From the NCBI GenBank assembly GCA_027451905.1, contig DAIDHV010000003.1, positions 124,001 through 188,000 of the forward strand: a DNA stretch of 64,000 nt, read 5' to 3'. This DNA comes from Armatimonadota bacterium. Lineage in GTDB: Bacteria; Armatimonadota; Fimbriimonadia; Fimbriimonadales; Fimbriimonadaceae. A program made the position numbers and the translations under genes. This document shows positions 1-64,000 of the stretch, in pieces (positions within the stretch are counted from its first letter, which is position 1; each line of letters begins with the position of its first letter). Below the pieces are notes generated by a model, which ran no database searches, was not told the origin of the DNA, and was given only the letters and a program-made list of their open reading frames with translations.

Positions 1-1012
1 CATAGGACGAGCCAGTGTAGGTGCTTAAAATCTGATCGCCGGGGGCAACAACCGTCACCCAAGGTCCATAGTTGCTGTAAGATGCGAGGCGATCATTTTG
101 GGTTGACGCGCCTACACTGACAACGCCGAGGTCGTTGGCGGGATAAAAAATCTCTAAAGCACCATCGTTGCCACAAGCGGCAACGCACATGACCCCTTTG
201 CTGTTGGCATAATTGATGGCGTCTTGCTCTTCTGGAGAATAGGTGGTACCGCCAAGGCTAAGGTTAATGACGTTCGCACCATTGTTGACGGCAAAGGTAA
301 TGCCGCTTGAGATGTCGGAATCGTATCCGTTTCCGCTGCTGTCCAAGACCTTTACCGGCATGATTTCTGAGTTTGGGCAGAGTCCCGCAATGCCAATACC
401 GTTATCAACTCCGGCTCCAATTATTCCCGCAACATGGGTTCCGTGGCCATTATCATCGTTCGGAGTATTGCCAGGAGACAGGATATTGGCTCCGGAAATA
501 ACATCCAGTCTTCCAGAAAACTCGGGGTGGGTTAGTTGAACCCCTGTATCGACCACTGCAATGACTTCTGACTGCAAACCGAGCGTGAAATTCCAAGCAT
601 TTTGCATCCCCATCAGCACGGGACCATATTGCTGGGGCCAATCAGGATCGGTTGGAGTGAACTGTGCCTTGCGGATGTAATCAGGTTGGCAAGCTTCAAC
701 CCCAGGCGTAGAACGGAGCTTTTGAATGGCCTCTGAAACCGTAAGCCAAGAAGGAAGCCTGAAGCAATACCAGTTGATGTTGGAGTTATAGGAAATGACG
801 GATGAACTGAGGCCAACTTCCCCGAAAACGCCTCGAATACCACTATAAGAGTTGAACTTAACAAGAATACGATCTGGGCTGTACGGTTCTGAGCCGCCAA
901 CTGGATTTGGGACACCCCTGAAACCGGTGCCTCCGCCAGGGTGAAAAATTTGGCAAAAAGAGAAACTTGATGCCAAAATGCCCACCGCTGCTAAAGATAG
1001 CCTCAAATTCAT
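1..1012 (-). CDS. Subtilisin-like serine protease (S8), C-terminus cut by window edge
   Basis: Secreted endopeptidase of the subtilase family. The reading frame is open from ATG at 1012 down to base 1, about 337 codons. It starts with a signal peptide (about residues 1-20) and a propeptide of the thermitase/fervidolysin kind (about 45-115). The catalytic Asp is seen in AVVDTG (D155) and the catalytic His in NGHGTHVAG (H190). The oxyanion Asn region (ACGND) follows near residue 283. The catalytic Ser motif (GTSMA) should lie just beyond the window edge, so the gene is truncated by the window and not shown to be broken. The start has only a weak ribosome site. Substrate is unknown. Confidence 0.9.
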   Translation of the reverse strand, partial: MNLRLSLAAVGILASSFSFCQIFHPGGGTGFRGVPNPVGGSEPYSPDRILVKFNSYSGIRGVFGEVGLSSSVISYNSNINWYCFRLPSWLTVSEAIQKLRSTPGVEACQPDYIRKAQFTPTDPDWPQQYGPVLMGMQNAWNFTLGLQSEVIAVVDTGVQLTHPEFSGRLDVISGANILSPGNTPNDDNGHGTHVAGIIGAGVDNGIGIAGLCPNSEIMPVKVLDSSGNGYDSDISSGITFAVNNGANVINLSLGGTTYSPEEQDAINYANSKGVMCVAACGNDGALEIFYPANDLGVVSVGASTQNDRLASYSNYGPWVTVVAPGDQILSTYTGSSY

Positions 1013-1124
1013 TTCACTTAATTAACGAAGATTTCTGGCAAACAGTCACTGAATACCAAATTAAACGACAATCTTTGGCTTAAAGATGAAGTTTTATGAA
1101 TTCTTTTACAGTTTTAGGGTTCCG

Positions 1125-2033
1125 CTAAGACTTTGATGGCGGATTTGCAACGTAATTGCCGCCTCTACATGCCTTGAGATAATTCAATCCGTGAACCTGA
1201 CCTGTCATTTCTAATTCGCCAGAGTAAATCGGATCGTGCCAGCCTTCAATGTCAATAGCACCTTCAAACCCGCCATGTCGAAGGATCGTGATAACGTCCG
1301 TCCAATTGGTGTCTCCAAAGCCGGGTGTTCGGTGCCAAACCACACTTTTGCCGCCACGGATTCCTTCCGTATGGATGACATCCCATAAGACAGTTGCGTC
1401 TTTACCGTGGACGTGGTGAACCTTGTGGACCCACTTTCGGAGCTGTGGGATGGGTTGAATTAATGAGACCATCTGATGGCACGGCTCCCATTCCAAACCC
1501 AGTGCGGGGCTAGAGACTTCGTTAAACATCATTTCCCATGCTCGTGGTGAGTGGGCAATATTCCATTTGGGCCGATCCCAAGTGCCGCCCATGTCGCAGT
1601 TTTCAAAAGCAATTTTCAGATCGTGATCTTCTGCTAAAGCAGCAAGCTCGGTGAAAACCTCTTTGAATTTTCCCATGCTTTGGTCTACCGGTCGGTCTTC
1701 TAGTGCTCCGGCAAATCCACAAATGACTTTGGCTCCAAATAGATGAGCGCTTTTGATCAAGGTGCGCCAATGAGCAACGGTGGCTTCTGACTGAAGGGGA
1801 TTGGAGTAAATTCCAAGGGAACTTATGATGGCTTGGTCTCCAAGGAGGTCTTGCACTTCATGGGCAGTTGCTTCGAGGTCAATCCCGTCCGCAGACCCAC
1901 AGGTTAGTTCAAAGGATTCAAAGCCGTGAGACAGAATGTGGCCCAAGTATTCAGCACCACGATCCAGAGGGGCAAGAGTGCCGATGCGGATATCTTTGTG
2001 GTCAATAGATTGAGAATGGTTTGTTGGGCTCAT
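1125..2033 (-). CDS. Sugar phosphate isomerase/epimerase-like TIM barrel protein
   Basis: Belongs to the xylose-isomerase-like TIM barrel superfamily (IolE / hydroxypyruvate isomerase type), usually a divalent-metal-dependent sugar isomerase or epimerase. Numbered from a GTG at 2075, likely metal ligands are the Glu of ENCD (158), the LEWEPCH segment (194-200), HVHGKD (221-226) and the Glu of IDIEGW (277). I prefer ATG at 2033. The GTG at 2075 adds 14 residues outside the barrel and leaves only 30 bp to the divergent gene, whereas 2033 leaves 72 bp for promoters. The substrate cannot be told from sequence. Confidence 0.8.
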   Translation of the reverse strand: MSPTNHSQSIDHKDIRIGTLAPLDRGAEYLGHILSHGFESFELTCGSADGIDLEATAHEVQDLLGDQAIISSLGIYSNPLQSEATVAHWRTLIKSAHLFGAKVICGFAGALEDRPVDQSMGKFKEVFTELAALAEDHDLKIAFENCDMGGTWDRPKWNIAHSPRAWEMMFNEVSSPALGLEWEPCHQMVSLIQPIPQLRKWVHKVHHVHGKDATVLWDVIHTEGIRGGKSVVWHRTPGFGDTNWTDVITILRHGGFEGAIDIEGWHDPIYSGELEMTGQVHGLNYLKACRGGNYVANPPSKS

Positions 2034-2105
2034 ACCAATAACTGTACCGCCGTGACCGGCTCTCAATTGCACCACTTTGTTAGGTGGTGAACGTCTTGTT
2101 AAATT

Positions 2106-4412
2106 GTGCTTATTTGCTTACCCATGTCCCTGAGTCTTCAGCAGTCCCCCACTGTGCTGTTCCACCGAAACTATGTAAATTTAATCAATGGCACTGAATT
2201 TGGGGAGAACTCGGTTTCAGTCTCGTCTGATGGGACATCCAGCTACAAAGCAGACATCCACCTTGCTTCCATCAATATCAGTGAGGTGCTAACAACCCAT
2301 TCCAAAGAAGGCGAAGTTGTTAATTACTCCTTTGACGTTTTTCAGAGCAATAGCCACACGAGTTTTGATTGGGATGGAAAAACCCTAAAAATTGATTCGA
2401 AGCAAGGCAAGAAGTCATTGCCTTTCCCCGCCAGCCAAATGCCGAAGGTGTGGTTTGCAAATTATATAGGAGGAGTCTTTAATTCCTTTTCTAGCCTCGA
2501 TTGGAAGCAAGACCAGAGCCAGATGACGTTCTCCACGTTCTTGGTGGATGGTCAGGGGTTGAATCCTTTAACCGTTCAGAAAATAAGTAGCCATAGTTAC
2601 AAAGTTGGCAATGAAGTGCTCATGGCTTCTGGATATAAGGTCTCCATTGCTGGTATCTCCGCAAGCCTATATTTTGGCCCAAAGGGCCATTTTGTGGGTG
2701 AATTGGTGCCTTCTCAGAACTACGAGATATTAGAATCGGGGGTGACGGGGCTGTTTGATGATCCAATTGCCAAATATCCGGAGCTAAGTCAATCCAAGTA
2801 TGACGTTCAGACAATAAAGAAACTGGTTTGTGTGACTCGGGATGGGACGAAGTTGGTTGCAAGCGCAGTTCTGCCAACCAAGCCCGGAAAGTGGCCGATT
2901 ATATTAGAAAGGACGCCCTACGGCCGTGCGGCTAGCCTTACCGATGGTATGTTTTACGCCCCACGTGGGTATGCGGTTATTGTTCAAGATGTGAGGGGAA
3001 CCGGAGACAGCGGCGGCAAATTTGATCCCTTCATCAATGAAGAAAAGGACGGGTATGACACTGTGCAATGGGCAGCTCATTTACCATTTTCAGACGGAAA
3101 GGTAGGAATGATCGGAGGCAGTTATCTGGGGGCAGTGCAATGGCAGGCAGCTGTGACCAAACCTCCCGCCCTCAAGTGCATCGTGCCAGAGGTTTCACCA
3201 CCGGATGCTTTCCATAATTTTCCCTATGAATATGGAGTCTTTATGCTTTATCCATCATTGTGGTGGGGCAATATTGTTAAGGGTAAGAACGCAGACTTGC
3301 AATTGATTTCGAGTACTCCGAAAGACCCAAAGGGGCTGCTTGAACTTCCTTTGACCAAGGTTCCCAAGGCTACGTTGGGGGTTGAGATCCCGTTCTTTAA
3401 GGACTGGCTGAGCAGGGATGGACTTGATCAATGGAAAGGATTTGACTTTGAAAAAGACCTGTTGAAATCCAAAATTCCTGCCCTTCAGATCAGCGGCTGG
3501 TGGGATGGTGATGGAATTGGCACGGATTTGCATTGGCTCAAGATGAGGGCAGCCGGTCGCAAAAACCAGTGGCTGATCGAGGGCCCGTGGGTCCATGCTT
3601 TTGATCGAACCACAATTGTTGATGACCAGAATTATGGTCCTGGATCGATTATAGACTTGGATCCAATTGACCTGCGGTTTTTTGATCACTACCTGAAAGG
3701 GAAGCATGATGGCTGGTTGAAGCAGCCCAAGGTTCGATACTTTGTTATGGGGCAAAACCAGTGGCACATTGCCCAAGATTTTCCTGATCCGGCTGCAAAA
3801 TCCAGCATGCTTTACTTAAACAAGGGTCATAACCTCGAGGCAAAACCTGGTCATGGAAGCGAATCCTATCGGTACGATCCCAGTAAAGATACCAGTCTTC
3901 ACGAGGTGGGTAGAAATCCCCTAATAACATCGGGAGCCTTGCACTGCAACTTGCCAGGTTTGGGCAAAGGGCTTTACTTTGAAAGCAAGCCGTTTGCCAA
4001 ATCACAAATCATTGAAGGTCCTTACCACGTAAACCTGTGGGTCAAGATCAACCGACCCTCTGCGGACTTATTTGTTTATTTGGTTAAGATTTGGGCAAAT
4101 CACAAAATCGAGGTCATTGACGTTCCGGGCAAGTTGAATCTTTCGTATGCAAAGACCTTACAGCACCCTAGCAATGTAAGGCCGGGAGTTGTGTACCACG
4201 TGAGCCTTTTCCCTTGGATGTCGGCGGTTGAGTTTAAGAAGGGTCAAAAGCTTGCTCTGATTGTCACCAGCAGTGAGTTTCCGATGATGGCAAGGAACCT
4301 CAACACCGGTCAGCCAATTCTTACTGGCACCAAGATGGAGCCGGTTAAGGTGACTTTGCTATATGGCAAAGACAATCCAAGTTCATTTTCATTTTACAAA
4401 ATGGCGCCTTGA
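2106..4412 (+). CDS. X-Pro dipeptidyl-peptidase / CocE-NonD family alpha/beta hydrolase
   Basis: Serine hydrolase of the S15/CocE group, acting on acyl bonds of peptides or esters. From a GTG start (a stop lies two codons upstream) it has 768 residues. The first 220 or so form a divergent extra N-terminal region. The alpha/beta hydrolase core begins near residue 240 with RTPYGR and VQDVRGTGDSGG. The nucleophile is Ser in GGSYLG (S339), with the acid probably D467 (SGWWDGDG) and His H497 (GPWVHAFD). A C-terminal jelly-roll follows from about 580 to the end. The N-terminus is hydrophobic but lacks basic residues, so export is uncertain. Confidence 0.85.
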   Translation: MLICLPMSLSLQQSPTVLFHRNYVNLINGTEFGENSVSVSSDGTSSYKADIHLASINISEVLTTHSKEGEVVNYSFDVFQSNSHTSFDWDGKTLKIDSKQGKKSLPFPASQMPKVWFANYIGGVFNSFSSLDWKQDQSQMTFSTFLVDGQGLNPLTVQKISSHSYKVGNEVLMASGYKVSIAGISASLYFGPKGHFVGELVPSQNYEILESGVTGLFDDPIAKYPELSQSKYDVQTIKKLVCVTRDGTKLVASAVLPTKPGKWPIILERTPYGRAASLTDGMFYAPRGYAVIVQDVRGTGDSGGKFDPFINEEKDGYDTVQWAAHLPFSDGKVGMIGGSYLGAVQWQAAVTKPPALKCIVPEVSPPDAFHNFPYEYGVFMLYPSLWWGNIVKGKNADLQLISSTPKDPKGLLELPLTKVPKATLGVEIPFFKDWLSRDGLDQWKGFDFEKDLLKSKIPALQISGWWDGDGIGTDLHWLKMRAAGRKNQWLIEGPWVHAFDRTTIVDDQNYGPGSIIDLDPIDLRFFDHYLKGKHDGWLKQPKVRYFVMGQNQWHIAQDFPDPAAKSSMLYLNKGHNLEAKPGHGSESYRYDPSKDTSLHEVGRNPLITSGALHCNLPGLGKGLYFESKPFAKSQIIEGPYHVNLWVKINRPSADLFVYLVKIWANHKIEVIDVPGKLNLSYAKTLQHPSNVRPGVVYHVSLFPWMSAVEFKKGQKLALIVTSSEFPMMARNLNTGQPILTGTKMEPVKVTLLYGKDNPSSFSFYKMAP

Positions 4413-4528
4413 TCAAGGTTATTGACCTCATATTGCAATTTGGGGCAAAAATTAACCGGTTTTGTGACAAGATTCTCTTAGAAAATGTGATTTCTGGTAT
4501 TTTTACTAGGTGTGTGTAGGCAAATGCT

Positions 4529-4537
4529 TGTTATACT
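4529..4537 (+). promoter_or_regulatory. Candidate extended -10 promoter of the PEP-CTERM gene
   Basis: TG-T-TATACT reads as an extended -10 element 37 bp before the ATG at 4574. No good -35 is seen, which is usual for extended -10 promoters. The start codon has a clear ribosome site (GGGGA, 7 bp before ATG). Confidence 0.45.
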
Positions 4538-4573
4538 AAATCTAGTTCGCAGCGTTGCAACTGGGGAATTGAA

Positions 4574-5197
4574 ATGAAACACTTATCAAAAACATTAGGG
4601 ATCTTGGCATTAACGTCGGCAGTTGGCTTTGCCGGAGCTCAAGTTATTGTCTATAACAACTTAGGAAATCCGCCAAGCTGGGACGGCTCAGTTGGCTGGA
4701 CTATTAGCGGCATTAATGATGGTCAGACTATCTTGATGCCCTTCACCGTCTCTGCGGCAGGATCGATTTCTGAACTCGACGCGGCCATCTCTTTGCAGAC
4801 TGCTAACCCAAATGGAGGCATGTTTGTAAATATCTGGTCTTCGTCTGGTGGTGCTCCTGCTTCCATTATTGCGACGTCTGGTACCAGAAATGACCCAAAT
4901 ACTTCTGGCTTAGATGCCTTTGTCTTTGGCGGAAACACCAACCTCACAACAGGTCAAACCTACTTTGCGCAGCTTGCGACAACTTCAACCTCGGATGCAA
5001 AAGGAGCATGGTATTACGTTACCGGCGATCCAGCAACTACTTTTTATTACACGGAGAGTGGAACCTCACATAGCTATAACGGACCTGAGTCAGCCTTCCG
5101 AGTTTTTGTAGCCCAGTCAGTCCCAGAACCAGCTTCTTTTGTTGCTCTAGGAATTGGTTTGGTCGGTTTAGTTAGCCGCCGACGCCGCAAAGCTTAA
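4574..5197 (+). CDS. PEP-CTERM sorting domain protein
   Basis: Exported surface protein of 207 residues. It has a signal peptide (1-22, cleavage after FAGA) and a body of short beta-rich, Ser/Thr/Asn/Gly-rich sequence. The C-terminal sorting signal (about 183-207) contains VPEP, one hydrophobic helix and an RRRRKA tail. In known systems such tails are cut by exosortase (EpsH family) and the protein is delivered to the surface or the exopolysaccharide matrix. No exosortase gene is in this window. The central domain is not recognised. The transcript probably ends at the hairpin at 5240-5276. Confidence 0.88.
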   Translation: MKHLSKTLGILALTSAVGFAGAQVIVYNNLGNPPSWDGSVGWTISGINDGQTILMPFTVSAAGSISELDAAISLQTANPNGGMFVNIWSSSGGAPASIIATSGTRNDPNTSGLDAFVFGGNTNLTTGQTYFAQLATTSTSDAKGAWYYVTGDPATTFYYTESGTSHSYNGPESAFRVFVAQSVPEPASFVALGIGLVGLVSRRRRKA

Positions 5198-5239
5198 GGA
5201 TCAAATCGCGGGCATGCAAGCAAGGGCATGCTAGCAAAA

Positions 5240-5276
5240 AAAGGGGCTGTCTCCTTTCGGGACAGCCCCTTTCATT
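5240..5276. terminator. Bidirectional intrinsic terminator
   Basis: A 12-bp stem (AAAGGGGCTGTC / GACAGCCCCTTT) with a 9-nt loop, preceded by an A-run and followed by a T-rich stretch. It sits between two convergent genes and can serve both strands. Confidence 0.9.
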
Positions 5277-5302
5277 TTTGCCAAAGCTAGTTTGGCTTTA
5301 GA

Positions 5303-6166
5303 CTAGCGTCCGCCAGGGCGGCCTACCGCCTCAACAAAAGATCGAACTGCCGATCTTTGCGATTTATCCAGCAAGTTCATCGCCGTCTGATGGCTGGAGA
5401 GTGGGTCACCATTGTGAATCGCGGCCAGCTCTCTGACTTGGGAATGAGATAGGTGGAGCACACTATACAGTTCAGCGGGGATTCCTGCTCTCTGCATGGC
5501 ATTGAGGGTTCTAATCAGGTTCACCGCTTCTTGATTCTGGCTAGATGTCAGGATTGATTTGACCTTGTGATCAATCATTTGGTCCATTTGTCCAAATCCA
5601 CCGGGACCACCCTGGGGACGATTGAACCCACCTGGGCCACCCTGAGGCGGAGGGCCGCCCTGGGGACCATGGAACCCACCGGGACCACCCTGAGGCGGAG
5701 GGCCACCTTGGGGTCCACCGAATCCCCCGGGACCACCCTGAGGCGGAGGGCCGCCTTGGGGTCCACCGAACCCATCGGGACCGCCCTGGGGCGGAGGGCC
5801 GCCTTGGGGTCCACCGAACCCACCGTCACCACCCGGTCGAGGTCCGCCGAATCCGCCGGGACCGCCTTGACCGCGTCCAAAGCCGCCGCTACCCATCGGG
5901 CCCCTCATCATGGAATGATGATGCAAGGCATCAATTTCAGCGGCTTGAAGCGGGCTAAGATGCAATCCCGCGATTAGCGAGGTTATCGGCGCGTTGCCAA
6001 GATCAATTCGGGGCGGCATCATTCTTCCAAATTGGCGGGGTCCACCTTGGCCTCTTCCACCTAGGGGTCCCTGATTGGCAACAGAAAAAGCCGAGAGCAA
6101 GGTGATTCCACTCACTGCAACGCCGAGAGCCAGGACTTTGATCGTCTGGGTTTTGTTCCTTTTCAT
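5303..6166 (-). CDS. Exported Gly/Pro/Gln-repeat protein with LTxxQ-like (Spy/CpxP-like) segments
   Basis: I place the start at ATG 6166, which has a strong ribosome site (AAAGGAG). An ORF extension to 6322 would run into the divergent regulator gene. The 287-residue protein has a signal peptide (about 1-30, ending FSVANQ). Two LTxxQ-like motifs, LHLSPLQ (68-74) and LHLSHSQ (237-243), flank a low-complexity centre. That centre holds four 16-residue repeats of the type GGPQGGPPPQGGPGGF plus a partial one (118-191). LTxxQ motifs mark the Spy/CpxP periplasmic chaperone/repressor family. The gene is divergent from a two-component system, as cpxP is from cpxRA. The assignment to that family is inferred; the repeats are seen directly. 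Confidence 0.7.
   Translation of the reverse strand: MKRNKTQTIKVLALGVAVSGITLLSAFSVANQGPLGGRGQGGPRQFGRMMPPRIDLGNAPITSLIAGLHLSPLQAAEIDALHHHSMMRGPMGSGGFGRGQGGPGGFGGPRPGGDGGFGGPQGGPPPQGGPDGFGGPQGGPPPQGGPGGFGGPQGGPPPQGGPGGFHGPQGGPPPQGGPGGFNRPQGGPGGFGQMDQMIDHKVKSILTSSQNQEAVNLIRTLNAMQRAGIPAELYSVLHLSHSQVRELAAIHNGDPLSSHQTAMNLLDKSQRSAVRSFVEAVGRPGGR
5594..5815 (-). repeat. 48-bp in-frame tandem repeat, about 4.6 copies
   Basis: Imperfect 48-bp units inside the Gly/Pro-rich protein gene; each encodes 16 residues. Copies differ mainly at third codon positions and at DGF/GGF and GGP/HGP/NRP. Copy number could vary between strains by slippage. Confidence 0.85.
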
Positions 6167-6331
6167 TTTTCTCCTTTGCGCTATTTGAGGCGCTCGGATC
6201 CTTTTGATCCTTGCCAATACTATCGTCTGGAAAGGTGAAAGCAACCTTAAAAATCGCGTAATATTGTGTTCTGAACAATTTTTAGCAATTTTAATGAAAT
6301 TTTCATGTTTGAAACCTATCATAAGGCAACA

Positions 6332-7018
6332 ATGAAAATCCTAGTCGTGGAAGATGATCCGGGTATTGCAAGCCTTATATCACGGGCTTTAGAAAGTGAC
6401 GGATATCAGGTCTCCGTAGAGCATCGGGGAGACACCGGTTTGGATCGAGCTAAGTCAGAAGCGTTTGACTTGATCATTTTAGACGTGATGCTTCCTGGTA
6501 AAAATGGGTTTGAATTTGCCCAAGAGTTTCGGTGGAGCAAGAGACTTACTCCCATTCTCATGCTAACGGCAAGAGACGAGATCAAGGATCGGGTCAAGGG
6601 ATTAGACGCAGGAGCCGACGATTACTTGCCAAAGCCCTTTGATGTTTCTGAGCTTTTGGCGAGAACTCGGGCTCAGTTGAGAAGAGACAAATCAAATCGA
6701 GTGCGCTTAATCAGGGTTGCCGATTTAGAAATAGACACTGTCAAGCATGTTGTTGTGCGGGCTGGCAAAAACATTGTCTTGACCAAACGGGAGTTTGATC
6801 TTTTGGTAGCCTTAGCCAGTAATGAGGGACGCGTGCTGACAAGAGATATCATTTTGAATTCGGTTTGGCCGAATAACGAGGCGCTTTCCAACACGATTGA
6901 AGTCTATGTTGCATTTTTGAGGAAAAAAATAGACGGGCCCTATCAAAAGAAGCTTATTCATACTGTCCGAAGTTTAGGCTACTGTTTGGAGGATCAGGAC
7001 CGACCCCTTGACTCATGA
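6332..7018 (+). CDS. OmpR-family response regulator
   Basis: DNA-binding response regulator of 228 residues. The receiver domain (1-120) has acidic residues EDD at 7-9, phosphoacceptor D51 (ILDVMLPG), a Thr in LTARDE and Lys in LPKPFD. A winged-helix output domain (about 128-225) follows, with the LTKREFDLL and YVAFLRKKI segments. ATG at 6332 (AAGG upstream, family-like MKILVVEDD) is preferred to ATG at 6305. The stop overlaps the kinase start (ATGA), so the two are translationally coupled. Targets probably include the divergent Gly/Pro-repeat gene; this is inferred from position only. Confidence 0.93.
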   Translation: MKILVVEDDPGIASLISRALESDGYQVSVEHRGDTGLDRAKSEAFDLIILDVMLPGKNGFEFAQEFRWSKRLTPILMLTARDEIKDRVKGLDAGADDYLPKPFDVSELLARTRAQLRRDKSNRVRLIRVADLEIDTVKHVVVRAGKNIVLTKREFDLLVALASNEGRVLTRDIILNSVWPNNEALSNTIEVYVAFLRKKIDGPYQKKLIHTVRSLGYCLEDQDRPLDS

Positions 7019-8697
7019 GCATCCGGCTCAAACTGATTGTCATCAATTCGCTAGGAATTCTAGCCGTGTTGCTGCTGTTTGGCTTGGCAACGCGCACCCT
7101 TGTTTGGCATCTGGGAATTGACCAAGTCCAGCAAAACCTTAGAATCCAAAGTCGGCCCTTTATTGGTCAGCCACCGGGTGGACCACCGCCTAGGCAGCCT
7201 GGATTTCCTAGAAATCCGGGACCTCCTCAAGGCAACACTAAGAGCATGGCGGGGCAGAGTTCTCAGCCTCCTAAGCCTTCGGACTTTTCGCTTGGCAAAT
7301 CTCAGCACCAGACTCAACCTTGGCAGCGCCCACCCCCAGACAGAGGTCCTTTGGGATATGGAACTGTGCCTGGCGGAGGGCCTGGTGGCCCCGGTGGTGA
7401 TCACGGGCCGGGTAGGGGCCCTGGCCCCTACGGCGGCGGTCCCGGTCCCGGTCCCGGCGGACCAGGTGGAGGAGCGGGTCCCAATGGCGGTCCCAATGGC
7501 GGACCTTTTGGAATGGCGAACTTTCCAAAAACGGAATCCATAGTTAACGTCCCATCCGCGAACCACGCCAATTTGGCAAGTCTATTGCCAGTAAGCAAAG
7601 ACTTAGTTGAAGCCGCAAAAAGTAACGGAAGCACCTTTGGTGTCCAAAGTTTGGATGGCGCCAACTACGAGTTGATTTATTTTCGATTCGGGCCCCCTGG
7701 TTCGGCTGGAGTTGCTCGGATGGCGTTACCTTTGGATCAGGTACAGCACGCAGTGCAGTTGATTGACGCCGGTCTGCTCCTCATGATTCCCGCTGCAATT
7801 GGCTTGTCTCTTCTGATCGCCGCCGTTATCACCAAAACCAGCTTGGGGCCGATTAGCAAATTGACCGACCAAGCCAAGAAAATTGATGCGAACCGGCTAG
7901 AGCAACGATTGCCGGAATCGAGCAAAGATGAATTTGGTCAGCTTGGCAAAACCTTGAATGCAATGCTAACCAAGATTGAATCTGGATTTCGAAATCAACA
8001 GAGATTGCTGGAAAATCAGCGAAGATTCACAAGCGACGCGGCTCATGAACTCAAATCTCCATTAACTGTGATCGCGGGAAATGCACAGCTTGCCACCAAC
8101 TCTCAATCGGACCAAGATATTCAAGCTAGTTTGACTGAAATCACGCGAGAATCGGCTTCGATGACCAAAATCGTTCAAGACTTGTTGCTGCTCTCACGGC
8201 TTGAGTCAACCGCAGAGCTGGGCAATCGGGTGACAATCTTGGTGAAGGAAATCCTTGATTCAGCGATTGAAGCCTTAGAACCAGATCGGAGAAATTCGGT
8301 TGTCTTGAGCATTGAGCCGCCGGATTTGTTGTTATTTGTCGAAGAGAATTCTATAAAAAGGCTATTTAGGAACTTGCTAGAGAACGCGCAAAACGCCTCT
8401 GAACCCGGATCAACGATAACCCTTATTGCGCGCGTGAACTCAGATTTAGTGGAGATTCAGGTTCAAGATCAGGGACGAGGGATTCCAGAATCGGCGCTGC
8501 CCCATCTCGGTGAGCGCTTTTATAGGGTTGACGAAGCAAGGACGAGGTCTGCCAAAGAGGGAACTGGCTTGGGGCTTGCGATTTGCAAGGAGATCTTGTC
8601 CCGCCACGGGGGCAATATGGTTATCCAATCGACAGTTGGGGTTGGCACGATTGTCTCCGTCACTCTACCAAGGACAGCCTCCGATCAAATCCTTTGA
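7015..8697 (+). CDS. Sensor histidine kinase with a Gly/Pro-rich periplasmic loop
   Basis: Membrane kinase partner of the preceding regulator, 560 residues. TM1 is at about 8-28 and TM2 at about 251-272. Between them, residues 50-167 are almost wholly Gly/Pro/Gln-rich low complexity (GGPGG, GPGPGPGGP), followed by a short ordered sensor part (170-250). HAMP lies at about 272-325. HisKA carries the phosphorylated His in AHELKSP (H344). HATPase has the N box (LLENAQNAS), G1 (DQGRGIPE), F box (ERFYRVD) and G2 (GTGLGLAI). All kinase residues look intact. The low-complexity loop resembles that of the divergent exported protein. Confidence 0.92.
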   Translation: MSIRLKLIVINSLGILAVLLLFGLATRTLVWHLGIDQVQQNLRIQSRPFIGQPPGGPPPRQPGFPRNPGPPQGNTKSMAGQSSQPPKPSDFSLGKSQHQTQPWQRPPPDRGPLGYGTVPGGGPGGPGGDHGPGRGPGPYGGGPGPGPGGPGGGAGPNGGPNGGPFGMANFPKTESIVNVPSANHANLASLLPVSKDLVEAAKSNGSTFGVQSLDGANYELIYFRFGPPGSAGVARMALPLDQVQHAVQLIDAGLLLMIPAAIGLSLLIAAVITKTSLGPISKLTDQAKKIDANRLEQRLPESSKDEFGQLGKTLNAMLTKIESGFRNQQRLLENQRRFTSDAAHELKSPLTVIAGNAQLATNSQSDQDIQASLTEITRESASMTKIVQDLLLLSRLESTAELGNRVTILVKEILDSAIEALEPDRRNSVVLSIEPPDLLLFVEENSIKRLFRNLLENAQNASEPGSTITLIARVNSDLVEIQVQDQGRGIPESALPHLGERFYRVDEARTRSAKEGTGLGLAICKEILSRHGGNMVIQSTVGVGTIVSVTLPRTASDQIL

Positions 8698-8699
8698 GG

Positions 8700-9278
8700 T
8701 TAGTATTCAAGCGCGGAGGGATTGTCTAACCAGCGGTGCAAGGGCCTTGCATCATCCGAGTTCAAGAAATTAAGAGGATAGTCTTCTCCGTTAGCCCACC
8801 TTAGAATTTGAAAGGCAAAGACAAGGCTCGATTCGGCCCCCATAGGGGTCGGCCAACCGGTGAGTGCCTTGCTGGCGGTGGGATTTAACAGTTCCTCTTG
8901 AACCAGATTGAGAATGTGAACATCTTCGGGCAAAATCTTAAGTTCGTTCTTCCAATCACCGTCGTTGAAGTGGGAAGGGGCCTGTTGGTTTGAATTTTCA
9001 TCGCGGTTAGAATTGGCAGGCATATAGATAATGCGATCAGTGGCTTCAAGGGCAATGGCAAGATCGCTGTAGGCAGCAATGCGGTGAGTGGATTTTGCGA
9101 TGAGAAACAGGGACTTTCCGATTCGAAAACTCAGTTCTAAAAAGTCCGGATGAGGATCAAACAGCCTCACATCCAAGGGTCTTTCCCCATAATACGAGGC
9201 GAGGGCACCTAGAACTGCCGGGGCTAGCGGCATGTTTCCGCTTCCCACAACTGTAATCGAAATAGAAGTCACAACCAA
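8700..9278 (-). CDS. Rossmann-fold protein resembling the NAD domain of family-4 glycosidases
   Basis: Short protein of about 192 residues. The N-terminal half reads like the NAD-binding half of GH4 enzymes: ITVVGSGN, then PLAPAVLGAL, VRLFDPH, and AYSDLAIALEATDRIIYM. GH4 enzymes are usually over 400 residues with Cys/His metal ligands and a catalytic Tyr in the second half. Those are absent, so glycosidase activity is unlikely. The start is TTG at 9278 or GTG at 9272. The gene converges with the kinase gene, 2 bp away. Function unknown. Confidence 0.55.
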   Translation of the reverse strand: MVVTSISITVVGSGNMPLAPAVLGALASYYGERPLDVRLFDPHPDFLELSFRIGKSLFLIAKSTHRIAAYSDLAIALEATDRIIYMPANSNRDENSNQQAPSHFNDGDWKNELKILPEDVHILNLVQEELLNPTASKALTGWPTPMGAESSLVFAFQILRWANGEDYPLNFLNSDDARPLHRWLDNPSALEY

Positions 9279-9329
9279 CTCAAGCGTACTTGTTTTGGTA
9301 AGCAGCCAGAGCCTACTCAGAAAAGAAAC

Positions 9330-9938
9330 TTATAAGGAAACCGATTGAGTGGCTGATGAAGCGCCAGTGAATTGGTCGAGGTTCTTGCGAAGCTGCTGTC
9401 GACCACGGTTTAGCCAGCTCTTGATGGTTCCTATTGGCACACAAAACTTTTGTGATAACTCCTGTAAAGATGCGTCCTCAAAGTGGTGAAGAACTAAAAT
9501 CTCTTTATATTTCTTTGGCAAATGATTTAGGGCAAATTGAATTTGTGCGTTAGATGCGTATTCCAAATAAACGGGATCATTTTGACTAGGCTTGTGTAAA
9601 AACTGCTGGAAAACCTCATCGTAATGCTTAGAATCAACTCTTCGGTGCCTCAAAGCGTCGGTGCAGCAGTTTTGGCAAATTCGGAACAGCCACGGCTTGG
9701 GATTGCTGCCAATTTCAAATTGCCCGATATTTCGCAGGGCCCTAAACAAAGTTTCTTGGACCGCATCTTGGGCGTCCTCTTGGTCTCTCAGAATCCTGTT
9801 TGCAAAAACGGTTAGGCTTGGCCTATATGTCTGTACAAAAGCCTCCAAATCGCAGGGGCCAGCATCGGATATGGCTTGAGAATATTTGTGAGCTTGTCTA
9901 AACTGCTTTAATCTTGCTTCAAATTCTTGAGCATTCAT
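9330..9938 (-). CDS. ECF-type RNA polymerase sigma factor
   Basis: Sigma-70 family member with only regions 2 and 4. Region 2 is the DLEAFVQTYRP...DAQDAVQETLFRA stretch. Region 4 is ALNHLPKKYKEILVLHHFE, followed by the GTIKSWLNRGRQQL helix-turn-helix. ATG at 9938 has GGAG upstream; ATG at 9962 would add 8 residues. No anti-sigma gene (zinc-finger or single-TM partner) is adjacent on either side, so its control is not visible here. Confidence 0.9.
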   Translation of the reverse strand: MNAQEFEARLKQFRQAHKYSQAISDAGPCDLEAFVQTYRPSLTVFANRILRDQEDAQDAVQETLFRALRNIGQFEIGSNPKPWLFRICQNCCTDALRHRRVDSKHYDEVFQQFLHKPSQNDPVYLEYASNAQIQFALNHLPKKYKEILVLHHFEDASLQELSQKFCVPIGTIKSWLNRGRQQLRKNLDQFTGASSATQSVSL

Positions 9939-10030
9939 TGACTTGGTTCTCCCAGTCTCCATGTTATTGTAAGCGATTTTTGCTGATTTAGGACATTAAT
10001 TTCTGTTCAGTTTTCGATAAAATGGGAAGT

Positions 10031-10369
10031 ATGAAGATGATTACTGCCTATCTGAGGGCCAATAAACTGGATGAAGTGAAGGCGGCTCTGGAGAATATTG
10101 GTGTGACTGGTATGAGCTGCGAGCCAGTGAAAGGGTATGGAAGGCAGATGGGCCGCACCGATAAGTATCGAGGCAGCACCTATGCCGTGAACCTACTGCC
10201 CAAGATAAAGCTGGAGATTGGGGTCAAAGATGATGAACTAGACGAAGCCCTTGATGTCATATGCGCCGTTTGCAGATCTGGCGAAATTGGTGACGGCAAA
10301 ATTTTTGTCACAGAGATTTTGGACGCGGTTAGAGTGCGGACCGGCGAGAGAGGAGACGCCGCATTATAG
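10031..10369 (+). CDS. P-II nitrogen regulatory protein
   Basis: Small trimeric signal protein that binds ATP/ADP and 2-oxoglutarate and controls nitrogen-related targets. Choosing the second ATG (10031, MKMITAY) gives 112 residues, the canonical family length. The T-loop segment RGSTYAVNLLPK keeps the Tyr that is uridylylated in enterobacteria. The C-terminal signature (SGEIGDGKIFV, VRTGERGDAAL) is complete. There is no amtB, glnA or uridylyltransferase gene beside it, so GlnB versus GlnK cannot be decided. Confidence 0.93.
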   Translation: MKMITAYLRANKLDEVKAALENIGVTGMSCEPVKGYGRQMGRTDKYRGSTYAVNLLPKIKLEIGVKDDELDEALDVICAVCRSGEIGDGKIFVTEILDAVRVRTGERGDAAL

Positions 10370-10397
10370 TGGTATCGAGTAGAGTTTAACTCAATTC

Positions 10398-10892
10398 ATG
10401 TCTGATTCAACTTCCAAGAAGCCTTGGAAAAACTTCTCCATGTGGCGAGGCAGGCTGCCTCATTGGCGGGCAGATGAAGTGACCTACTACCTGACCTTTC
10501 GCCATCGAAGAGCCTTAACCGACGAAGAGCGAACCGTCCTGTACAACCAAATCCTTCGGCTTGATGGGCGGGATTTAAGCATAGAGTCTTTGTGCGTACT
10601 TGCCGAGGATACAGAGCTGCTTGTGAAGCAGCCAAGCCAACAGAAAAGCAAAAGGGCAGATCTTAGTAAAATTGTGGAAAAAGCGAAAGCTCAAGCCGGA
10701 AAAAGAATCATATCTAAAACTTTAGAGCGCTTTCCTCCCTTTTATGAAGAAAGCTATGACCGAATTGTAAGGGATCAGGCTGAATTTGAAGAGAAATTGG
10801 AAGCGATCATGACCTCACCAGAAAGAGTAGGTTTATCCCAAGATGCTTCTCAATATCACTGCTTGTATATTTCTACAAGCGCAACCCTCTAA
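10398..10892 (+). CDS. RAYT/IS200-type transposase-fold protein lacking catalytic residues
   Basis: 164 residues aligning by eye with REP-associated tyrosine transposases: MWRGRLPHW, VTYYLTFRHRRAL, ESLCVLAEDTELLV, FYEESYDRIVRD and AIMTSPERVGL. The usual HUH motif (typically NHVHLL) is here EDTELL, with both His lost. The Tyr of the usual YIxxNP segment is Ala (AIMTSP). The frame is intact and its stop overlaps the next start (TAATG), so it looks like a maintained, non-mobilising derivative. No terminal hairpins or REP repeats were seen nearby. Role unknown. Confidence 0.7.
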   Translation: MSDSTSKKPWKNFSMWRGRLPHWRADEVTYYLTFRHRRALTDEERTVLYNQILRLDGRDLSIESLCVLAEDTELLVKQPSQQKSKRADLSKIVEKAKAQAGKRIISKTLERFPPFYEESYDRIVRDQAEFEEKLEAIMTSPERVGLSQDASQYHCLYISTSATL

Positions 10893-12076
10893 TGGGACTG
10901 TCTGGGATTGGCCCTCCGCTGTTTCCCGCCGGATTTGATGAGGCATTAGACCAGGTTGAAAAGCTAAACATCTCAAAATCGTTCCCGAATTTGTCGGCGC
11001 AGTTTGGGTTTGAATTAGCAAGCCTTATTGTGGCTCAACCAGAGCTTAGAAAAAAGGCGCTAAGCAAGTTTGAGAATCCAAATAGGATGCTGTTTGTTGC
11101 AGAAGCCTTAGAGCAGGCTTCAAGTGCAGAAATAGCCGATTTCCACGCTTCCCATTTTCCATTCGGCACTTTGGTGATTGATGGTACAGGTGGCGTCGGC
11201 GGAGACTCATTGAGCCTAGCAAAAGCCCATCAACTGGTGAGCTTTGAAGTTGATCTTTTAAGAAGCCAGTGCCTAAAATGGAACCTTATGGCTCTCCAAT
11301 TGGAAGGAACCGTTTTAACAGGTTCAGTGCTTGACGACCTAGGAAAGGGAACTCTTGCTGATTTCTCTAGTACCCTCAGCACCGATTATGCCTGGTTTGA
11401 CCCAAGCCGAAGAGCCAATAAGAAGAGGGTGAAAAGGTTAGATGAATATGAACCGAACCCTTTTGCGATCCGCAGCAAATTCTCCGACTCAAAACTGGTG
11501 GGGATCAAGCTCAGCCCCATGGATCGAGATGAAGAGCTATTGGCGCTGGGAGATCGAGTGGAATTTATCTCGTTTCGAGGTCAGTGCCTTGAAGCCTGCT
11601 GCTGGTTTGGATCGGATTTGGATAACCTTGGCATTGCCAGTGGCGTCTGGGCAGTGCAAATTGAGTCCGGCGAAGCTATCAAAGGCAATTCTGCCCAGAT
11701 CCTAAGAGAGGAAGACGCTGCTGGTGAGGTGATCTATGAGGCCGATCCGGCCCTCATTCGTGCCCATGGTTTATACCACTTTGAGCTTCCAAACCTTGGC
11801 AATCGTCCTGGGTACCTCACCGGAAGTCAAGTCTTGGCTACTCGGTGGCTGAAGGGGTTTGAAGTCCTTGATGATGACAACTTTGACCTAAAAAGGCTGC
11901 GGAAAACGCTGCAGAATCAAAGCCGGACGGTCACGGCGATCAAAAGCAAGGCCCATTCCTTTCGGCCCGAAGAGCTGTGGAAGCAAGTCCGCATAGAAGG
12001 TGATCAACCGGTGACCCTATTATTCTACGAAGTAGGAAAGCGAGTAAGAGTTGCAACCTGCAGGCCCCTTCTTTAG
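10892..12076 (+). CDS. Class I SAM-dependent methyltransferase with C-terminal THUMP-like domain
   Basis: Predicted RNA- or nucleotide-acting methyltransferase of 394 residues. An N-terminal helical part (1-85) precedes a Rossmann methyltransferase core with motif I VIDGTGGVGGDSLSLA (about 92-107) and a WFDPSRR motif (about 167) where DPPRR is common. A THUMP-like domain occupies roughly 325-394. THUMP-like domains suggest RNA binding. Translation is probably coupled to the upstream transposase-fold gene. The substrate is not known. Confidence 0.82.
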   Translation: MGLSGIGPPLFPAGFDEALDQVEKLNISKSFPNLSAQFGFELASLIVAQPELRKKALSKFENPNRMLFVAEALEQASSAEIADFHASHFPFGTLVIDGTGGVGGDSLSLAKAHQLVSFEVDLLRSQCLKWNLMALQLEGTVLTGSVLDDLGKGTLADFSSTLSTDYAWFDPSRRANKKRVKRLDEYEPNPFAIRSKFSDSKLVGIKLSPMDRDEELLALGDRVEFISFRGQCLEACCWFGSDLDNLGIASGVWAVQIESGEAIKGNSAQILREEDAAGEVIYEADPALIRAHGLYHFELPNLGNRPGYLTGSQVLATRWLKGFEVLDDDNFDLKRLRKTLQNQSRTVTAIKSKAHSFRPEELWKQVRIEGDQPVTLLFYEVGKRVRVATCRPLL

Positions 12077-12123
12077 GAAATCACACCGCAGCGAGCCACT
12101 TTTTTGCGGATAGGACCTAGGTC

Positions 12124-12204
12124 TTGACCAAATTGGAACCGATCATGTAAACTAGACGTTAATCCTAACATGAGTCTATGAAGCTCAAGTTAATTTGAGT
12201 CTAT
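12124..12204 (+). promoter_or_regulatory. dnaK promoter and leader with direct repeats
   Basis: A sigma-70-like promoter, TTGACC (12124-12129) - 18 bp - TAAACT (12148-12153), lies about 70 bp before dnaK. Downstream, in the expected leader, TGAGTCTAT occurs twice (12171-12179 and 12196-12204), and CTCAA...TTGAG (12184-12199) forms a small inverted repeat. No CIRCE element is present, so HrcA control is not supported. Confidence 0.5.
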
Positions 12205-12224
12205 AAGACTAAGGTAGATTAGAA

Positions 12225-14129
12225 ATGGGAAAAACAGTAGGAATTGATCTAGGAACCACCAATTCGGTTGTGGCCGTGATGGAGGGTGGTGAACCGGTCG
12301 TTATTACATCGTCAGAAGGGTCTCGAACTGTACCGAGTGTGGTTGCATTTAAGTCCAATGGAGAGCGATTAGTTGGTGTCACCGCAAAGCGGCAGGGAGT
12401 TGTCAATGCGGATAATACAATTTATTCGATCAAGAGATTCATGGGCCATAAGATGGCAGAAGTGAAAGAAGAGCTTTCAAGAATCTCTTATAAGGTGAAG
12501 GAAGGCAAAAACGGCAGCCTCGTCGCTCATGTGCCCGCATTAGACAAAGATTTGACTCCGGAAGAAGTCAGCGCAATGATTCTGCAAAAACTAAAAGCAG
12601 ATGCAGAAGCCTATCTGGGAGAAACAGTTGATCAGGCGGTGATTACGGTTCCTGCTTACTTCAACGACAGCCAAAGAACGGCAACAAAAAACGCAGGTGA
12701 AATTGCAGGCCTCAAGGTTTTAAGGATTATCAACGAACCAACCGCCGCCTCTTTGGCCTACGGTTTAGACAAAAAGGAAAATGAGACAATCTTAGTTTTT
12801 GATCTTGGAGGCGGAACGTTTGATGTGTCGGTCCTTGATGTTGGCGATGGCGTGTTTGAAGTCAAGAGCACATCAGGTGACAGTCACCTTGGCGGAGACG
12901 ACTTCGACATTAAGATCGTGGATTGGCTTGCTTCTGAGTTTAAGAAAGACCAAGGTGTAGACCTGATGAAAGACAAGGCTGCCGTTCAAAGGCTTCGTGA
13001 AGCGGCTGAAAGGGCAAAAATTGAGCTCAGTAACCAAATGTCTAGCCAAATCAATCTCCCCTACATTACTGCGGTTGACAACGAGCCCAAGCACTTGGAC
13101 TACACGTTAACGAGAGCAAAATTCGAAGATCTTACTAAGGACTTGATGAAGCGGATTGAAGAACCCTTCCATCGCGCTTTGGAAGATGCCAAGCTGAAGT
13201 CTTCTGAATTGAATGAGATCATCTTGGTTGGCGGTTCCACAAGAATGCCCCAGGTGCAGGAACTGGTTAAAAAGCTGACCGGAAAAGAGCCAAACCGTTC
13301 GGTCAATCCCGATGAAGTTGTTGCGGTTGGTGCTGCCATCCAAGCGGGAATTCTAGGAGGGGAAGTCAAGAATATTGTTCTTCTTGATGTGACACCTCTG
13401 TCCTTAGGAGTTGAAACTCAGGGCGGGATTTTTGACAAGCTCATTGAGAGAAACACAACCATTCCGACCAAGAAATCAAGGATCTACACAACTGCAGTTG
13501 ATAACCAGCCAGAGGTTGAGATTCATATTTTGCAAGGTGAAAGACCGATGGCAAAGGATAACAAATCTCTAGGAAGATTCCATCTTGCCGGTATTCCACC
13601 TGCGCCGGCCCGAATCCCTCAGATCGAGGTCACGTTCGACATTGACGCCAACGGCATTCTTAATGTCAGTGCTCAAGAAAAGGGAACCGGAAAGCGGCAA
13701 AGCATCACGATTAGTGGTTCTGGCAACCTGAATAAGGAAGAGATCGAAAGGATGGTCCGCGAGGCAGAGATGAATGCCGAGCAAGATCGCTTAACTCAAG
13801 ACTTGATTGAAAAGAGGAACGATGCGGAAAGGCTTATCAACATGACCGAATCCACAATGCGAGACCTTGGCGAGGATGTCACCGAGCGCGAGAGGCAGAG
13901 CGTGGAAGAGAAAATCGTTGACCTGCGAAAAGTCATTCAAGAGGAAGATTTGGATGCGATTGAAGCTGCCAAGAAGGCCCTGGAAGCAGAAATCCACCCC
14001 ATTTCCGATCGGCTGTATCAAAAGCAGGCGGCCGGAGAAGCTCCTCAGGCTGAACATGTTGGAGTTGGCGCCGAAGAGCATCCGGGCGGGTATCAAGACG
14101 AAGTCATTGATGCTGACGTCAAAGAGTAA
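12225..14129 (+). CDS. dnaK: Chaperone DnaK (Hsp70)
   Basis: ATP-dependent cytosolic chaperone, 634 residues, close to the usual bacterial length. The nucleotide-binding domain (1-385) begins [13 protein letters not shown] and contains [21 protein letters not shown] and [10 protein letters not shown]. The substrate-binding domain contains DVTPLSLG and the lid follows. The C-terminus ends in an EVIDADVKE tail typical of DnaK. grpE and dnaJ are not adjacent. A terminator follows directly. Confidence 0.98.
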
Positions 14130-14155
14130 CCAAAAGAGTTTGCTCTTGATTTGTG

Positions 14156-14190
14156 AAGCCGACAGCATCGCTGTCGGCTTTGCTTTTTTT
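14156..14190 (+). terminator. Intrinsic terminator after dnaK
   Basis: An 11-bp stem (AAGCCGACAGC / GCTGTCGGCTT) with a 3-nt loop, followed by TGCTTTTTTT. Confidence 0.92.
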
Positions 14191-14214
14191 GGGGTACCCA
14201 AAAAATCTGACGCG

Positions 14215-14595
14215 CTAATCAGCTGTTGTCTCGGTTCTCGGAGCGAAGAAGAGGACAGCAAAACCGGCAAGAAAGCAGATGCCTCCTAAGGGTGTAATCG
14301 CCCCAAACCAATCTTTTTGGAAAATGGCGAGTAAGTAGAGACTGCCAGAAAAAATAATAGAACCGTAAAAGAAAAAGTTCACGCAAAGATTTGTTCTCTT
14401 TGGGTTCAGCTGGGGGGCGAGAGCCGCAATTGCAAGGATGACCAATGTTGCGTAAAACTGATAGCGAACTCCAATTTCATAAATAGCCATGTAGTGGCTC
14501 TCAATTCTCGATTCCAAGGCGTGCTTGCCAAAGGCGCCAATGGCAACTGCAAAGAAGCCAAGTAAGGCGCCGAGCTTAACCGGATTTGATTTCAT
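14215..14595 (-). CDS. DUF423 family membrane protein
   Basis: 126-residue inner-membrane protein with four predicted helices. The family signature GAFGKHAL is at about 21-28, followed by the TM segments around FYATLVILAIAAL, FFYGSIIFSGSLYL and LGGICFLAGFAVLFF. The biochemical role of the family is unknown. It converges with dnaK across the terminator. Confidence 0.9.
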   Translation of the reverse strand: MKSNPVKLGALLGFFAVAIGAFGKHALESRIESHYMAIYEIGVRYQFYATLVILAIAALAPQLNPKRTNLCVNFFFYGSIIFSGSLYLLAIFQKDWFGAITPLGGICFLAGFAVLFFAPRTETTAD

Positions 14596-14693
14596 ACCTT
14601 AAGCTTGTCACACCCTGGCAAGAGTTGCCGAATCTTGCCTGCCCACATAAGCCCTCTTGTCCTTCTCCAACGGCTTTGGAAGGATTTTGTGGG

Positions 14694-15947
14694 TTAATAG
14701 TAGGCAAAAAGTGGAGCGTTGGGGTTTGATTTGACAAAGTGGAATCCCATTCTTCTCATTCCCTTTTGAACAATGGGGTCTTCTGACGAAAGCTTGTGGA
14801 TCAAGCCGTCGTTCCAGCCATCAATCCCCACCAGCATCATTCCTAAATCAATGCCAATGACGTCGGGTCCATTCCAGTCCTTGGTTGGGTTTATTCCGTT
14901 GCTAAAGCCATATCTGCCCAAGGCATCAGCATGGTTCTTCAAGAGGCTCCTCATGATTTCCATTGACTGGGTTGGAGTGTAAGGGAGGGCAGCGATGGCA
15001 CTGGTAGGGGTTATTGTTCCGTCGTCTGGTCCCTGAGGGGCACCATCAGCGCTATATCCGGTGGGAGTATCACAAGCAGACAGACCCCAAAAGTTTGGAC
15101 CGTAGTCCTTAAAGTGATTTGGATTCTGGATGCAATAAGCACGATTGATCAGGGCTGCGTTTCTTGTATTCAGCCAATAGTCCATTCCAACTTCATCGCG
15201 CTTGTTTTTGAGGTCATAGAAACCCTGAGACATTTCGTGCATAAACAAGGGACCGCCAGCAACTGCCTTGATGCCGTCAAAATTGATAACGGGACGTCGC
15301 ACAAGCTTCCAGCAAGATGCAGGAAGTTTAGAATCAAATCCATAGCCCTGGATGTAAAGCATCGTCAGTTCGCAGTAGGAATCCCACCGAGCTGGGATCC
15401 ACCCTTTTTCGGGAATATAGCCCATGTCTAAGGATGTAGAGTTGGGCATTGTACCGCCGCTGGTCAGCATCCATTGCCAGTCAATTTGGTCTTCGATTTT
15501 CTTTGCAAAGGAGTGAACGGCTGGATCGTGCCAATACCGATCGGCAACCATGACCCCTGCAAGCAGAATAGAGGTGTCGATCGAGGAGACTTCGCAGTTC
15601 CATGCTCGTTTTCCGGTTTTCCAATCCACAAAATGGTAAAACCATCCATGGTCCCGGGGATACGTTGTTAGCAGGTGGCTGAGGGTTAGTCTTGTTCTGG
15701 AAAGCGCGGCGTGCCGGTTCAGCCAGTGGTGATGGGTGCCAATCACATAAGCACTCAGCGCAAACCCGATGGATGCGCACGATGCCACGGGGTGATCGTC
15801 ACCGCTTTTAAAATTTGTGGCTCGGTCTTTAGTAAATCCGGTTATTGGGTTCGATTGATGCCAAAAGAACGAAACCGCCCTTTGCGAGAGCATCATGGCC
15901 TCCTTATGGGCCAGTTGCGATGAATTGAGGTTTGGAATGATCGCCAT
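14694..15947 (-). CDS. Glucoamylase-family (GH144-type) glycoside hydrolase
   Basis: 417-residue (alpha/alpha)6-barrel protein of the glycoamylase family. Characterised GH144 members are endo-beta-1,2-glucanases. Seen features are LSQRAVSFFW at the N-terminus, GWFYHFVDW, EVSSIDTSILLAG, the GLSACDTPTGYSADGAP segment, and GIDLGMMLVGI. No signal peptide is evident, so it may act in the cytoplasm on imported oligosaccharides. It is the third gene of an operon after a LacI regulator and a prepilin-like gene, which suggests sugar-induced expression. The exact substrate is inferred only at family level. Confidence 0.78.
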   Translation of the reverse strand: MAIIPNLNSSQLAHKEAMMLSQRAVSFFWHQSNPITGFTKDRATNFKSGDDHPVASCASIGFALSAYVIGTHHHWLNRHAALSRTRLTLSHLLTTYPRDHGWFYHFVDWKTGKRAWNCEVSSIDTSILLAGVMVADRYWHDPAVHSFAKKIEDQIDWQWMLTSGGTMPNSTSLDMGYIPEKGWIPARWDSYCELTMLYIQGYGFDSKLPASCWKLVRRPVINFDGIKAVAGGPLFMHEMSQGFYDLKNKRDEVGMDYWLNTRNAALINRAYCIQNPNHFKDYGPNFWGLSACDTPTGYSADGAPQGPDDGTITPTSAIAALPYTPTQSMEIMRSLLKNHADALGRYGFSNGINPTKDWNGPDVIGIDLGMMLVGIDGWNDGLIHKLSSEDPIVQKGMRRMGFHFVKSNPNAPLFAYY

Positions 15948-16013
15948 AAAATTGGGCTGAGAGCCAATAAAGAAGGGAGCCTTCCGGCGCCCTCTGTTCG
16001 CATTTCCCTTCGG

Positions 16014-16808
16014 TTAGAACGGAAGTGTAGAGCAGAAAGTATTGATCCAGGTGATATCGGCTGGCCCGGTTCCCATCTGCCAGTTGGAGTACTCACCATT
16101 GGTGATTCCAGCCGGATCATATTGCCACTGATTCAGCGAACCAGGAGCTCCGCATGAGGCTCTCATTGGCTCAAACTTGGCATGGCCATCAACAAAATCC
16201 ACCGTGAAACCATGGTCATCGCGGTGACCACCACCCCAGTTGGAGTAGGCCCAGCCATTTGTTCCGGCAACGATGTAGGACATCCAAGGACCGTAGTCGG
16301 CATAAACGTCTTTATCCTCAGCAAGCAGCAAGGAGTTGGCGGGCTGGTCTACCATGCTTTCGTTGTATGGGGACTGGTCTTGCCATGCGTGAGTAATGAA
16401 GAACGGCCTATAGTAGAAGTAACCTCGGCTAAAGATTGGCGAAGCCATCACTACGCCGCCTGCCACGCAGTTTGGGTCTCCTTCGCAGTCAGGAAGACTG
16501 GCAGCGGGGTTGGTTAGATCTCTCATCATCTGAGAATTCTTCATATAGGGGTAGATACTGTGCTTATAGTTGGCGTTTTGGTTGATTCCATCAAGACTGT
16601 ATCGAGTTCTGGGGAAGTTATCATCTGTGTCCGCAATGTACATCTGCTGGGCTAAACCAGCTTGATCCAAATTGCTGAGGGTCACTGCCATTTTGGCGGA
16701 CTCTTTTGCTTGAGCAAAAACAGGGAAAAGTATGGCGGCGAGGATGGCTATGATCGCGATTACGACGAGAAGTTCAATGAGCGTAAATGCTGAACGGCTT
16801 TGTTTCAT
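16014..16808 (-). CDS. Prepilin-like secreted protein (type IV/II pseudopilin N-terminus)
   Basis: 264 residues. It starts with a short leader and the prepilin peptidase site followed by [22 protein letters not shown], the hydrophobic helix of type IV pilins and pseudopilins. The long C-terminal domain ends with the HRDDHGF...DFVDGHAKF (H-x-DG) motif common in the large DUF1559-like families of Planctomycetes and Armatimonadetes. The start overlaps the LacI gene stop (ATGA), so the two are coupled. It may be a surface-exposed binding protein for the sugar handled by the operon (inference). Confidence 0.88.
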
Positions 16809-17878
16809 AAGATTGTATGCTGATTGCTGGTGGACATGGCCCTAGCTGGTGCAGTTGATGCACGCAGATCTAAAGTGGGCGAAAAGACGAGGTGCTTATC
16901 AGAAATTTCTTCTTTCTTAATAAGCTTTGCTAAAAGTAAAACTGCGGCCTGACCTATCTCAAAGATGGGTTGGCGGATGCTTGTTAGTGCGGGGATGACA
17001 TTGTCGCACCGGTCGGTTGAATCAAATCCAACGATGGAGAGTTCATCGGGGATTTTGAGTCCTAATTCGCTTGCAATTCTCATGCAGCCAAAGGCAACAT
17101 CATCAGACCAAACAAAGAGCCCGGTTGGTCTGTGGCTACTTGCCAAATATTCATAAAGTTCTTGATAGCTTTGGCTTGGGTCTACAATTCTGATGAACTG
17201 TTCGGGCAGAATATCTATCCCCGCAAGCATGGCTTCTTCCAGAAATCCTGCTTGTCTTTGTGAACTGCTAACGGAACGGTCTGATCCCACAACCATGCTC
17301 AGCCGTTTGTGACCAAGAGATATGAGGTGACGGGCTGCAATTTTGCCGCCTTCAAAATTATCGGTGTCTACCCAACAGACGGACTTATCGGGGTGTCGAG
17401 AGAAAAAGAGGACGGTAGGAATGGAGGCGTTGAGAATGGATTCCAGTAGGGGATCACCGTGGTCTCTCAGAGCAAGAACGCCATCAACTCTGCCGTCAAG
17501 CAATTCTCCAGCCGATTCTGGTTGGCTGGATTCAAGGGTAGAGTGACTGCCACGAGTATGCATAAGCAGATCAAGGTCTGCTTCAACAACCCCTCTTGTA
17601 ATGCCGTGCATCGCCTCGCTTAAAAAGCTGGACCAAGCGGAAAAGTACTGGGCCTTTTGCAAGGCAACCGCAATCGTATCTGTTCGTTTAGTTGCCAGCA
17701 TTTTGGCAATGCGGTTGGGGGTGTAGCCAAGCTCTTTGGCGGTTGCAAGAACCTTTTGCTCGGTGTCTTTGCTAATTCGGGCTTCAACGGAGCGGCCGTT
17801 CAAGACGTAGCTAACCGTGACTTTACTTACGCCGGCTTGTTTAGCGACATCTTGGATTGTGGATCGTTTTCGCGCCAT
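16805..17878 (-). CDS. LacI-family transcriptional regulator
   Basis: 357-residue repressor. The N-terminal helix-turn-helix and hinge are clear ([22 protein letters not shown], then [15 protein letters not shown]). The periplasmic-binding-protein-like effector domain follows (about 60-340). ATG at 17878 is supported by AAGGAGAGG 9 bp upstream, so longer ORF starts to 18016 are wrong. The gene's own promoter carries a LacI-type palindrome at its predicted transcription start, indicating autoregulation. It heads the operon with the prepilin-like and GH144-type genes. The effector sugar is unknown. Confidence 0.93.
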
Positions 17879-17911
17879 TGCTTGACCTCTCCTTGTTTTC
17901 TTTTCCGACGG

Positions 17912-17965
17912 TTGACTTTGCTGAATCGGTTCAGCTATTATACAACAGATTTTGGAAAAAACCAA
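17912..17965. promoter_or_regulatory. Divergent promoters sharing a LacI-type operator
   Basis: Minus-strand promoter: TTGGTT (17960-17965) - 17 bp - TATAAT (17937-17942), reading into the LacI gene. Plus-strand promoter: TTGACT (17912-17917) - 18 bp - TATTAT (17936-17941), reading into the lipoprotein gene. Between them lies the palindrome GCTGAATCGGTTCAGC (17920-17935), with the central CG and TGAA-NCGN-TTCA form of LacI/CcpA-type operators. It covers the predicted start of the minus transcript and the spacer of the plus promoter. Confidence 0.75.
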
Positions 17966-17995
17966 ATTTTTTCTAAAATGATGGAAAATAACTCT

Positions 17996-18199
17996 ATGAA
18001 ATGGCAATCTCTTCAATGCGGACTGAGTTTGGTTTTATTGGCATCACTTGGCATCATTGCCCTTGGTGGTTGCGGCGGCGGCAAACAAACCCAGGGCACC
18101 AGCCCTCAAGCCCTCGGAATTGGGCCCCCTGCAAAGCCAGGAGGAGGAGTTGTGAAAGGGTTCAACCAAACCGCGACTCGGCCCGTTCCTAATAACTAA
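17996..18199 (+). CDS. Small putative lipoprotein
   Basis: 67 residues from ATG 17996 (MKWQSLQ); in-frame ATGs at 17978 and 17981 are alternatives. It has a hydrophobic signal segment ending LGGC, a plausible lipobox with Cys near residue 23. The mature part is about 45 residues, Gly/Pro/Thr/Gln-rich and probably disordered. It is divergent from the LacI gene, and a good promoter overlapping the LacI operator reads into it. Function unknown. Confidence 0.65.
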   Translation: MKWQSLQCGLSLVLLASLGIIALGGCGGGKQTQGTSPQALGIGPPAKPGGGVVKGFNQTATRPVPNN

Positions 18200-18282
18200 C
18201 TTGAAAAACCCTCCACTTGGTCTGTGGAAGGCATTAGAGGTCTTCATGGGTTTGGTTTTTTGCCCAACCAGCTTTGCAGAGT

Positions 18283-18660
18283 ATGGTTACGCTTGAACAA
18301 GTAAGCGAAATATGTGAATCCTTTCCAGGATCATTGCCCGGTGATTCAGAGCGATTTGGATATAGTGTGATCATTAAAGGAAGCCATAAGGGGTTTTGTT
18401 GGAGCTGGTTAGAACGAATTGACCCTAAAAAGGCGCGAATAGAAAATCGGTCGGTTTTGGCTGTTCGAGTTCCGAGTTTGTCGGCCAAAGAGGTTATCCT
18501 GGGGGCCAATACGGATGCCTATTTTACGGAGCCGCACTACAATGGATATCCTGCGGTTCTGGTGCGACTAGAAGAGATTGGTTATGAAGAGATGGCAGAT
18601 TTGCTGAGAATGGCCCACGAGTCTTTGACCACCTCACCGAAGAAGTCCCTGAAAAAGTAG
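18283..18660 (+). CDS. MmcQ/YjbR family protein
   Basis: 125 residues from ATG 18283; a TTG three codons earlier is less likely. The compact CyaY-like fold of this family is suggested by VSEICESFPGS, FGYSVIIKGSHKGFCWSW, LAVRVPS, FTEPHYNGYPAVLVRL and the C-terminal DLLRMAHES. It is sometimes annotated as a DNA-binding protein, but function is not established. The end is Lys-rich. Confidence 0.8.
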   Translation: MVTLEQVSEICESFPGSLPGDSERFGYSVIIKGSHKGFCWSWLERIDPKKARIENRSVLAVRVPSLSAKEVILGANTDAYFTEPHYNGYPAVLVRLEEIGYEEMADLLRMAHESLTTSPKKSLKK

Positions 18661-18728
18661 CTTGATGTCTTCCTTCAAAGTTCTTTTAAGTCGGTCCCGA
18701 TCCTCTGAGTCAATTCTAGCTTTCTGAT

Positions 18729-20522
18729 TTAGGGCACTTGGGGGTGGGAATATACGGCTTTTGTGCCTGGCCTTGGTGATAGCCAAGCCCTTTGCAGCCT
18801 CAATTGAGCCGACGTGGCTTGCGGATTTTCAGTGACTTCAAACACCGATTTTGCAAACACGGACCAATCTGCCGTGGTTTTGATGGCTTTTCCGTTTCTG
18901 ATGACGGAAATTTCCAACTTTGGTTGAGCCTTTGCAAGAGCCTGAATATCGGAGGAAGAAAGATTTTCAAGTTTTTCCGCCGATTCACCATTGACGGAGA
19001 TCAATTGGTCTCCTATTTGAAGTGTGGTCGAACCAGGGTCTGAAATAAGGTACTGCAACGCGCCGCCTTGGTATCGCTCTGCAGTCTGAAAGGGAAGGCT
19101 AAATTCTTGAATGGTTACATTTTTGCCAACTAGCCCAAGCTGATCCAATGCGGATTGGTACGGCAGGTCTCCAGGCTTCATGACCCACTGATCAAAATCG
19201 TGAGCTACCTGAGATCCCCCTTCTTTTTGGCACAGATTTCTAATTTCGCTTTCCGGAAATCCGGGTTGGTTGTTTCGGCACAGCCTCCAAAGCGCCATCT
19301 CAACTGAATCCAAGGAGTTTTTCCCGTGGGAGTGAGTTCGAATATCAACATCCAGCAAAAGTCCCAATAACCACCCTGTGTTGTAATAAGAAACTTTGTA
19401 GCCGTTGCTGTTGCCGTGGCCATGATCGGCGTCTCGAACTCGAAAGCTACTGTCATAAGGGCTTACTTGGAACCGGTACTTGTTTGATTCGGTAGCTACG
19501 ATGTTGGCCGCAATCGTCTTCAGAAGCCGATCCTTGCTAGACCAACCGTAGCGAGCTTGCAGAGTATGGGCATAGTAATCGGTGACTCCTTCCAGCCACC
19601 AGAGGGCACCGGTTCTTGGCAGTCTCGAGTAATCGAACGGGCCCAAGACCTTTGATCGGATTCGCTTGACATTCCATAAATGAAAAAACTCATGCATGAG
19701 AATGCCCTGAGCGCTTGCCCCAATTGTGCTGGGCATAGTGATTTCGGTGCTATTCAAGTGCTCAAGACCACCGCCGCCCCCTCTGCCTTTGAAGACATCA
19801 AAGTGCCATACATACCGCTTGTAGGGAGTCTCGCCAAAAAAGTTGCCCTCCGCATCGCTGACAAATTTGCAGCATTGAATCAGAAACTTTTGGTTTACGC
19901 TTTTAGCACCAGCACCATAAAGAACGATTTCATGGGGTTTGCCATGGGAAATATAATGGTCTTCCAAGAATTTGCCCATTGTGACGGGAGCATCGGCCAG
20001 CACATCATAACTTGGAGCCAAAAACTCTCCTGGGATATTTTGGTAAGGGTCAAGTTCCTCGGCCAGCTTCCAACCAACTGGAACTTCAATCGTCAGATGG
20101 CAAGATTCCTGTTGGCGACCATCGACGTAAAGGAAAGTTGAAGGGCCTTCAAAGTGAACAACTTGGTGGGAGATCCCGATCGGAACATTGTATCGAACAA
20201 CAAGGTCTCCACGGTTGCCCTCAATGACCCATGTTGAAAAATTGGGATGCTGGAACGAGGCATTGCTTCCATCTGAGTTCAGTGCTTTAAACTGCTGAAT
20301 GCTCTTTCCAAAATCTGCCTCAGAATAAGCACCCGGTTGCCATACTGGACTCTTTAAGACAATTCGGCCGGTGCCAGTGGGAACGATCATTTGAACATGA
20401 ATCGCGGCACCGATTGCTTCTTTTTGGATGGACACATGATAGTCAATGGTGGCTTGGCAATTTGCGGTTAGGGCGACTATTACTAAGAGAAGTACCAAAA
20501 GGCGGAAGTCGAGACGACGCAT
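18729..20522 (-). CDS. M61 family metallopeptidase with PDZ domain
   Basis: Exported zinc aminopeptidase of the glycyl-aminopeptidase family, 597 residues. Signal peptide at 1-23. An N-terminal beta domain (25-190) precedes the catalytic domain with HEFFH (H277, E278, H281) and the third ligand Glu in WWLEG (E311). The family signature HLWNVKRIRS directly follows the zinc motif. A PDZ domain lies at about 470-565 (LISDPGSTTLQIGDQLISVNG is its carboxylate-binding end). All catalytic residues are present. Confidence 0.93.
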   Translation of the reverse strand: MRRLDFRLLVLLLVIVALTANCQATIDYHVSIQKEAIGAAIHVQMIVPTGTGRIVLKSPVWQPGAYSEADFGKSIQQFKALNSDGSNASFQHPNFSTWVIEGNRGDLVVRYNVPIGISHQVVHFEGPSTFLYVDGRQQESCHLTIEVPVGWKLAEELDPYQNIPGEFLAPSYDVLADAPVTMGKFLEDHYISHGKPHEIVLYGAGAKSVNQKFLIQCCKFVSDAEGNFFGETPYKRYVWHFDVFKGRGGGGGLEHLNSTEITMPSTIGASAQGILMHEFFHLWNVKRIRSKVLGPFDYSRLPRTGALWWLEGVTDYYAHTLQARYGWSSKDRLLKTIAANIVATESNKYRFQVSPYDSSFRVRDADHGHGNSNGYKVSYYNTGWLLGLLLDVDIRTHSHGKNSLDSVEMALWRLCRNNQPGFPESEIRNLCQKEGGSQVAHDFDQWVMKPGDLPYQSALDQLGLVGKNVTIQEFSLPFQTAERYQGGALQYLISDPGSTTLQIGDQLISVNGESAEKLENLSSSDIQALAKAQPKLEISVIRNGKAIKTTADWSVFAKSVFEVTENPQATSAQLRLQRAWLSPRPGTKAVYSHPQVP

Positions 20523-20972
20523 GGTTAGACTTTATCAGATAGTCTCGTTTTTGTGGAGGCAGGCCATGGATTCGCGATGCAATTTGTAGTTGGGCTTGGC
20601 GGTAGGGTGCAATCCGCCACGACATTTGTATCGACTTTTGCGGTGCTAATGGATGCATTCCCGCAAGTTGCCATCTCCTACTTAAACGGCTGATGCACAG
20701 CGTCTGCAGTGGTATGTGGCGAATTCGCTACATCGCATGGCGCGCCAAGGTTTGCAACTTTTGGGGACGGAGCTAAAACTTCATATTAATATTCCAAAGG
20801 AGCGCATACTCACCGTCGGGAGGCGGAGACAAGCGAACGGGGTCGTTTATGGAAGTCCGAATCGCATTCGATTCTCCACAATCAAAAAAGTGTAAGACTA
20901 AAGCTGAACTATATGGTATTTTAGTTTAACTGTCACTGCATTTCAGCTTTGTCAAGGACACAAACTGCTCAA
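20523..20972. other. 450-bp intergenic stretch without a supported gene
   Basis: No convincing gene on either strand; the longest reading frames are under 40 codons. It contains a near-perfect 20-bp palindrome (20714-20733) and a 9-bp inverted repeat AAAGCTGAA / TTCAGCTTT (20900-20908 and 20942-20950), the latter just before the next gene. No tRNA, IS end or terminator was seen. Confidence 0.6.
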
Positions 20973-22421
20973 ATGAAAATTTCAAAGAGTCTAATTATTG
21001 TAGCGGTTTTGACCTTGTTAGCTATTGGCGGGTTTATTGCTCATTTAAGCAATAAGCTATATTACCAAAAAAGTGAGAAACAGGATGATGCGAAGATCAA
21101 ATCTCTCCTCCTTCAGGCACGCAACCTTGGTCTTAATCAACCAGTAGCGGCCTTACTTCCTCAGCCTTCAACTGTCCCATTGTCGCAGAATTCTTATTAT
21201 GTCTATCTGAAACACCAGCATGACTTGAGAAATGCCCAAAAAGCGATGCAAATGGAGAAGAAGTGGCGAGCACTCCAGACTATTCATGACATTTCTTGGC
21301 CTGGATATTCAGCGGAGTACTTAAGGGACTTGGCGTCGAAACTAACACACGAAATTGCAATCATCAAAAGAGCATCTTTGTTGCCATACTTCTATGCCCA
21401 CCACGATCTGAATCACCCCGATGTGATACTATTTCCGGAATTTGCAATTGCCGAAAGTTGTGCCAAGCTTATTCTCCTTGACATGCGTGTGGGGCTGTTT
21501 GCCAAAGACCGGGCAAGGGTCACGAACGACAATGCCGTTCTCCAAAAGATTGCTCACCAAATCACTGACGAAAAACTCTCAATTTCGCTTCTATTCGCAA
21601 AAAACATTAAGACTTGGGGTCTCGATTTGCTCTGGACTGACATGATTCTGCACCCACTTAGCCACTGGGAGCCATCGTATTATCTTAGCCTAGCAACAAA
21701 GCTGAAAGAGCCTTCAATGCTTCAAGACAGCTCGCTCGATTTTGCTTCTTTTGCCAGTCTTGCTACTCTGTTTGAATCAGAAAATCGTTTGAAGATCGCT
21801 AGTGAACTCGGCCTGACAAGCACTGGGATTGACGATCTTGGATCCACATATCAATATCAAAAGGAGCACCTTGGTCTTCATGTAGCGCGACACATTCTCC
21901 AAGTGGCTCTAAAAACTATAAATGCTAGCAGGTATCAGTTCAACGATATCGAAAAAATGACATCTGAAGTAAGGGATGCGACGAACGAGTTTTCAAGTCT
22001 AGGTGGACCAGAAGAACTCGTTGGTCAACTCATGGCAAGTCCAGGGGAATACTATTACCGATTCGGAAGGCTACTGCAAAGTATGAAAGAAGCATTTGCT
22101 CAAGCTGTAGTCACGAGAAACCAGTCCGGCTCTTGGCCAGATCATCTCGTGTTCCCACCCCACTATTTCATCCCTCCTAAGCTACCTTTTTCGACCGTTG
22201 CTGACGCTCATGGCATGAACACCGCTTCTCCTATTAATCCATTCACAAAACTACCGATTGAATTTAAGAAATTCGGACACGGATTTGCCCTTATTGGTGA
22301 GTATCCTGACGCAATTGGAAGTAGGAGTCAAACCGAAGTATCAGCTATTACCGGTTCTATGAAACCCGCGATCGTCATTGAGTGGACCGGCGCAAAGGTT
22401 GTTACCATTAACCTCAACTAA
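20973..22421 (+). CDS. Unrecognised membrane-anchored protein
   Basis: 482 residues from ATG 20973; a TTG eight codons earlier is possible. One N-terminal TM segment (SLIIVAVLTLLAIGGFIAHL) follows a basic start, so the bulk is probably periplasmic. The rest is predicted mostly helical with no motif I know, ending in a beta-type part (GHGFALIGEYPDA...VIEWTGAKVV) reminiscent of secreted-protein tails. It is flanked by long non-coding DNA and a pseudogene, suggesting a recent accessory insertion. No function is proposed. Confidence 0.6.
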   Translation: MKISKSLIIVAVLTLLAIGGFIAHLSNKLYYQKSEKQDDAKIKSLLLQARNLGLNQPVAALLPQPSTVPLSQNSYYVYLKHQHDLRNAQKAMQMEKKWRALQTIHDISWPGYSAEYLRDLASKLTHEIAIIKRASLLPYFYAHHDLNHPDVILFPEFAIAESCAKLILLDMRVGLFAKDRARVTNDNAVLQKIAHQITDEKLSISLLFAKNIKTWGLDLLWTDMILHPLSHWEPSYYLSLATKLKEPSMLQDSSLDFASFASLATLFESENRLKIASELGLTSTGIDDLGSTYQYQKEHLGLHVARHILQVALKTINASRYQFNDIEKMTSEVRDATNEFSSLGGPEELVGQLMASPGEYYYRFGRLLQSMKEAFAQAVVTRNQSGSWPDHLVFPPHYFIPPKLPFSTVADAHGMNTASPINPFTKLPIEFKKFGHGFALIGEYPDAIGSRSQTEVSAITGSMKPAIVIEWTGAKVVTINLN

Positions 22422-22561
22422 GTACTTTAGTCTCAATATCTATTCTGCCTTGAACGAGTTCGTTGCTAAGATATAAGAAACTGCACCCCAGACACATAAC
22501 CCAGCCAAGCACGGAATGATTTGATGGAAATTTGAACATCAGGCGCAACATCTCGTGTCGC

Positions 22562-22864
22562 GGTATTAAAGCAGGAAAGAGGCAGGTCACCCATCACCCC
22601 CTGCGGCTGGCAGTTTGTTTTGACCAGCAATAGCCAGTATTAGTAGATTTTGGGCTGAATTCAGATCAATCACCAGATTGGTCACAATCCGTGCTGGACG
22701 GCATCCACAAGGTGCGGCTTATGTTTAGCTTGGAGCATCGCGGCTATCACACTTTGAAAATAATGATGGTTGACCCTGGAGTTGTCTTGGAGCATATCAT
22801 TGTAAGCTCCCACAAATTGCCCAAGTCTGCTTTAGACCCTCGGAGTGGCTATTTCGCGCCTTAA
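22562..22864 (+). pseudogene. 3' remnant of a GH115-like gene
   Basis: One frame reads LRLAVCFDQQ, then a TAG at 22631-22633, then a further 76 codons to TAA at 22862. The later part contains DWSQSVLDGI and HTLKIMMVDPGVVLEHIIV. This matches by eye the end of GH115 (xylan alpha-1,2-glucuronidase type) proteins, where '(L)RxAVSxDD-xPPQ...W...V..N' is followed by 'G.HTLK.W.VDPGVVLQKIV' and 'SYLGPP' (here SGYFAP). The upstream 800 or more residues are missing and an in-frame stop interrupts the similarity, so it is a decayed fragment. The 5' limit is approximate. Confidence 0.65.
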
Positions 22865-22906
22865 AGATTGACCAGTTTCAAGGCAAAAGGTAGTCATTTG
22901 AGCAAC

Positions 22907-23251
22907 TTATGATCCAGTAGCGGAGAATTCAGCCTCGACATCTTCCGTCCGATGCTCAAATAGACTCTTGTGAGGCTGGTGGGTATCGAACACGCCTTGT
23001 TCCTGCCGTGTTTTTCGGCGCTGAACCAAGGCTAGAAGGGCAAACTCGAGGTGTTTGATTGCCATTTCATTTTCTGGACATGCCAAATCTTCTAGCTGGT
23101 ATCGCTTGAGTTTGCCAAGCAAGACTTCAATAACATCCTCAACTCGGCAGCCGTTTATGCCAACGTCATGCACTGGACCCGATTGAAATTTCACCGAGAT
23201 GAAGGGGCTGGCATCGAATTTCTGATAGGGTGCAATCTTTTTGGCGTTCAT
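22907..23251 (-). CDS. Small phage-type protein, possibly of the Acb2/Tad1 hairpin group
   Basis: 114 residues. Conserved-looking core: VHDVGINGCRVEDVIEVLLGKL, then CPENEMAIKHLEFALLAL, VQRRKTRQEQGV and a THQ tail. I associate this pattern (GxNGxxxEDxxxVxxxRLxxxQ, then CxENxxAIxxLExALxxLxxRxxxR) with small proteins frequent in phages, grouped with the Acb2/Tad1 cyclic-nucleotide sponges. The family link is from memory and unverified. It lies next to a pseudogene in a patch that looks horizontally acquired. No clear ribosome site precedes ATG 23251. Confidence 0.5.
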   Translation of the reverse strand: MNAKKIAPYQKFDASPFISVKFQSGPVHDVGINGCRVEDVIEVLLGKLKRYQLEDLACPENEMAIKHLEFALLALVQRRKTRQEQGVFDTHQPHKSLFEHRTEDVEAEFSATGS

Positions 23252-23328
23252 ATTTTATCTACGTTTTGGCAAGCGAGTCGGGACGGAATAGGCTGATATT
23301 TTAACCTAAAATTGATTCAGAAAGTGGT

Positions 23329-24528
23329 TCAAAAAACTTCGGAAGGCTGCCATTTTGGCAACATGTGGTCAAGAGGCTTATCGTGACGATATCCAAGCTC
23401 ATATTCTGCTTGAACAAGGGTATGAATCTCTCGGGTTCCCTCGTAAATCATTGCACCCCGAGAATTTCTGAAATAACGTTCGACTGGAAACTCATCAATG
23501 TACCCATAGGCTCCGTGGATTTCGACAGCATCGTTTGCAGATTGAAAGGCATAATTGCAGTTTTGCCACTTCGCCATAGAGACTTCTCTTGTGTGGCGCA
23601 GACCCTGATTTTTCATCCAGCCCACTTGATAGTAAAGGAGCCTTCCGATGTCTCGTCCTGCCACCATATTGGCGATCATCTGCTGAACCAGCTGCTTTTT
23701 ACCAATTTCCTCACCACCAACCTTACGCTCACTAGCATAGGTTCGGCAGGCATCAAGGCATGCGGTTATAATTCCAACCGCTCCCGCGGCAACCGTGTAC
23801 CGCCCGTGGTCTAAGGCGCTCATCGCAACTTTGAATCCATCCCCCTCTTGTCCAAGCAAGTTCTCGGCGGAAATTCGCATATTTTCAAAAAAGATTTGAC
23901 CTGTATTGCCGGCTCGAACCCCAAGTTTTCCTTTGAGCGGCTTGCTGGAAAATCCGGGGGTTGTTCGATCCACAATAAAAGCGGCGTAAGGAGCTTTTGC
24001 CGATGAAGCTTCTAACCTTGTGATCACCAAAAACTGATCGGCATAGTCGGCCAGTGAAATCCACGTCTTTTCGCCATTGATAACATAGCTAGAGCCTTCT
24101 TTTTTGGCTGAGGTCTTAATATTGATGGCGTCGGAGCCTGCATTGGGTTCGGTTAAGCCAAAAGCGCCAACTTTTTTACCACTCGCTAAATCGGGCAGCC
24201 ACCTCATTCTTTGCTCTTCATTGGCCCATTGCAAAAGGGTTAGGCAGTGAAGTCCGCTGTGGACGCTCATCACGACTCGAGCCGAAGTATCGGCTCTCTC
24301 GAGTTCTTCGCAAACGATTCCTAAGGAAATGTAATCGGTACCGGTGCCCCCGTATTTGACAGGAATGCTAACTCCTAAAATACCGGCTGAACCCATCTTT
24401 TGCAAAAGCACCCGATCGGATTTTGCTTCTCGGTCTCGCTCTTGCAGGCCAGGTAAAACCTCTTGCTGGCCAAATTTAAAAGCCATTTCTCGGATCAATT
24501 CGTGCTCGGCACTGAGGGAAAAGTCCAT
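23329..24528 (-). CDS. Acyl-CoA dehydrogenase
   Basis: FAD-dependent enzyme of short/medium-chain acyl-CoA oxidation, 399 residues from ATG 24528 (MDFSLSAEHE). The ORF extension to 24672 overlaps rsmG and is rejected. Seen: N-terminal helical domain, GAFGLTEPNAGSDA (FAD/substrate loop), GEKTWIS, the SALDHGR helix, and the catalytic Glu of IYEGTREI (about E363). No electron-transfer flavoprotein or other beta-oxidation genes are adjacent, so chain-length specificity is open. Confidence 0.94.
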   Translation of the reverse strand: MDFSLSAEHELIREMAFKFGQQEVLPGLQERDREAKSDRVLLQKMGSAGILGVSIPVKYGGTGTDYISLGIVCEELERADTSARVVMSVHSGLHCLTLLQWANEEQRMRWLPDLASGKKVGAFGLTEPNAGSDAINIKTSAKKEGSSYVINGEKTWISLADYADQFLVITRLEASSAKAPYAAFIVDRTTPGFSSKPLKGKLGVRAGNTGQIFFENMRISAENLLGQEGDGFKVAMSALDHGRYTVAAGAVGIITACLDACRTYASERKVGGEEIGKKQLVQQMIANMVAGRDIGRLLYYQVGWMKNQGLRHTREVSMAKWQNCNYAFQSANDAVEIHGAYGYIDEFPVERYFRNSRGAMIYEGTREIHTLVQAEYELGYRHDKPLDHMLPKWQPSEVF

Positions 24529-24560
24529 TGGTATAGGGTACCGTTTCTGACCGTAAGCGC

Positions 24561-25235
24561 ATGGATAAGGAGGCATTAAAATCAGGATCGGCAGGACTGG
24601 GGCTGAATCTCTCCGACCACCAAGTTGATCAATTTGAATCTTTTGAAGAGGCTTTGTATAGTCAGAACGCAATCATGAACCTCACCCGCGTTCCTCGGGA
24701 AGAATGCGTGACGCGCCACTTTTTAGATTGCCTAATTCTGAGCCCATTGATTGCAGAGTCTTCCACCGTCCTAGATGTCGGAACGGGACCAGGCTTGCCA
24801 GCTTGGCCAATCGCAGCCGCTAGACCAGACCTGACGGTTGTTGCGCTTGATTCCAGCAATAAATACATCCGGTTTTTGGAATCTCAGCCCTTGCCAAATT
24901 TGGAGCTTATTTTGGCGCGAGGGGAAGAATTTGCTGCAGTTGAAACGTTTGATTTTGTGACTGGCAGAGCGGTTGCTCCCCTTTCCATTCAACTGGAGCT
25001 ATCGATCAAGGCAGCCAAAATTGGAGGACTCGTTGCCCCGATGCGGTCTTCACTCGAGGAATTTGAAGGTACCGCAGAAATCATCAAAACCCTTAAATTG
25101 AAGCTGCTCGAGGTCAAAGTAATCCGAGTGCCTCATACGGACGTCGTAAGAAAAATCCCACTTTATCAGAAGGTTGCCAAGACGCCGGCCAGGTTTCCCC
25201 GAACTTGGGCAGAAATGAAAAAGAACCCCTTGTGA
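24561..25235 (+). CDS. rsmG: 16S rRNA (guanine-527 N7)-methyltransferase RsmG
   Basis: SAM-dependent methyltransferase that modifies G527 of 16S rRNA. The 224-residue protein has the family marks: NLTRVPREECVTRHFLDCL, motif I VLDVGTGPGLPAWPIA, ALDSSNKYIRFLES, and DFVTGRAVAPLS. It is divergent from the dehydrogenase gene. Length is slightly above the usual range of about 210. Confidence 0.95.
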   Translation: MDKEALKSGSAGLGLNLSDHQVDQFESFEEALYSQNAIMNLTRVPREECVTRHFLDCLILSPLIAESSTVLDVGTGPGLPAWPIAAARPDLTVVALDSSNKYIRFLESQPLPNLELILARGEEFAAVETFDFVTGRAVAPLSIQLELSIKAAKIGGLVAPMRSSLEEFEGTAEIIKTLKLKLLEVKVIRVPHTDVVRKIPLYQKVAKTPARFPRTWAEMKKNPL

Positions 25236-25240
25236 ATCGG

Positions 25241-25915
25241 TTAATTTTTTTGGTTAGCAGAGCCAACTAAGGAAATAATGCCCTTGGCATGGCTCTCGCT
25301 TGGATCGATTTTTAGAGCCTTTTTTGCAAGTTCCACTGCCTTCTCCGGTTGATTCATTTGTAGGTACAGGCTTGCCTCCTGAGTCAGGTAGGTTGCGGTA
25401 TTTGGATACAGGGCAAGGGCTTTGTTCACTTCCTTAAGACTGGTTGGATAGTCGTGCAAGTTGAAGTATGCCTTGCTGAGTAAATAATGGGCATCGGCCC
25501 TGGCAACATGAAGCCGAGGATCATTCAAAAGTTTGATTTCGATAAGAAATTGCTGAAACCGTTCGATGGCATGGTTATTCTTGTTGAGGGCTAGAAATGC
25601 CTCTCCAGCCGTGAGTCCAGGCAGGGGGTTTCCAGGTTTGTAGGCCAACATTCCATCGTACAATCGGATTGCTTTTGTAAGGTTAGAAATGTCGGTTTCA
25701 TCAAGCGGCTCACTCAGTTCAACTTTAGGAAACACGGCGCTGCTAAAGGCTTCTGCCTCTTTATTTGCCTCTTTGTAACCTGCTTCATCGGTGATTTCAA
25801 CTGCCTTATAAGGGTTTGGCGGTTTGGGGTGGCCGAAAAACTCAAACAATACTAAGATCGCTAAGGTTAGTAAGACCGAGCATCCAATCGCAAGCAAAAG
25901 CTGTTTAGGGCGCAA
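25241..25915 (-). CDS. Membrane-anchored TPR protein
   Basis: 224 residues from TTG 25915, overlapping the end of leuS by 11 bp, so it is probably co-transcribed and coupled. One TM helix at about 7-26 (LLLAIGCSVLLTLAILVLF), then TPR-type helices from about 65, best seen in LLSKAYFNLHDYPTSLKEVNKALALYP and LQMNQPEKAVELAKKALKIDP. Protein-interaction role likely; partner unknown. Confidence 0.8.
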   Translation of the reverse strand: MRPKQLLLAIGCSVLLTLAILVLFEFFGHPKPPNPYKAVEITDEAGYKEANKEAEAFSSAVFPKVELSEPLDETDISNLTKAIRLYDGMLAYKPGNPLPGLTAGEAFLALNKNNHAIERFQQFLIEIKLLNDPRLHVARADAHYLLSKAYFNLHDYPTSLKEVNKALALYPNTATYLTQEASLYLQMNQPEKAVELAKKALKIDPSESHAKGIISLVGSANQKN

Positions 25916-28565
25916 CGATATTCACCAATTTTCCTGGCACCACAATCTGTTTCTTGATCGTTTTCCCTTGCACATGGGCTTGAACCTTGGACGATGCTAA
26001 CGCCATATGAATCAATTCTTCTTGAGATACAGACGCTGCAACTTCAAGGGTATCACGCAGCTTTCCGTTAACTTGAATCGCAATTGTAACTACGGAATCC
26101 TTGGTCAGTTCTTCTTTGTACTGGGGCCAAGGTTCATTGTAAGTAAAATCGCCCTTACCAAGTCCCTCCCAGATTTCATCGGCGGTGTGGGGTGCGGCTG
26201 GCGATATAAGAAGGCAAAGGGTCTCCGCTGCCTCGCTAAGGACGGCAGACTCTTCGCTGGTTAGGGCTTCTAAATCGACTGACTTCTGGAAGGAAGTGAG
26301 ATCATTCAGATATTCCATTAAAGAGCTGATGTACGTGTTGAAAGCAAACCTTTCGATATCGGCAGTAGCTTTTTTAATCGCTTTGTGCAGCGACCTTCTT
26401 GCATTTTGGGCCGTATCCGGCAAATCCGCAAACTCAAGCTGAGACCTCCATTGAGGGTTGAAAACAGGGACCACCTCACTGGCGAACTTGCAAATTCGAT
26501 TTAAGAACCGAATTGCGCCTTGGATTCCTTCATTGGACCACCGAATATCTGCTTCGAAGGGGGCTACGAAAAGCTCGTATACTCGCAAGGCATCGGCACC
26601 GTAGCTGTCAACCGCTTCTTCTGGGGTCACAACGTTGCCTTTAGACTTGCTCATCCTAGCCCAACGGTAAAAAACGTCATCGGCTGGCAGCTCTTTTGCG
26701 TCCTTAAAGCTAATCAAAACGCCATCTTCGCCAACCGGCAGATTTTCACCCTCTCTTGGCTTTCTGAAGGGAGTGTTGGCAAGCACCTGACCCTGATTAT
26801 AGAGCCTCTGGAAAGGTTCTTTGACCGGAACAAGCCCTTCATCATAGAGCACCTTCGTCCAAAATCGGGCATAGAGAAGGTGCATGACGGCATGCTCGGC
26901 ACCACCGACATACACATCAACCGGAAGCCAATACTTGACTTTTTCTGGGGAAAAAGGCTGGTCATCATTTTGGGGATCGGCAAAACGAAGGAAGTACCAA
27001 GATGAGCAGGCAAACCCGCCCATCGTATCGGTTTCTCTCTTGCCAAGTTTTCCATCAAGGTCGGTCACATTCACAAACTCATCAATTCTAGAAAGGGGTG
27101 ATGATCCATCTCCGCTTGGCTCGTAACTTTCTACATCGGGAAGCATGACAGGCAGACAGTCTTGAGGCACGGGTTGAATTTCCCCCTCCGCACTGTGAAT
27201 AATGGGGATGGGGCAGCCCCAATACCTTTGCCGAGAAATCAGCCAGTCTCGCAGTTTGTACTGGACCTTTCGTTGCCCGATGCCTAGGGCTTCGATCCAC
27301 TCTCCCAGCTGTTTTTGGGCTTCCGCCACAGTGAGGTTTGAGTACTCACCAGAATTGATGAGGACTCCATCTTTCGAGACAAACGGCAGTTCTTGAGTTT
27401 GTTGAGTACTGTCCTGAGGGGCAATGACGGCCTTGACAGGGAGTCCAAATTTTTGAGCAAATTCATAGTCTCGATCATCATGGCCAGGCACTGCCATGAT
27501 TGCGCCGGTGCCGTAGGTTGCCAAAACATAATCGGCTATCCAAATCGGGATGGATTCTCCAGTTGCGGGATTGATCGCATAGGCACCGCTAAAGACTCCT
27601 GTTTTCTCCCTGGTTGTTGCGGTACGGTCTGCATCCGTGAGCCGAGATGCGCGGTCTAAGTACTCTCGGACCGAATTCTGAACTTGGTCTGACGCTCTTT
27701 CCAAGAGTTTATTAACCAAGGGGTGTTCTGGAGCAAAGACACAAAAAGTGACTCCAAAAAGAGTATCAATTCGCGTCGTGAAGACCTCAAAGCTTAGAGT
27801 TTTGTGAGAGATGACTTCAAAACCTTCGTGAGGTGCCTCGGATGGGCTAGAGTTTGCAATTTCCAACAAAAACTGCACGCCCTCACTTTTTCCAATCCAA
27901 TTTCTCTGCTGCTGCTTGATGCCTTCTGGCCAATCAATATCATCAAGATCATCTAGCAATCGTTGGGCGTATTCCGTAATTTTGAAATACCACTGAGGCA
28001 GGTAGCGCTTTTCAACAATGGCGCCCGACCTTTCGGCTCTGCCTCCGATAATTTCTTCATCGGCAAGAACAGTTTTATCCACTGGGTCCCAATTGACGGC
28101 CGCCATCCGTTGGTATGCCAGTCCCTTCTTATAAAGCAGTTCAAAAATCCACTGCGTCCATTTGTAGTACCGAGGGTCGCAACTGTAGAAGCTTCGAGAC
28201 CAATCGTACGAAATGCCAACCAGGTCCAATTGACGGTGGTAAGTTTCACCATACTGCTCCACCATTGGGCCTGGTTTTCGTTTGTTTTTTATGGCTTCAT
28301 TTTCGGCAGGAAGCCCAAACGCATCAAAACCCATCGGGTGGAGTACATTAAAGCCTTGCATGACCTTGAGGCGACAAAGCACATCGGTAGGGATATAATT
28401 TCGGCAGTGACCAACGCTCAAACCGGCTCCGCTTGGGTACGGAAAAAAATCGAGCCCATAAAACTTGGGCCGATCGTCGTCTTCCCTCGTCTTAAAGAGG
28501 TTGGCTGATTGCCATCGCTCCCTCCATTTGGCCTCAAAAGCGGCCGGCTCGTATCGGTCTAACAT
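25905..28565 (-). CDS. leuS: Leucyl-tRNA synthetase
   Basis: Class Ia synthetase of 886 residues. The HIGH-type motif lies in PYPSGAGLSVGHCRNY, where the first His of HxGH is Ser. The KMSKS motif is present as MSKSKGNVV (about 637). The CP1 editing domain is present (TTREKTGVF, TGAIMAVPGHDDRDY), as is the anticodon-binding region. The C-terminal domain is small (IQVNGKLRDTLEV...). It heads an apparent operon with the TPR gene. The SVGH variant may be normal for its lineage. Confidence 0.97.
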   Translation of the reverse strand: MLDRYEPAAFEAKWRERWQSANLFKTREDDDRPKFYGLDFFPYPSGAGLSVGHCRNYIPTDVLCRLKVMQGFNVLHPMGFDAFGLPAENEAIKNKRKPGPMVEQYGETYHRQLDLVGISYDWSRSFYSCDPRYYKWTQWIFELLYKKGLAYQRMAAVNWDPVDKTVLADEEIIGGRAERSGAIVEKRYLPQWYFKITEYAQRLLDDLDDIDWPEGIKQQQRNWIGKSEGVQFLLEIANSSPSEAPHEGFEVISHKTLSFEVFTTRIDTLFGVTFCVFAPEHPLVNKLLERASDQVQNSVREYLDRASRLTDADRTATTREKTGVFSGAYAINPATGESIPIWIADYVLATYGTGAIMAVPGHDDRDYEFAQKFGLPVKAVIAPQDSTQQTQELPFVSKDGVLINSGEYSNLTVAEAQKQLGEWIEALGIGQRKVQYKLRDWLISRQRYWGCPIPIIHSAEGEIQPVPQDCLPVMLPDVESYEPSGDGSSPLSRIDEFVNVTDLDGKLGKRETDTMGGFACSSWYFLRFADPQNDDQPFSPEKVKYWLPVDVYVGGAEHAVMHLLYARFWTKVLYDEGLVPVKEPFQRLYNQGQVLANTPFRKPREGENLPVGEDGVLISFKDAKELPADDVFYRWARMSKSKGNVVTPEEAVDSYGADALRVYELFVAPFEADIRWSNEGIQGAIRFLNRICKFASEVVPVFNPQWRSQLEFADLPDTAQNARRSLHKAIKKATADIERFAFNTYISSLMEYLNDLTSFQKSVDLEALTSEESAVLSEAAETLCLLISPAAPHTADEIWEGLGKGDFTYNEPWPQYKEELTKDSVVTIAIQVNGKLRDTLEVAASVSQEELIHMALASSKVQAHVQGKTIKKQIVVPGKLVNIVAP

Positions 28566-28598
28566 GAACTTATTAGGTTACCGAACAAGGACTCTTTC

Positions 28599-29516
28599 TT
28601 GAAGTCGAATGAATTTTCGTGGCTGTGCCAGCGGGCAGAGCGTCTGGACAAAGTTCTTGTCGAACAATATCCTGCTTATAGCCGCGCTCAATGGCAAGCT
28701 GCAATACAAGATGGTCAGGTGTTAGTTCAGGGCAAAAGAGCCAAACCCAGCTTACTTATGAAAATAGGATGGACAATCGAGGGCTTCTTTCCAAGTGAAT
28801 CCTTGCCACACAATCTTGAACCGGCGAATATCGAAATAGAAGTTGCATACCAAGATGATTCTTTATTGATCGTCAACAAGCCGCGAGGATTGGTGACTCA
28901 TCCTGCTCCGAGCTACCGCGGACCAACTTTAGTCAACGCATTGCTGGGTATGCAAGTCAATCTTTCTTCAGGTGACTTGCCTTTTCGACCGGGGATTGTC
29001 CATCGGCTCGACAAAGACACAACTGGTTTGATTCTCATCGCTAAGTCCGATGCCGTCCACCGCAAGCTCGCGGAGATGATTCAAAAGAGAGAAGTTGCAA
29101 GACGATACTTGGTTGTCGTGGAGGGCTTAATCAAAGACGAAGTTTTTGATATAGAGGGACCGATTGGGCGCGATCCCAAAAATAGGCTCAAGATGGCGGT
29201 AATTGAAGGAGGAAAACCTGCCCTGACCCATTTTGTCCGGTTAAAAGTTGAATCGGGCAGGTCCTTGTTGGAGGCAAGGTTACAAACCGGCAGAACACAT
29301 CAAATCCGAGTTCATCTTGCCTCGATTGGGAATCCAGTTGTTGGTGATTCTTTATATCAAGGCAATGGGAGCGATCTTGCTTTACAACTCCACTCTTGGT
29401 CTGTATCTTTTTCTCACCCCGTGACTCAGAAGCTTGTTGAGTGCACTTGCCAACCCCCCCAAGACTTTCTATTTAAATTGGATTCTGCTGAAATAGGCGT
29501 GCAATCAAATTTGTAG
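28599..29516 (+). CDS. RluA/RluD-family pseudouridine synthase
   Basis: 305 residues from TTG 28599, supported by AAGGA 8 bp upstream. An N-terminal S4 RNA-binding domain (RLDKVLVEQYPAYSRAQWQ..IQDGQVLVQG) precedes the catalytic domain with HRLDKDTTGLILIAK, whose Asp is the nucleophile. The LQTGRTHQIRVHLA motif is complete. Isomerises uridines in rRNA, most like RluD, but the target sites cannot be assigned from this alone. Confidence 0.92.
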   Translation: MKSNEFSWLCQRAERLDKVLVEQYPAYSRAQWQAAIQDGQVLVQGKRAKPSLLMKIGWTIEGFFPSESLPHNLEPANIEIEVAYQDDSLLIVNKPRGLVTHPAPSYRGPTLVNALLGMQVNLSSGDLPFRPGIVHRLDKDTTGLILIAKSDAVHRKLAEMIQKREVARRYLVVVEGLIKDEVFDIEGPIGRDPKNRLKMAVIEGGKPALTHFVRLKVESGRSLLEARLQTGRTHQIRVHLASIGNPVVGDSLYQGNGSDLALQLHSWSVSFSHPVTQKLVECTCQPPQDFLFKLDSAEIGVQSNL

Positions 29517-29599
29517 CCGCTAAGGGATCAGTTTTGCTTCGATGTAATGGAGTCAACCGCCAATGATTGTCAAACGAGTGCCAACGAACTGAATTGGGC

Positions 29600-30742
29600 T
29601 CAGCCCCCTTGTTTTTTGAGGCGGTGCCAGCTATTGCCACTGCTTCCTACATTGGGGTTGTAATCATGCTGGTTGGAGACGATGTAGTGCCCGTTACTGT
29701 TCGACCACGCGTCACTGTAGCCACTTGGTAAATTGATCTGCTTGTTCGAATCGGAGTCGGGATCCTTATATTTGTCCACACCGCGAATGTACTCATCAAA
29801 TTTTTTGAATTCCTTATCCTCGGCACCTTCGTTCATTTGATAAGACTTCATGATGGAATCTGAGATTTGATCGTTAGTCTGGCTTATCATTTGACTGATT
29901 TTTGCAATTTGCTTTTCTCGTTGGTAGAACCTATCATTGATTATCTTTTGGACTTGTACAACTGAATTGAAGAAATGAGGGTCTAGCTTGCTTGTTGTCA
30001 GGATTATTGCCACCAACTTCATGGTCTTATCTAGCTTGTTGGTGGGGGCAGTTACTTCTAATATGTCGGTTAACTCCCACCCTCCTTCGTAAAAAGTGCC
30101 TCCTAAACCTGTAGGTTGGGGATTCAGTTGCAGCCCATCAATTCTTCCTTGCAACTTCACCAAATACGATTTTCCGTCTTTCTTAAACTTTAGCTTCAAC
30201 TTTCCCAATTTCCCAAAATTTCTACCTTGGGGGGGAGCCGCGCCAAGTTGCGACGGAACATCTTCATCTGATTTTGAGGTCACCGTCAAGTGAATACCGG
30301 GGTGCTTGGTCCTGTAATCCTTTAGTAAAATATCGGAAACGCTGGAAGGCGGAGCTTCGCCTTGATCCCCGCTTGGACCATGCGAAAAGGCTTTCCAGGG
30401 CCCTGAAGCTGAAACAAACTCAATGGATCCATCTTGATTTCGAATTGTTGACTCGCTAACTTCAGGAGTCATCATATCATTTGGAATCCATTCGATCGAG
30501 TCAGTTGCGTTCCATCCTTCTGGAATGAGGTAGCTATAGGCAACTTTATGGGTCCCTTCACTATCCATCGCTTCGTGCAGAACCATGGGCTGGACAAAGC
30601 CTTGACCTGAACCTTGGGTGGATGTGCTCTTTGGCTCTCCATCACCGGACGCAACATTGCCGTGCTGAGCACACGCGGTGGCTAACAGCGCAAGCGAAAA
30701 AAAGGCAAGAGTGTAAATGAATTGAATTGACCTGTATTTCAC
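29600..30742 (-). CDS. Putative lipoprotein of unknown function
   Basis: 380 residues. A signal peptide ends LLATAC (Cys near 24), a plausible though imperfect lipobox. A predicted beta-rich body (about 60-270) is followed by a helical stretch with YQREKQIAKISQMISQTNDQI. The C-terminal motif SDAWSNSNGHYIVSNQHDYNPN...SWHRLK resembles the 'vWsN..GEYil.d...nPn...W..L' tail seen in various secreted hypothetical proteins. No enzymatic motif recognised. Confidence 0.65.
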   Translation of the reverse strand: MKYRSIQFIYTLAFFSLALLATACAQHGNVASGDGEPKSTSTQGSGQGFVQPMVLHEAMDSEGTHKVAYSYLIPEGWNATDSIEWIPNDMMTPEVSESTIRNQDGSIEFVSASGPWKAFSHGPSGDQGEAPPSSVSDILLKDYRTKHPGIHLTVTSKSDEDVPSQLGAAPPQGRNFGKLGKLKLKFKKDGKSYLVKLQGRIDGLQLNPQPTGLGGTFYEGGWELTDILEVTAPTNKLDKTMKLVAIILTTSKLDPHFFNSVVQVQKIINDRFYQREKQIAKISQMISQTNDQISDSIMKSYQMNEGAEDKEFKKFDEYIRGVDKYKDPDSDSNKQINLPSGYSDAWSNSNGHYIVSNQHDYNPNVGSSGNSWHRLKKQGG

Positions 30743-31119
30743 GATTCTTGAGACCCGCTTTAGGTTTGCAATATAAATAGATACGCTTAATTGTTTAGGG
30801 ATTACCTTAAGATTATCTCAATAATTTTGCAATCCGTGAACCATGGTACCGAGAATGAGTTTGTTTGTGTTGGGGCACCTGTGTGAAGAATTAAAATGGG
30901 CATATATCACCGGCTTCAATTCCGATGAAGCGCATCGCACCATTGCGAAATTGATCCAAAATCAAGAGGTGTCACGACGAATTTGAAGATTGTTCTTTCA
31001 GTTCACCATTCGTTCGGATCAGCAATTCAGTCTCGAAAACGCATTCAATTTGGGTTCTTTTCGAAGTCAAAATTCGTCTCAGGTAAACAGATGAAAGCGG
31101 AGCCAGTTCTTGCCTACCA
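30743..31119. other. 377-bp intergenic region before smc
   Basis: AT-rich near its left end. It contains one 47-codon frame (30843-30986, MVPRMSLF...) without a ribosome site, which I do not call as a gene. No clear promoter, terminator or RNA was found. Confidence 0.5.
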
Positions 31120-34100
31120 ATGAATCTCAAGAGCGTTAAAATTTACGGGTTCAAAACCTTTGCTGACCGCACAGAATTTAGCCTGGAGGGTGGACTCATT
31201 GCGGTTGTGGGTTCAAACGGCTGCGGGAAGTCAAATCTGGTTGACGCCTTGCTGTGGGGTCTTGGTGAAGGCAACACCCGCCAGCTGCGAGCCTCAACCG
31301 GGGTCGACGTTATATTTAACGGCTCCGCAAAAAGAAAACCGTTGAGCTTTGCCGAAGTTCAAATCACTTTTGACAACGAGGATGGTGAGCTTCCCGCCCC
31401 TACATCAGAAGTTGTCGTCAGCCGGAAGCTCAACCGAGGGGGCGATTCTGAGTATCGAATCAATAACTCGGTTTGCAGGCTCAAAGACGTCTATGAACTG
31501 CTTGCCGACAGCGGCCTAGGGCGCTCTGGGTACGCCATTGTCGGGCAAAGGGAGATTGATGCTGCTGTCTCGGCAAGTGCCGACGAAAGAAGAAATTGGA
31601 TTGATGAAGCTGCCGGCGTGCAAAGGTATCGCCAAAGAAAAACCGAGGCTCAACGCCGGCTCGAAAATGCTCACCAGCATCTTCAGCGCACGCGTGATAT
31701 TTTAGCCGAGCTAGAAGATCAGCGAGAGCCACTGAGGGAAGAGGCAGAAGCCGCGCGGCGGTACAAGGAACTTCAGGGCGCAATGGTTTCTCTTGAACTT
31801 AATTTACTGCGTCGAGATTTGGTCGAAGTGAACAACTCTTTGGCCCGCAATCAAGAATCAAGAACAACAAACCAGCAGCTTCTGGAAGGCGTCAAGCAAT
31901 CTCAAGCTGAGTTCGAAAGGGCGGAAGAGCAATTGGCGGTTGATCTGCAAGATATCGAATCGGGTCTCGATTCCAATCGAGCAATCCACCAAGAACTTAG
32001 CCATAGCCAAGAAAGACTGTCCGGCGAAATCAAGTTGACTCAACAAAGGCTGGATGGCCTTGCAGAAACCGAGAAAGATCTTAATGAACGAGAGAAAAAT
32101 GGGGCCGAGCGCGTTTCGCAGGCGATTCATGAACTTGAATCTGCCAAGAAAGAGGCGGAAGATGAAGCCTCTTTGCTCAAGGAATTAGAAAAAGAAGGCA
32201 CCAATTACGGCGAAACCACGGTGGCCGCTAATCGAGAATTGGCGGAAATTAATAAAAAACTAGAAGAAGCAAAACGATCCGAAATTGAGCGAATGAAGCT
32301 GGAATCGGAGGCAACCCATGCGCGGCAGCGCCTCAAGGAAATCAGCCGAGAACTGGCAGGAATCGAGGAGTCAAATCAAGAACTTGCAGGAGGAATTGAG
32401 GATGCCAAAAAATCGGTTGAAGAAGCACTGCGGAACAGCAGCCAGGTCAAGGCCCAATTAGATTCTGTTTACACTTCGCTTGCTGAATCTGAGCAAAAGC
32501 GCAGGGAAAGTCAAAGCCACTTGCAAAAGACTCTAGAGGATCGGGCCAAGGTCTACGGCCGACTGCAAGGAATTCAGCTTGCAATTGATTCTCACGAGGG
32601 GCTGGCTTTTGGGGCAAAATCGGTTCTCACAGCGGCAAAGACCGGTGAAATCCAAGGCGCCTTTACCTCGGTTGGAGAAGCGGTCCAAACCAGTGAAGAG
32701 CTTGCCCTTGCCATTGATACCGCGCTTGGCGGTGCGGTCCACGATTTAATAGTAGAAAACGAGGGCATCGCGCGGTCTGCCATTGAATGGTTAAAAGCCA
32801 ATAAAAAGGGCCGTGTGACGTTTCAGCCGATTTCGCTGATGAGGCCCAGTGAGATCGGTGCAGAACTGAACGATCTGAAGACTCAGCCCGGGGTTATTGG
32901 GATTGCTTCGGAACTGGTTACGGTCCGAAAGGAGTTTGCCCCAATCTATGCAAGTTTGCTCAACCGCGTGTTGGTGGTGGACCAAATCGAGAACGGGCTT
33001 GCCCTTGCTCGGCGGCCAAGAAGGCCCTTTTCGAAAATTGTTACAAAGAGCGGGGAAGTCATTCACAGTTCTGGGGCGGTTACCGGTGGCCATGCCAACC
33101 ACCAAGGCAGCGGATTGGTCCAGCGAAAGGCAGAGCTAAGCCAATTAGCGGCCCAGGTTTCTAAATTTGACAAACTGTCGGCTGAGTTAGAGCACAGCAT
33201 ACAATCCGCTCTCACCCAAGAAGCGGCCCAGCGCGAAGCTTCCAAGGAGCTAGAAACCAGGCTCAAAGAAGCTAACGCAGACCTAAAGGACGCACAAGAA
33301 TTTGAAGGAACTCTTCAACTGGAACGGAGCGCAGCCGAAAAGGAAAAGCTTCGGCTTCAAAACGAACAGCAGTCACTTTTGGGAATGCAAAAGAAGGTCA
33401 TCAATGCGGTTGATTCTTCTGCATTGGAGGCTGAACGTGCATCCATCTTGCAAAAACTGGCTCAGGCTAGCGCGGCTGGGGCTCTTTATGAGTCTCGGTT
33501 TGAAGCACAGCAAACCAGGTGGAAGCAATCAGAAATTAGGCTGGACGTAGCAAGGCGAAGGCTGGAAGCTGCCGAAAGCGACGAAGACAAGAGAGCCCAA
33601 AAAAATAGTCAAATTCAACCTGAGCGGCTACGACTTGAGGCCGAACTGGCCGAAATTGAAGAAAAAGTGCAGTCAACTGCCATGAAAATCGTGGCTTTGC
33701 AAGAGCGCATAGAAGCAGCTCTTGAGCACAAATCTACAATTCAGCTAAAACTGGCCCAGCAAAGAGAGGGTTTGGCTCAATGCAGAATTCAAAGTGAATC
33801 ACTGGTTGAGGCGTCTCACCGCCTAGAAATTGATCGCGCTCGGTTGGAAAGCAAGCGATCCGTAACAGTGCAGAGACTGATTGAGGAGTTTGAGTTTTCT
33901 GAGTTTGAGCTTGCTTCTTGGGTGGATTATCAAGCCATTGAAGAGGGTGCAGATCGGGTTGTAAGCCAGCTGAGACGCGAGCTTAGAGCGATGGGAGAGG
34001 TTAACCTTGGCGCGATTGATGCCTTTGATCGCCTGACAACAAGGTTCGATGAGCTACACGCTCAGCAGGAAGATATCGAAAAAGGAATTGGTGAAATCCT

Positions 34101-34632
34101 AAGCGCGATAGCGGAACTGGATGAGCGGACCAAAGACAAGTTCTTAACCGCATTGCAATTGGTGCAGGCTTCATTTGCTAAGATCATGGGTCGCCTTTTT
34201 GGCGGTGGGGAAGGCTCGCTTGTTTTGACTCAAGCCGACAACGTCTTAGACAGCGGTATCGAGATGGAAGTGACTTTGCCAGGAAAGAGGCGGCAACAAT
34301 TGGCACTTCTTAGTGGTGGTGAAAGGTCTTTGTGCGCGATGGCATTTTTGTTCTCTTTGCTTGAGGTTAAAACTAGCCCGCTTGTTGTGCTTGATGAGGT
34401 CGATGCCCCCTTAGATGGCACTAACTTAGACCGATTTGTTGAACTTCTCAAAGAGTTTTCCCTTCGCTCTCAGGTGATTGTGATTACCCACAATCCTAAT
34501 ACAATTGCCTCTTGTCCCAACTGGCTTGGGGTCACGATGAGAGAGCCGGGAGTGTCTACGCTGATCCCTTATCGGTTGCCATCCAACGAGGCTGTCCGTG
34601 ATGATTCGGATGCCTTAATCAAAACGCACTAG
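31120..34632 (+). CDS. smc: Chromosome segregation ATPase SMC
   Basis: 1170-residue SMC protein that compacts and segregates the chromosome as part of an SMC-ScpAB complex. The Walker A motif is VGSNGCGKSNL (about 30-40). Long coiled coils (165-490 and 670-1000) flank the hinge (about 495-660, GLAFGAKSV...GAVHDLIVEN). The C-terminal head has signature LSGGERSLCAMAF (about 1065) and Walker B PLVVLDEVDAPLD. The length is typical. scpA and scpB are not beside it. Confidence 0.96.
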   Translation: MNLKSVKIYGFKTFADRTEFSLEGGLIAVVGSNGCGKSNLVDALLWGLGEGNTRQLRASTGVDVIFNGSAKRKPLSFAEVQITFDNEDGELPAPTSEVVVSRKLNRGGDSEYRINNSVCRLKDVYELLADSGLGRSGYAIVGQREIDAAVSASADERRNWIDEAAGVQRYRQRKTEAQRRLENAHQHLQRTRDILAELEDQREPLREEAEAARRYKELQGAMVSLELNLLRRDLVEVNNSLARNQESRTTNQQLLEGVKQSQAEFERAEEQLAVDLQDIESGLDSNRAIHQELSHSQERLSGEIKLTQQRLDGLAETEKDLNEREKNGAERVSQAIHELESAKKEAEDEASLLKELEKEGTNYGETTVAANRELAEINKKLEEAKRSEIERMKLESEATHARQRLKEISRELAGIEESNQELAGGIEDAKKSVEEALRNSSQVKAQLDSVYTSLAESEQKRRESQSHLQKTLEDRAKVYGRLQGIQLAIDSHEGLAFGAKSVLTAAKTGEIQGAFTSVGEAVQTSEELALAIDTALGGAVHDLIVENEGIARSAIEWLKANKKGRVTFQPISLMRPSEIGAELNDLKTQPGVIGIASELVTVRKEFAPIYASLLNRVLVVDQIENGLALARRPRRPFSKIVTKSGEVIHSSGAVTGGHANHQGSGLVQRKAELSQLAAQVSKFDKLSAELEHSIQSALTQEAAQREASKELETRLKEANADLKDAQEFEGTLQLERSAAEKEKLRLQNEQQSLLGMQKKVINAVDSSALEAERASILQKLAQASAAGALYESRFEAQQTRWKQSEIRLDVARRRLEAAESDEDKRAQKNSQIQPERLRLEAELAEIEEKVQSTAMKIVALQERIEAALEHKSTIQLKLAQQREGLAQCRIQSESLVEASHRLEIDRARLESKRSVTVQRLIEEFEFSEFELASWVDYQAIEEGADRVVSQLRRELRAMGEVNLGAIDAFDRLTTRFDELHAQQEDIEKGIGEILSAIAELDERTKDKFLTALQLVQASFAKIMGRLFGGGEGSLVLTQADNVLDSGIEMEVTLPGKRRQQLALLSGGERSLCAMAFLFSLLEVKTSPLVVLDEVDAPLDGTNLDRFVELLKEFSLRSQVIVITHNPNTIASCPNWLGVTMREPGVSTLIPYRLPSNEAVRDDSDALIKTH

Positions 34633-34671
34633 CCTAAAGGGCCAATAGGGTTCTTGGCCCAGCGGAGGCCC

Positions 34672-35346
34672 TTATTGGACGGGAGTATTCCAAGCTTGCT
34701 GAAGCTGATCGTAATTAAGGCTCTTTGCGTGGAAATCGCCAAAAAAGACGTTGTAGCGGTATTGGTGCACAAGGTCAAGATAGGTATTCAAATCGTCGCT
34801 AGTTTCAACTTCTCTTGCTGAGCCGTGCCAATGGCCGGCCCCATCAAACATAACATTGATCGCAGCCGGATTGCTAAGAGAAGTGGATGAAAGACCGTAA
34901 AAAGTTAGCTCAGTCCGATACAAGTAGCTGCTGCCGTACACCTTGAACATGGATGGCGACGTTGCAAATTTGTCGGGGAAGTGATTGTCCAGCACTTGAC
35001 TTCCATCGTCAGAAGGGCAATGGAAGACTTCTCGGTTTTTTACATAGGGCTGCAGCGCGTCCTGCATGAGAGGCATCAACGCAATTTGAGCCTGAAAAGA
35101 AGGGAAGTTTGCCCAAATGTTGGGGTCATACTTATCGCTTTGATCAACGGCGTGAGGGTACAGATCGTCGTAATCGTTCATGTACATGTTCATCGCCATT
35201 CCAATTTGATGAAGGTTGCTTACGCAAGAAATCTGTTTGGCGGCAGCTTTTGCTCTGGCAAAAGTAGGGAACAAGATGGCGGCCAAAATTGCAATGATTG
35301 CAATGACAACAAGGAGCTCAATCAGAGTGAATGCCCTTTTGGACAT
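34672..35346 (-). CDS. Prepilin-like secreted protein
   Basis: 224 residues from ATG 35346 ([12 protein letters not shown]); a TTG at 35367 is rejected. It has the prepilin helix [22 protein letters not shown], nearly identical to that of the protein at 16014-16808. The tail carries a short H-Y[10 protein letters not shown] version of the H-x-DG motif. Exported and processed by prepilin peptidase. It converges with smc. No pilus assembly genes are nearby. Confidence 0.87.
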
Positions 35347-35473
35347 AACTGTTTCAGTGTACGTCAACTCGTCACAAATTCATCACATTCTTAGCAGATC
35401 ACTTCGAGAACTTTGGAAATAGGGGGCGAATCTTGGTTTTTAGCCAAATAAAGTTGAATTGAGGAAACGAAAT

Positions 35474-35497
35474 ATGCCAAAATTAGGATTCGTCTAG
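35474..35497 (+). other. Seven-codon upstream ORF with a ribosome site
   Basis: ATG-CCA-AAA-TTA-GGA-TTC-GTC-TAG preceded by TTGAGGA 8 bp before the ATG. It ends 38 bp before the TTG start of the next gene. It might be a leader peptide or chance. Confidence 0.2.
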
Positions 35498-35535
35498 CAT
35501 GAATGTGTTCATTGCTGTATGACTGAGGAAATCAT

Positions 35536-37350
35536 TTGGCCACCGTAACTCCTAAAATTGAAGAAACAATTGCCCGCGATTTTGCCGATCGCTTATTGCT
35601 CGAGAAGCTTTTTGAACTTGATGAAGTCGTAAAACTCAGCGAACTTGCCGATCGCTTGACCGACCAGGGGATTGGGCTTTCTGCAGTCAGGTCTCTTCTG
35701 ACATCTAATCCAGAACGATTTGCCTTTCATGAGCGCCGTTGGATTCCAGCCACAAGGCTGACTGGCAAAGAAAGGCCGATGGCATCGGTAGTAGAGGAAA
35801 TCCTTTTTGCTTTCGGGGGACCCATGCCGATTGAAACCCTTGTTAAAGAAGTTGACCGCACATCGAGCGCCAGTTTTGAAGAGTGTGAGGCAACCGTGCT
35901 TCGGTTGCTAAACCGGATGCCAATCTTTGTTTTGGACGCCAATGAAAAGGCAAGTTTGCTAACATGGAGCTTTGTTGCGTCTGATGAAGTCTATTTAAGG
36001 GGTCTGGCTCTTAATGAGGTGACTCCCGAAGAGGTCGATGAAATCGAAAAGGCATTGGGCTCTTTTGATGCTCATGCCCCCAATGCGGTTGAAACGGCGA
36101 TCAAAAAGCTAGCACCGGTTCGGCTCAAGGCTCTCGGCGCCTATTTCTGGAAGGCTTTGGCGCCAGCCGAGCTTCATTTGCCCCTTGTTTATAATTCAAG
36201 GACGTTCCTGCAGCAAGCTATGATTGTGCCAGGAACCGTCTTCTTGACAGGTGGCATTATTGCCAAGCAGGAAGAATCAAAGAAGCTGGTTGCTGCCGCT
36301 GTCAAACTATCTGACAAGTTGGTTTCAACGATAGAGATTGAAGATGCCCAGCCCATTGAAGTCAAGCCAGAAGATGTCAAAACCATTGTTCAGAAAGTAC
36401 TTTCCGCCGACAAATCTGTAACGGGAACCGCTTTATTAGAAGAACTTTACGAAATAACATCCGGCAGCAAAACCTTCCGAGACGACCTTCAGAATCTCCT
36501 CAATTCGGTGAAAGGAGAGCAAGGCATTGTTTGGGTTGGTGGAGATCGGTTACAAAAGGTGGGATTGATTCCAGAAGGGCTTGATCAATTGCCAGAGGCC
36601 TTCTCCTATGAGGATTACAGCCACTTTGACGACGACGACGAACCGGTAGACGTGGAGCTGACCGACGAAGGCCTGAATACAACCCTAAGGAAATTGATCA
36701 ATCATCCGTTGGCAACCGACGTGCAAGATGAGGTTCTGATTCCTGCACCCAAGGTCATGCCAGAAACTCAAAGGCTGGTTCTTAAGGCAATTCACCGGGA
36801 CCTGGGCACCTTCCCGCTTTGCCAGTTTTACGACGGATGGTTTGATTCTTCACCAAATTTGCAGGAGCTTGTGGTTATTGATCCAGCCGGAAACGAACTC
36901 AATATCTGGATGAATCTCAAGGATCGCATTATGTACAACTGGATTGATTGGTGGCTAGATCAACCCATCGAAAACGGTGCAGTATTCAATCTCACTAAGA
37001 CCAAGCGTCCCAATGTGTTCGAGTTTTCTTGGCACGAACAGCCCGATTCAGTGGTGTACATCAACAAGCAGAGAATGGAAGTTTTGCGGGACATCGCTGC
37101 AAATGGCGAGGGCAAAAGCTGCTTTACCTTGATGACAGAAGTGATTCAGCCTTGGACCAAAGGCGTAGACTTTTTAACCTTGCTCGCCGAAATGAATGTG
37201 GTGAGGCGCGTCCGCAGTCGATTGGTTGCTTCGCTGCTATCCAGCTACGAGTGCTTCTACCAAAGGCAGAACTCGTCGGTATGGCACTTTGACGCTAAGA
37301 AAGTAGAAAATGGCTTTACCAAGGCCAAAAAGAAGTTTATTAAAAAGTGA
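35536..37350 (+). CDS. Unknown protein with predicted winged-helix segments
   Basis: 604 residues from TTG 35536, with GAGGA 8 bp upstream. I do not recognise the family. The first 75 residues (LLLEKLFELDEVVKLSELADRL) and two further stretches (about 85-145 and 290-345, ALLEELYEITSG...DDLQNLLNSVKG) look like winged-helix units. An acidic linker (HFDDDDEPVDVEL) follows near 370. A C-terminal domain (400-604) has WIDWWLDQPIENG and a Lys-rich end (KAKKKFIKK). It is 27 bp ahead of rpsT and likely co-transcribed. No membrane or signal segment. A DNA- or RNA-binding role is inferred. Confidence 0.6.
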   Translation: MATVTPKIEETIARDFADRLLLEKLFELDEVVKLSELADRLTDQGIGLSAVRSLLTSNPERFAFHERRWIPATRLTGKERPMASVVEEILFAFGGPMPIETLVKEVDRTSSASFEECEATVLRLLNRMPIFVLDANEKASLLTWSFVASDEVYLRGLALNEVTPEEVDEIEKALGSFDAHAPNAVETAIKKLAPVRLKALGAYFWKALAPAELHLPLVYNSRTFLQQAMIVPGTVFLTGGIIAKQEESKKLVAAAVKLSDKLVSTIEIEDAQPIEVKPEDVKTIVQKVLSADKSVTGTALLEELYEITSGSKTFRDDLQNLLNSVKGEQGIVWVGGDRLQKVGLIPEGLDQLPEAFSYEDYSHFDDDDEPVDVELTDEGLNTTLRKLINHPLATDVQDEVLIPAPKVMPETQRLVLKAIHRDLGTFPLCQFYDGWFDSSPNLQELVVIDPAGNELNIWMNLKDRIMYNWIDWWLDQPIENGAVFNLTKTKRPNVFEFSWHEQPDSVVYINKQRMEVLRDIAANGEGKSCFTLMTEVIQPWTKGVDFLTLLAEMNVVRRVRSRLVASLLSSYECFYQRQNSSVWHFDAKKVENGFTKAKKKFIKK

Positions 37351-37377
37351 CTTCGGTATACTATCAGGACTTAAAAA

Positions 37378-37635
37378 ATGGCAAATATCAAATCAAGCAA
37401 AAAGGATATTAAGAGAAACCTCAAGCGCAGGTTGCGCAATCAATCAACCAAAGCCGCGTTAAAGACTTTTGTAAAGAAGGCAAGAACCGCAAGCGCCGAG
37501 AACGTTGAAGGCGCTGTTCTTCAGGCTTTGAGCGCCCTAGATAAGGCAGCTCAGCGTGGAATTATCCACAAGAATCAAGCAAATCGACGCAAGAGCCGCA
37601 TTGCAAAAGCCGCCAACAAGCTAAAATCCGCCTAA
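37378..37635 (+). CDS. rpsT: 30S ribosomal protein S20
   Basis: 85-residue basic primary rRNA-binding protein of the small subunit. Sequence is typical: MANIKSSKKDIKRN, RRLRNQSTKAALKTFVKKA, and AAQRGIIHKNQANRRKSRIAKAAN. It follows the unknown 604-residue protein by 27 bp and is followed by a strong terminator. Confidence 0.97.
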   Translation: MANIKSSKKDIKRNLKRRLRNQSTKAALKTFVKKARTASAENVEGAVLQALSALDKAAQRGIIHKNQANRRKSRIAKAANKLKSA

Positions 37636-37647
37636 GGTTTCAAAGAG

Positions 37648-37682
37648 AAGGGCAGAAGGTCGAGACCTTCTGCCCTTTTTTT
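37648..37682 (+). terminator. Intrinsic terminator after rpsT
   Basis: A 13-bp stem (AAGGGCAGAAGGT / ACCTTCTGCCCTT) with a tetraloop CGAG and a run of seven T. Confidence 0.93.
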
Positions 37683-37708
37683 ATTGCCAGCAAGTTTAGA
37701 AGCCGAGC

Positions 37709-38029
37709 TTAGGAAACGTCTAACAGTTCCAGTTCAAAGATCAAATCTGTGTCGGGAGGAATGACTCCACCGGCACCTCGTTTTCCATAGGCTAGATCGG
37801 AGGGAATTCTCACTTTCCTTTTTCCGCCGACCTTCATCCCCAAGACGCCTAAATCGAACCCCTTAATGACACTTCCGGTCCCCAAATTGAACGAGAACGG
37901 GGAGTTGCGATCATAGCTGGAGTCAAACTTGCGTCCATCCGTAAAGGTGCCCAGATAGTGCATTGTTACTTTTTTGCCGTCGGTGGCCTCGGTGCCAGTA
38001 CCGATCATGAGTTCTTCGACTTCAATCAT
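37709..38029 (-). CDS. FKBP-type peptidyl-prolyl isomerase (single domain)
   Basis: 106 residues, one FKBP domain without signal peptide, so probably cytoplasmic. Active-site pattern VTMHYLGTFTDGRKFDSS, GSVIKGFDLGVLGMKVGGKRKV and LAYGKRGAGGVIPPDTDLIFELELL. Catalyses cis-trans isomerisation of prolyl bonds. It follows the two-domain FKBP gene by 2 bp and is the last gene of the metH-FKBP operon. Confidence 0.93.
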   Translation of the reverse strand: MIEVEELMIGTGTEATDGKKVTMHYLGTFTDGRKFDSSYDRNSPFSFNLGTGSVIKGFDLGVLGMKVGGKRKVRIPSDLAYGKRGAGGVIPPDTDLIFELELLDVS

Positions 38030-38031
38030 AT

Positions 38032-38949
38032 TTAGTTCTTTCCTCCTGAGGATTTGCCAGAAGATTTATCTGTAGAGCCTGCCCCTGAGGATGCAGGCTG
38101 ACTTGCCCCTGCTGTCGAACCGGATTTTGCCGCGCTTGTTGGTGCAGGCTGTGGAAAGTATGGTTTAAGCACGGGACGCGACGGAGCGGTTTGATTTCCT
38201 AACTGGCAAAGACAAACTCGGAAGTAGATCGTAGAATTGGGCGGGATACCGTTGGTTGGTTGAGATCCAAACGCGAGATCGGGAGGTATCACCATTGTCC
38301 TAATTTCACCTAGCTTCATTCCGCTAAGCCCAAAGATCAAGCCAGGAATGATAGGGCTTTTGCCAAGAACGATATTGGCTAGCGGGCTCGGTGGGTTGTC
38401 CTGAAGGATGATGGTGCCATCTTTTTGAGCACCAATGAACTCGAACCCAATCTTGTCACCGATTTTAGCGGATGGTCCAGTCCCTTGCACGTCTGTATGA
38501 ACGGTGACTTCTTTGATGGGCTGAGAAATCTTGTGGAGCTCAATCGTAAATTTGAGGGTTGAGTTTCCGGGAATGGGTCCAGCACCCGCCGGTCCATACC
38601 CAAGGGCAGGAGGAATGATTAAATTTCGCTTCCCACCAACTTTCATCCCTATGAGCCCTTCATCCCATCCAGAAATAACGCTGCCAAGTCCAACGATGAA
38701 GGTAAAAGGTGCCCTGCCAATGGACGAATCAAATTTCTTTCCATTCATCAGCCAACCGGTGTAGTCCACCGTAACTTGATCAAAGTTAGTCACGGCAGGT
38801 CCGGTGCCAATTTTGACGTCTTTCACTTTTAAGCCAGACTTTGTGACCACGGTATGGCCCACAGCAGACGAGGTTGTTTGGGTGGTTTGGCCCTTGCTTG
38901 TTGTGACCTTTCCGTTTTGACAAATGAGAAGAGGAACAAATAAAAACAT
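38032..38949 (-). CDS. Exported two-domain FKBP-type peptidyl-prolyl isomerase
   Basis: 305 residues with two FKBP domains (about 33-143 and 146-252) and a Ser/Gly/Ala-rich tail. The first domain has the canonical VDYTGWLMNGKKFDSS and GWDEGLIGMKVGGKR. The second is divergent (IGFEFIGAQKDGTIILQ) and may be inactive. The N-terminus MFLFVPLLICQ is hydrophobic but lacks basic residues. Codons just upstream in the same frame would add RRRKGSLIT, but no standard start codon is there. It begins 5 bp after metH. Confidence 0.85.
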   Translation of the reverse strand: MFLFVPLLICQNGKVTTSKGQTTQTTSSAVGHTVVTKSGLKVKDVKIGTGPAVTNFDQVTVDYTGWLMNGKKFDSSIGRAPFTFIVGLGSVISGWDEGLIGMKVGGKRNLIIPPALGYGPAGAGPIPGNSTLKFTIELHKISQPIKEVTVHTDVQGTGPSAKIGDKIGFEFIGAQKDGTIILQDNPPSPLANIVLGKSPIIPGLIFGLSGMKLGEIRTMVIPPDLAFGSQPTNGIPPNSTIYFRVCLCQLGNQTAPSRPVLKPYFPQPAPTSAAKSGSTAGASQPASSGAGSTDKSSGKSSGGKN

Positions 38950-38954
38950 TGTTA

Positions 38955-40925
38955 TTAGGCTACCTTTCCGTCGTCGCTATATTTTCGGCGATCAAAGATA
39001 AGGTCACTGGCAAGCTGCCATGCTTTGGCTGGTATTTTGTTTTCTGGTGCAATTTTACTTACGTGAACAATGGCAGAGGTCAGCCCATATTCCACTGCAT
39101 AGTGGAGCATTGCCGAGTTGAGAACTTGACGAATAGCAGGTTTAAGGCCAAAGCTAATGTTGGATACGCCTAAGATGGTGTTCACGGTTGGATGCTGCCT
39201 TTTTACTTCTCGAATGGCTTCTAAAGTATGGAAACCGGAGTTTCGGAACTCTTCATCTCCGCTTCCCAGCGTAAAAGTAAGGCAGTCAATAAAAACGTCA
39301 TGTTCGGCTAAACCATAGTCACGAGTCAGGGCAAGAAGCCGATTGGCAATTGCAACTTTGTCTTCAACTGTTTTAGCCATTCCTTTTTCATCAATGGTCA
39401 GGGCAACCACGGCGGCTCCGTATCTTTTTGCGAAAGAGAGAACCTGATGGGCCCGCTTGCCTCCATCTTCAAAATTGATGGAGTTGATCACGGGTTTGCC
39501 GGCTACGCACTGAAGGGCCCGTTCTATGACCGGTGGCTCGGTGGAGTCGATCATGATGGGAATTGTCATGGACTTGTTGAGTTTCACAAGCAGGGTTTCC
39601 ATGTCCTTCACTTCATTCCTGCCTACATAGGCGGTGCAAACGTCAAGCACGTGGCTTCCTTCTGCCTCAACTTCCTGAGCGAGCTCAGTTAAACCGTCCC
39701 AATTTTCCGCCGAGAGCATGTCTCGAAAGGCCTTGGAGCCATTGGCGTTGGTGCGCTCTCCAATATAGAGAAGAGAGTTGTCCTGCAGGTACGGCTGATG
39801 CTGATACAAGGAGCTCAGCCCAATAAGTTTATAGGCGCCATCTTGATCGGGCCCTAAATTTCTAAAGTCCAGTGATGGAAATAGAGTCTTGCAATTTTGC
39901 CAATGGCAGTTGGCAGATGAGGCAAGTTGCTCGACTGCTTTCGTGACCATCTCAATATGGGCGGGAGTGGTTCCGCAGCAGCCACCAATCAAGCATGCAC
40001 CGTAATCAGAAACAAATTTGGTATGGGCTTCTGCCAATTCAACAGGGGTTAGCTTATAAACTGCAGCCCCTTTTTCCATGACCGGTAGCCCCGCATTTGG
40101 CTGCACTAAAATCGGCCGCGTGGAATTTTGGGATAAAAACCTCACGTGGGGTGCCATTTCGGTCGGACCGGTAGCGCAGTTAATCCCAATTGCCGAAACT
40201 TCTGGAAACATTTCCAACATCGTGAGGGCAGCAGCTAAATCCGAGCCCAAAAGCATGGTTCCTGTCTGCTCCATCGTCACGGAAACAAACAGAGGGACTT
40301 TGCTTCCAAACTCTGCCATGGCGTCAATTGCCGCAATCACGGCCGCCTTAATCATTAAGAGGTCTTGAAGGGTTTCAAGGAGGAGGGCATCACAGCCGCC
40401 TCGAAGCAAACCTAAAAATCCCTCCTTGTAAGTTGATTCTATCGTGCTCCAATCGGTCTGGCTCAAACTAAGAAGCTTTGTGCCAGGACCCAATCCTCCA
40501 ACCACAAACCTTTGTTTAGGATTGCTAAATTCAGATTCTGCAGCCCTTCTTGCAATCCTTGCTCCCTCGTAACAAATGGGATAAACCAGATCGGCGATGC
40601 CATATTCAGCTAAGACTATAGAGGAGGCTCCGAAGGTGTTTGTGGTTACAAGATCTGAACCGGCTTCGAAGTAGCTTTTGTGGATCTTCTCGATGACCTC
40701 GGGAGATGTCAGATTCAGGGCGTCGTTGCAGCCTTCCACCTGTTCTGGTGTAAGAGAGGGGGTGGGAATGGATGCCCCGGTTCTCTGGCCAAAGCTATCA
40801 AAATCAAACCGAGAGAGATCAAATGCAGCCGCAGTTAGATTAGCAGATTGGATTTGGGTCCCCATTGCTCCGTCAAAGATAAGGGTTTTTGTTCCAATGA
40901 ACTCCCATAAATCTGCCATTTTCAT
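38955..40925 (-). CDS. metH: Methionine synthase MetH, N-terminal half only (Hcy and folate domains)
   Basis: Cobalamin-dependent methionine synthase lacking its C-terminal half, 656 residues from ATG 40925; ATG 40961 adds 12 residues. The homocysteine-binding domain (1-330) has IFDGAMGTQIQ, VTTNTFGA and zinc ligands in GINCATG and IGGCCGTTP. The pterin-binding domain (380-650) has IGERTNANGSKAF and NSINFEDGGKRA. The protein stops at DRRKYSDDGKVA, just where the cobalamin cap would begin. The B12-binding and SAM-reactivation modules are absent and must come from elsewhere if the enzyme works. A structured leader lies upstream. Confidence 0.9.
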   Translation of the reverse strand: MKMADLWEFIGTKTLIFDGAMGTQIQSANLTAAAFDLSRFDFDSFGQRTGASIPTPSLTPEQVEGCNDALNLTSPEVIEKIHKSYFEAGSDLVTTNTFGASSIVLAEYGIADLVYPICYEGARIARRAAESEFSNPKQRFVVGGLGPGTKLLSLSQTDWSTIESTYKEGFLGLLRGGCDALLLETLQDLLMIKAAVIAAIDAMAEFGSKVPLFVSVTMEQTGTMLLGSDLAAALTMLEMFPEVSAIGINCATGPTEMAPHVRFLSQNSTRPILVQPNAGLPVMEKGAAVYKLTPVELAEAHTKFVSDYGACLIGGCCGTTPAHIEMVTKAVEQLASSANCHWQNCKTLFPSLDFRNLGPDQDGAYKLIGLSSLYQHQPYLQDNSLLYIGERTNANGSKAFRDMLSAENWDGLTELAQEVEAEGSHVLDVCTAYVGRNEVKDMETLLVKLNKSMTIPIMIDSTEPPVIERALQCVAGKPVINSINFEDGGKRAHQVLSFAKRYGAAVVALTIDEKGMAKTVEDKVAIANRLLALTRDYGLAEHDVFIDCLTFTLGSGDEEFRNSGFHTLEAIREVKRQHPTVNTILGVSNISFGLKPAIRQVLNSAMLHYAVEYGLTSAIVHVSKIAPENKIPAKAWQLASDLIFDRRKYSDDGKVA

Positions 40926-41003
40926 AAAGGCTACCATTACGGGTGCCAAGAAACTAGCCAATGATTCTAATGCGGCAGTGGCGTAGGTACTTAAGTTTGA
41001 AAA

Positions 41004-41092
41004 TGGAGCCTATCTTGTGGGAAGATGCCTTTTGACTGGGGAAATCAGATTTTTAAGGCTCCACGCCTTTTGCAATTTTGCAAGGGAAGGCG
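41004..41092 (-). promoter_or_regulatory. Structured 5' leader upstream of metH
   Basis: On the minus strand a hairpin (CGCCTT...AAGGCG, 41064-41092, with an inner TGCAA/TTGCA) is followed at once by an 8-bp closing stem TGGAGCCT / AGGCTCCA (41056-41063 with 41004-41011). That stem encloses an ATCTT/AAGAT hairpin (41012-41026) and a CTG/CAG element. The closing strand is followed by ATTTTC. It ends 43-79 nt before the metH start. It does not match SAM-I, cobalamin or THF riboswitch consensus as I remember them. Confidence 0.45.
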
Positions 41093-41148
41093 AATTGGGT
41101 CACTAATGTGCCCAAATAGGTAGACATCTGAAAGTAAATTGCAAACTT

Positions 41149-41195
41149 GTCCACAAAAAGCCAAATTTATCCAAAATTTCCCAATTTTTCCCCGG
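41149..41195 (+). promoter_or_regulatory. MraZ box array (five repeats, 10-bp period)
   Basis: CCA occurs exactly at 41151, 41161, 41171 and 41181, and CCC at 41191, each followed by a mostly A/T stretch. On the opposite strand this is GGGGA, TGGGA, TGGAT, TGGCT, TGGAC with 5-nt spacers. E. coli MraZ binds TGGGN direct repeats with 5-nt spacers near the mraZ promoter. A possible -10 (TACAGT, 41205-41210) lies just downstream. Autoregulation of the dcw cluster is inferred. Confidence 0.75.
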
Positions 41196-41296
41196 AAACT
41201 GGTGTACAGTGTTACCAAGGTCATGAAGACCGGTTCGACTCATAAAAATGCAACGGATTTGTGCGGCCATAACGGTCGAGTGAGGCGGATTGCTTT

Positions 41297-41325
41297 GCGG
41301 CGGTGACAGCTACGGTTGCCGCCGC
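41297..41325 (+). promoter_or_regulatory. GC-rich hairpin in the mraZ leader
   Basis: GCGGCGG (41297-41303) pairs with CCGCCGC (41319-41325) around a 15-nt loop, 26 bp before the mraZ ATG. No T-run follows, so it is not a terminator. It could influence initiation at mraZ. Confidence 0.4.
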
Positions 41326-41351
41326 ATCGTAACTTATTTTGATGGTTTGAA

Positions 41352-41861
41352 ATGGCATTACATAGCTCAGGAATTGGTTCATTTCACCTGTCTTACGATG
41401 GCAACCATGAAACCACGATTGACAAGATCAATCGTATCTCCATTCCTAAAAGAATGCGCGATGGCCTCGGAAGTTCCTGTGTTCTTTATTTAAACGAACT
41501 TGATGTCATTTCGATTTATTCGACCCAAAATTGGCTGAGCCGCATCGAAGGGTTGACAAGCCTCGATCGAAATTCAATTGCCTATGGCGATCTGACCCGC
41601 ATGATTTCGGCGATGTCTTTTTCTGATGTTCCCATTGACGGCGGCCGAGTTGTCATTCCGGATTCATTAAAAAAGAGGGCTGGAATCGAATCGAATGTCA
41701 TTATTTGCGGATGTTTTGACCGCTGCGAAATTTGGGCACCAGAAGCCTTTGAAGAGTATCTGAGGGACATTTTTGGTTACAAGGCAGAAAAGCGGGCCAC
41801 TGTCAAGAGGATTTGGGATGAAGTAGATGCCGCGGTCCAAAAACTCAAGGAGGCAGGGTAG
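41352..41861 (+). CDS. mraZ: Transcriptional regulator MraZ
   Basis: Double AbrB-fold (SpoVT/AbrB-like) DNA-binding protein at the head of the dcw cluster, 169 residues against the usual 140-150. About 12 extra residues are at the N-terminus (MALHSSGIGSFH). First repeat TIDKINRISIPKRMRDGL; second repeat VPIDGGRVVIPDSLKKRAG. It is known to form ring oligomers and repress or activate its own promoter. The box array upstream fits this role. A 5-bp gap leads to rsmH. Confidence 0.93.
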   Translation: MALHSSGIGSFHLSYDGNHETTIDKINRISIPKRMRDGLGSSCVLYLNELDVISIYSTQNWLSRIEGLTSLDRNSIAYGDLTRMISAMSFSDVPIDGGRVVIPDSLKKRAGIESNVIICGCFDRCEIWAPEAFEEYLRDIFGYKAEKRATVKRIWDEVDAAVQKLKEAG

Positions 41862-41866
41862 GGATT

Positions 41867-42772
41867 ATGGAATCTGCTGGTTTTCATGTGCCGGTTATGG
41901 TTCGAGAAGTCTTTGAGGCGATGAAGCTTCCCAAGGGTGGCGTCTATGTTGATGGCACCTTGGGACACGGGGGCCACGCCCTTGAAGCGGCCAAGTTTAT
42001 CCAGCCTGGTGGAACCGTTTATGGGTTCGACTGGGACATTAAGATGCTAGAGATCGCTAAAGGGCGCATTTCCGGCATCGACAATGTTCATTGGAACACC
42101 TTCAATATCCCTTTTTTTGATGCCCCCGAGTTGCTTTCAAACCTCAATGTTCGGGCGGATGGAATTTTGCTAGATCTCGGAGTCAATTCGGGCCACTTTG
42201 ATGACCCTTCCCGTGGATTTTCTTTTAAGGAGGGTCCGCTTTCGATGAAGATGAACGAAAGCTCAGGAGAGCCAGCTTCGGCTTTCTTGAACCGTATGAC
42301 ACCTTATGAAATTGAATCTGTTTTGCTGGAATATGGCGATGAGCGATGGGCTAGGGCGATTGCCAAGCAAATCGTGACAAGACGAAAGGAAAAACCGCTA
42401 AGAACAACCACCGATCTGGTTGATTGCGTACTTGCCGCCATCCCCGCCGGAGCCCGAGATAAGAGAATCCATCCTGCAACCCGAACTTTTCAGGCGATCC
42501 GAGTTCTGACAAATTCTGAACTTGATCGTTTAGAGGAAGCGTTTATGGGCTTTGCAGAGATCTTGGCAAAAGGAGGGGTTTTGGTGATTCTTTCTTATCA
42601 CTCCGGTGAAGATAGAATTGCAAAGCAGTTCATCAAAAGGGAGACGAAAAGCAAGGATAGCCATCGGTTTGTCTCTTTGTTCGAGAAACCAATCCAGCCG
42701 TCGGCCCAAGAAATAAGATTTAATCATCGCGCAAGAAGCGCGAGGATGCGAGCGATTCAAAAAGTCGCTTGA
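41867..42772 (+). CDS. rsmH: 16S rRNA (cytosine-1402 N4)-methyltransferase RsmH
   Basis: 301-residue SAM-dependent methyltransferase (MraW). Signature VPVMVREVFEAM at the N-terminus, motif I VDGTLGHGGHALEAA, DGILLDLGVNSGHFDDPSRGFSF, and RIHPATRTFQAIRVLTN near 200. Length is typical. Second gene of the dcw cluster, next to mraZ as in most bacteria. Confidence 0.97.
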   Translation: MESAGFHVPVMVREVFEAMKLPKGGVYVDGTLGHGGHALEAAKFIQPGGTVYGFDWDIKMLEIAKGRISGIDNVHWNTFNIPFFDAPELLSNLNVRADGILLDLGVNSGHFDDPSRGFSFKEGPLSMKMNESSGEPASAFLNRMTPYEIESVLLEYGDERWARAIAKQIVTRRKEKPLRTTTDLVDCVLAAIPAGARDKRIHPATRTFQAIRVLTNSELDRLEEAFMGFAEILAKGGVLVILSYHSGEDRIAKQFIKRETKSKDSHRFVSLFEKPIQPSAQEIRFNHRARSARMRAIQKVA

Positions 42773-42788
42773 ATTTAAGGAAGAAATC

Positions 42789-43181
42789 ATGAGCGCATCA
42801 AAAATATTTAGTCGTCACGGCATCGCCGCAACCCCTTCAAAGCGTTACCGCAGCGGAGTGAGTCTGCCTCAAACAAAGGCGCCTCCTGCCATTGCTGTGC
42901 TTGCGGTTCAGGCTGCGGTTTGTGGTCTTGTCATTGGGTTTAGCTATGTGGGATTTGCTTTAGCTTGGAACATGCAAATGGAGGCTTCAAGGCAGTTGGA
43001 TGCGTCCTACCAGTCCAGAATCAGCGCTGCCGATTCTTCGATTGGGGATCTAAAGCGATCCATTCAAATGTTAGACTCTCGCTATTCGATCGAGCAGTGG
43101 GCTCAGGAAAATGGATATACCCTTGATGGCACGGCAACAGCGGCGACTTTAGACAAGCCTCAAACGTCAGTTTCTCGATGA
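42789..43181 (+). CDS. FtsL-like bitopic division protein
   Basis: 130 residues. A basic cytoplasmic tail (1-30) leads into one TM helix (about 33-58, IAVLAVQAAVCGLVIGFSYVGFAL). A short extracytoplasmic helix follows with heptad character (RISAADSSIGDLKRSIQMLDSRYSIEQWAQENGY), ending with a small disordered tail. FtsL proteins diverge strongly, so the call rests on topology and its place between rsmH and ftsI. The stop overlaps the ftsI start (ATGA). Confidence 0.75.
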   Translation: MSASKIFSRHGIAATPSKRYRSGVSLPQTKAPPAIAVLAVQAAVCGLVIGFSYVGFALAWNMQMEASRQLDASYQSRISAADSSIGDLKRSIQMLDSRYSIEQWAQENGYTLDGTATAATLDKPQTSVSR

Positions 43182-44917
43182 AATTCCGCCGTGGGTCTTG
43201 GCTGTTTTGGACTTTAGGGATTGCTTTTGGAGCAACCTTAATCAGCCAAGCCAATGTGCAGATTTTGGCCAGAAGCCGAGTGCTAGCAGAAGCAAAGGCT
43301 AGCCATCGGTATATCGTCGAGACTCATTCGGTTGCAAGACGGGGAACCATCTGGACCTCGGATCATCGGCCGTTGGCAGAAAACGAAAGTGGTTTTCAGC
43401 TATGCGTTAATTTTTCGGATGCCCCCAATGCCCCGAAAGTACCAAGGAGTCCTGCGTTTTACAGTGATTTAAGCACCGCTTCGGGGATTCCTCTTGCCGA
43501 GATTGAAAGCAGGGCCGATGCTGGTCAGGAAACGTGTTGGGCGCAAGGACTTGGGAGGACTCAAACCCTCAACGTCGAAAGAATTAAGGAGCTTTGGAAG
43601 GCAGATGGAATTGGATTAGGACCCTCCAACCGAAGAATCTATCCCCTTGGCAGTTATGCGGCGGGAATCACCGGTGCATTCCGCCCAGGCCGCCCAACAG
43701 ATGGTTTGGAGGGCGGCTTTGAGCACGACTTAGCAGGGAAAGATGGTTCTGCAAAAGGCTGGATTGATCGAGACGGCTCGTTTTTGCCACTTTGGACGGA
43801 GTGGGTGCATCCTAAAAAGGATGGGGAAGATATCACAACCACCATAGATAGTGTCCTGCAGAACGATGCCGCCCAACAAATCCGTCAGGCAGTTGATAAA
43901 TTTGACGCGGTCCAAGGCTGTGCCATCATCATGGATCCCAGCAACGGCAACATTTTAGCGATGGCAAACTGGCCAAGTTTCGAGCCGTCTCCCAAACCAG
44001 GGGAGATTGCACCCAAGCGACAGTCAGACCTAGATTCGGCTTATATGCTCCACATGGAGCCAGGCTCAATGTTCAAGATTCTAACCCTCTCTTGTGCGCT
44101 TGATTCCAAGGCGATACCGCTGAATTTCTCGATGTACTGCCCGGGAGACAAGATGGTGGCGGGGGTTGCCAGGGTTCGCTGTGCCTTAGAAAATGGGACG
44201 CGGGCTCACGGTCAAACTGATTTGGAACAAGCCATCGCCAAAAGCTGTAACATCAGCGCTGCAACGTGGGCCACTCATATCGGAGACGCCAATTTTATTA
44301 AATTTATAAAAACGACAGGAGTTCTGAATCGCCCTGATTTGGGTCTCCCTGGAGCCACAACCGGAACCATTGACTATGCTGATCCTGCCAAGGTAATTCA
44401 GGCTGCCGATTTAGGATTTGGCCAATCCATTGCCTGCACTCCGATTCAGCTTGCAGCTGCCTTTGCGGCGGTTGCCAATGGAGGTCTTCGCGTTTTTCCA
44501 AGGCTTGTGACTGAGGTTGGAAATCAAAAAATACCGTCGAAGGCACCGGTGCGAATCATAACCCAGTCCACCGCTAGCATCGTCAGAAAGTTCATGGTTT
44601 CTGTGTTAGAAAAACCGTATGGAACTGGGTACAAACTGCGCATTCCGGGATACACAATTGCCGGAAAGACAGGAACGGCTCAAATTGCCAATGGCAAGCT
44701 TGGATACGAAAGCAACTTTCTTGCCTTTTTGCCGGCTGCAAATCCACAGGTCGAGATTTTGGTGATGGTTTATGACCCCAGAAAGAATGGATACTATGGT
44801 GCTCAAGTCGCGGGCCCTGTCTTCCATCAGCTTGCCCTTGATTGCATCCAGAGATTGAATATCGCCCCTGATCAACCCATTGCACCCAGTAAGGCAGCCG
44901 GACCGTCAAATCCATGA
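43178..44917 (+). CDS. ftsI: Peptidoglycan transpeptidase FtsI (class B PBP)
   Basis: Septal D,D-transpeptidase of 579 residues: short cytoplasmic end, TM helix (8-25), PBP dimerisation domain with ARRGTIWTSDHRPLAEN, then the transpeptidase domain. Active-site motifs are SMFK (S297), SCN in KSCNISAATW, and KTGTA (K497). The C-terminus lacks a PASTA domain. It overlaps both neighbours by 4 bp. Confidence 0.95.
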   Translation: MKFRRGSWLFWTLGIAFGATLISQANVQILARSRVLAEAKASHRYIVETHSVARRGTIWTSDHRPLAENESGFQLCVNFSDAPNAPKVPRSPAFYSDLSTASGIPLAEIESRADAGQETCWAQGLGRTQTLNVERIKELWKADGIGLGPSNRRIYPLGSYAAGITGAFRPGRPTDGLEGGFEHDLAGKDGSAKGWIDRDGSFLPLWTEWVHPKKDGEDITTTIDSVLQNDAAQQIRQAVDKFDAVQGCAIIMDPSNGNILAMANWPSFEPSPKPGEIAPKRQSDLDSAYMLHMEPGSMFKILTLSCALDSKAIPLNFSMYCPGDKMVAGVARVRCALENGTRAHGQTDLEQAIAKSCNISAATWATHIGDANFIKFIKTTGVLNRPDLGLPGATTGTIDYADPAKVIQAADLGFGQSIACTPIQLAAAFAAVANGGLRVFPRLVTEVGNQKIPSKAPVRIITQSTASIVRKFMVSVLEKPYGTGYKLRIPGYTIAGKTGTAQIANGKLGYESNFLAFLPAANPQVEILVMVYDPRKNGYYGAQVAGPVFHQLALDCIQRLNIAPDQPIAPSKAAGPSNP

Positions 44918-46416
44918 TGCTTTCAGAGTGGATTCAGCTCAGTGGGGCTCCCATCAAGTCTCTTGTCGGGGATTCACCGATCAGTGGAATTCAATCAGAC
45001 AGCAGGAAAGTCAAACAGGGCGATCTCTTTGTTTCGATGCCAAGCCACCGAGGAGATGCGGCAGAATACATCTCAAAAGCGATTGCAGCCGGGGCTGCCG
45101 CCGTGCTTGTAGCCGGCGACTCTGCCCCAAAAGCTGGTTATTCTGCCAACGTTGCAGTTGCTGAAACCGGGCCCGGATTTTTAGAACTCTCCGAAGCAGC
45201 TTGGCGACTGGCTCATGCCATCTTGGATTATCCATCAAGAGCGATGACCGTGATCGGGGTCACTGGCACAAATGGCAAGACCACCACTGCGTGGATCATC
45301 AGGCAGCTGCTGGAGCAACTCTTGGGTCCTTGCGATTACCTTGGCACGTTAGGGTTTGAATGTGAAGACGGCTTGGTAGAGGTTGGCAACACAACTCCTT
45401 TTGCAGTAGATCTTGCCCAGTTTCTTGCCAAATCACGCGATACGGGCAGAAAGGGCTTTTCGATGGAAGTGAGTTCTCATGCTCTTGCCGAGAAAAGATC
45501 GGATGGGGTTGAGTTTGATGCAACCGTCTTCACCAATTTAACCCAGGACCACCTTGATTTTCATGGATCGATGACGGATTATGAATTGGCGAAGTCAAGG
45601 CTCTTTTTTGAGCTTCCAAGCCAGACAAAAAAGTCCTGCACGGCAGCGATCAATAAAGACGATCCCGTCGGGGAAAAGTGGCTCAGGAAGCTTCCTTCTG
45701 CGATCCCCTATTCAGTCTCTAATTCCTCTAGTGGCGGCGTTTATGGCCGACCCAATTTCGTAAGAGCAGACCGCATTGCGATGGACTTTACATACGGAGG
45801 GTCCAGCGTGGAGGCAGAATTTCTGTTAGGCGGTAACTTTAATGTTCAAAACGCTTTGGCTGCCGTCGCGGGTTTGGTGGCGGCTGGCTTTGAGTTTAAG
45901 CAGGTTGTGGAAGCTCTCTCTGCAGTGAGGCCCGTGCCAGGCAGGTTTGAGTCGGTTCCAACCGGAAAGACCTTTAGTGCCATTGTTGACTACGCCCACA
46001 CTCCGGACGCCCTTCAGAAGCTATTAAGCAGCGTCCGAAATCTCCAACCAAGGCGAATTATCACCGTCTTTGGATGTGGAGGAGATCGAGACCGCACCAA
46101 GCGACCCAAAATGGCTTACGCGGCAACATCATTGAGTGACATCACTATTATCACCAGTGATAATCCAAGAACTGAGGATCCTAAAGCCATCTTAAATGAA
46201 GTCGAGACAGGGGTCAATGCCGGAAGCCGTTACCTTAAAATCGTGGATCGAGCGGAGGCTGTCAAAAAGGCCATCATGCTGGCAGAAGAAAGGGACATCG
46301 TTGTGGTTGCTGGCAAGGGGCACGAAAATTATCAAATCATAGGACATGTCAAGCATCCTATGGATGACCGCGCTTTGATTAAAGAAGCCCTAGATCATGT
46401 GGGAGGCTCAGAATGA
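44914..46416 (+). CDS. murE: UDP-MurNAc-tripeptide ligase MurE
   Basis: Adds the third residue to the peptidoglycan precursor; 500 residues. The N-terminal domain contains GIQSDSRKVKQGDLFV. The ATP loop is GVTGTNGKTTT (about 113-123) and DYAHTPDAL is conserved. The motif DNPR (in ITSDNPRTEDP) indicates meso-diaminopimelate as the added residue. Overlaps ftsI and murF by 4 bp each. Confidence 0.96.
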   Translation: MMLSEWIQLSGAPIKSLVGDSPISGIQSDSRKVKQGDLFVSMPSHRGDAAEYISKAIAAGAAAVLVAGDSAPKAGYSANVAVAETGPGFLELSEAAWRLAHAILDYPSRAMTVIGVTGTNGKTTTAWIIRQLLEQLLGPCDYLGTLGFECEDGLVEVGNTTPFAVDLAQFLAKSRDTGRKGFSMEVSSHALAEKRSDGVEFDATVFTNLTQDHLDFHGSMTDYELAKSRLFFELPSQTKKSCTAAINKDDPVGEKWLRKLPSAIPYSVSNSSSGGVYGRPNFVRADRIAMDFTYGGSSVEAEFLLGGNFNVQNALAAVAGLVAAGFEFKQVVEALSAVRPVPGRFESVPTGKTFSAIVDYAHTPDALQKLLSSVRNLQPRRIITVFGCGGDRDRTKRPKMAYAATSLSDITIITSDNPRTEDPKAILNEVETGVNAGSRYLKIVDRAEAVKKAIMLAEERDIVVVAGKGHENYQIIGHVKHPMDDRALIKEALDHVGGSE

Positions 46417-47783
46417 AAGTTCTTTTAAGTGAAGTTGCCCAGAGGCTAGGTGGAGTTCCAAGCCATTTCGATGGTGATCCTGTGGTCACTTCATGGGCAC
46501 TGGATAGCAGGGAAGCGACCGACGGAAGTCTGTTTCTAGCAATCCGAGGAGATAAGGCCGATGGGCATGACTTTATTAGTCAGGCAATTAAAAATGGTGC
46601 GGTGGCTGCTGTGGCCGAGAAAGAGGTCCCTTTTCCAAGTATTTTAGTGCGTGACCTTGTTTCTGCACTGGCAAGGATGGGTAGATCATGGCGGGAAGAG
46701 TTTTCGGGGCCAGTTATTGGGGTAACCGGCAGCGCCGGCAAAACGACCACCAAAGAGTTTATTGCTAAAGCCTTGGAACCTTTGGGCGTTGTCCTCAAGA
46801 CTCTTGGAAATCGGAACACGGAATACACATCACCCCTAGTCTGGTCGGAACTCAATGCAAACCATAAGACGGCAGTGATTGAGATGGGGATGAGGGGCAC
46901 CGGTCACATTGCCCATTTAGCCTCGATTTCTAAACCAACGATTGCAGTAGTCACCAATATTGGATATTCCCACTTGGAGATGGTTGGATCACGAGAAGGA
47001 ATCGCAAGAACCAAGGCTGAGATTTTTGGAACAGTGCCCGATGATGGCGCCTCTGTTCTTTGGGCGGAAGACGATTATTTTGATTATCTAAAGTCAAAAT
47101 CCAAAGGAAGAATTGCCTCCTTTGGATTTTCCACCAACGCAGATTGCTTTATCGAAAAGTACCAAGTCATGAGTACAGAAAGGTCGCTGGTCTCTGGAAA
47201 GTGCTTTGGCATGGAATGGAACTGCCAACTTCCTTATGTGGGTCGCCAAAATGCCCTCGCTGCATCATGTGCTATTTTGGTGGGCCAATTATGCGGGGTT
47301 CAGCCACCGCAGGCAGCGGCTTCCATTGAATCGGTGAAGTTGCCAGCGCTAAGAACCGAGTGGGTCACTTTGCCGTGCGGCGCCAAAGCCTTGGTAGATG
47401 CGTACAATGCCAGTCCAAGCAGCATGGCTTTTGCTCTGGAAACCCTGTTATCGGTTCCTCGAACCGGAAGAGCGTTTGCGGCCCTTGGTGCCATGAGGGA
47501 GCTGGGAGACGAAGAAGAATTTGCTCATAAAAGACTAGGAGACTCTCTTGTTCAAGCGGGGCTTTCCGGTGCAATCTTGCTGGGCGGTCCAATGCAGCAT
47601 GCGGTGGATGCGGCTCAAGGCTTGCCGGTTCAATTAGCTTCGAACTTAGATGATGTCCGCGCTTACCTATCTAATCTCCAAGAAGGGGATGTGGTGCTGA
47701 TCAAAGGCAGTCGCGCCTATGAACTAGAACGAGCCTTGCCAGATGGATCTCAGCCAATCAATGGGGGCCAAGTTCATGGCTAA
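46413..47783 (+). CDS. murF: UDP-MurNAc-tripeptide--D-Ala-D-Ala ligase MurF
   Basis: Cytoplasmic Mur ligase adding the D-Ala-D-Ala dipeptide, 456 residues. Seen: SWALDSREATDGSLFLAIRG, P-loop GVTGSAGKTTTKEF (about 108-121), GNRNTEYTSPL, VIEMGMRGTGHI, and DAYNASPSSM in the C-terminal domain. Starts inside the murE stop (ATGA) and overlaps mraY by 8 bp. Confidence 0.96.
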   Translation: MKVLLSEVAQRLGGVPSHFDGDPVVTSWALDSREATDGSLFLAIRGDKADGHDFISQAIKNGAVAAVAEKEVPFPSILVRDLVSALARMGRSWREEFSGPVIGVTGSAGKTTTKEFIAKALEPLGVVLKTLGNRNTEYTSPLVWSELNANHKTAVIEMGMRGTGHIAHLASISKPTIAVVTNIGYSHLEMVGSREGIARTKAEIFGTVPDDGASVLWAEDDYFDYLKSKSKGRIASFGFSTNADCFIEKYQVMSTERSLVSGKCFGMEWNCQLPYVGRQNALAASCAILVGQLCGVQPPQAAASIESVKLPALRTEWVTLPCGAKALVDAYNASPSSMAFALETLLSVPRTGRAFAALGAMRELGDEEEFAHKRLGDSLVQAGLSGAILLGGPMQHAVDAAQGLPVQLASNLDDVRAYLSNLQEGDVVLIKGSRAYELERALPDGSQPINGGQVHG

Positions 47784-48711
47784 TGCGTTGCATAGTTTTT
47801 GGATTGCCTTTGGCTTGTCGGCTCTCTTTGCTTTTCCTGCTTATAAACTGCTCATTGCCCTAAAATCAAGGCAAACCGTGTCTCAGTTTGCGCCGGAAGG
47901 GCACCAAGTCAAACAAGGGACTCCGACCATGGGCGGAATCTTTGTCGTGGCAGCCATCGCTTGCACTTTGGGGATCGCGGGAGACTTTGGCAGCCTCTTT
48001 TGGGTTGTCTTGCTGTTTGGTGCCATTGGATTTGTTGACGATTATGTGATCCCGAAGCTGATCTCCGGCAAACGTGGATTGGGATGGAAGCAAAAACTGA
48101 CTTTGGAGCTTGTGGCTGCGGCGATCATAAGTCATGGTTCGATTGCTTCTCGATGTGAGTCAACTTTTTTGATTCTCTTCTATGCCAATGCTTACAACTT
48201 TTCTGATGGGCTTGATGGTCTAGCCGCAGGAATAGGGCTCATTCTCTTCGGCTGGCTCTTGCCCTTTAGCAGCGTCGGAATCAATCAGGCTGCAGCCGGT
48301 GCAGCCATGGGGGCACTGATACCTTTTGCCTTTTTAAATGCGCCTCCCGCAAAGATATTCATGGGAGACGTCGGCTCTTTGCCACTAGGGGGGCTAATCG
48401 GATGCCTAGTTTGGAGGATTGCAGAGTCAGGGGGTCAGCAGGGACATCAGGACGGAGGCTCCATCTGGGCTGCCCTTGTCCTAGTTTCATTGGTACTTTG
48501 TTCGGAATTGGTGCCCGTGCCGTTGCAAATTGCAAGCGTTAAGCTGTTTAAGAAAAAGCTTTTTCCTTATACTCCCATTCACCATGCCTTTGAAAAAGCC
48601 GGTTGGAAGGAAACGCGAGTTATGGCGATGTTTGTGCTCACCCAATTGGTTCTAGCGGCGGTAGCCATGTCACTAGCCTTTCATAGCATTGTTTTGGTAG
48701 GGAACAGCTAG
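47776..48711 (+). CDS. mraY: Phospho-MurNAc-pentapeptide transferase MraY
   Basis: Integral membrane enzyme making lipid I, 311 residues from ATG 47776, with GGGGG upstream; an ORF start at 47743 is rejected. About ten TM helices. Conserved motifs: HQVKQGTPTMGG, FVDDYVIPK, NAYNFSDGLDGLAAG (Asp-rich catalytic motif), and FMGDVGSLPLGG. The C-terminal HHAFEKAGWKE motif is present. Confidence 0.95.
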   Translation: MANALHSFWIAFGLSALFAFPAYKLLIALKSRQTVSQFAPEGHQVKQGTPTMGGIFVVAAIACTLGIAGDFGSLFWVVLLFGAIGFVDDYVIPKLISGKRGLGWKQKLTLELVAAAIISHGSIASRCESTFLILFYANAYNFSDGLDGLAAGIGLILFGWLLPFSSVGINQAAAGAAMGALIPFAFLNAPPAKIFMGDVGSLPLGGLIGCLVWRIAESGGQQGHQDGGSIWAALVLVSLVLCSELVPVPLQIASVKLFKKKLFPYTPIHHAFEKAGWKETRVMAMFVLTQLVLAAVAMSLAFHSIVLVGNS

Positions 48712-48719
48712 ATAAACCT

Positions 48720-50105
48720 GTGAAGAAAATTCTGGTTTTCGGGTTAGGGCGCTCAGGGATAGCGGTTGCAAGGGCTGCAATCAGCAAAGGAATTGGCGTT
48801 GAGATCATTGATGAAAGCCCCTTGGATCGGCTTTCCAAGCCAGATTTAGTTAGTGAGGTGAAGGCTTTAGGTTGCGCTTTGACTCTCAACTGGAACCGAG
48901 AACTTTCTGACTTGGGTCTAGTCGAGGCGGTTGTTGTTAATCCAGCGGTTGATCGGCGCCACGCGGCACTGGCTGCAATCTTGGCAACGGGAGTTCCCAT
49001 TTTCTCGGAGGTTGAATTTGCCTATCAAATTTCGAGAGGACCGATTCTTGCCATCACTGGCACTAACGGAAAAAGCACAACCACGGTCATGACTTGGCTC
49101 GCCCTCCGTTCGGCCGGTGTTGACCCTTTACTTTGTGGCAACCTTTTTGGATCAGGTTATCCAGAGCAGCCGTTAACGACGGCCGCGCTCAATGGTGATT
49201 TGGGTCAACCACTGGTTGCGGAAGTCTCTAGCTTTCAGTTAGAGTGGATTCAAACTTTTCGGCCCAAAGTGGCTGCAATAACCAATATCACGCCGGACCA
49301 TAGTGACCGGTACAACAGCTTTGATGAGTACGCCCAAACTAAATACAAAATTTTTGATCACCAAACTAACACGGACTGGGCCGTTGTCAACGGCGCTGAT
49401 CCTATCACAAGCCAACTGATCCAGAGATCAAAAATAAAAGCAAGAATTTTGCGAGTCGGAAAAGATGCGGTTTTCAATCAACATGCACTTGAAGTTTTTG
49501 GTAGGTCCATCCCCTACGCAGAGTTGCCTTTTACGGAGGAACACAACGTTAAGAACTGTGCCATGGCGATGATGATTGCTGCCTGCAGCCTTGAACCTAA
49601 CGATGCGCCTACTACCGAGATTTGGCCCCAGATTTCAAAAGGGCAGTTCGAGGCACTTCTGGATGGGATCAGGAAGTTTAAGGGGCTGTCCCACCGGATG
49701 GAAAGGCTCGGTTCTAAAGGCGGCATTGAAATCATCAACAATTCGATGTGCACAAACCCAGCCGCACTTGTTGCGAGCCTCAAATCGCTTGGGAAGAAGG
49801 GACGAGTTCTAATTGGTGGAGTCTCCAAAGACCTTGACTTTACAGAAGTCGGTAATTATTTAAGGTCTTCTTGCCACGCTCCTTATCTCTATGGCCGAGA
49901 CCGGCATCTTATTGCTCAACAAATGAATTTAAACCCGCATGAATTTGAAACAATGGAAGAAGCCTTTGCTTGTGCCGCCCAAGAATCCAAAGAGGGAGAT
50001 ACAATACTATTAGCTCCGGGATGCGCTTCCCAAGATCAATTTAGAGACTTCCGCCATCGCGGGGACGTCTTTCGTGAGTTAGCCAAGGATTGGCTTGCAT
50101 CATGA
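48720..50105 (+). CDS. murD: UDP-MurNAc-L-alanine--D-glutamate ligase MurD
   Basis: 461-residue Mur ligase adding D-Glu. GTG start at 48720. The N-terminal Rossmann part is KILVFGLGRSGIAVARA. The P-loop is AITGTNGKSTTT (about 112-123), with AEVSSFQLEW and NITPDHSDRY. The C-terminal domain contains NNSMCTNPAALVASL, where many MurD proteins have NDSKATN. The stop overlaps the ftsW start. Confidence 0.94.
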   Translation: MKKILVFGLGRSGIAVARAAISKGIGVEIIDESPLDRLSKPDLVSEVKALGCALTLNWNRELSDLGLVEAVVVNPAVDRRHAALAAILATGVPIFSEVEFAYQISRGPILAITGTNGKSTTTVMTWLALRSAGVDPLLCGNLFGSGYPEQPLTTAALNGDLGQPLVAEVSSFQLEWIQTFRPKVAAITNITPDHSDRYNSFDEYAQTKYKIFDHQTNTDWAVVNGADPITSQLIQRSKIKARILRVGKDAVFNQHALEVFGRSIPYAELPFTEEHNVKNCAMAMMIAACSLEPNDAPTTEIWPQISKGQFEALLDGIRKFKGLSHRMERLGSKGGIEIINNSMCTNPAALVASLKSLGKKGRVLIGGVSKDLDFTEVGNYLRSSCHAPYLYGRDRHLIAQQMNLNPHEFETMEEAFACAAQESKEGDTILLAPGCASQDQFRDFRHRGDVFRELAKDWLAS

Positions 50106-51319
50106 AGAAGGATCGCATTCCCTATATAACGGAGTATGTTGCCCCCAGTTTAGCTTTCTTGCTAACGATCATCGGGGTGTTTTTTGCGATCGACGCCGGC
50201 TATGCGCGGTCTATGCATGCTGGCCATGGAAATTTGCCACCCGAGTTTTACAGCCAAATGGAAGGCTGGGTGGTAGGGATTGTGGCCGCCGCGCTGATAG
50301 CCCGCCTCAATGTTAAGATTGTAAAGCGGTCTGCTACCCTATTTTGGGTGGTGGTTTTAGCGTTTCTCTTTTTAGCAAGGTATTCGCCGCTCAAAATTAT
50401 CAAGAGCGGAGCCGCGAGATGGATTCATTTTGGGCCGATCGTCATCCAGCCAGCCGAATTGGCAAAGCTTGGTGCGATCCTGTTTGTGGCTTCCATTTTG
50501 GCTTTTCTTGCCGACGACTATTCTCGTAAGAAAAAGGAAGGAATCAAGAATCCGCAGCCTCAAACAGGGGTTATAGTTTTTTCGACCATTTTGCTGATAG
50601 TTGGTGTTTTTCTGGTTGAAAAGGAACCCGATCTTGGGACGGCGGGCGTCATTGCTGCCACATGTTTGATTATGATGGTTGCGGGAGGCGTCAGGTGGAA
50701 AACGGTCAGCATGATTGCCCTCGTTCTCGCCTTGGGAGGACTTGTGTTTGTGATGAGTAAGTCTTACCGTATGACCCGATTTTTGAATCACGGTTCTCAA
50801 TGGTCCGCAAAAAATGTGGACGGGGCAGGCTTCCAGCAACTGCAAGCCAAGGTTAGCATGGCCTACGGAGGCATCACGGGGGTTGGAATTGCCAATGGAC
50901 GAGCCAAGCATGTCATCCCTGCCCCAACCACAGATTTTGTAATGGCTACGGTTGCCGAAGAAACTGGATTCTTGGGTGCGGGAGCGATACTGCTCTTGCT
51001 GGCGATTCTGTGCTGGAGATTAATTGTGCTGGCAGTAGAAACGGAATCGACGTTTGCAAGCCTTGTTTTAGTGGGAATCGCGGCTTGGCTAGCGATCCAG
51101 GGATGCACCAATCTTCTTCAGGCCAACGATACTTTGCCAGCCATCGGGATTCCTTTTCCGTTTATTAGTTCTGGAGGCTCTAGCTTAACCATTCTTTGGA
51201 TGGCGATTGGCACCATTCAGGCCGTTTTGCGTCCAGCACCCTCAAAGCAAGCAGAGGAGGTTGCTAATGATCGTCTTCTCCGGAGGCGGAACGGGCGGGC
51301 ATATCTATCCCGCTCTTGA
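50102..51319 (+). CDS. ftsW: Lipid II polymerase FtsW (SEDS family)
   Basis: 405-residue SEDS glycosyltransferase from ATG 50102 (ATGA overlap with murD); an upstream ORF start at 50090 is rejected. Ten predicted TM helices. Conserved segments: ARWIHFGPIVIQPAELAK, EKEPDLGTAG, a loop with GGITGVGIANG, APTTDFVMATVAEETGF, and PFPFISSGGSS. Position between murD and murG fits FtsW rather than RodA. Confidence 0.94.
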   Translation: MKKDRIPYITEYVAPSLAFLLTIIGVFFAIDAGYARSMHAGHGNLPPEFYSQMEGWVVGIVAAALIARLNVKIVKRSATLFWVVVLAFLFLARYSPLKIIKSGAARWIHFGPIVIQPAELAKLGAILFVASILAFLADDYSRKKKEGIKNPQPQTGVIVFSTILLIVGVFLVEKEPDLGTAGVIAATCLIMMVAGGVRWKTVSMIALVLALGGLVFVMSKSYRMTRFLNHGSQWSAKNVDGAGFQQLQAKVSMAYGGITGVGIANGRAKHVIPAPTTDFVMATVAEETGFLGAGAILLLLAILCWRLIVLAVETESTFASLVLVGIAAWLAIQGCTNLLQANDTLPAIGIPFPFISSGGSSLTILWMAIGTIQAVLRPAPSKQAEEVANDRLLRRRNGRAYLSRS

Positions 51320-52304
51320 AATTGCAAGAATGGCGTCCGATGAGGGGGTTGATTTGTGCTACGTCGGCTCCTTTCGAGGTCAGGAAGGTAAGGTTTGCCA
51401 AAACGAAGGTATCCCGTTTTACGGACTGCCTTCCCAGCCATTGTGGAGTTTAAAGACGCCGCGGGGATGGTCATCTTTGATCAAGTTGCTTCAAGCTACG
51501 ACATTGGCAAAAAAGAGACTGCGCCACTTGAAGCCATCGGTTATTTTTTCTACTGGTGGTTATAGTGCGGCTCCGGTTATGTATGCGTCTCGGGCTTTGC
51601 AAATTCCCCTCATTGTTCATGAGGCCAATTCGATTCCCGGCAGAAGCAATCTCATGTTTGCCAAGAGGGCCCATAAATTCAATTGTGTTTTCAAGAAAAC
51701 GCTCTCCATCGTTCCCACCGCAGTTAGGCTCGGACAGCCAATCCGCAGGGAGCTAAGAAGCCAAGCTCTAGAAGCCGATGGTCAAAGCAGGCAGGGGATT
51801 CTGGTTGTGGGTGGGTCACAAGGTTCGGGGTTCCTCAATGAGCGAGTTCCCGAAGCCTTGGCATCAATGACACCGCCGCCAGCCGCGACCATCGTGACCG
51901 GCAAGGGTGCGAAAACTCCGAGCGCTGACGGACAGTTGACATCATACGTTGAATTTTTGGAAGCCCAACAAATGGCAAGTGCATACGCCTCAGCAGAAAT
52001 AGTCATCGGAAGAAGCGGAGGATCTCTTGCAGAATTTGCTGCCTTTAGATTGCCTTCCATCTTGGTTCCTTACCCGTATGCCGCGGGGCAGCATCAGTTG
52101 CACAATGCCATGGAATTTGCAGAAATGGGAGCCGCACGTGTCTTGCAGCAAGAAGAAGCTGATTCTAAGGACATAAGGGAAGCTATCGAATACTGGCTTA
52201 GCCCTGGTGAATCCGTGTCATCTGCCAAGAAAGCACTTGCAGAATGGGATTGCCCGCACGCGAATACAGACCTCTGGAATCTCGTTAAAGGAGCCGCAAA
52301 CTGA
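51267..52304 (+). CDS. murG: Lipid II synthase MurG
   Basis: GT-B glycosyltransferase adding GlcNAc to lipid I, 345 residues. ATG 51267 is supported by AGAGGAGG 7 bp upstream and by the family N-terminus VFSGGGTGGHIYPAL. It overlaps ftsW by 53 bp. Also seen: VGGSQGSGFLNE, and the donor-binding region IGRSGGSLAEFAAFRLPSIL followed by PYPYAAGQHQLHNA. Membrane-associated on the cytoplasmic face. Confidence 0.95.
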   Translation: MIVFSGGGTGGHIYPALEIARMASDEGVDLCYVGSFRGQEGKVCQNEGIPFYGLPSQPLWSLKTPRGWSSLIKLLQATTLAKKRLRHLKPSVIFSTGGYSAAPVMYASRALQIPLIVHEANSIPGRSNLMFAKRAHKFNCVFKKTLSIVPTAVRLGQPIRRELRSQALEADGQSRQGILVVGGSQGSGFLNERVPEALASMTPPPAATIVTGKGAKTPSADGQLTSYVEFLEAQQMASAYASAEIVIGRSGGSLAEFAAFRLPSILVPYPYAAGQHQLHNAMEFAEMGAARVLQQEEADSKDIREAIEYWLSPGESVSSAKKALAEWDCPHANTDLWNLVKGAAN

Positions 52305-54607
52305 GAACAAAGCTAGAAATTTCAGATAGTTTTGGCCAAAAAGCTGAGCTTGCTAGTAAGAAGTCTCTCTTCTTGGTTGGCATTGGTGGAGCTGGCATGG
52401 CCGGACTTGCTGAACTTGCCCTTAGCCGAGGACTGCGGGTTACTGGCAGTGACCTTGTCCCATCACCATCTTTAGATCGACTTCACGAGCTGGGAATTCA
52501 CTTTCATCTTGAGCAAACTGGCAAAATACCGCGCCACATTGACGCGGTGGTTGTAAGCGATGCAATTGACTTAAACTCTAACCTCGACGTCCTCGAAGCC
52601 AAACGGCGCCACTTGCCCTTGTTTCGACGTTCCCAGCTTTTGGGGTTCCTTGTTGCAGATTGGAAGGTAATCGCTGTCACAGGGACTCATGGTAAAACCA
52701 CAACGACGGGGCTGTTGGGCAGCGCACTGTCGGCGGCAGGCTTGGCTCCGCTGGTCATCGTTGGTGCGCCGCTAGTAGGGAAGGCGGGTCCAATTCAGCC
52801 AGGGTATGGTGATTGGGCAGTCGTGGAAGCTTGCGAAGCCTACAATGGAATGCACGATTTGGACCCAGAGTGGGTGCTACTGACCAACCTTGAATTAGAC
52901 CACGTTGATTTTCATGGAAATTTTGAGAATCTAAAGGCCAGCATGGCTCGGTTTTTGGATTCGACTCAAGGCAAGGGCGGGGTTGTTTACTGTGGCACGG
53001 ATTCTGGTGCCTGTGAGGTTGTGGCAATGTCCCAAGCCAAAAGTTATCCCTATTTCTTGGATCAAGCCATAGGCCCTCTCACGGTTATGGGAGACCATAA
53101 CTTGCATAACGCATCTGGTGCCTTGAAACTTATCGGGGCTGCTTTCGGACCAGAAGTGGCGGCAAAATCCATTCCTGGCTTGCGACAATTTCAAGGTGCA
53201 AAGCGGCGATTAGAGACATTGCAAACCAGCCCAGTCACGGTAATTGATGACTACGCTCACACTCCCGCCGAGATCACAAGTTCACTCAGGGCGATTAGGG
53301 ATCGCTATCCAAAAACCAAATTGACGGTGGCGTATCAGCCTCATCTTTATTCAAGAACTCAAGGGCAGGAAACGGCCTTTGCTAAGGCCCTAGAAGAAGC
53401 GGATCAGGTTGTTTTGACCGATATCTACCCAGCACGAGAAGACCCAATCCCGGGGGTTAGCTCGGTGGTGATTGGGGAATCCGTGAAAAAGCCTTGCAAG
53501 CATGTCGCCAGCCGCCACTTATTGCCAAGAAAGGTAGCTGAACTTGTAGGAAAGAATGAAATTGTTGTCGGCATGGGAGCGGGCACGATCGAAACCTTCG
53601 CCAAGGACTTTATCAAAGAATTTGATCATAAGCTTAAAGTTTCCGATCCCCAATCTGCCAGTCGTCAGGATATTAGGGTCGCAGTTGCTTATGGAGGGTC
53701 TTCAAGCGAAAGGGAAGTTTCGATTCTTTCAGGCAGAGCCGTCCTCAGTGCCCTTGAAAGTGCCGGATTTCATGCTTATGGGATAGACATATCGGATCTG
53801 CTGTTATCGGGACGCGCCCTTGCCACACTAACGGGGGTTGACCGCCCAGATTTAGTCTTTTTGACGGTCCACGGTACCGATGCTGAAGATGGTTCCATCC
53901 AAGGCTTGCTCGAGATGCTACATCTTCCTTACACAGGCTCTAAGCTGTTATCCAGTGCCAAAGCAATGGACAAGGCCCTCACCAAGGAGATTCTTGAATC
54001 GAAAGGAATCAGGACTCCCCATGGGCTTATTCTTACGGGGCCAACCGCAGAAAGTCCCATTCCTTTGCCAGTGGTGGTCAAGCCGAATGCGGAAGGTTCA
54101 ACAATCGGACTAAGCTTTGTTCGGGAACCTCAACACTTTGCTGCCGCTGTTCAACGAGCGTTGGCTTGTGGCCCGTCCGTATTGGTGGAGGAAGAAATCA
54201 TTGGGATGGAAGTTTCGACCCCTGTTTTGTGCGGCAGGGCTCTTCTTCCGGTAGAAATTTCACCAAGAAGCGGGGTTTATGATTTTCAGTCGAAATATGC
54301 GGCCGGTGCTACAGAAGAGATCGTGCCTGCCAGGCTCGGCAGGAAACTGCTAGACCTGTGTCAGGACATTGCTCTGGAGGCGCATCTGGCTCTGGGCTGC
54401 TCGGGTGCCACGAGGACAGATATGATTGTCAATCCCGCTGGCGACGAAAGGGATTCCATTACGGTGCTGGAAATCAATACCTTGCCAGGCATGACGGCAA
54501 CCTCATTGCTGCCAGCCAGTGCGGCGGCAATGGGACTCACCTTTGAACAGGTTTGTGTTGAAATGGTCATGGACGTGCTTGATGGGGCCCAATCTGATGG
54601 CCCGTAA
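52301..54607 (+). CDS. murC/ddl: Fused MurC-Ddl: UDP-MurNAc--L-Ala ligase and D-Ala-D-Ala ligase
   Basis: Bifunctional precursor enzyme. MurC occupies about residues 1-445: SLFLVGIGGAGMAGLAEL, P-loop GTHGKTTT near 127, VIDDYAHTPAE. Ddl follows from about 456: VAVAYGGSSSEREVSILSG, TVHGTDAEDGSIQGLLE, the ATP-grasp part VVVKPNAEGSTIGLSFV, and EINTLPGMTATSLLP. The best start is CTG 52301. AAAGGAG lies 7 bp before it, CTG overlaps the murG stop (CTGA), and no ATG, GTG or TTG exists before the first MurC strand. TTG 52373 would delete part of that strand. 768 residues. Confidence 0.93.
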   Translation: MRTKLEISDSFGQKAELASKKSLFLVGIGGAGMAGLAELALSRGLRVTGSDLVPSPSLDRLHELGIHFHLEQTGKIPRHIDAVVVSDAIDLNSNLDVLEAKRRHLPLFRRSQLLGFLVADWKVIAVTGTHGKTTTTGLLGSALSAAGLAPLVIVGAPLVGKAGPIQPGYGDWAVVEACEAYNGMHDLDPEWVLLTNLELDHVDFHGNFENLKASMARFLDSTQGKGGVVYCGTDSGACEVVAMSQAKSYPYFLDQAIGPLTVMGDHNLHNASGALKLIGAAFGPEVAAKSIPGLRQFQGAKRRLETLQTSPVTVIDDYAHTPAEITSSLRAIRDRYPKTKLTVAYQPHLYSRTQGQETAFAKALEEADQVVLTDIYPAREDPIPGVSSVVIGESVKKPCKHVASRHLLPRKVAELVGKNEIVVGMGAGTIETFAKDFIKEFDHKLKVSDPQSASRQDIRVAVAYGGSSSEREVSILSGRAVLSALESAGFHAYGIDISDLLLSGRALATLTGVDRPDLVFLTVHGTDAEDGSIQGLLEMLHLPYTGSKLLSSAKAMDKALTKEILESKGIRTPHGLILTGPTAESPIPLPVVVKPNAEGSTIGLSFVREPQHFAAAVQRALACGPSVLVEEEIIGMEVSTPVLCGRALLPVEISPRSGVYDFQSKYAAGATEEIVPARLGRKLLDLCQDIALEAHLALGCSGATRTDMIVNPAGDERDSITVLEINTLPGMTATSLLPASAAAMGLTFEQVCVEMVMDVLDGAQSDGP

Positions 54608-55328
54608 GCGAAAACTTCCTCAAGTGCCATGGGCATTTTTCCTTTGGACTGCCTTTGTCCTTAACATATGGATAGGATTGCACCACTCCCACGTAACAAA
54701 TTTGCGGATTGTGCGGGTTGTTGGGGTGCCTGCCGCTGATCAGGGGGCCGTCAATCAATACCTCCAACAGCTGAGTGGCACGCCAGGTTTAAAAGTGAAT
54801 CGTGCAAGTGTTGAATCTCAAATGTTGGATTTGCCCGACATCCGCTTTGCAAGGTTTGAAAGCAATGCTTTTGGTGATGGCAGGCTAGAGCTTCAGCCTT
54901 ACCAGCCGGTTGTGGCCATTAAGGGCACGGATTACGGCTTAACTCCCAGCGGCGTTGTACTGGCAAGAGGCGCGGGGTTGGCACCGCTGCCCTCGCTAAG
55001 CCTTCCCCCTGGCAGTTTGCAGCCAATTTCGGGGCTTAGCCAACCGTTGCCTCTAACGCTGGAAATTCAGGCGACCTTGAGTCTCAAGCAGTATTGGCCT
55101 GATCCTCAAGCCCAAATCCAGGTCAATGAAGATGGCACTTTTGCCGCGGTTGCAAGCAATGGCCCTGAAGTTGACTTTGGAACTATTGCAGATTATCAAA
55201 AAAAGTATGCCGTACTTTCTCAGATTTACAACCAGCATCCTGAGTACTTTAAGCCAGGAATTATTTTAAATCTTGTTGATCCATCCCATCCCACCGAGCG
55301 GAACCGAATACAATTAAAGAGAGGTTAA
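54597..55328 (+). CDS. FtsQ-like bitopic division protein
   Basis: 243 residues from ATG 54597 (GGGG upstream, 11-bp overlap with murC-ddl); ORF starts at 54519 are rejected. Basic N-terminus MARKRKLPQ, TM helix at about 11-28, then a POTRA-like start LRIVRVVGVPAADQGAVNQYL with DLPDIRFARFE. The rest is divergent from FtsQ/DivIB. The call rests on topology, the POTRA-like segment and position. Confidence 0.75.
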   Translation: MARKRKLPQVPWAFFLWTAFVLNIWIGLHHSHVTNLRIVRVVGVPAADQGAVNQYLQQLSGTPGLKVNRASVESQMLDLPDIRFARFESNAFGDGRLELQPYQPVVAIKGTDYGLTPSGVVLARGAGLAPLPSLSLPPGSLQPISGLSQPLPLTLEIQATLSLKQYWPDPQAQIQVNEDGTFAAVASNGPEVDFGTIADYQKKYAVLSQIYNQHPEYFKPGIILNLVDPSHPTERNRIQLKRG

Positions 55329-55336
55329 AGTTAGTT

Positions 55337-56101
55337 GTGAACCCATTTGCAAAAAGAATCAAGCCACAGGACAACTGGGTCATTCCAGTGAGCATACTTG
55401 GGGTGGTCCTTGGCATTATGTTCACATCGGCGTGGGTGACTCAGCAGAACCGCCCTACAAGGCTCGGGCTGACGGATCCAAGCCAAGAACAAAGAATTGC
55501 ACTTGGTCCGATTGATCTTCAACAAAAGAACGCGCAACTTGCCCAGGAAGTAGCGAGGCTGCGAGATGAAAAGACCCGCTTAGAAAACTCGGTGGCTACT
55601 CAGACTGGTTCTTCAAAACTTTTAAACCAAGAATTGCAGGCTGCCAAAGAGTTTGCTTGTCTAACTGATGTGGAGGGCCCGGGAGTCGTAGTGACCCTGC
55701 GAGATAGCCAAAAACCAGTGACCGAGTACGTGCAAGATCAGATCATTCATGATGGAGACGTGCTTCGGGTGGTTAATGAACTTTGGAACGCGGGTGCCAA
55801 TGCCATTTCCGTGAACAACAACCGGGTGGCGCCAACAACGGCAATACGGTGCGTCGGCTCGACAATTTTGGTCAATAACACACCGGTTGCGTCTCCCATC
55901 GCCGTTCGGGCAATTGGAGATCCTGCCACATTATTAGGCGCGCTCAATTTGCCAGGAGGGGTTTTATCGGAGATTCGATCGACCGATCCTGCCATGGTAC
56001 AAATTGACACTGTATCGGAAATGACCATCTCTGCGTTCACAGGAAGCACACAAATGAAGTTTTCTAAAGTACCGCCCGTCACTGGCAAACTTTCACCTTA
56101 A
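55337..56101 (+). CDS. DUF881 family membrane protein
   Basis: 254 residues from GTG 55337. One TM helix (about 16-33), a coiled coil (50-100, QQKNAQLAQEVARLRDEKTRLEN), then the DUF881 domain with GPGVVVTLRDS, VNELWNAGANAISVNNNRV and SPIAVRAIGDPATL. In Firmicutes and Actinobacteria such genes sit next to sbp and division genes, as here. Molecular role not established; 8 bp after the ftsQ-like gene. Confidence 0.9.
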   Translation: MNPFAKRIKPQDNWVIPVSILGVVLGIMFTSAWVTQQNRPTRLGLTDPSQEQRIALGPIDLQQKNAQLAQEVARLRDEKTRLENSVATQTGSSKLLNQELQAAKEFACLTDVEGPGVVVTLRDSQKPVTEYVQDQIIHDGDVLRVVNELWNAGANAISVNNNRVAPTTAIRCVGSTILVNNTPVASPIAVRAIGDPATLLGALNLPGGVLSEIRSTDPAMVQIDTVSEMTISAFTGSTQMKFSKVPPVTGKLSP

Positions 56102-56121
56102 GGAATCAATCAAGAAACTTC

Positions 56122-56544
56122 ATGATCCTTATTCCTATCCTTGCGGTCCTTATTGGCGTTATCATTGGCCTACTCATGCACCACCCGTTTACGGGAAACT
56201 TAGGACAGTACTTGGCAGTGGGATGCTTGGCAGGTTTGGATACGGTTTGCGGCGGAATTCGATCGGGATATGAAGGGAAGTTCCACACCGACATTTTTGT
56301 GAGTGGATTCATAACAAACTTAGTCATTGCCATTTCTATGGCTTGGCTAGGAGACCGCATTTACATTGATCTTTACCAGGCGGTTGCTCTTGTGTTGGGT
56401 TGGCGCATTTTTACCAACCTTAGCTTAATTCGACGGTCCATCTTAAATCAGTGGCGTGACGCCAGGGAAAGAAGGCGACAAGAAGAACTTGCAAAGCAAT
56501 CAAGAGCCTCTTCCGCGAACCTAGGTGACCCCGCATCTAACTAA
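56122..56544 (+). CDS. sbp: Small basic protein Sbp (DUF1290)
   Basis: 140-residue membrane protein with three TM segments: MILIPILAVLIGVIIGLLM, AVGCLAGLDTVCGGIRSGYEG and FVSGFITNLVIAISMAWLG. DTVCGGIRS is the family signature. It has a longer basic, Arg/Gln-rich tail than usual. Function unknown; consistently found between DUF881 and ftsA/ftsZ. Confidence 0.92.
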   Translation: MILIPILAVLIGVIIGLLMHHPFTGNLGQYLAVGCLAGLDTVCGGIRSGYEGKFHTDIFVSGFITNLVIAISMAWLGDRIYIDLYQAVALVLGWRIFTNLSLIRRSILNQWRDARERRRQEELAKQSRASSANLGDPASN

Positions 56545-56574
56545 ACGGGTTTAATCCTATAACTTACTGGATCA

Positions 56575-57822
56575 ATGAGAGTCACCAAAGAGCAGATTTA
56601 CTGTGTTGTTGAACCGGGTTCTAACCGGGTCAATGCTTTAGCCTTCAACGGCGTTTCCGAGCAATTAACTCCCCTCGCGTTTGCCTCGGTTCCAATCAAT
56701 GGGATGTGGAAAGGGGAAGTTTCGGACCAAGACAAATGTTCCGAAGGGATCAAAGCCGCGCTAAGGTCCCTGCAGAATAGTTTGGGACGGGTGCCCGAGC
56801 AACTGTTTTGTGTAGCTTCTAGCGCCAAATTTACGAGTTCCGTCAGTCAGGGATTTTTGCCAATTATTCCTAAAGGAAGACTGGTTACCAAGGATGATGT
56901 GCTTCAGGTTGTTAACCACTCCCGCCAGTCTAAACTGTCTGGCAATCTACAGGAGATTCAGGTGGCACCGCTTGGGTTTAAATTAGATGGCAAGTCGACG
57001 GCAAGACCACCAGTAGGGCAGCCTGCTTCCAGGCTAGAAGTTGAAACTTACATTGCTTTTGGGGATAAGTCCGAAATGCAGATGCGATCTCGGGTCTTTG
57101 CCAACTCAGGGTTTTCTTGCACGCAATTTATTTTGGGCCCCTTTGCGTCGGGCTTGGGGGTTTTGACCAAAGACGAGCGGGAACTTGGAACAGTTTGCAT
57201 CGATATTGGGGAATCCAAAACCGATGTTTCCGTTTTTCTTCAAGGAGGGCTGGCCTACACGGCAACTGTGCCTTTGGGAGGCAGAAACGTGACTCAGGAC
57301 ATTGCCGGCCTGCTCAAAGCCACTCAGGAAGAGGCAGAAAGGCTCAAGCTTAGGTACGGGGCATCGATGGCTAAACTTGTTGGGCAAGATCAAACGGTAG
57401 AGGTCCATCAAATTGGGCAATCCGGTCCTCGGCCAATGCAGCAATCGGTTCTCTGTGAGATTATTGAAAGTCGCATGAAGGAAATCATCCGGCTTAGCTT
57501 GTCGGGAGTTGAGAAGTTCTATCCTTTATCTGATCTTTCCGGCGGTGTTGTTCTAACCGGAGGCGGAAGCATGCTGCGGGGTACGGCTGCCCTTTTAGAA
57601 CACCAGTTTCAAGTGAGCCGCGTGAGGGTTGGATCGCCGGATTTAGACATATTCAGCCAGGCTACGGATTCCGAAATGACGCCGGCATCTCTTGCGGCAC
57701 TGGCGGGAATGGCGTATTTCGCTCACGAAGATTCCGAGGATGAGCTAACAACCGCGAATGCGCTTGATGGTCTCAAAGAGCGAGTTAGAACCCTTTGGTC
57801 AATTTTAAGCAGTTCAAGTTAA
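56575..57822 (+). CDS. ftsA: Cell division protein FtsA
   Basis: Actin-fold ATPase that tethers FtsZ to the membrane, 415 residues. The phosphate-1 type start (YCVVEPGSNRVNALAF) is divergent. Also seen: VCIDIGESKTDVSVFLQGGLAYTATVPLGGRNVTQDIA, and GGVVLTGGGSMLRG (adenosine motif). The last 20 residues (LKERVRTLWSILSSS) form the amphipathic membrane-targeting helix. It sits 180-200 bp before ftsZ, which probably has its own promoter. Confidence 0.92.
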   Translation: MRVTKEQIYCVVEPGSNRVNALAFNGVSEQLTPLAFASVPINGMWKGEVSDQDKCSEGIKAALRSLQNSLGRVPEQLFCVASSAKFTSSVSQGFLPIIPKGRLVTKDDVLQVVNHSRQSKLSGNLQEIQVAPLGFKLDGKSTARPPVGQPASRLEVETYIAFGDKSEMQMRSRVFANSGFSCTQFILGPFASGLGVLTKDERELGTVCIDIGESKTDVSVFLQGGLAYTATVPLGGRNVTQDIAGLLKATQEEAERLKLRYGASMAKLVGQDQTVEVHQIGQSGPRPMQQSVLCEIIESRMKEIIRLSLSGVEKFYPLSDLSGGVVLTGGGSMLRGTAALLEHQFQVSRVRVGSPDLDIFSQATDSEMTPASLAALAGMAYFAHEDSEDELTTANALDGLKERVRTLWSILSSSS

Positions 57823-58025
57823 TCAAATCGAATCCTTATTCTTGCTAGGGCTGTCCAAAGACGATTGAAGTCATTAGAAATTTTCATAAAAATTAATTTT
57901 TTTATAGAAAAACGGTATGCAAGCCCCCATTGTAGTCCCCAATCGGTATAAACTAGTACCTCGGAGCAATTGGATAAGCGCCTCCTACGCACAGGTGGTT
58001 CATGCTCCTACTTCTAGGAATAAAA
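57823..58025 (+). promoter_or_regulatory. ftsA-ftsZ intergenic region, probable extra ftsZ promoter
   Basis: 203 bp, markedly AT-rich at 57885-57912. It contains TATAAA (57948-57953) without a good -35. The gap is the longest inside the dcw cluster, so a separate ftsZ promoter is likely, but its exact position is not secured. Confidence 0.35.
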
Positions 58026-59168
58026 ATGGCAAAAAGTGAAGAAAAACGTGCAGGCGTATCCATTAAAGTTGTAGGTATTGGCGGCGGAGGCTGCAACGCA
58101 GTCGAGCGCATGTTAGAAAGCGGAATCGAGAGCGTTGAATTCATAGCGATTAACACAGATTCGCAGGCTCTGGATCGCTCACATGCCCAAACCAGAATTC
58201 AGATTGGTCCAACTCTTACGAAGGGCTTGGGATCAGGCGGTGACCCAGAGAAAGGACGTGCCGCTACCGAAGAATCCAAAAATGAAGTCCGCAAGGCACT
58301 CGATGGTGCCGACATGGTTTTCATCGCCGCTGGACTAGGCGGAGGCACCGGAACAGGTGGCGCGCCTCTTGTTGCCGAGATTGCCAGAGAGCTTGGCGCC
58401 CTAAGCGTTGCGGTTGTGACAAAGCCATTCCAATTTGAAGGAAGCCGGCGAGTTCGGTTGGCCGAAGAGGGTCTCAAGGGGCTGATGGGCCGCGTAGACA
58501 CCGTAATTGCCATTCCCAATGACAGAATCCGAGAAGTTGTTGAGATGAAAACAACGATGTCGGAAGCATTTAGGAAGGTCAATGAAGTTTTGCACCACGG
58601 CGTCCAAGGGCTAGTAGAGATCATTACCAAGGCGGGAACCATGAATGTAGATTTCGAAGATGTTAAGACGATCATGTCCAATGCGGGGCCTGCCCTGATG
58701 GGAATTGGGTACGGAGTCGGTCAAGAAAGAGCGATCCAAGCCGCTGAATCTGCGGTTCGCAATAAGTTGGTTGATGTGGACATTCAGGGAGCAAAAGGAG
58801 TTTTGGTTAACATCGCCTGCTCTGAAGATTTGACTCTGAACGAATTTAATGAAGCGATGACCTACATTCGGTCTCTTTGCGATCCAGAGGATGCCAATAT
58901 CATAACAGGCTATGCCATTGATCCTGATTTAGAGGGCACTATCCGAATCACCTTACTAGCAACCGGATTCGATCCTTCTAGCCATCATCAAAGAATCAGC
59001 GCAGACACCGCTTTTGCGGTCGTGGATAAGAACGATGAAGCGGTCCCCACAATGAAAGAAAGGATCACGGTGGGAGCCAATCGCGACCAAGTGACTCCAA
59101 CCGTGGTTGACGATGCCGATTTTGAGATTCCGGCTTTTATTCGTGAAAATAAACCGAGACAAGTCTAG
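58026..59168 (+). CDS. ftsZ: Cell division protein FtsZ
   Basis: Tubulin-like GTPase forming the Z ring, 380 residues. ATG 58026 is chosen for AGGA 7 bp upstream. GTP-binding signature GLGGGTGTGGAPLVAEIA (about 103-120), N-terminal KVVGIGGGGCNAVERM, and the T7-loop region MNVDFEDVKTIM. A short linker precedes the C-terminal conserved peptide FEIPAFIRENKP, which binds FtsA and other partners. Confidence 0.98.
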   Translation: MAKSEEKRAGVSIKVVGIGGGGCNAVERMLESGIESVEFIAINTDSQALDRSHAQTRIQIGPTLTKGLGSGGDPEKGRAATEESKNEVRKALDGADMVFIAAGLGGGTGTGGAPLVAEIARELGALSVAVVTKPFQFEGSRRVRLAEEGLKGLMGRVDTVIAIPNDRIREVVEMKTTMSEAFRKVNEVLHHGVQGLVEIITKAGTMNVDFEDVKTIMSNAGPALMGIGYGVGQERAIQAAESAVRNKLVDVDIQGAKGVLVNIACSEDLTLNEFNEAMTYIRSLCDPEDANIITGYAIDPDLEGTIRITLLATGFDPSSHHQRISADTAFAVVDKNDEAVPTMKERITVGANRDQVTPTVVDDADFEIPAFIRENKPRQV

Positions 59169-59200
59169 CCTTTCGTTCGTCTGTGTCCTAGATAGGCATT

Positions 59201-60907
59201 ATGACGAAGCTTCAGGTTAGTGCATTGAGTTGGCTCTTTGGAGGGTTCTTTCTTACAGCCGCATTGATTACCAGTGCGGCTGCATATCCATTTTCCGCAT
59301 TCAGGGTTCAGGTTCCGGCAAGCCCGATACCGCTGGCCCAGGTAGACATGAGTTGGCCGGAAAGTGCAGGATTTCTCAAGATCATGCCGATAACCCCTGC
59401 CTTTGGGCCCAATTTTATGGCCGAAGAGTGGGGCACATTATTTGGTCCGGCCATAAGCAGCACTGCTATTGCCCCGCCTCCAGCGGTAGGTACCACACCA
59501 GTTTTTACTTCGCCAGTGCCGAGTCCTGCTGGTCCTCCCTCTACATTAGGACCCGCGATCCCAGGTTCGGCTCCAACCCAACCGGCGGGGCCCGGAAAAG
59601 TCACCAACCTCAAGCAGCCGGTCAAGAAGCCAGGGGAGTGGGTGGACGTTCCAAGTTCCAAGGCAAGCCAGATCAAGGTTCAAGTTTTAGAAAAATCCCA
59701 ATCTACCGCTCCGTATCAGCCCAAGTCCGTTATTCCCATTGCTGGTCAAACCTCCCCCCCTCCTGCAAACCTTAAATTAGCGGCTCCTTATCAGCTTCCA
59801 GTCGCTGTCTCGGGAAGAATAGAAGGTGCCTATGTCAGTTGGACTCCGGGAGTCATCTATGTGGCAGGGCTGGTTCCAACCGGATCGGACTTGGTGGTTA
59901 GTTTAGACACTCGGGCAACTGGTCAGCCGTTTGGCTCCGCGGAATCAGATTTTGAGGTCCGCATTCCTAGCAATGGTGGAGCTGCGACTCTAAAACAGGC
60001 CAAAAATGGAACCCTGCAAGAGTTGCCAGGTTGGGAGGGCCTTATCAAAACCTCAGCCGTGCCCTATGCTCAAAAGCCAGGATATGAATTGATTGAAGGA
60101 GAAATCCAAGATCCAACTGGGCTTTATTTCCCTCAGAAAATAGGAGGACAGTTTGCAATCCGAGAAGATGCGGTGCCAACTGGAGTTGTGACGACTTTGG
60201 CGGGAACAAGAACCCTATCCTTAGTGGAAACTACCATTTCAAAGGGCCCCAATGGGCTTGCCGGTGTCCAAGGAGCCATCGAGCCTGGCATTGAAATGGT
60301 CGGCGTGAATCAGTTCACGGCAGACCTTGCCTCCACAATCAAAATCAAGCCGAAGGGCCAATGGCCTTCTTATGCGAAGAAAATCGAGGTGACTCCCATT
60401 GGTGCAAACGCAACAAACATGACCTCGGTTTCCTTCAACTTTGGGGCTGGCCTAGCCAATACAAGCCACTCGGTGCCCTATTTGGTTCTTTTGCAGAAGC
60501 CAGTGGAACATGGTTACGGCGCATTCAAAATCAACGTTTCCAATGGGGCAGAACCGGGCACTAACTACTACTTGCCCTATCGAGTTGTCGGCCCGATTTC
60601 GATTCAATCACAGTCGGCAGTGGTTCATAGCACGGACGTTCAGCAGCGCATCAAAATCCATGCGGTGCTTATATCCAATGTAAGAAAATCAATGCGGGGA
60701 GTCTTTAATGTGGGGGCACCGTCGGGATGGATGCTGGATAAAGGGACTGACAAATCTTTTGTTTTGTACAACATCAACAATCGTTCTGTAACGGATTTTA
60801 TGTTGACCATTCCAAAGGGCGTTCAGCCAGGATTGTATCCCCTCACCTTAACCGCCACCTTTGACCAAAGAACGGTTTCTCACGTAACCTACGTGGTCGT
60901 CCTCTAG
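59201..60907 (+). CDS. Secreted protein of unknown function downstream of ftsZ
   Basis: 568 residues with a signal peptide (about 1-28). A Pro/Gly/Ser-rich linker (about 85-150, GPPSTLGPAIPGSAP) is followed by predicted beta-rich domains; the C-terminus (about 460-568) resembles Ig-like folds (MRGVFNVGAPSGWML, PKGVQPGLYPLTLTATFDQ). It is 32 bp after ftsZ, so it may be read from the same transcript. A wall-associated role is a guess from position; no enzyme motif is seen. Confidence 0.6.
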   Translation: MTKLQVSALSWLFGGFFLTAALITSAAAYPFSAFRVQVPASPIPLAQVDMSWPESAGFLKIMPITPAFGPNFMAEEWGTLFGPAISSTAIAPPPAVGTTPVFTSPVPSPAGPPSTLGPAIPGSAPTQPAGPGKVTNLKQPVKKPGEWVDVPSSKASQIKVQVLEKSQSTAPYQPKSVIPIAGQTSPPPANLKLAAPYQLPVAVSGRIEGAYVSWTPGVIYVAGLVPTGSDLVVSLDTRATGQPFGSAESDFEVRIPSNGGAATLKQAKNGTLQELPGWEGLIKTSAVPYAQKPGYELIEGEIQDPTGLYFPQKIGGQFAIREDAVPTGVVTTLAGTRTLSLVETTISKGPNGLAGVQGAIEPGIEMVGVNQFTADLASTIKIKPKGQWPSYAKKIEVTPIGANATNMTSVSFNFGAGLANTSHSVPYLVLLQKPVEHGYGAFKINVSNGAEPGTNYYLPYRVVGPISIQSQSAVVHSTDVQQRIKIHAVLISNVRKSMRGVFNVGAPSGWMLDKGTDKSFVLYNINNRSVTDFMLTIPKGVQPGLYPLTLTATFDQRTVSHVTYVVVL

Positions 60908-60935
60908 TTTTATCGCAGGATTCCGAAAATGAATA

Positions 60936-61682
60936 ATGAGCAAGTCTAACTTGCTCATTGAGTTCATGCATCGCTTTAACGGCAATTTTTTATCGGTTCC
61001 ATCCCCCCTCACTGATGACGCAAGATCAGTTAGCGAGGCACGAACCTACCGCATGATCAGGTCCCTCAAAGAACGAGGCATTCAAGGACTTCAGGTTTGT
61101 GGAGACGCTGGTGAATTTCTTGCCCTTGGCCAAGACGAGCGCAAATTGATACTCGAGTGGACAATTCGTGAGGCACAAGCCGATATCCCCGTCATCGCCA
61201 ACGTGAGTTCCTTAGCAACCCACCTTACAGTTGATCTGGCTCGTCACGCTGGCCAATCTGGAGCAAGGGCAGTGGTCGTTTCATCTCCCTACAGTGGGAT
61301 TTATACTGCAGAAGAAGCGGCGCAGCACCTCAAGACAGTCGCTTCTTTTTGTTCTATTCCGGTATTAGTGATTGGGAATCGCTTGTTTATGCAAGAGCAT
61401 GCCTTTGACAGTTTAAGAACAATTCCTCACGTGACAGTGGTTGAAGGCAAGAGTTGGGACTGCTGGCAACACGATGAATTTGCTTGTCAGATTTCGGCAG
61501 CGTACTCTGAGCTTTTAGGAACGGATCGAGTCATTGTGGACAAACTGGTTAGTACCTACGGTGCTTCTTCTTTTGCCAAAGCAGCCTTGCACCACTTAGA
61601 TATTGAAGTGGGATCTTTGCGGGCGCCTAAGTTACCGATTCCGGCTTCACTCTTTTCAAGCGCGATTCCCAAAGTTGCTTGA
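60936..61682 (+). CDS. DapA-family (DHDPS/NAL) fold protein lacking active-site residues
   Basis: 248 residues, shorter than the usual 290. Family likeness: GIQGLQVCGDAGEFLALGQ (normally GTTGE), ERKLILEWTIREAQADIPVIANV, and RAVVVSSPYSGIYTAEEA. The catalytic Tyr segment (normally YNVP) is IGNR, the Schiff-base Lys position (IKE) reads VEG, and the Thr pair of GTTGE is DA. Aldolase chemistry is therefore unlikely. The true start may be ATG 60936 or the internal ATG 60966. Its 3' end overlaps the convergent TPR gene by 27 bp. Confidence 0.7.
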   Translation: MSKSNLLIEFMHRFNGNFLSVPSPLTDDARSVSEARTYRMIRSLKERGIQGLQVCGDAGEFLALGQDERKLILEWTIREAQADIPVIANVSSLATHLTVDLARHAGQSGARAVVVSSPYSGIYTAEEAAQHLKTVASFCSIPVLVIGNRLFMQEHAFDSLRTIPHVTVVEGKSWDCWQHDEFACQISAAYSELLGTDRVIVDKLVSTYGASSFAKAALHHLDIEVGSLRAPKLPIPASLFSSAIPKVA

Positions 61683-62552
61683 AGGATTACCTGAATCAAT
61701 TCCTAGCTCGGTCAGCATCGTTCTTAGGCTCGCTAAATCATAGGCATCCATGGGTGCTGCTTTTTCTTGTTCCAATCTTGCTTCATCCAAGAGCCCAGAC
61801 TCGGAGAGAAGAGTTTGCAAAAGGCCGTGATAAACGTTTTGGTCAGGATCTAAATCGATGGCAATTCGTAGGGCCTTGATTGATTCGGTTCGATAGCCTC
61901 CGACCCAAAATCCAATGCTGGCCCGCAAGTAGACATAATCATCTCCAGGAGAAAGGTCGATCGCCTTTCTAAAGTGAAGTACCGCCTCTTCAGTTTCCTT
62001 GATTTGAAGTGCCAACTCGGCGGCCTGTAGCTGGTAGTGGGCCTGATCGGGGGTTAAGTTGATCGCAACTAAGATAAAGTTGTAAGCCTTCTTGGGATAG
62101 CCTCGAGACCGATACGCTTCACTAATGAAAAAGGGGATCATCCCTTCTTTTGGCGAAAGCTTGGCCGCAGCTTCAAGCTGTTCGATGGCAGATTCAAATT
62201 GGCCGTGGGTCAGAAGCAGTTGGGCTACGCTGGTATGAATATCTGCCCTCTTGGGTTGTGCAATCAACGCCTCTTGGTACAGCTGAAGCGCCCTCTGAGC
62301 TTCTCCGGTTATAGAGATCACGCTTGCCAACTCTATCAGTGCATCGCTTCGGTTGTGATCGGAGGCTAAAGCAAGGGCTCTTTCAAAGGCCTGGGCTGCT
62401 GTTTGCAGGTCACCTTCTATAACCGCTTGCTGCCCAATCTGGGTCCATTCTTCGAAGGTCGTGCCGGTACGCGGCTCACTTTCTGGATCGGCAGCTGGAG
62501 AAAGCCCGGCTCCGGCAAACAGTTTATTTAATGCGAATTCTGGAGTTTCCAT
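61656..62552 (-). CDS. TPR repeat protein
   Basis: 298 residues from ATG 62552 (AGGAGA upstream); an ORF start at 62621 overlaps the preceding gene and is rejected. At least six tetratricopeptide repeats from about 40 to 270, e.g. GDLQTAAQAFERALALA, ALQLYQEALIAQP, FESAIEQLEAAAKLSP and AVLHFRKAIDLSPGDDY. No signal or TM segment. The upstream secreted-protein gene ends 2 bp before it. Confidence 0.85.
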   Translation of the reverse strand: METPEFALNKLFAGAGLSPAADPESEPRTGTTFEEWTQIGQQAVIEGDLQTAAQAFERALALASDHNRSDALIELASVISITGEAQRALQLYQEALIAQPKRADIHTSVAQLLLTHGQFESAIEQLEAAAKLSPKEGMIPFFISEAYRSRGYPKKAYNFILVAINLTPDQAHYQLQAAELALQIKETEEAVLHFRKAIDLSPGDDYVYLRASIGFWVGGYRTESIKALRIAIDLDPDQNVYHGLLQTLLSESGLLDEARLEQEKAAPMDAYDLASLRTMLTELGIDSGNPSSNFGNRA

Positions 62553-62554
62553 TT

Positions 62555-63841
62555 TTACTTGTCTCCTGATACGATCCAAACCGAGGCTGGATAGCAACAG
62601 CCAGAGACGGGTACCGTCCACAGAGGCAGTTGAATTGTACTTTTTGCAGGAACAATCATTCTAAAGAACTGTCTGGTCGTGGCCTTTGTTTCTGGTCTTA
62701 CGCCATAAACTTTGCCGTAGATCAGGAAAACCCCAGCCGAATATCCCGAGTTGGCTCGCATAAGAAATCGAAAGGCTTGTTTAGAATTGGTTGGGTTCTG
62801 AAGGGTAATTTTATACTGATAAACCACGCCGAAGTTGCCGTTGAGGTGGCGTCCACCTCCAACTTTAGGAATTCCTTCCACGCCGATCAGGGTATCGCTG
62901 GCTTGTCCTCCCGCATCCACTTTGGCTTGCATGACTTGGTATGGCAGTATGTAAGTTAAGTGGTTTAAGCTTAAATTTTCTAAGTCCGAGCTTTCCAAAG
63001 GTTGGTTGGGAATGAATCTCCATGGTTCAGGATCAATGAGGGCAAGCTGTACAAATCGATTTTCGTTTACAAACGGCACCGCATCTGCCCTCAAGGTCAT
63101 ATTGGTCGGTCCGCCAGGAAGGAGTTTAATTGAGCATAGTCCGCTCATCGCCTTGCCAGCAACCATCCTCCTTAGCGCAATCACTTGCTTGGAATGGGGG
63201 GCAATTGTGATGAGATCACCAGAATCGCACTTTCGAGCCGGCAGATACTGCATAGCGGCGCGATAGCCAGCTAGTGCGGGATTGCTGGATGGTTCACTGT
63301 CTCCCGCAATCAGAACGACTTTGCCAGGTTGAGAGGACACATTTATCAGTTCCATCCTCATATAAGCAGGCTGCAAGTTGTAGCAAATGTGGTGGTAGAG
63401 AACTCGAACGGGAATGCCGGACTGAAGCGTGTTGCTATACAAAGGTCCAGGATTTTTGATCGTTTCAGGAGCGTTGCAAAACCAAAGGAATTGGTCGGAC
63501 CCCAAAGTCTGCCTTGCGCACGATACGGAGATGTAAACCTTGCCGTAAGCTTCTACGCATCCTGGCGCGTTAGCATTGACTTTGGCTGTGACTACTTCAG
63601 TGCGTCCAGGCAGCAGGGGCGAGATAGTGCCCAAGTTAAAGGTAAAGTTGGCGCCCTTGGCGCCCTTCACGTGCATATTGATGGCTCTGCCCACGGCTCC
63701 AGAAATTGTGGAAGCTAGGGCCGGGCTGCCTACAACTTCCGCTGTGAACTTTTGGGGGAATTTCATGGCAGGGGGCAGAGTGATTTGAGACGGGTTTTGG
63801 GCAAAACACCCCAATGCCGCAACTGCCAAAAGTCCGATCAT
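62555..63841 (-). CDS. Secreted protein of unknown function
   Basis: About 428 residues from ATG 63841 (MIGLLAVAALGCFAQ), a short signal peptide; the frame stays open to 63955, so the start is uncertain. The mature part is beta-rich with several Cys (CVEAYGKVYISVSC, LWFCNAP, YHHICYN, CCYPAS), suggesting disulfides and an extracytoplasmic location. No family recognised. It is paired with the TPR gene downstream in one operon. Confidence 0.6.
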   Translation of the reverse strand: MIGLLAVAALGCFAQNPSQITLPPAMKFPQKFTAEVVGSPALASTISGAVGRAINMHVKGAKGANFTFNLGTISPLLPGRTEVVTAKVNANAPGCVEAYGKVYISVSCARQTLGSDQFLWFCNAPETIKNPGPLYSNTLQSGIPVRVLYHHICYNLQPAYMRMELINVSSQPGKVVLIAGDSEPSSNPALAGYRAAMQYLPARKCDSGDLITIAPHSKQVIALRRMVAGKAMSGLCSIKLLPGGPTNMTLRADAVPFVNENRFVQLALIDPEPWRFIPNQPLESSDLENLSLNHLTYILPYQVMQAKVDAGGQASDTLIGVEGIPKVGGGRHLNGNFGVVYQYKITLQNPTNSKQAFRFLMRANSGYSAGVFLIYGKVYGVRPETKATTRQFFRMIVPAKSTIQLPLWTVPVSGCCYPASVWIVSGDK

Positions 63842-63936
63842 GGATAAGGTAAGGGTACCACTCGAGCCACAGCGTAGGAGCCAATAACAAACCCATATGC
63901 TGAGGGAAACAGGGGGGCAATCGGTAGACTTAAGAC

Positions 63937-64000
63937 ATGGAATCTGTCCAAGCAAGAAACTTTATCAACGGCGAATGGAGTTCAACTGCAGAAACATTCG
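63937..64000 (+). CDS. Aldehyde dehydrogenase, N-terminal codons only
   Basis: An ATG at 63937 opens a frame running off the window. It reads NFINGEWSS followed by TAETF, matching the usual N-terminal 'NFINGEWVxSxxxTF' of NAD(P)-dependent aldehyde dehydrogenases. Only 21 residues are visible, so the subfamily cannot be given. Confidence 0.7.
   Translation, partial: MESVQARNFINGEWSSTAETF

Follow-up and report, generated by a model that had tools for sequence, protein, structure and literature searches.

The regulator MraZ is found very widely among bacteria, but the few species in which its binding site has been examined have GTG repeats downstream of the -10 element. In the 64-kb stretch of an Armatimonadota genome analysed here (the window), the intergenic region ahead of mraZ carries five tandem boxes on the strand opposite to the gene. 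Here we ask whether this array is the operator of MraZ, and whether its orientation and placement are peculiar to this genome.

Five-box array upstream of mraZ

The first-pass annotation of this DNA had described five minus-strand units repeated with an exact 10-bp period ahead of mraZ, and the sequence bears this out. The array is intergenic, 157 bp upstream of the mraZ ATG (41352) of an Armatimonadota dcw cluster, and reads on the plus strand, from 41150, TCCACAAAAA GCCAAATTTA TCCAAAATTT CCCAATTTTT CCCC. The features of the promoter region are as follows.

41119..41130, plus strand: GGTAGACATCTG, a copy of a GTAGAC site conserved in relatives, upstream of the array
41150..41194, minus strand: five-box array with an exact 10-bp step in the sequence, proposed MraZ operator; boxes GGGGA (41190-41194), TGGGA (41180-41184), TGGAT (41170-41174), TGGCT (41160-41164), and TGGAC (41150-41154)
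41199..41203, plus strand: CTGGT, possible sixth rung in reversed orientation, at -6 relative to the proposed -10 (from position only)
41205..41210, plus strand: TACAGT, proposed -10 of the mraZ promoter, without a consensus -35 (from similarity to L091, L029, and L002)
41217..41351, plus strand: proposed untranslated dcw leader, which corresponds in degenerate form to the CsrA-type leaders of relatives
Around 41250-41264 (GCAACGGATTTGTGC) and 41297-41325 (GCGGCGG...CCGCCGC), plus strand: hairpins of the leader

The array consists of tandem TGG-cored units of about one helical turn each, as expected of an MraZ operator with its at least three such units (four TGG and one GGG, n = 5), and the spacers between the boxes are nearly pure A/T. 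GGG is absent from three of the five boxes, which have GG-only cores, and the canonical GTG is found in one of the five units (GTGGAC on the minus strand). When both strands of the 64 kb were searched for five KGG ([T/G]GG) cores at any period of 8-13 bp, the array was the single occurrence, and no such array with a period of 9-12 bp appeared in 60 first-order Markov simulations of the window. A pattern search of the whole genome (2.87 Mb) found one other site with five cores at a 10-bp step, a TGGAG simple repeat. We also scored five-box, 10-bp ladders with a box model trained on the promoters of relatives, the window being excluded. The array was the top ladder of the 64 kb on either strand, with a score of 12.7 vs -14.6 for the next best site. 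A search of the window for three TGGG units with three mismatches allowed gave 63 matches vs 66 expected, a criterion too loose to inform.

A sigma-70 consensus scan of the mraZ promoter region found no promoter; we therefore infer the -10, and with it the start site, from related genomes: the corresponding sequence is TGTACAGT in L091 as in L029, and L002 has TACAGT. Relative to this putative -10, the rungs of the window are at -55, -45, -35, -25, and -15, with CTGG at -6.

A divergent metH-like gene (38955-40961, minus strand) lies on the other side of the intergenic region. We do not favour the array as an element of this gene, because in L006, L009, and L010, which have the array in the same orientation, inspection by eye found another upstream gene, directed towards mraZ.

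mraZ and the dcw cluster

The array is located at the mraZ promoter that heads the dcw cluster mraZ-rsmH-(ftsL)-ftsI-murE. The genes of the cluster, all on the plus strand, are as follows.

41352..41861, plus strand: mraZ, 169 aa (Pfam PF02381, E = 6.8e-15; D24/R28 kept)
41867..42772, plus strand: rsmH (mraW) (Pfam PF01795, E = 1.1e-81)
42789..43181, plus strand: small protein of 130 aa at the ftsL position (from position only; a Pfam search gave no match)
43178..44917, plus strand: ftsI-type penicillin-binding protein (Pfam PF00905 and PF03717)
44914..46416, plus strand: murE-type Mur ligase (Pfam Mur ligase domains)

Among named genomes, the closest RsmH relatives were Armatimonadetes/Fimbriimonadaceae MAGs. 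MraZ of the window has two PF02381 stretches above the Pfam cut-off and is predicted to adopt the MraZ fold (mean pLDDT 85.6); its best PDB matches were all MraZ, including crystal structures and two cryo-EM entries of MraZ on promoter DNA, 9r4j and 9sz7, of which 9sz7 is described as a '4 box promoter'. The protein is only ca. 30% identical to homologues within its family, and of the two DXXXR motifs of MraZ the first (D24/R28) is kept and the second is shortened by one residue to D96-G-G-R99 (41637-41648), which was seen in this protein alone among 30 aligned.

The same ladder in related families

To the first-pass annotation, loss of the 10-bp period in orthologous promoters would have spoken against MraZ. 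In 80 sequences upstream of mraZ, taken from f1 (n = 73), the family of the window genome, and from f5 (n = 7), another family of the same order, with the window excluded, a period of about 10 bp was retained. Spacings between copies of TCCCA on the coding strand, equivalent to TGGGA on the other, peaked at 10-11, 20-22, and 31-32 bp, and almost no others up to 40 bp occurred. Among all 256 tetramers, those most often repeated at 10-11 bp were TCCC (33/80 promoters) and CCCA (28/80), vs 0.3 in shuffled sequences, and AAAA ranked third. By this strict criterion a TCCC pair was present in only 33 of the 80 relatives, and TGGG pairs were present in four.

Anchored on the -10, the boxes of the relatives form rungs near +5, -6, -16/-17, -37/-38, and -48, with a step of ca. 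10.6 bp, so that the ladder overlies the -35/-10 region from about -48 to +5. Five or more boxes also occur in certain relatives, e.g. L012 and L071. The sequence between the TCCC boxes has an AT content of 80%, vs 53% for the region. Some rungs bear GTGG instead of TCCC, and the two kinds of box share one phase (10.55 bp, R = 0.67; 500 jittered draws gave a mean of 0.23 and at most 0.56).

The ladders of f1 (e.g. L007, L009, L010, L012, and L071) and f5 share their orientation, placement, and AT-rich spacers with the window array. They differ from it in their step of ca. 10.6 bp and their TGGGA core, whereas the window array has a step of 10.0 bp and three GG-only cores. Judged by these sequences, the window array is the relatives' ladder with a slightly shorter step, its relation to the -10 being uncertain. 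Since the relatives' step is ca. 10.6 bp, the exact 10.0-bp step appears to be a local variant.

Deviation of three units from GGG had earlier been taken to suggest a changed specificity. This proposal is unproven: the box of relatives is TGGGA and boxes elsewhere in the phylum are GTGGA/GTGGT, so TGGA falls within the known range, although TGGC is atypical. The DGGR shortening of the window MraZ would be compatible with altered reading but does not demonstrate it. In L136 (G080), MraZ is without a clear second DXXXR, and CGGGT/CGTGC repeats ca. 10 bp apart were found by eye upstream of mraZ; in this genome the operator has possibly changed along with the protein.

Orientation and placement of MraZ-type boxes

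Of 25 promoters from the phylum's other families (L145-L170), 18 had GTGG pairs at 10-11 bp on the coding strand, and in families f2/f3 of the same order they were found in 12 of 12; these boxes are mostly just downstream of the -10. TCCC pairs occurred in one promoter of each set (1/25 and 1/12). The pattern is the reverse in the two families with the ladder, where TCCC pairs were present in 29/73 (f1) and 4/7 (f5) promoters and GTGG pairs in 6/73 and 0/7. The arrays of L145-L170 and f2/f3 thus share mraZ, the TGG core, and the 10-11-bp period with the window, but differ in strand and place.

A similar difference was observed with the known operators. In E. coli K-12 (NC_000913), AGTGGG/GTGGGG/AGTGGG is on the coding strand immediately 5' of mraZ. 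Like the window array, the E. coli operator has TGGG boxes repeated in tandem every 10 bp upstream of an mraZ that heads the dcw cluster; it comprises 3-4 GTGGG boxes on the coding strand and ends just 5' of the ATG, whereas the window array comprises five boxes, mostly without the G of GTG, on the opposite strand and over the putative core promoter. MraZ of B. cenocepacia binds a fragment bearing four repeats with 3-nt spacers, which are located downstream of the -10 and across the start site, and GTG is reported to be conserved in MraZ sites (PMC7761207). The mollicute MraZ site is (AAAGTGKN3)3 (PMC5282649). These sites resemble the window array in that repeats of ca. 10 bp follow one another head to tail at the mraZ promoter, but their core is GTG. 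The window array departs from the canonical placement, which E. coli and B. cenocepacia show, on the coding strand downstream of the -10; it lies on the opposite strand at -55 to -15 relative to the putative -10.

The earlier observations that the array has more boxes than that of E. coli and lies on the strand opposite to mraZ both hold. The second is not peculiar to the window genome, because it is the rule across f1 and f5; as far as the compared promoters tell, the flipped placement is a clade-wide variant and not a quirk of one genome. This distribution is most simply explained if, on the way to f1 and f5, whether on one branch or on more, the operator changed strand and came to lie over the core promoter. 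A whole lineage would then have its operator on the other strand and over the core promoter, while its neighbours keep the usual arrangement. This contrast between lineages could serve as a natural experiment on whether the direction, number, and placement of the boxes matter to DNA reading and repression by a regulator that forms a ring.

MraZ as the probable reader of the array

We consider it very probable (a probability of ca. 0.78) that the array is an autoregulatory operator of MraZ. The array itself is real, and it adjoins the gene of the proposed reader. In M. genitalium, MraZ acts as a repressor of its own cluster (PMC8475190), and the same paper cites such autorepression for E. coli. 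In the proposed mechanism, one MraZ subunit would contact each of the TGG cores, which lie on the strand opposite to mraZ. The helical spacing would bring the cores onto one face of the DNA, so that an MraZ ring, opened or present in more than one copy, could touch several consecutive ones. As the boxes extend over about -55 to -10 relative to the proposed -10, bound MraZ would be expected to occlude RNA polymerase and exclude it together with the sigma factor, and accumulation of MraZ would shut off mraZ-rsmH-ftsL-ftsI-murE.

Two mraZ-less genomes bear on the link between ladder and gene. In L133 and L134 (G028 and G093, 1.5-Mb genomes of the same family), rsmH is present without mraZ, and no ladder was found upstream of rsmH. 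Since G028 and G093 represent one lineage, they lend weak support to this link.

An improbable alternative is that the working element is a series of phased A/T tracts (AAAAA/AAATTT/AAAATTT/AATTTTT, 10 bp) that curve the DNA ahead of the promoter and are simply interrupted by the CC/GG steps. The almost pure A/T spacers of the window, the AT enrichment between the boxes of relatives, and the third rank of AAAA are what this explanation predicts. However, curvature needs no CCC on one strand, yet TCCC pairs far outnumbered TGGG pairs among the 80 promoters; in other families of the phylum the boxes remain periodic, most of the sequences between them not being AT-rich, and no ladder is seen where mraZ is absent. 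The A/T-rich spacers probably bend DNA all the same, and such bending may help MraZ to bind.

Another regulator of the dcw promoter that uses helically spaced TGGGA sites could also own the array, but we regard this as distinctly improbable. What speaks for it is the loss of the G of the GTG core in the clade with TGGGA boxes, where GTGGG can be read in only 14 of 107 boxes. The GTAGAC site, furthermore, suggests that other factors act nearby: GTAGAC/GTCTAC was found in 64/80 mraZ promoters of relatives vs 8.8 in shuffles, often as AGTAGACATA. On the other hand, the TCCC boxes are phased with GTGG boxes, the canonical MraZ type, which suggests that a single protein reads both, and the array adjoins mraZ and is gone in both readable mraZ-less genomes. 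Chance periodicity or an unselected relic would fit the greater degeneracy of the window boxes compared with the relatives' boxes, and the step of 10.0 instead of ca. 10.6 bp, but is hardly credible given the simulated windows, the near-uniqueness of the array genome-wide, and the box model that singles it out.

Leader RNA and CsrA

Between the promoter and mraZ, the leaders of relatives (e.g. L005, L007, L010, L085, and L127) contain a conserved central element, GGGCGGGGTG, and CsrA-type hairpins with CANGGANG in their loops. CANGGANG sites numbered 66 in 81 leaders, vs 3 in equal upstream stretches and 6.6 in shuffles. At least two CA(N)GGA(N)G sites, usually ca. 62 nt apart, were present in 34 leaders, and none were found in the leaders of f2/f3. 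RNAalifold on sequence-aligned leaders recovered only a 4-pair central stem because the hairpins shift register; we therefore tested pairing on sites picked by sequence alone, using arms swapped between leaders as the control (1000 draws). The second and third flanking pairs formed in 86% and 71% of the sites, respectively, vs 44% and 41% with swapped arms (maxima 60% and 59%), and many pair types were involved. An Rfam search gave no match for the leader.

CANGGANG hexaloops have been described as high-affinity targets of CsrA/RsmE (PMC4894983). These results suggest that CsrA may bind the leader of relatives, and in that case cell division would be linked to a global post-transcriptional regulator. 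In the literature joining CsrA and MraZ, titles and abstracts mention nothing on a CsrA-type mraZ leader. The window leader contains no strict CANGGANG site, and its fold has a z-score of -1.66, which is not significant alone.

The two elements together would constitute a two-layer control of the dcw cluster that is not known elsewhere in combination, with a flipped MraZ operator and a leader bound by CsrA at two CANGGANG hairpins ca. 62 nt apart, and would couple cell division and the synthesis of the wall to a flagellar CsrA-FliW circuit. This proposal is tentative, its odds falling a little short of even; the window genome would keep the first layer and have largely lost the second. CsrA is encoded in 41/41 genomes of the order searched. 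In the window genome, csrA (L171, G000:C1:542400-545600) is located downstream of FliW-like and flgL-like genes, which were named by eye, and this neighbourhood suggests the CsrA-FliW flagellar circuit.
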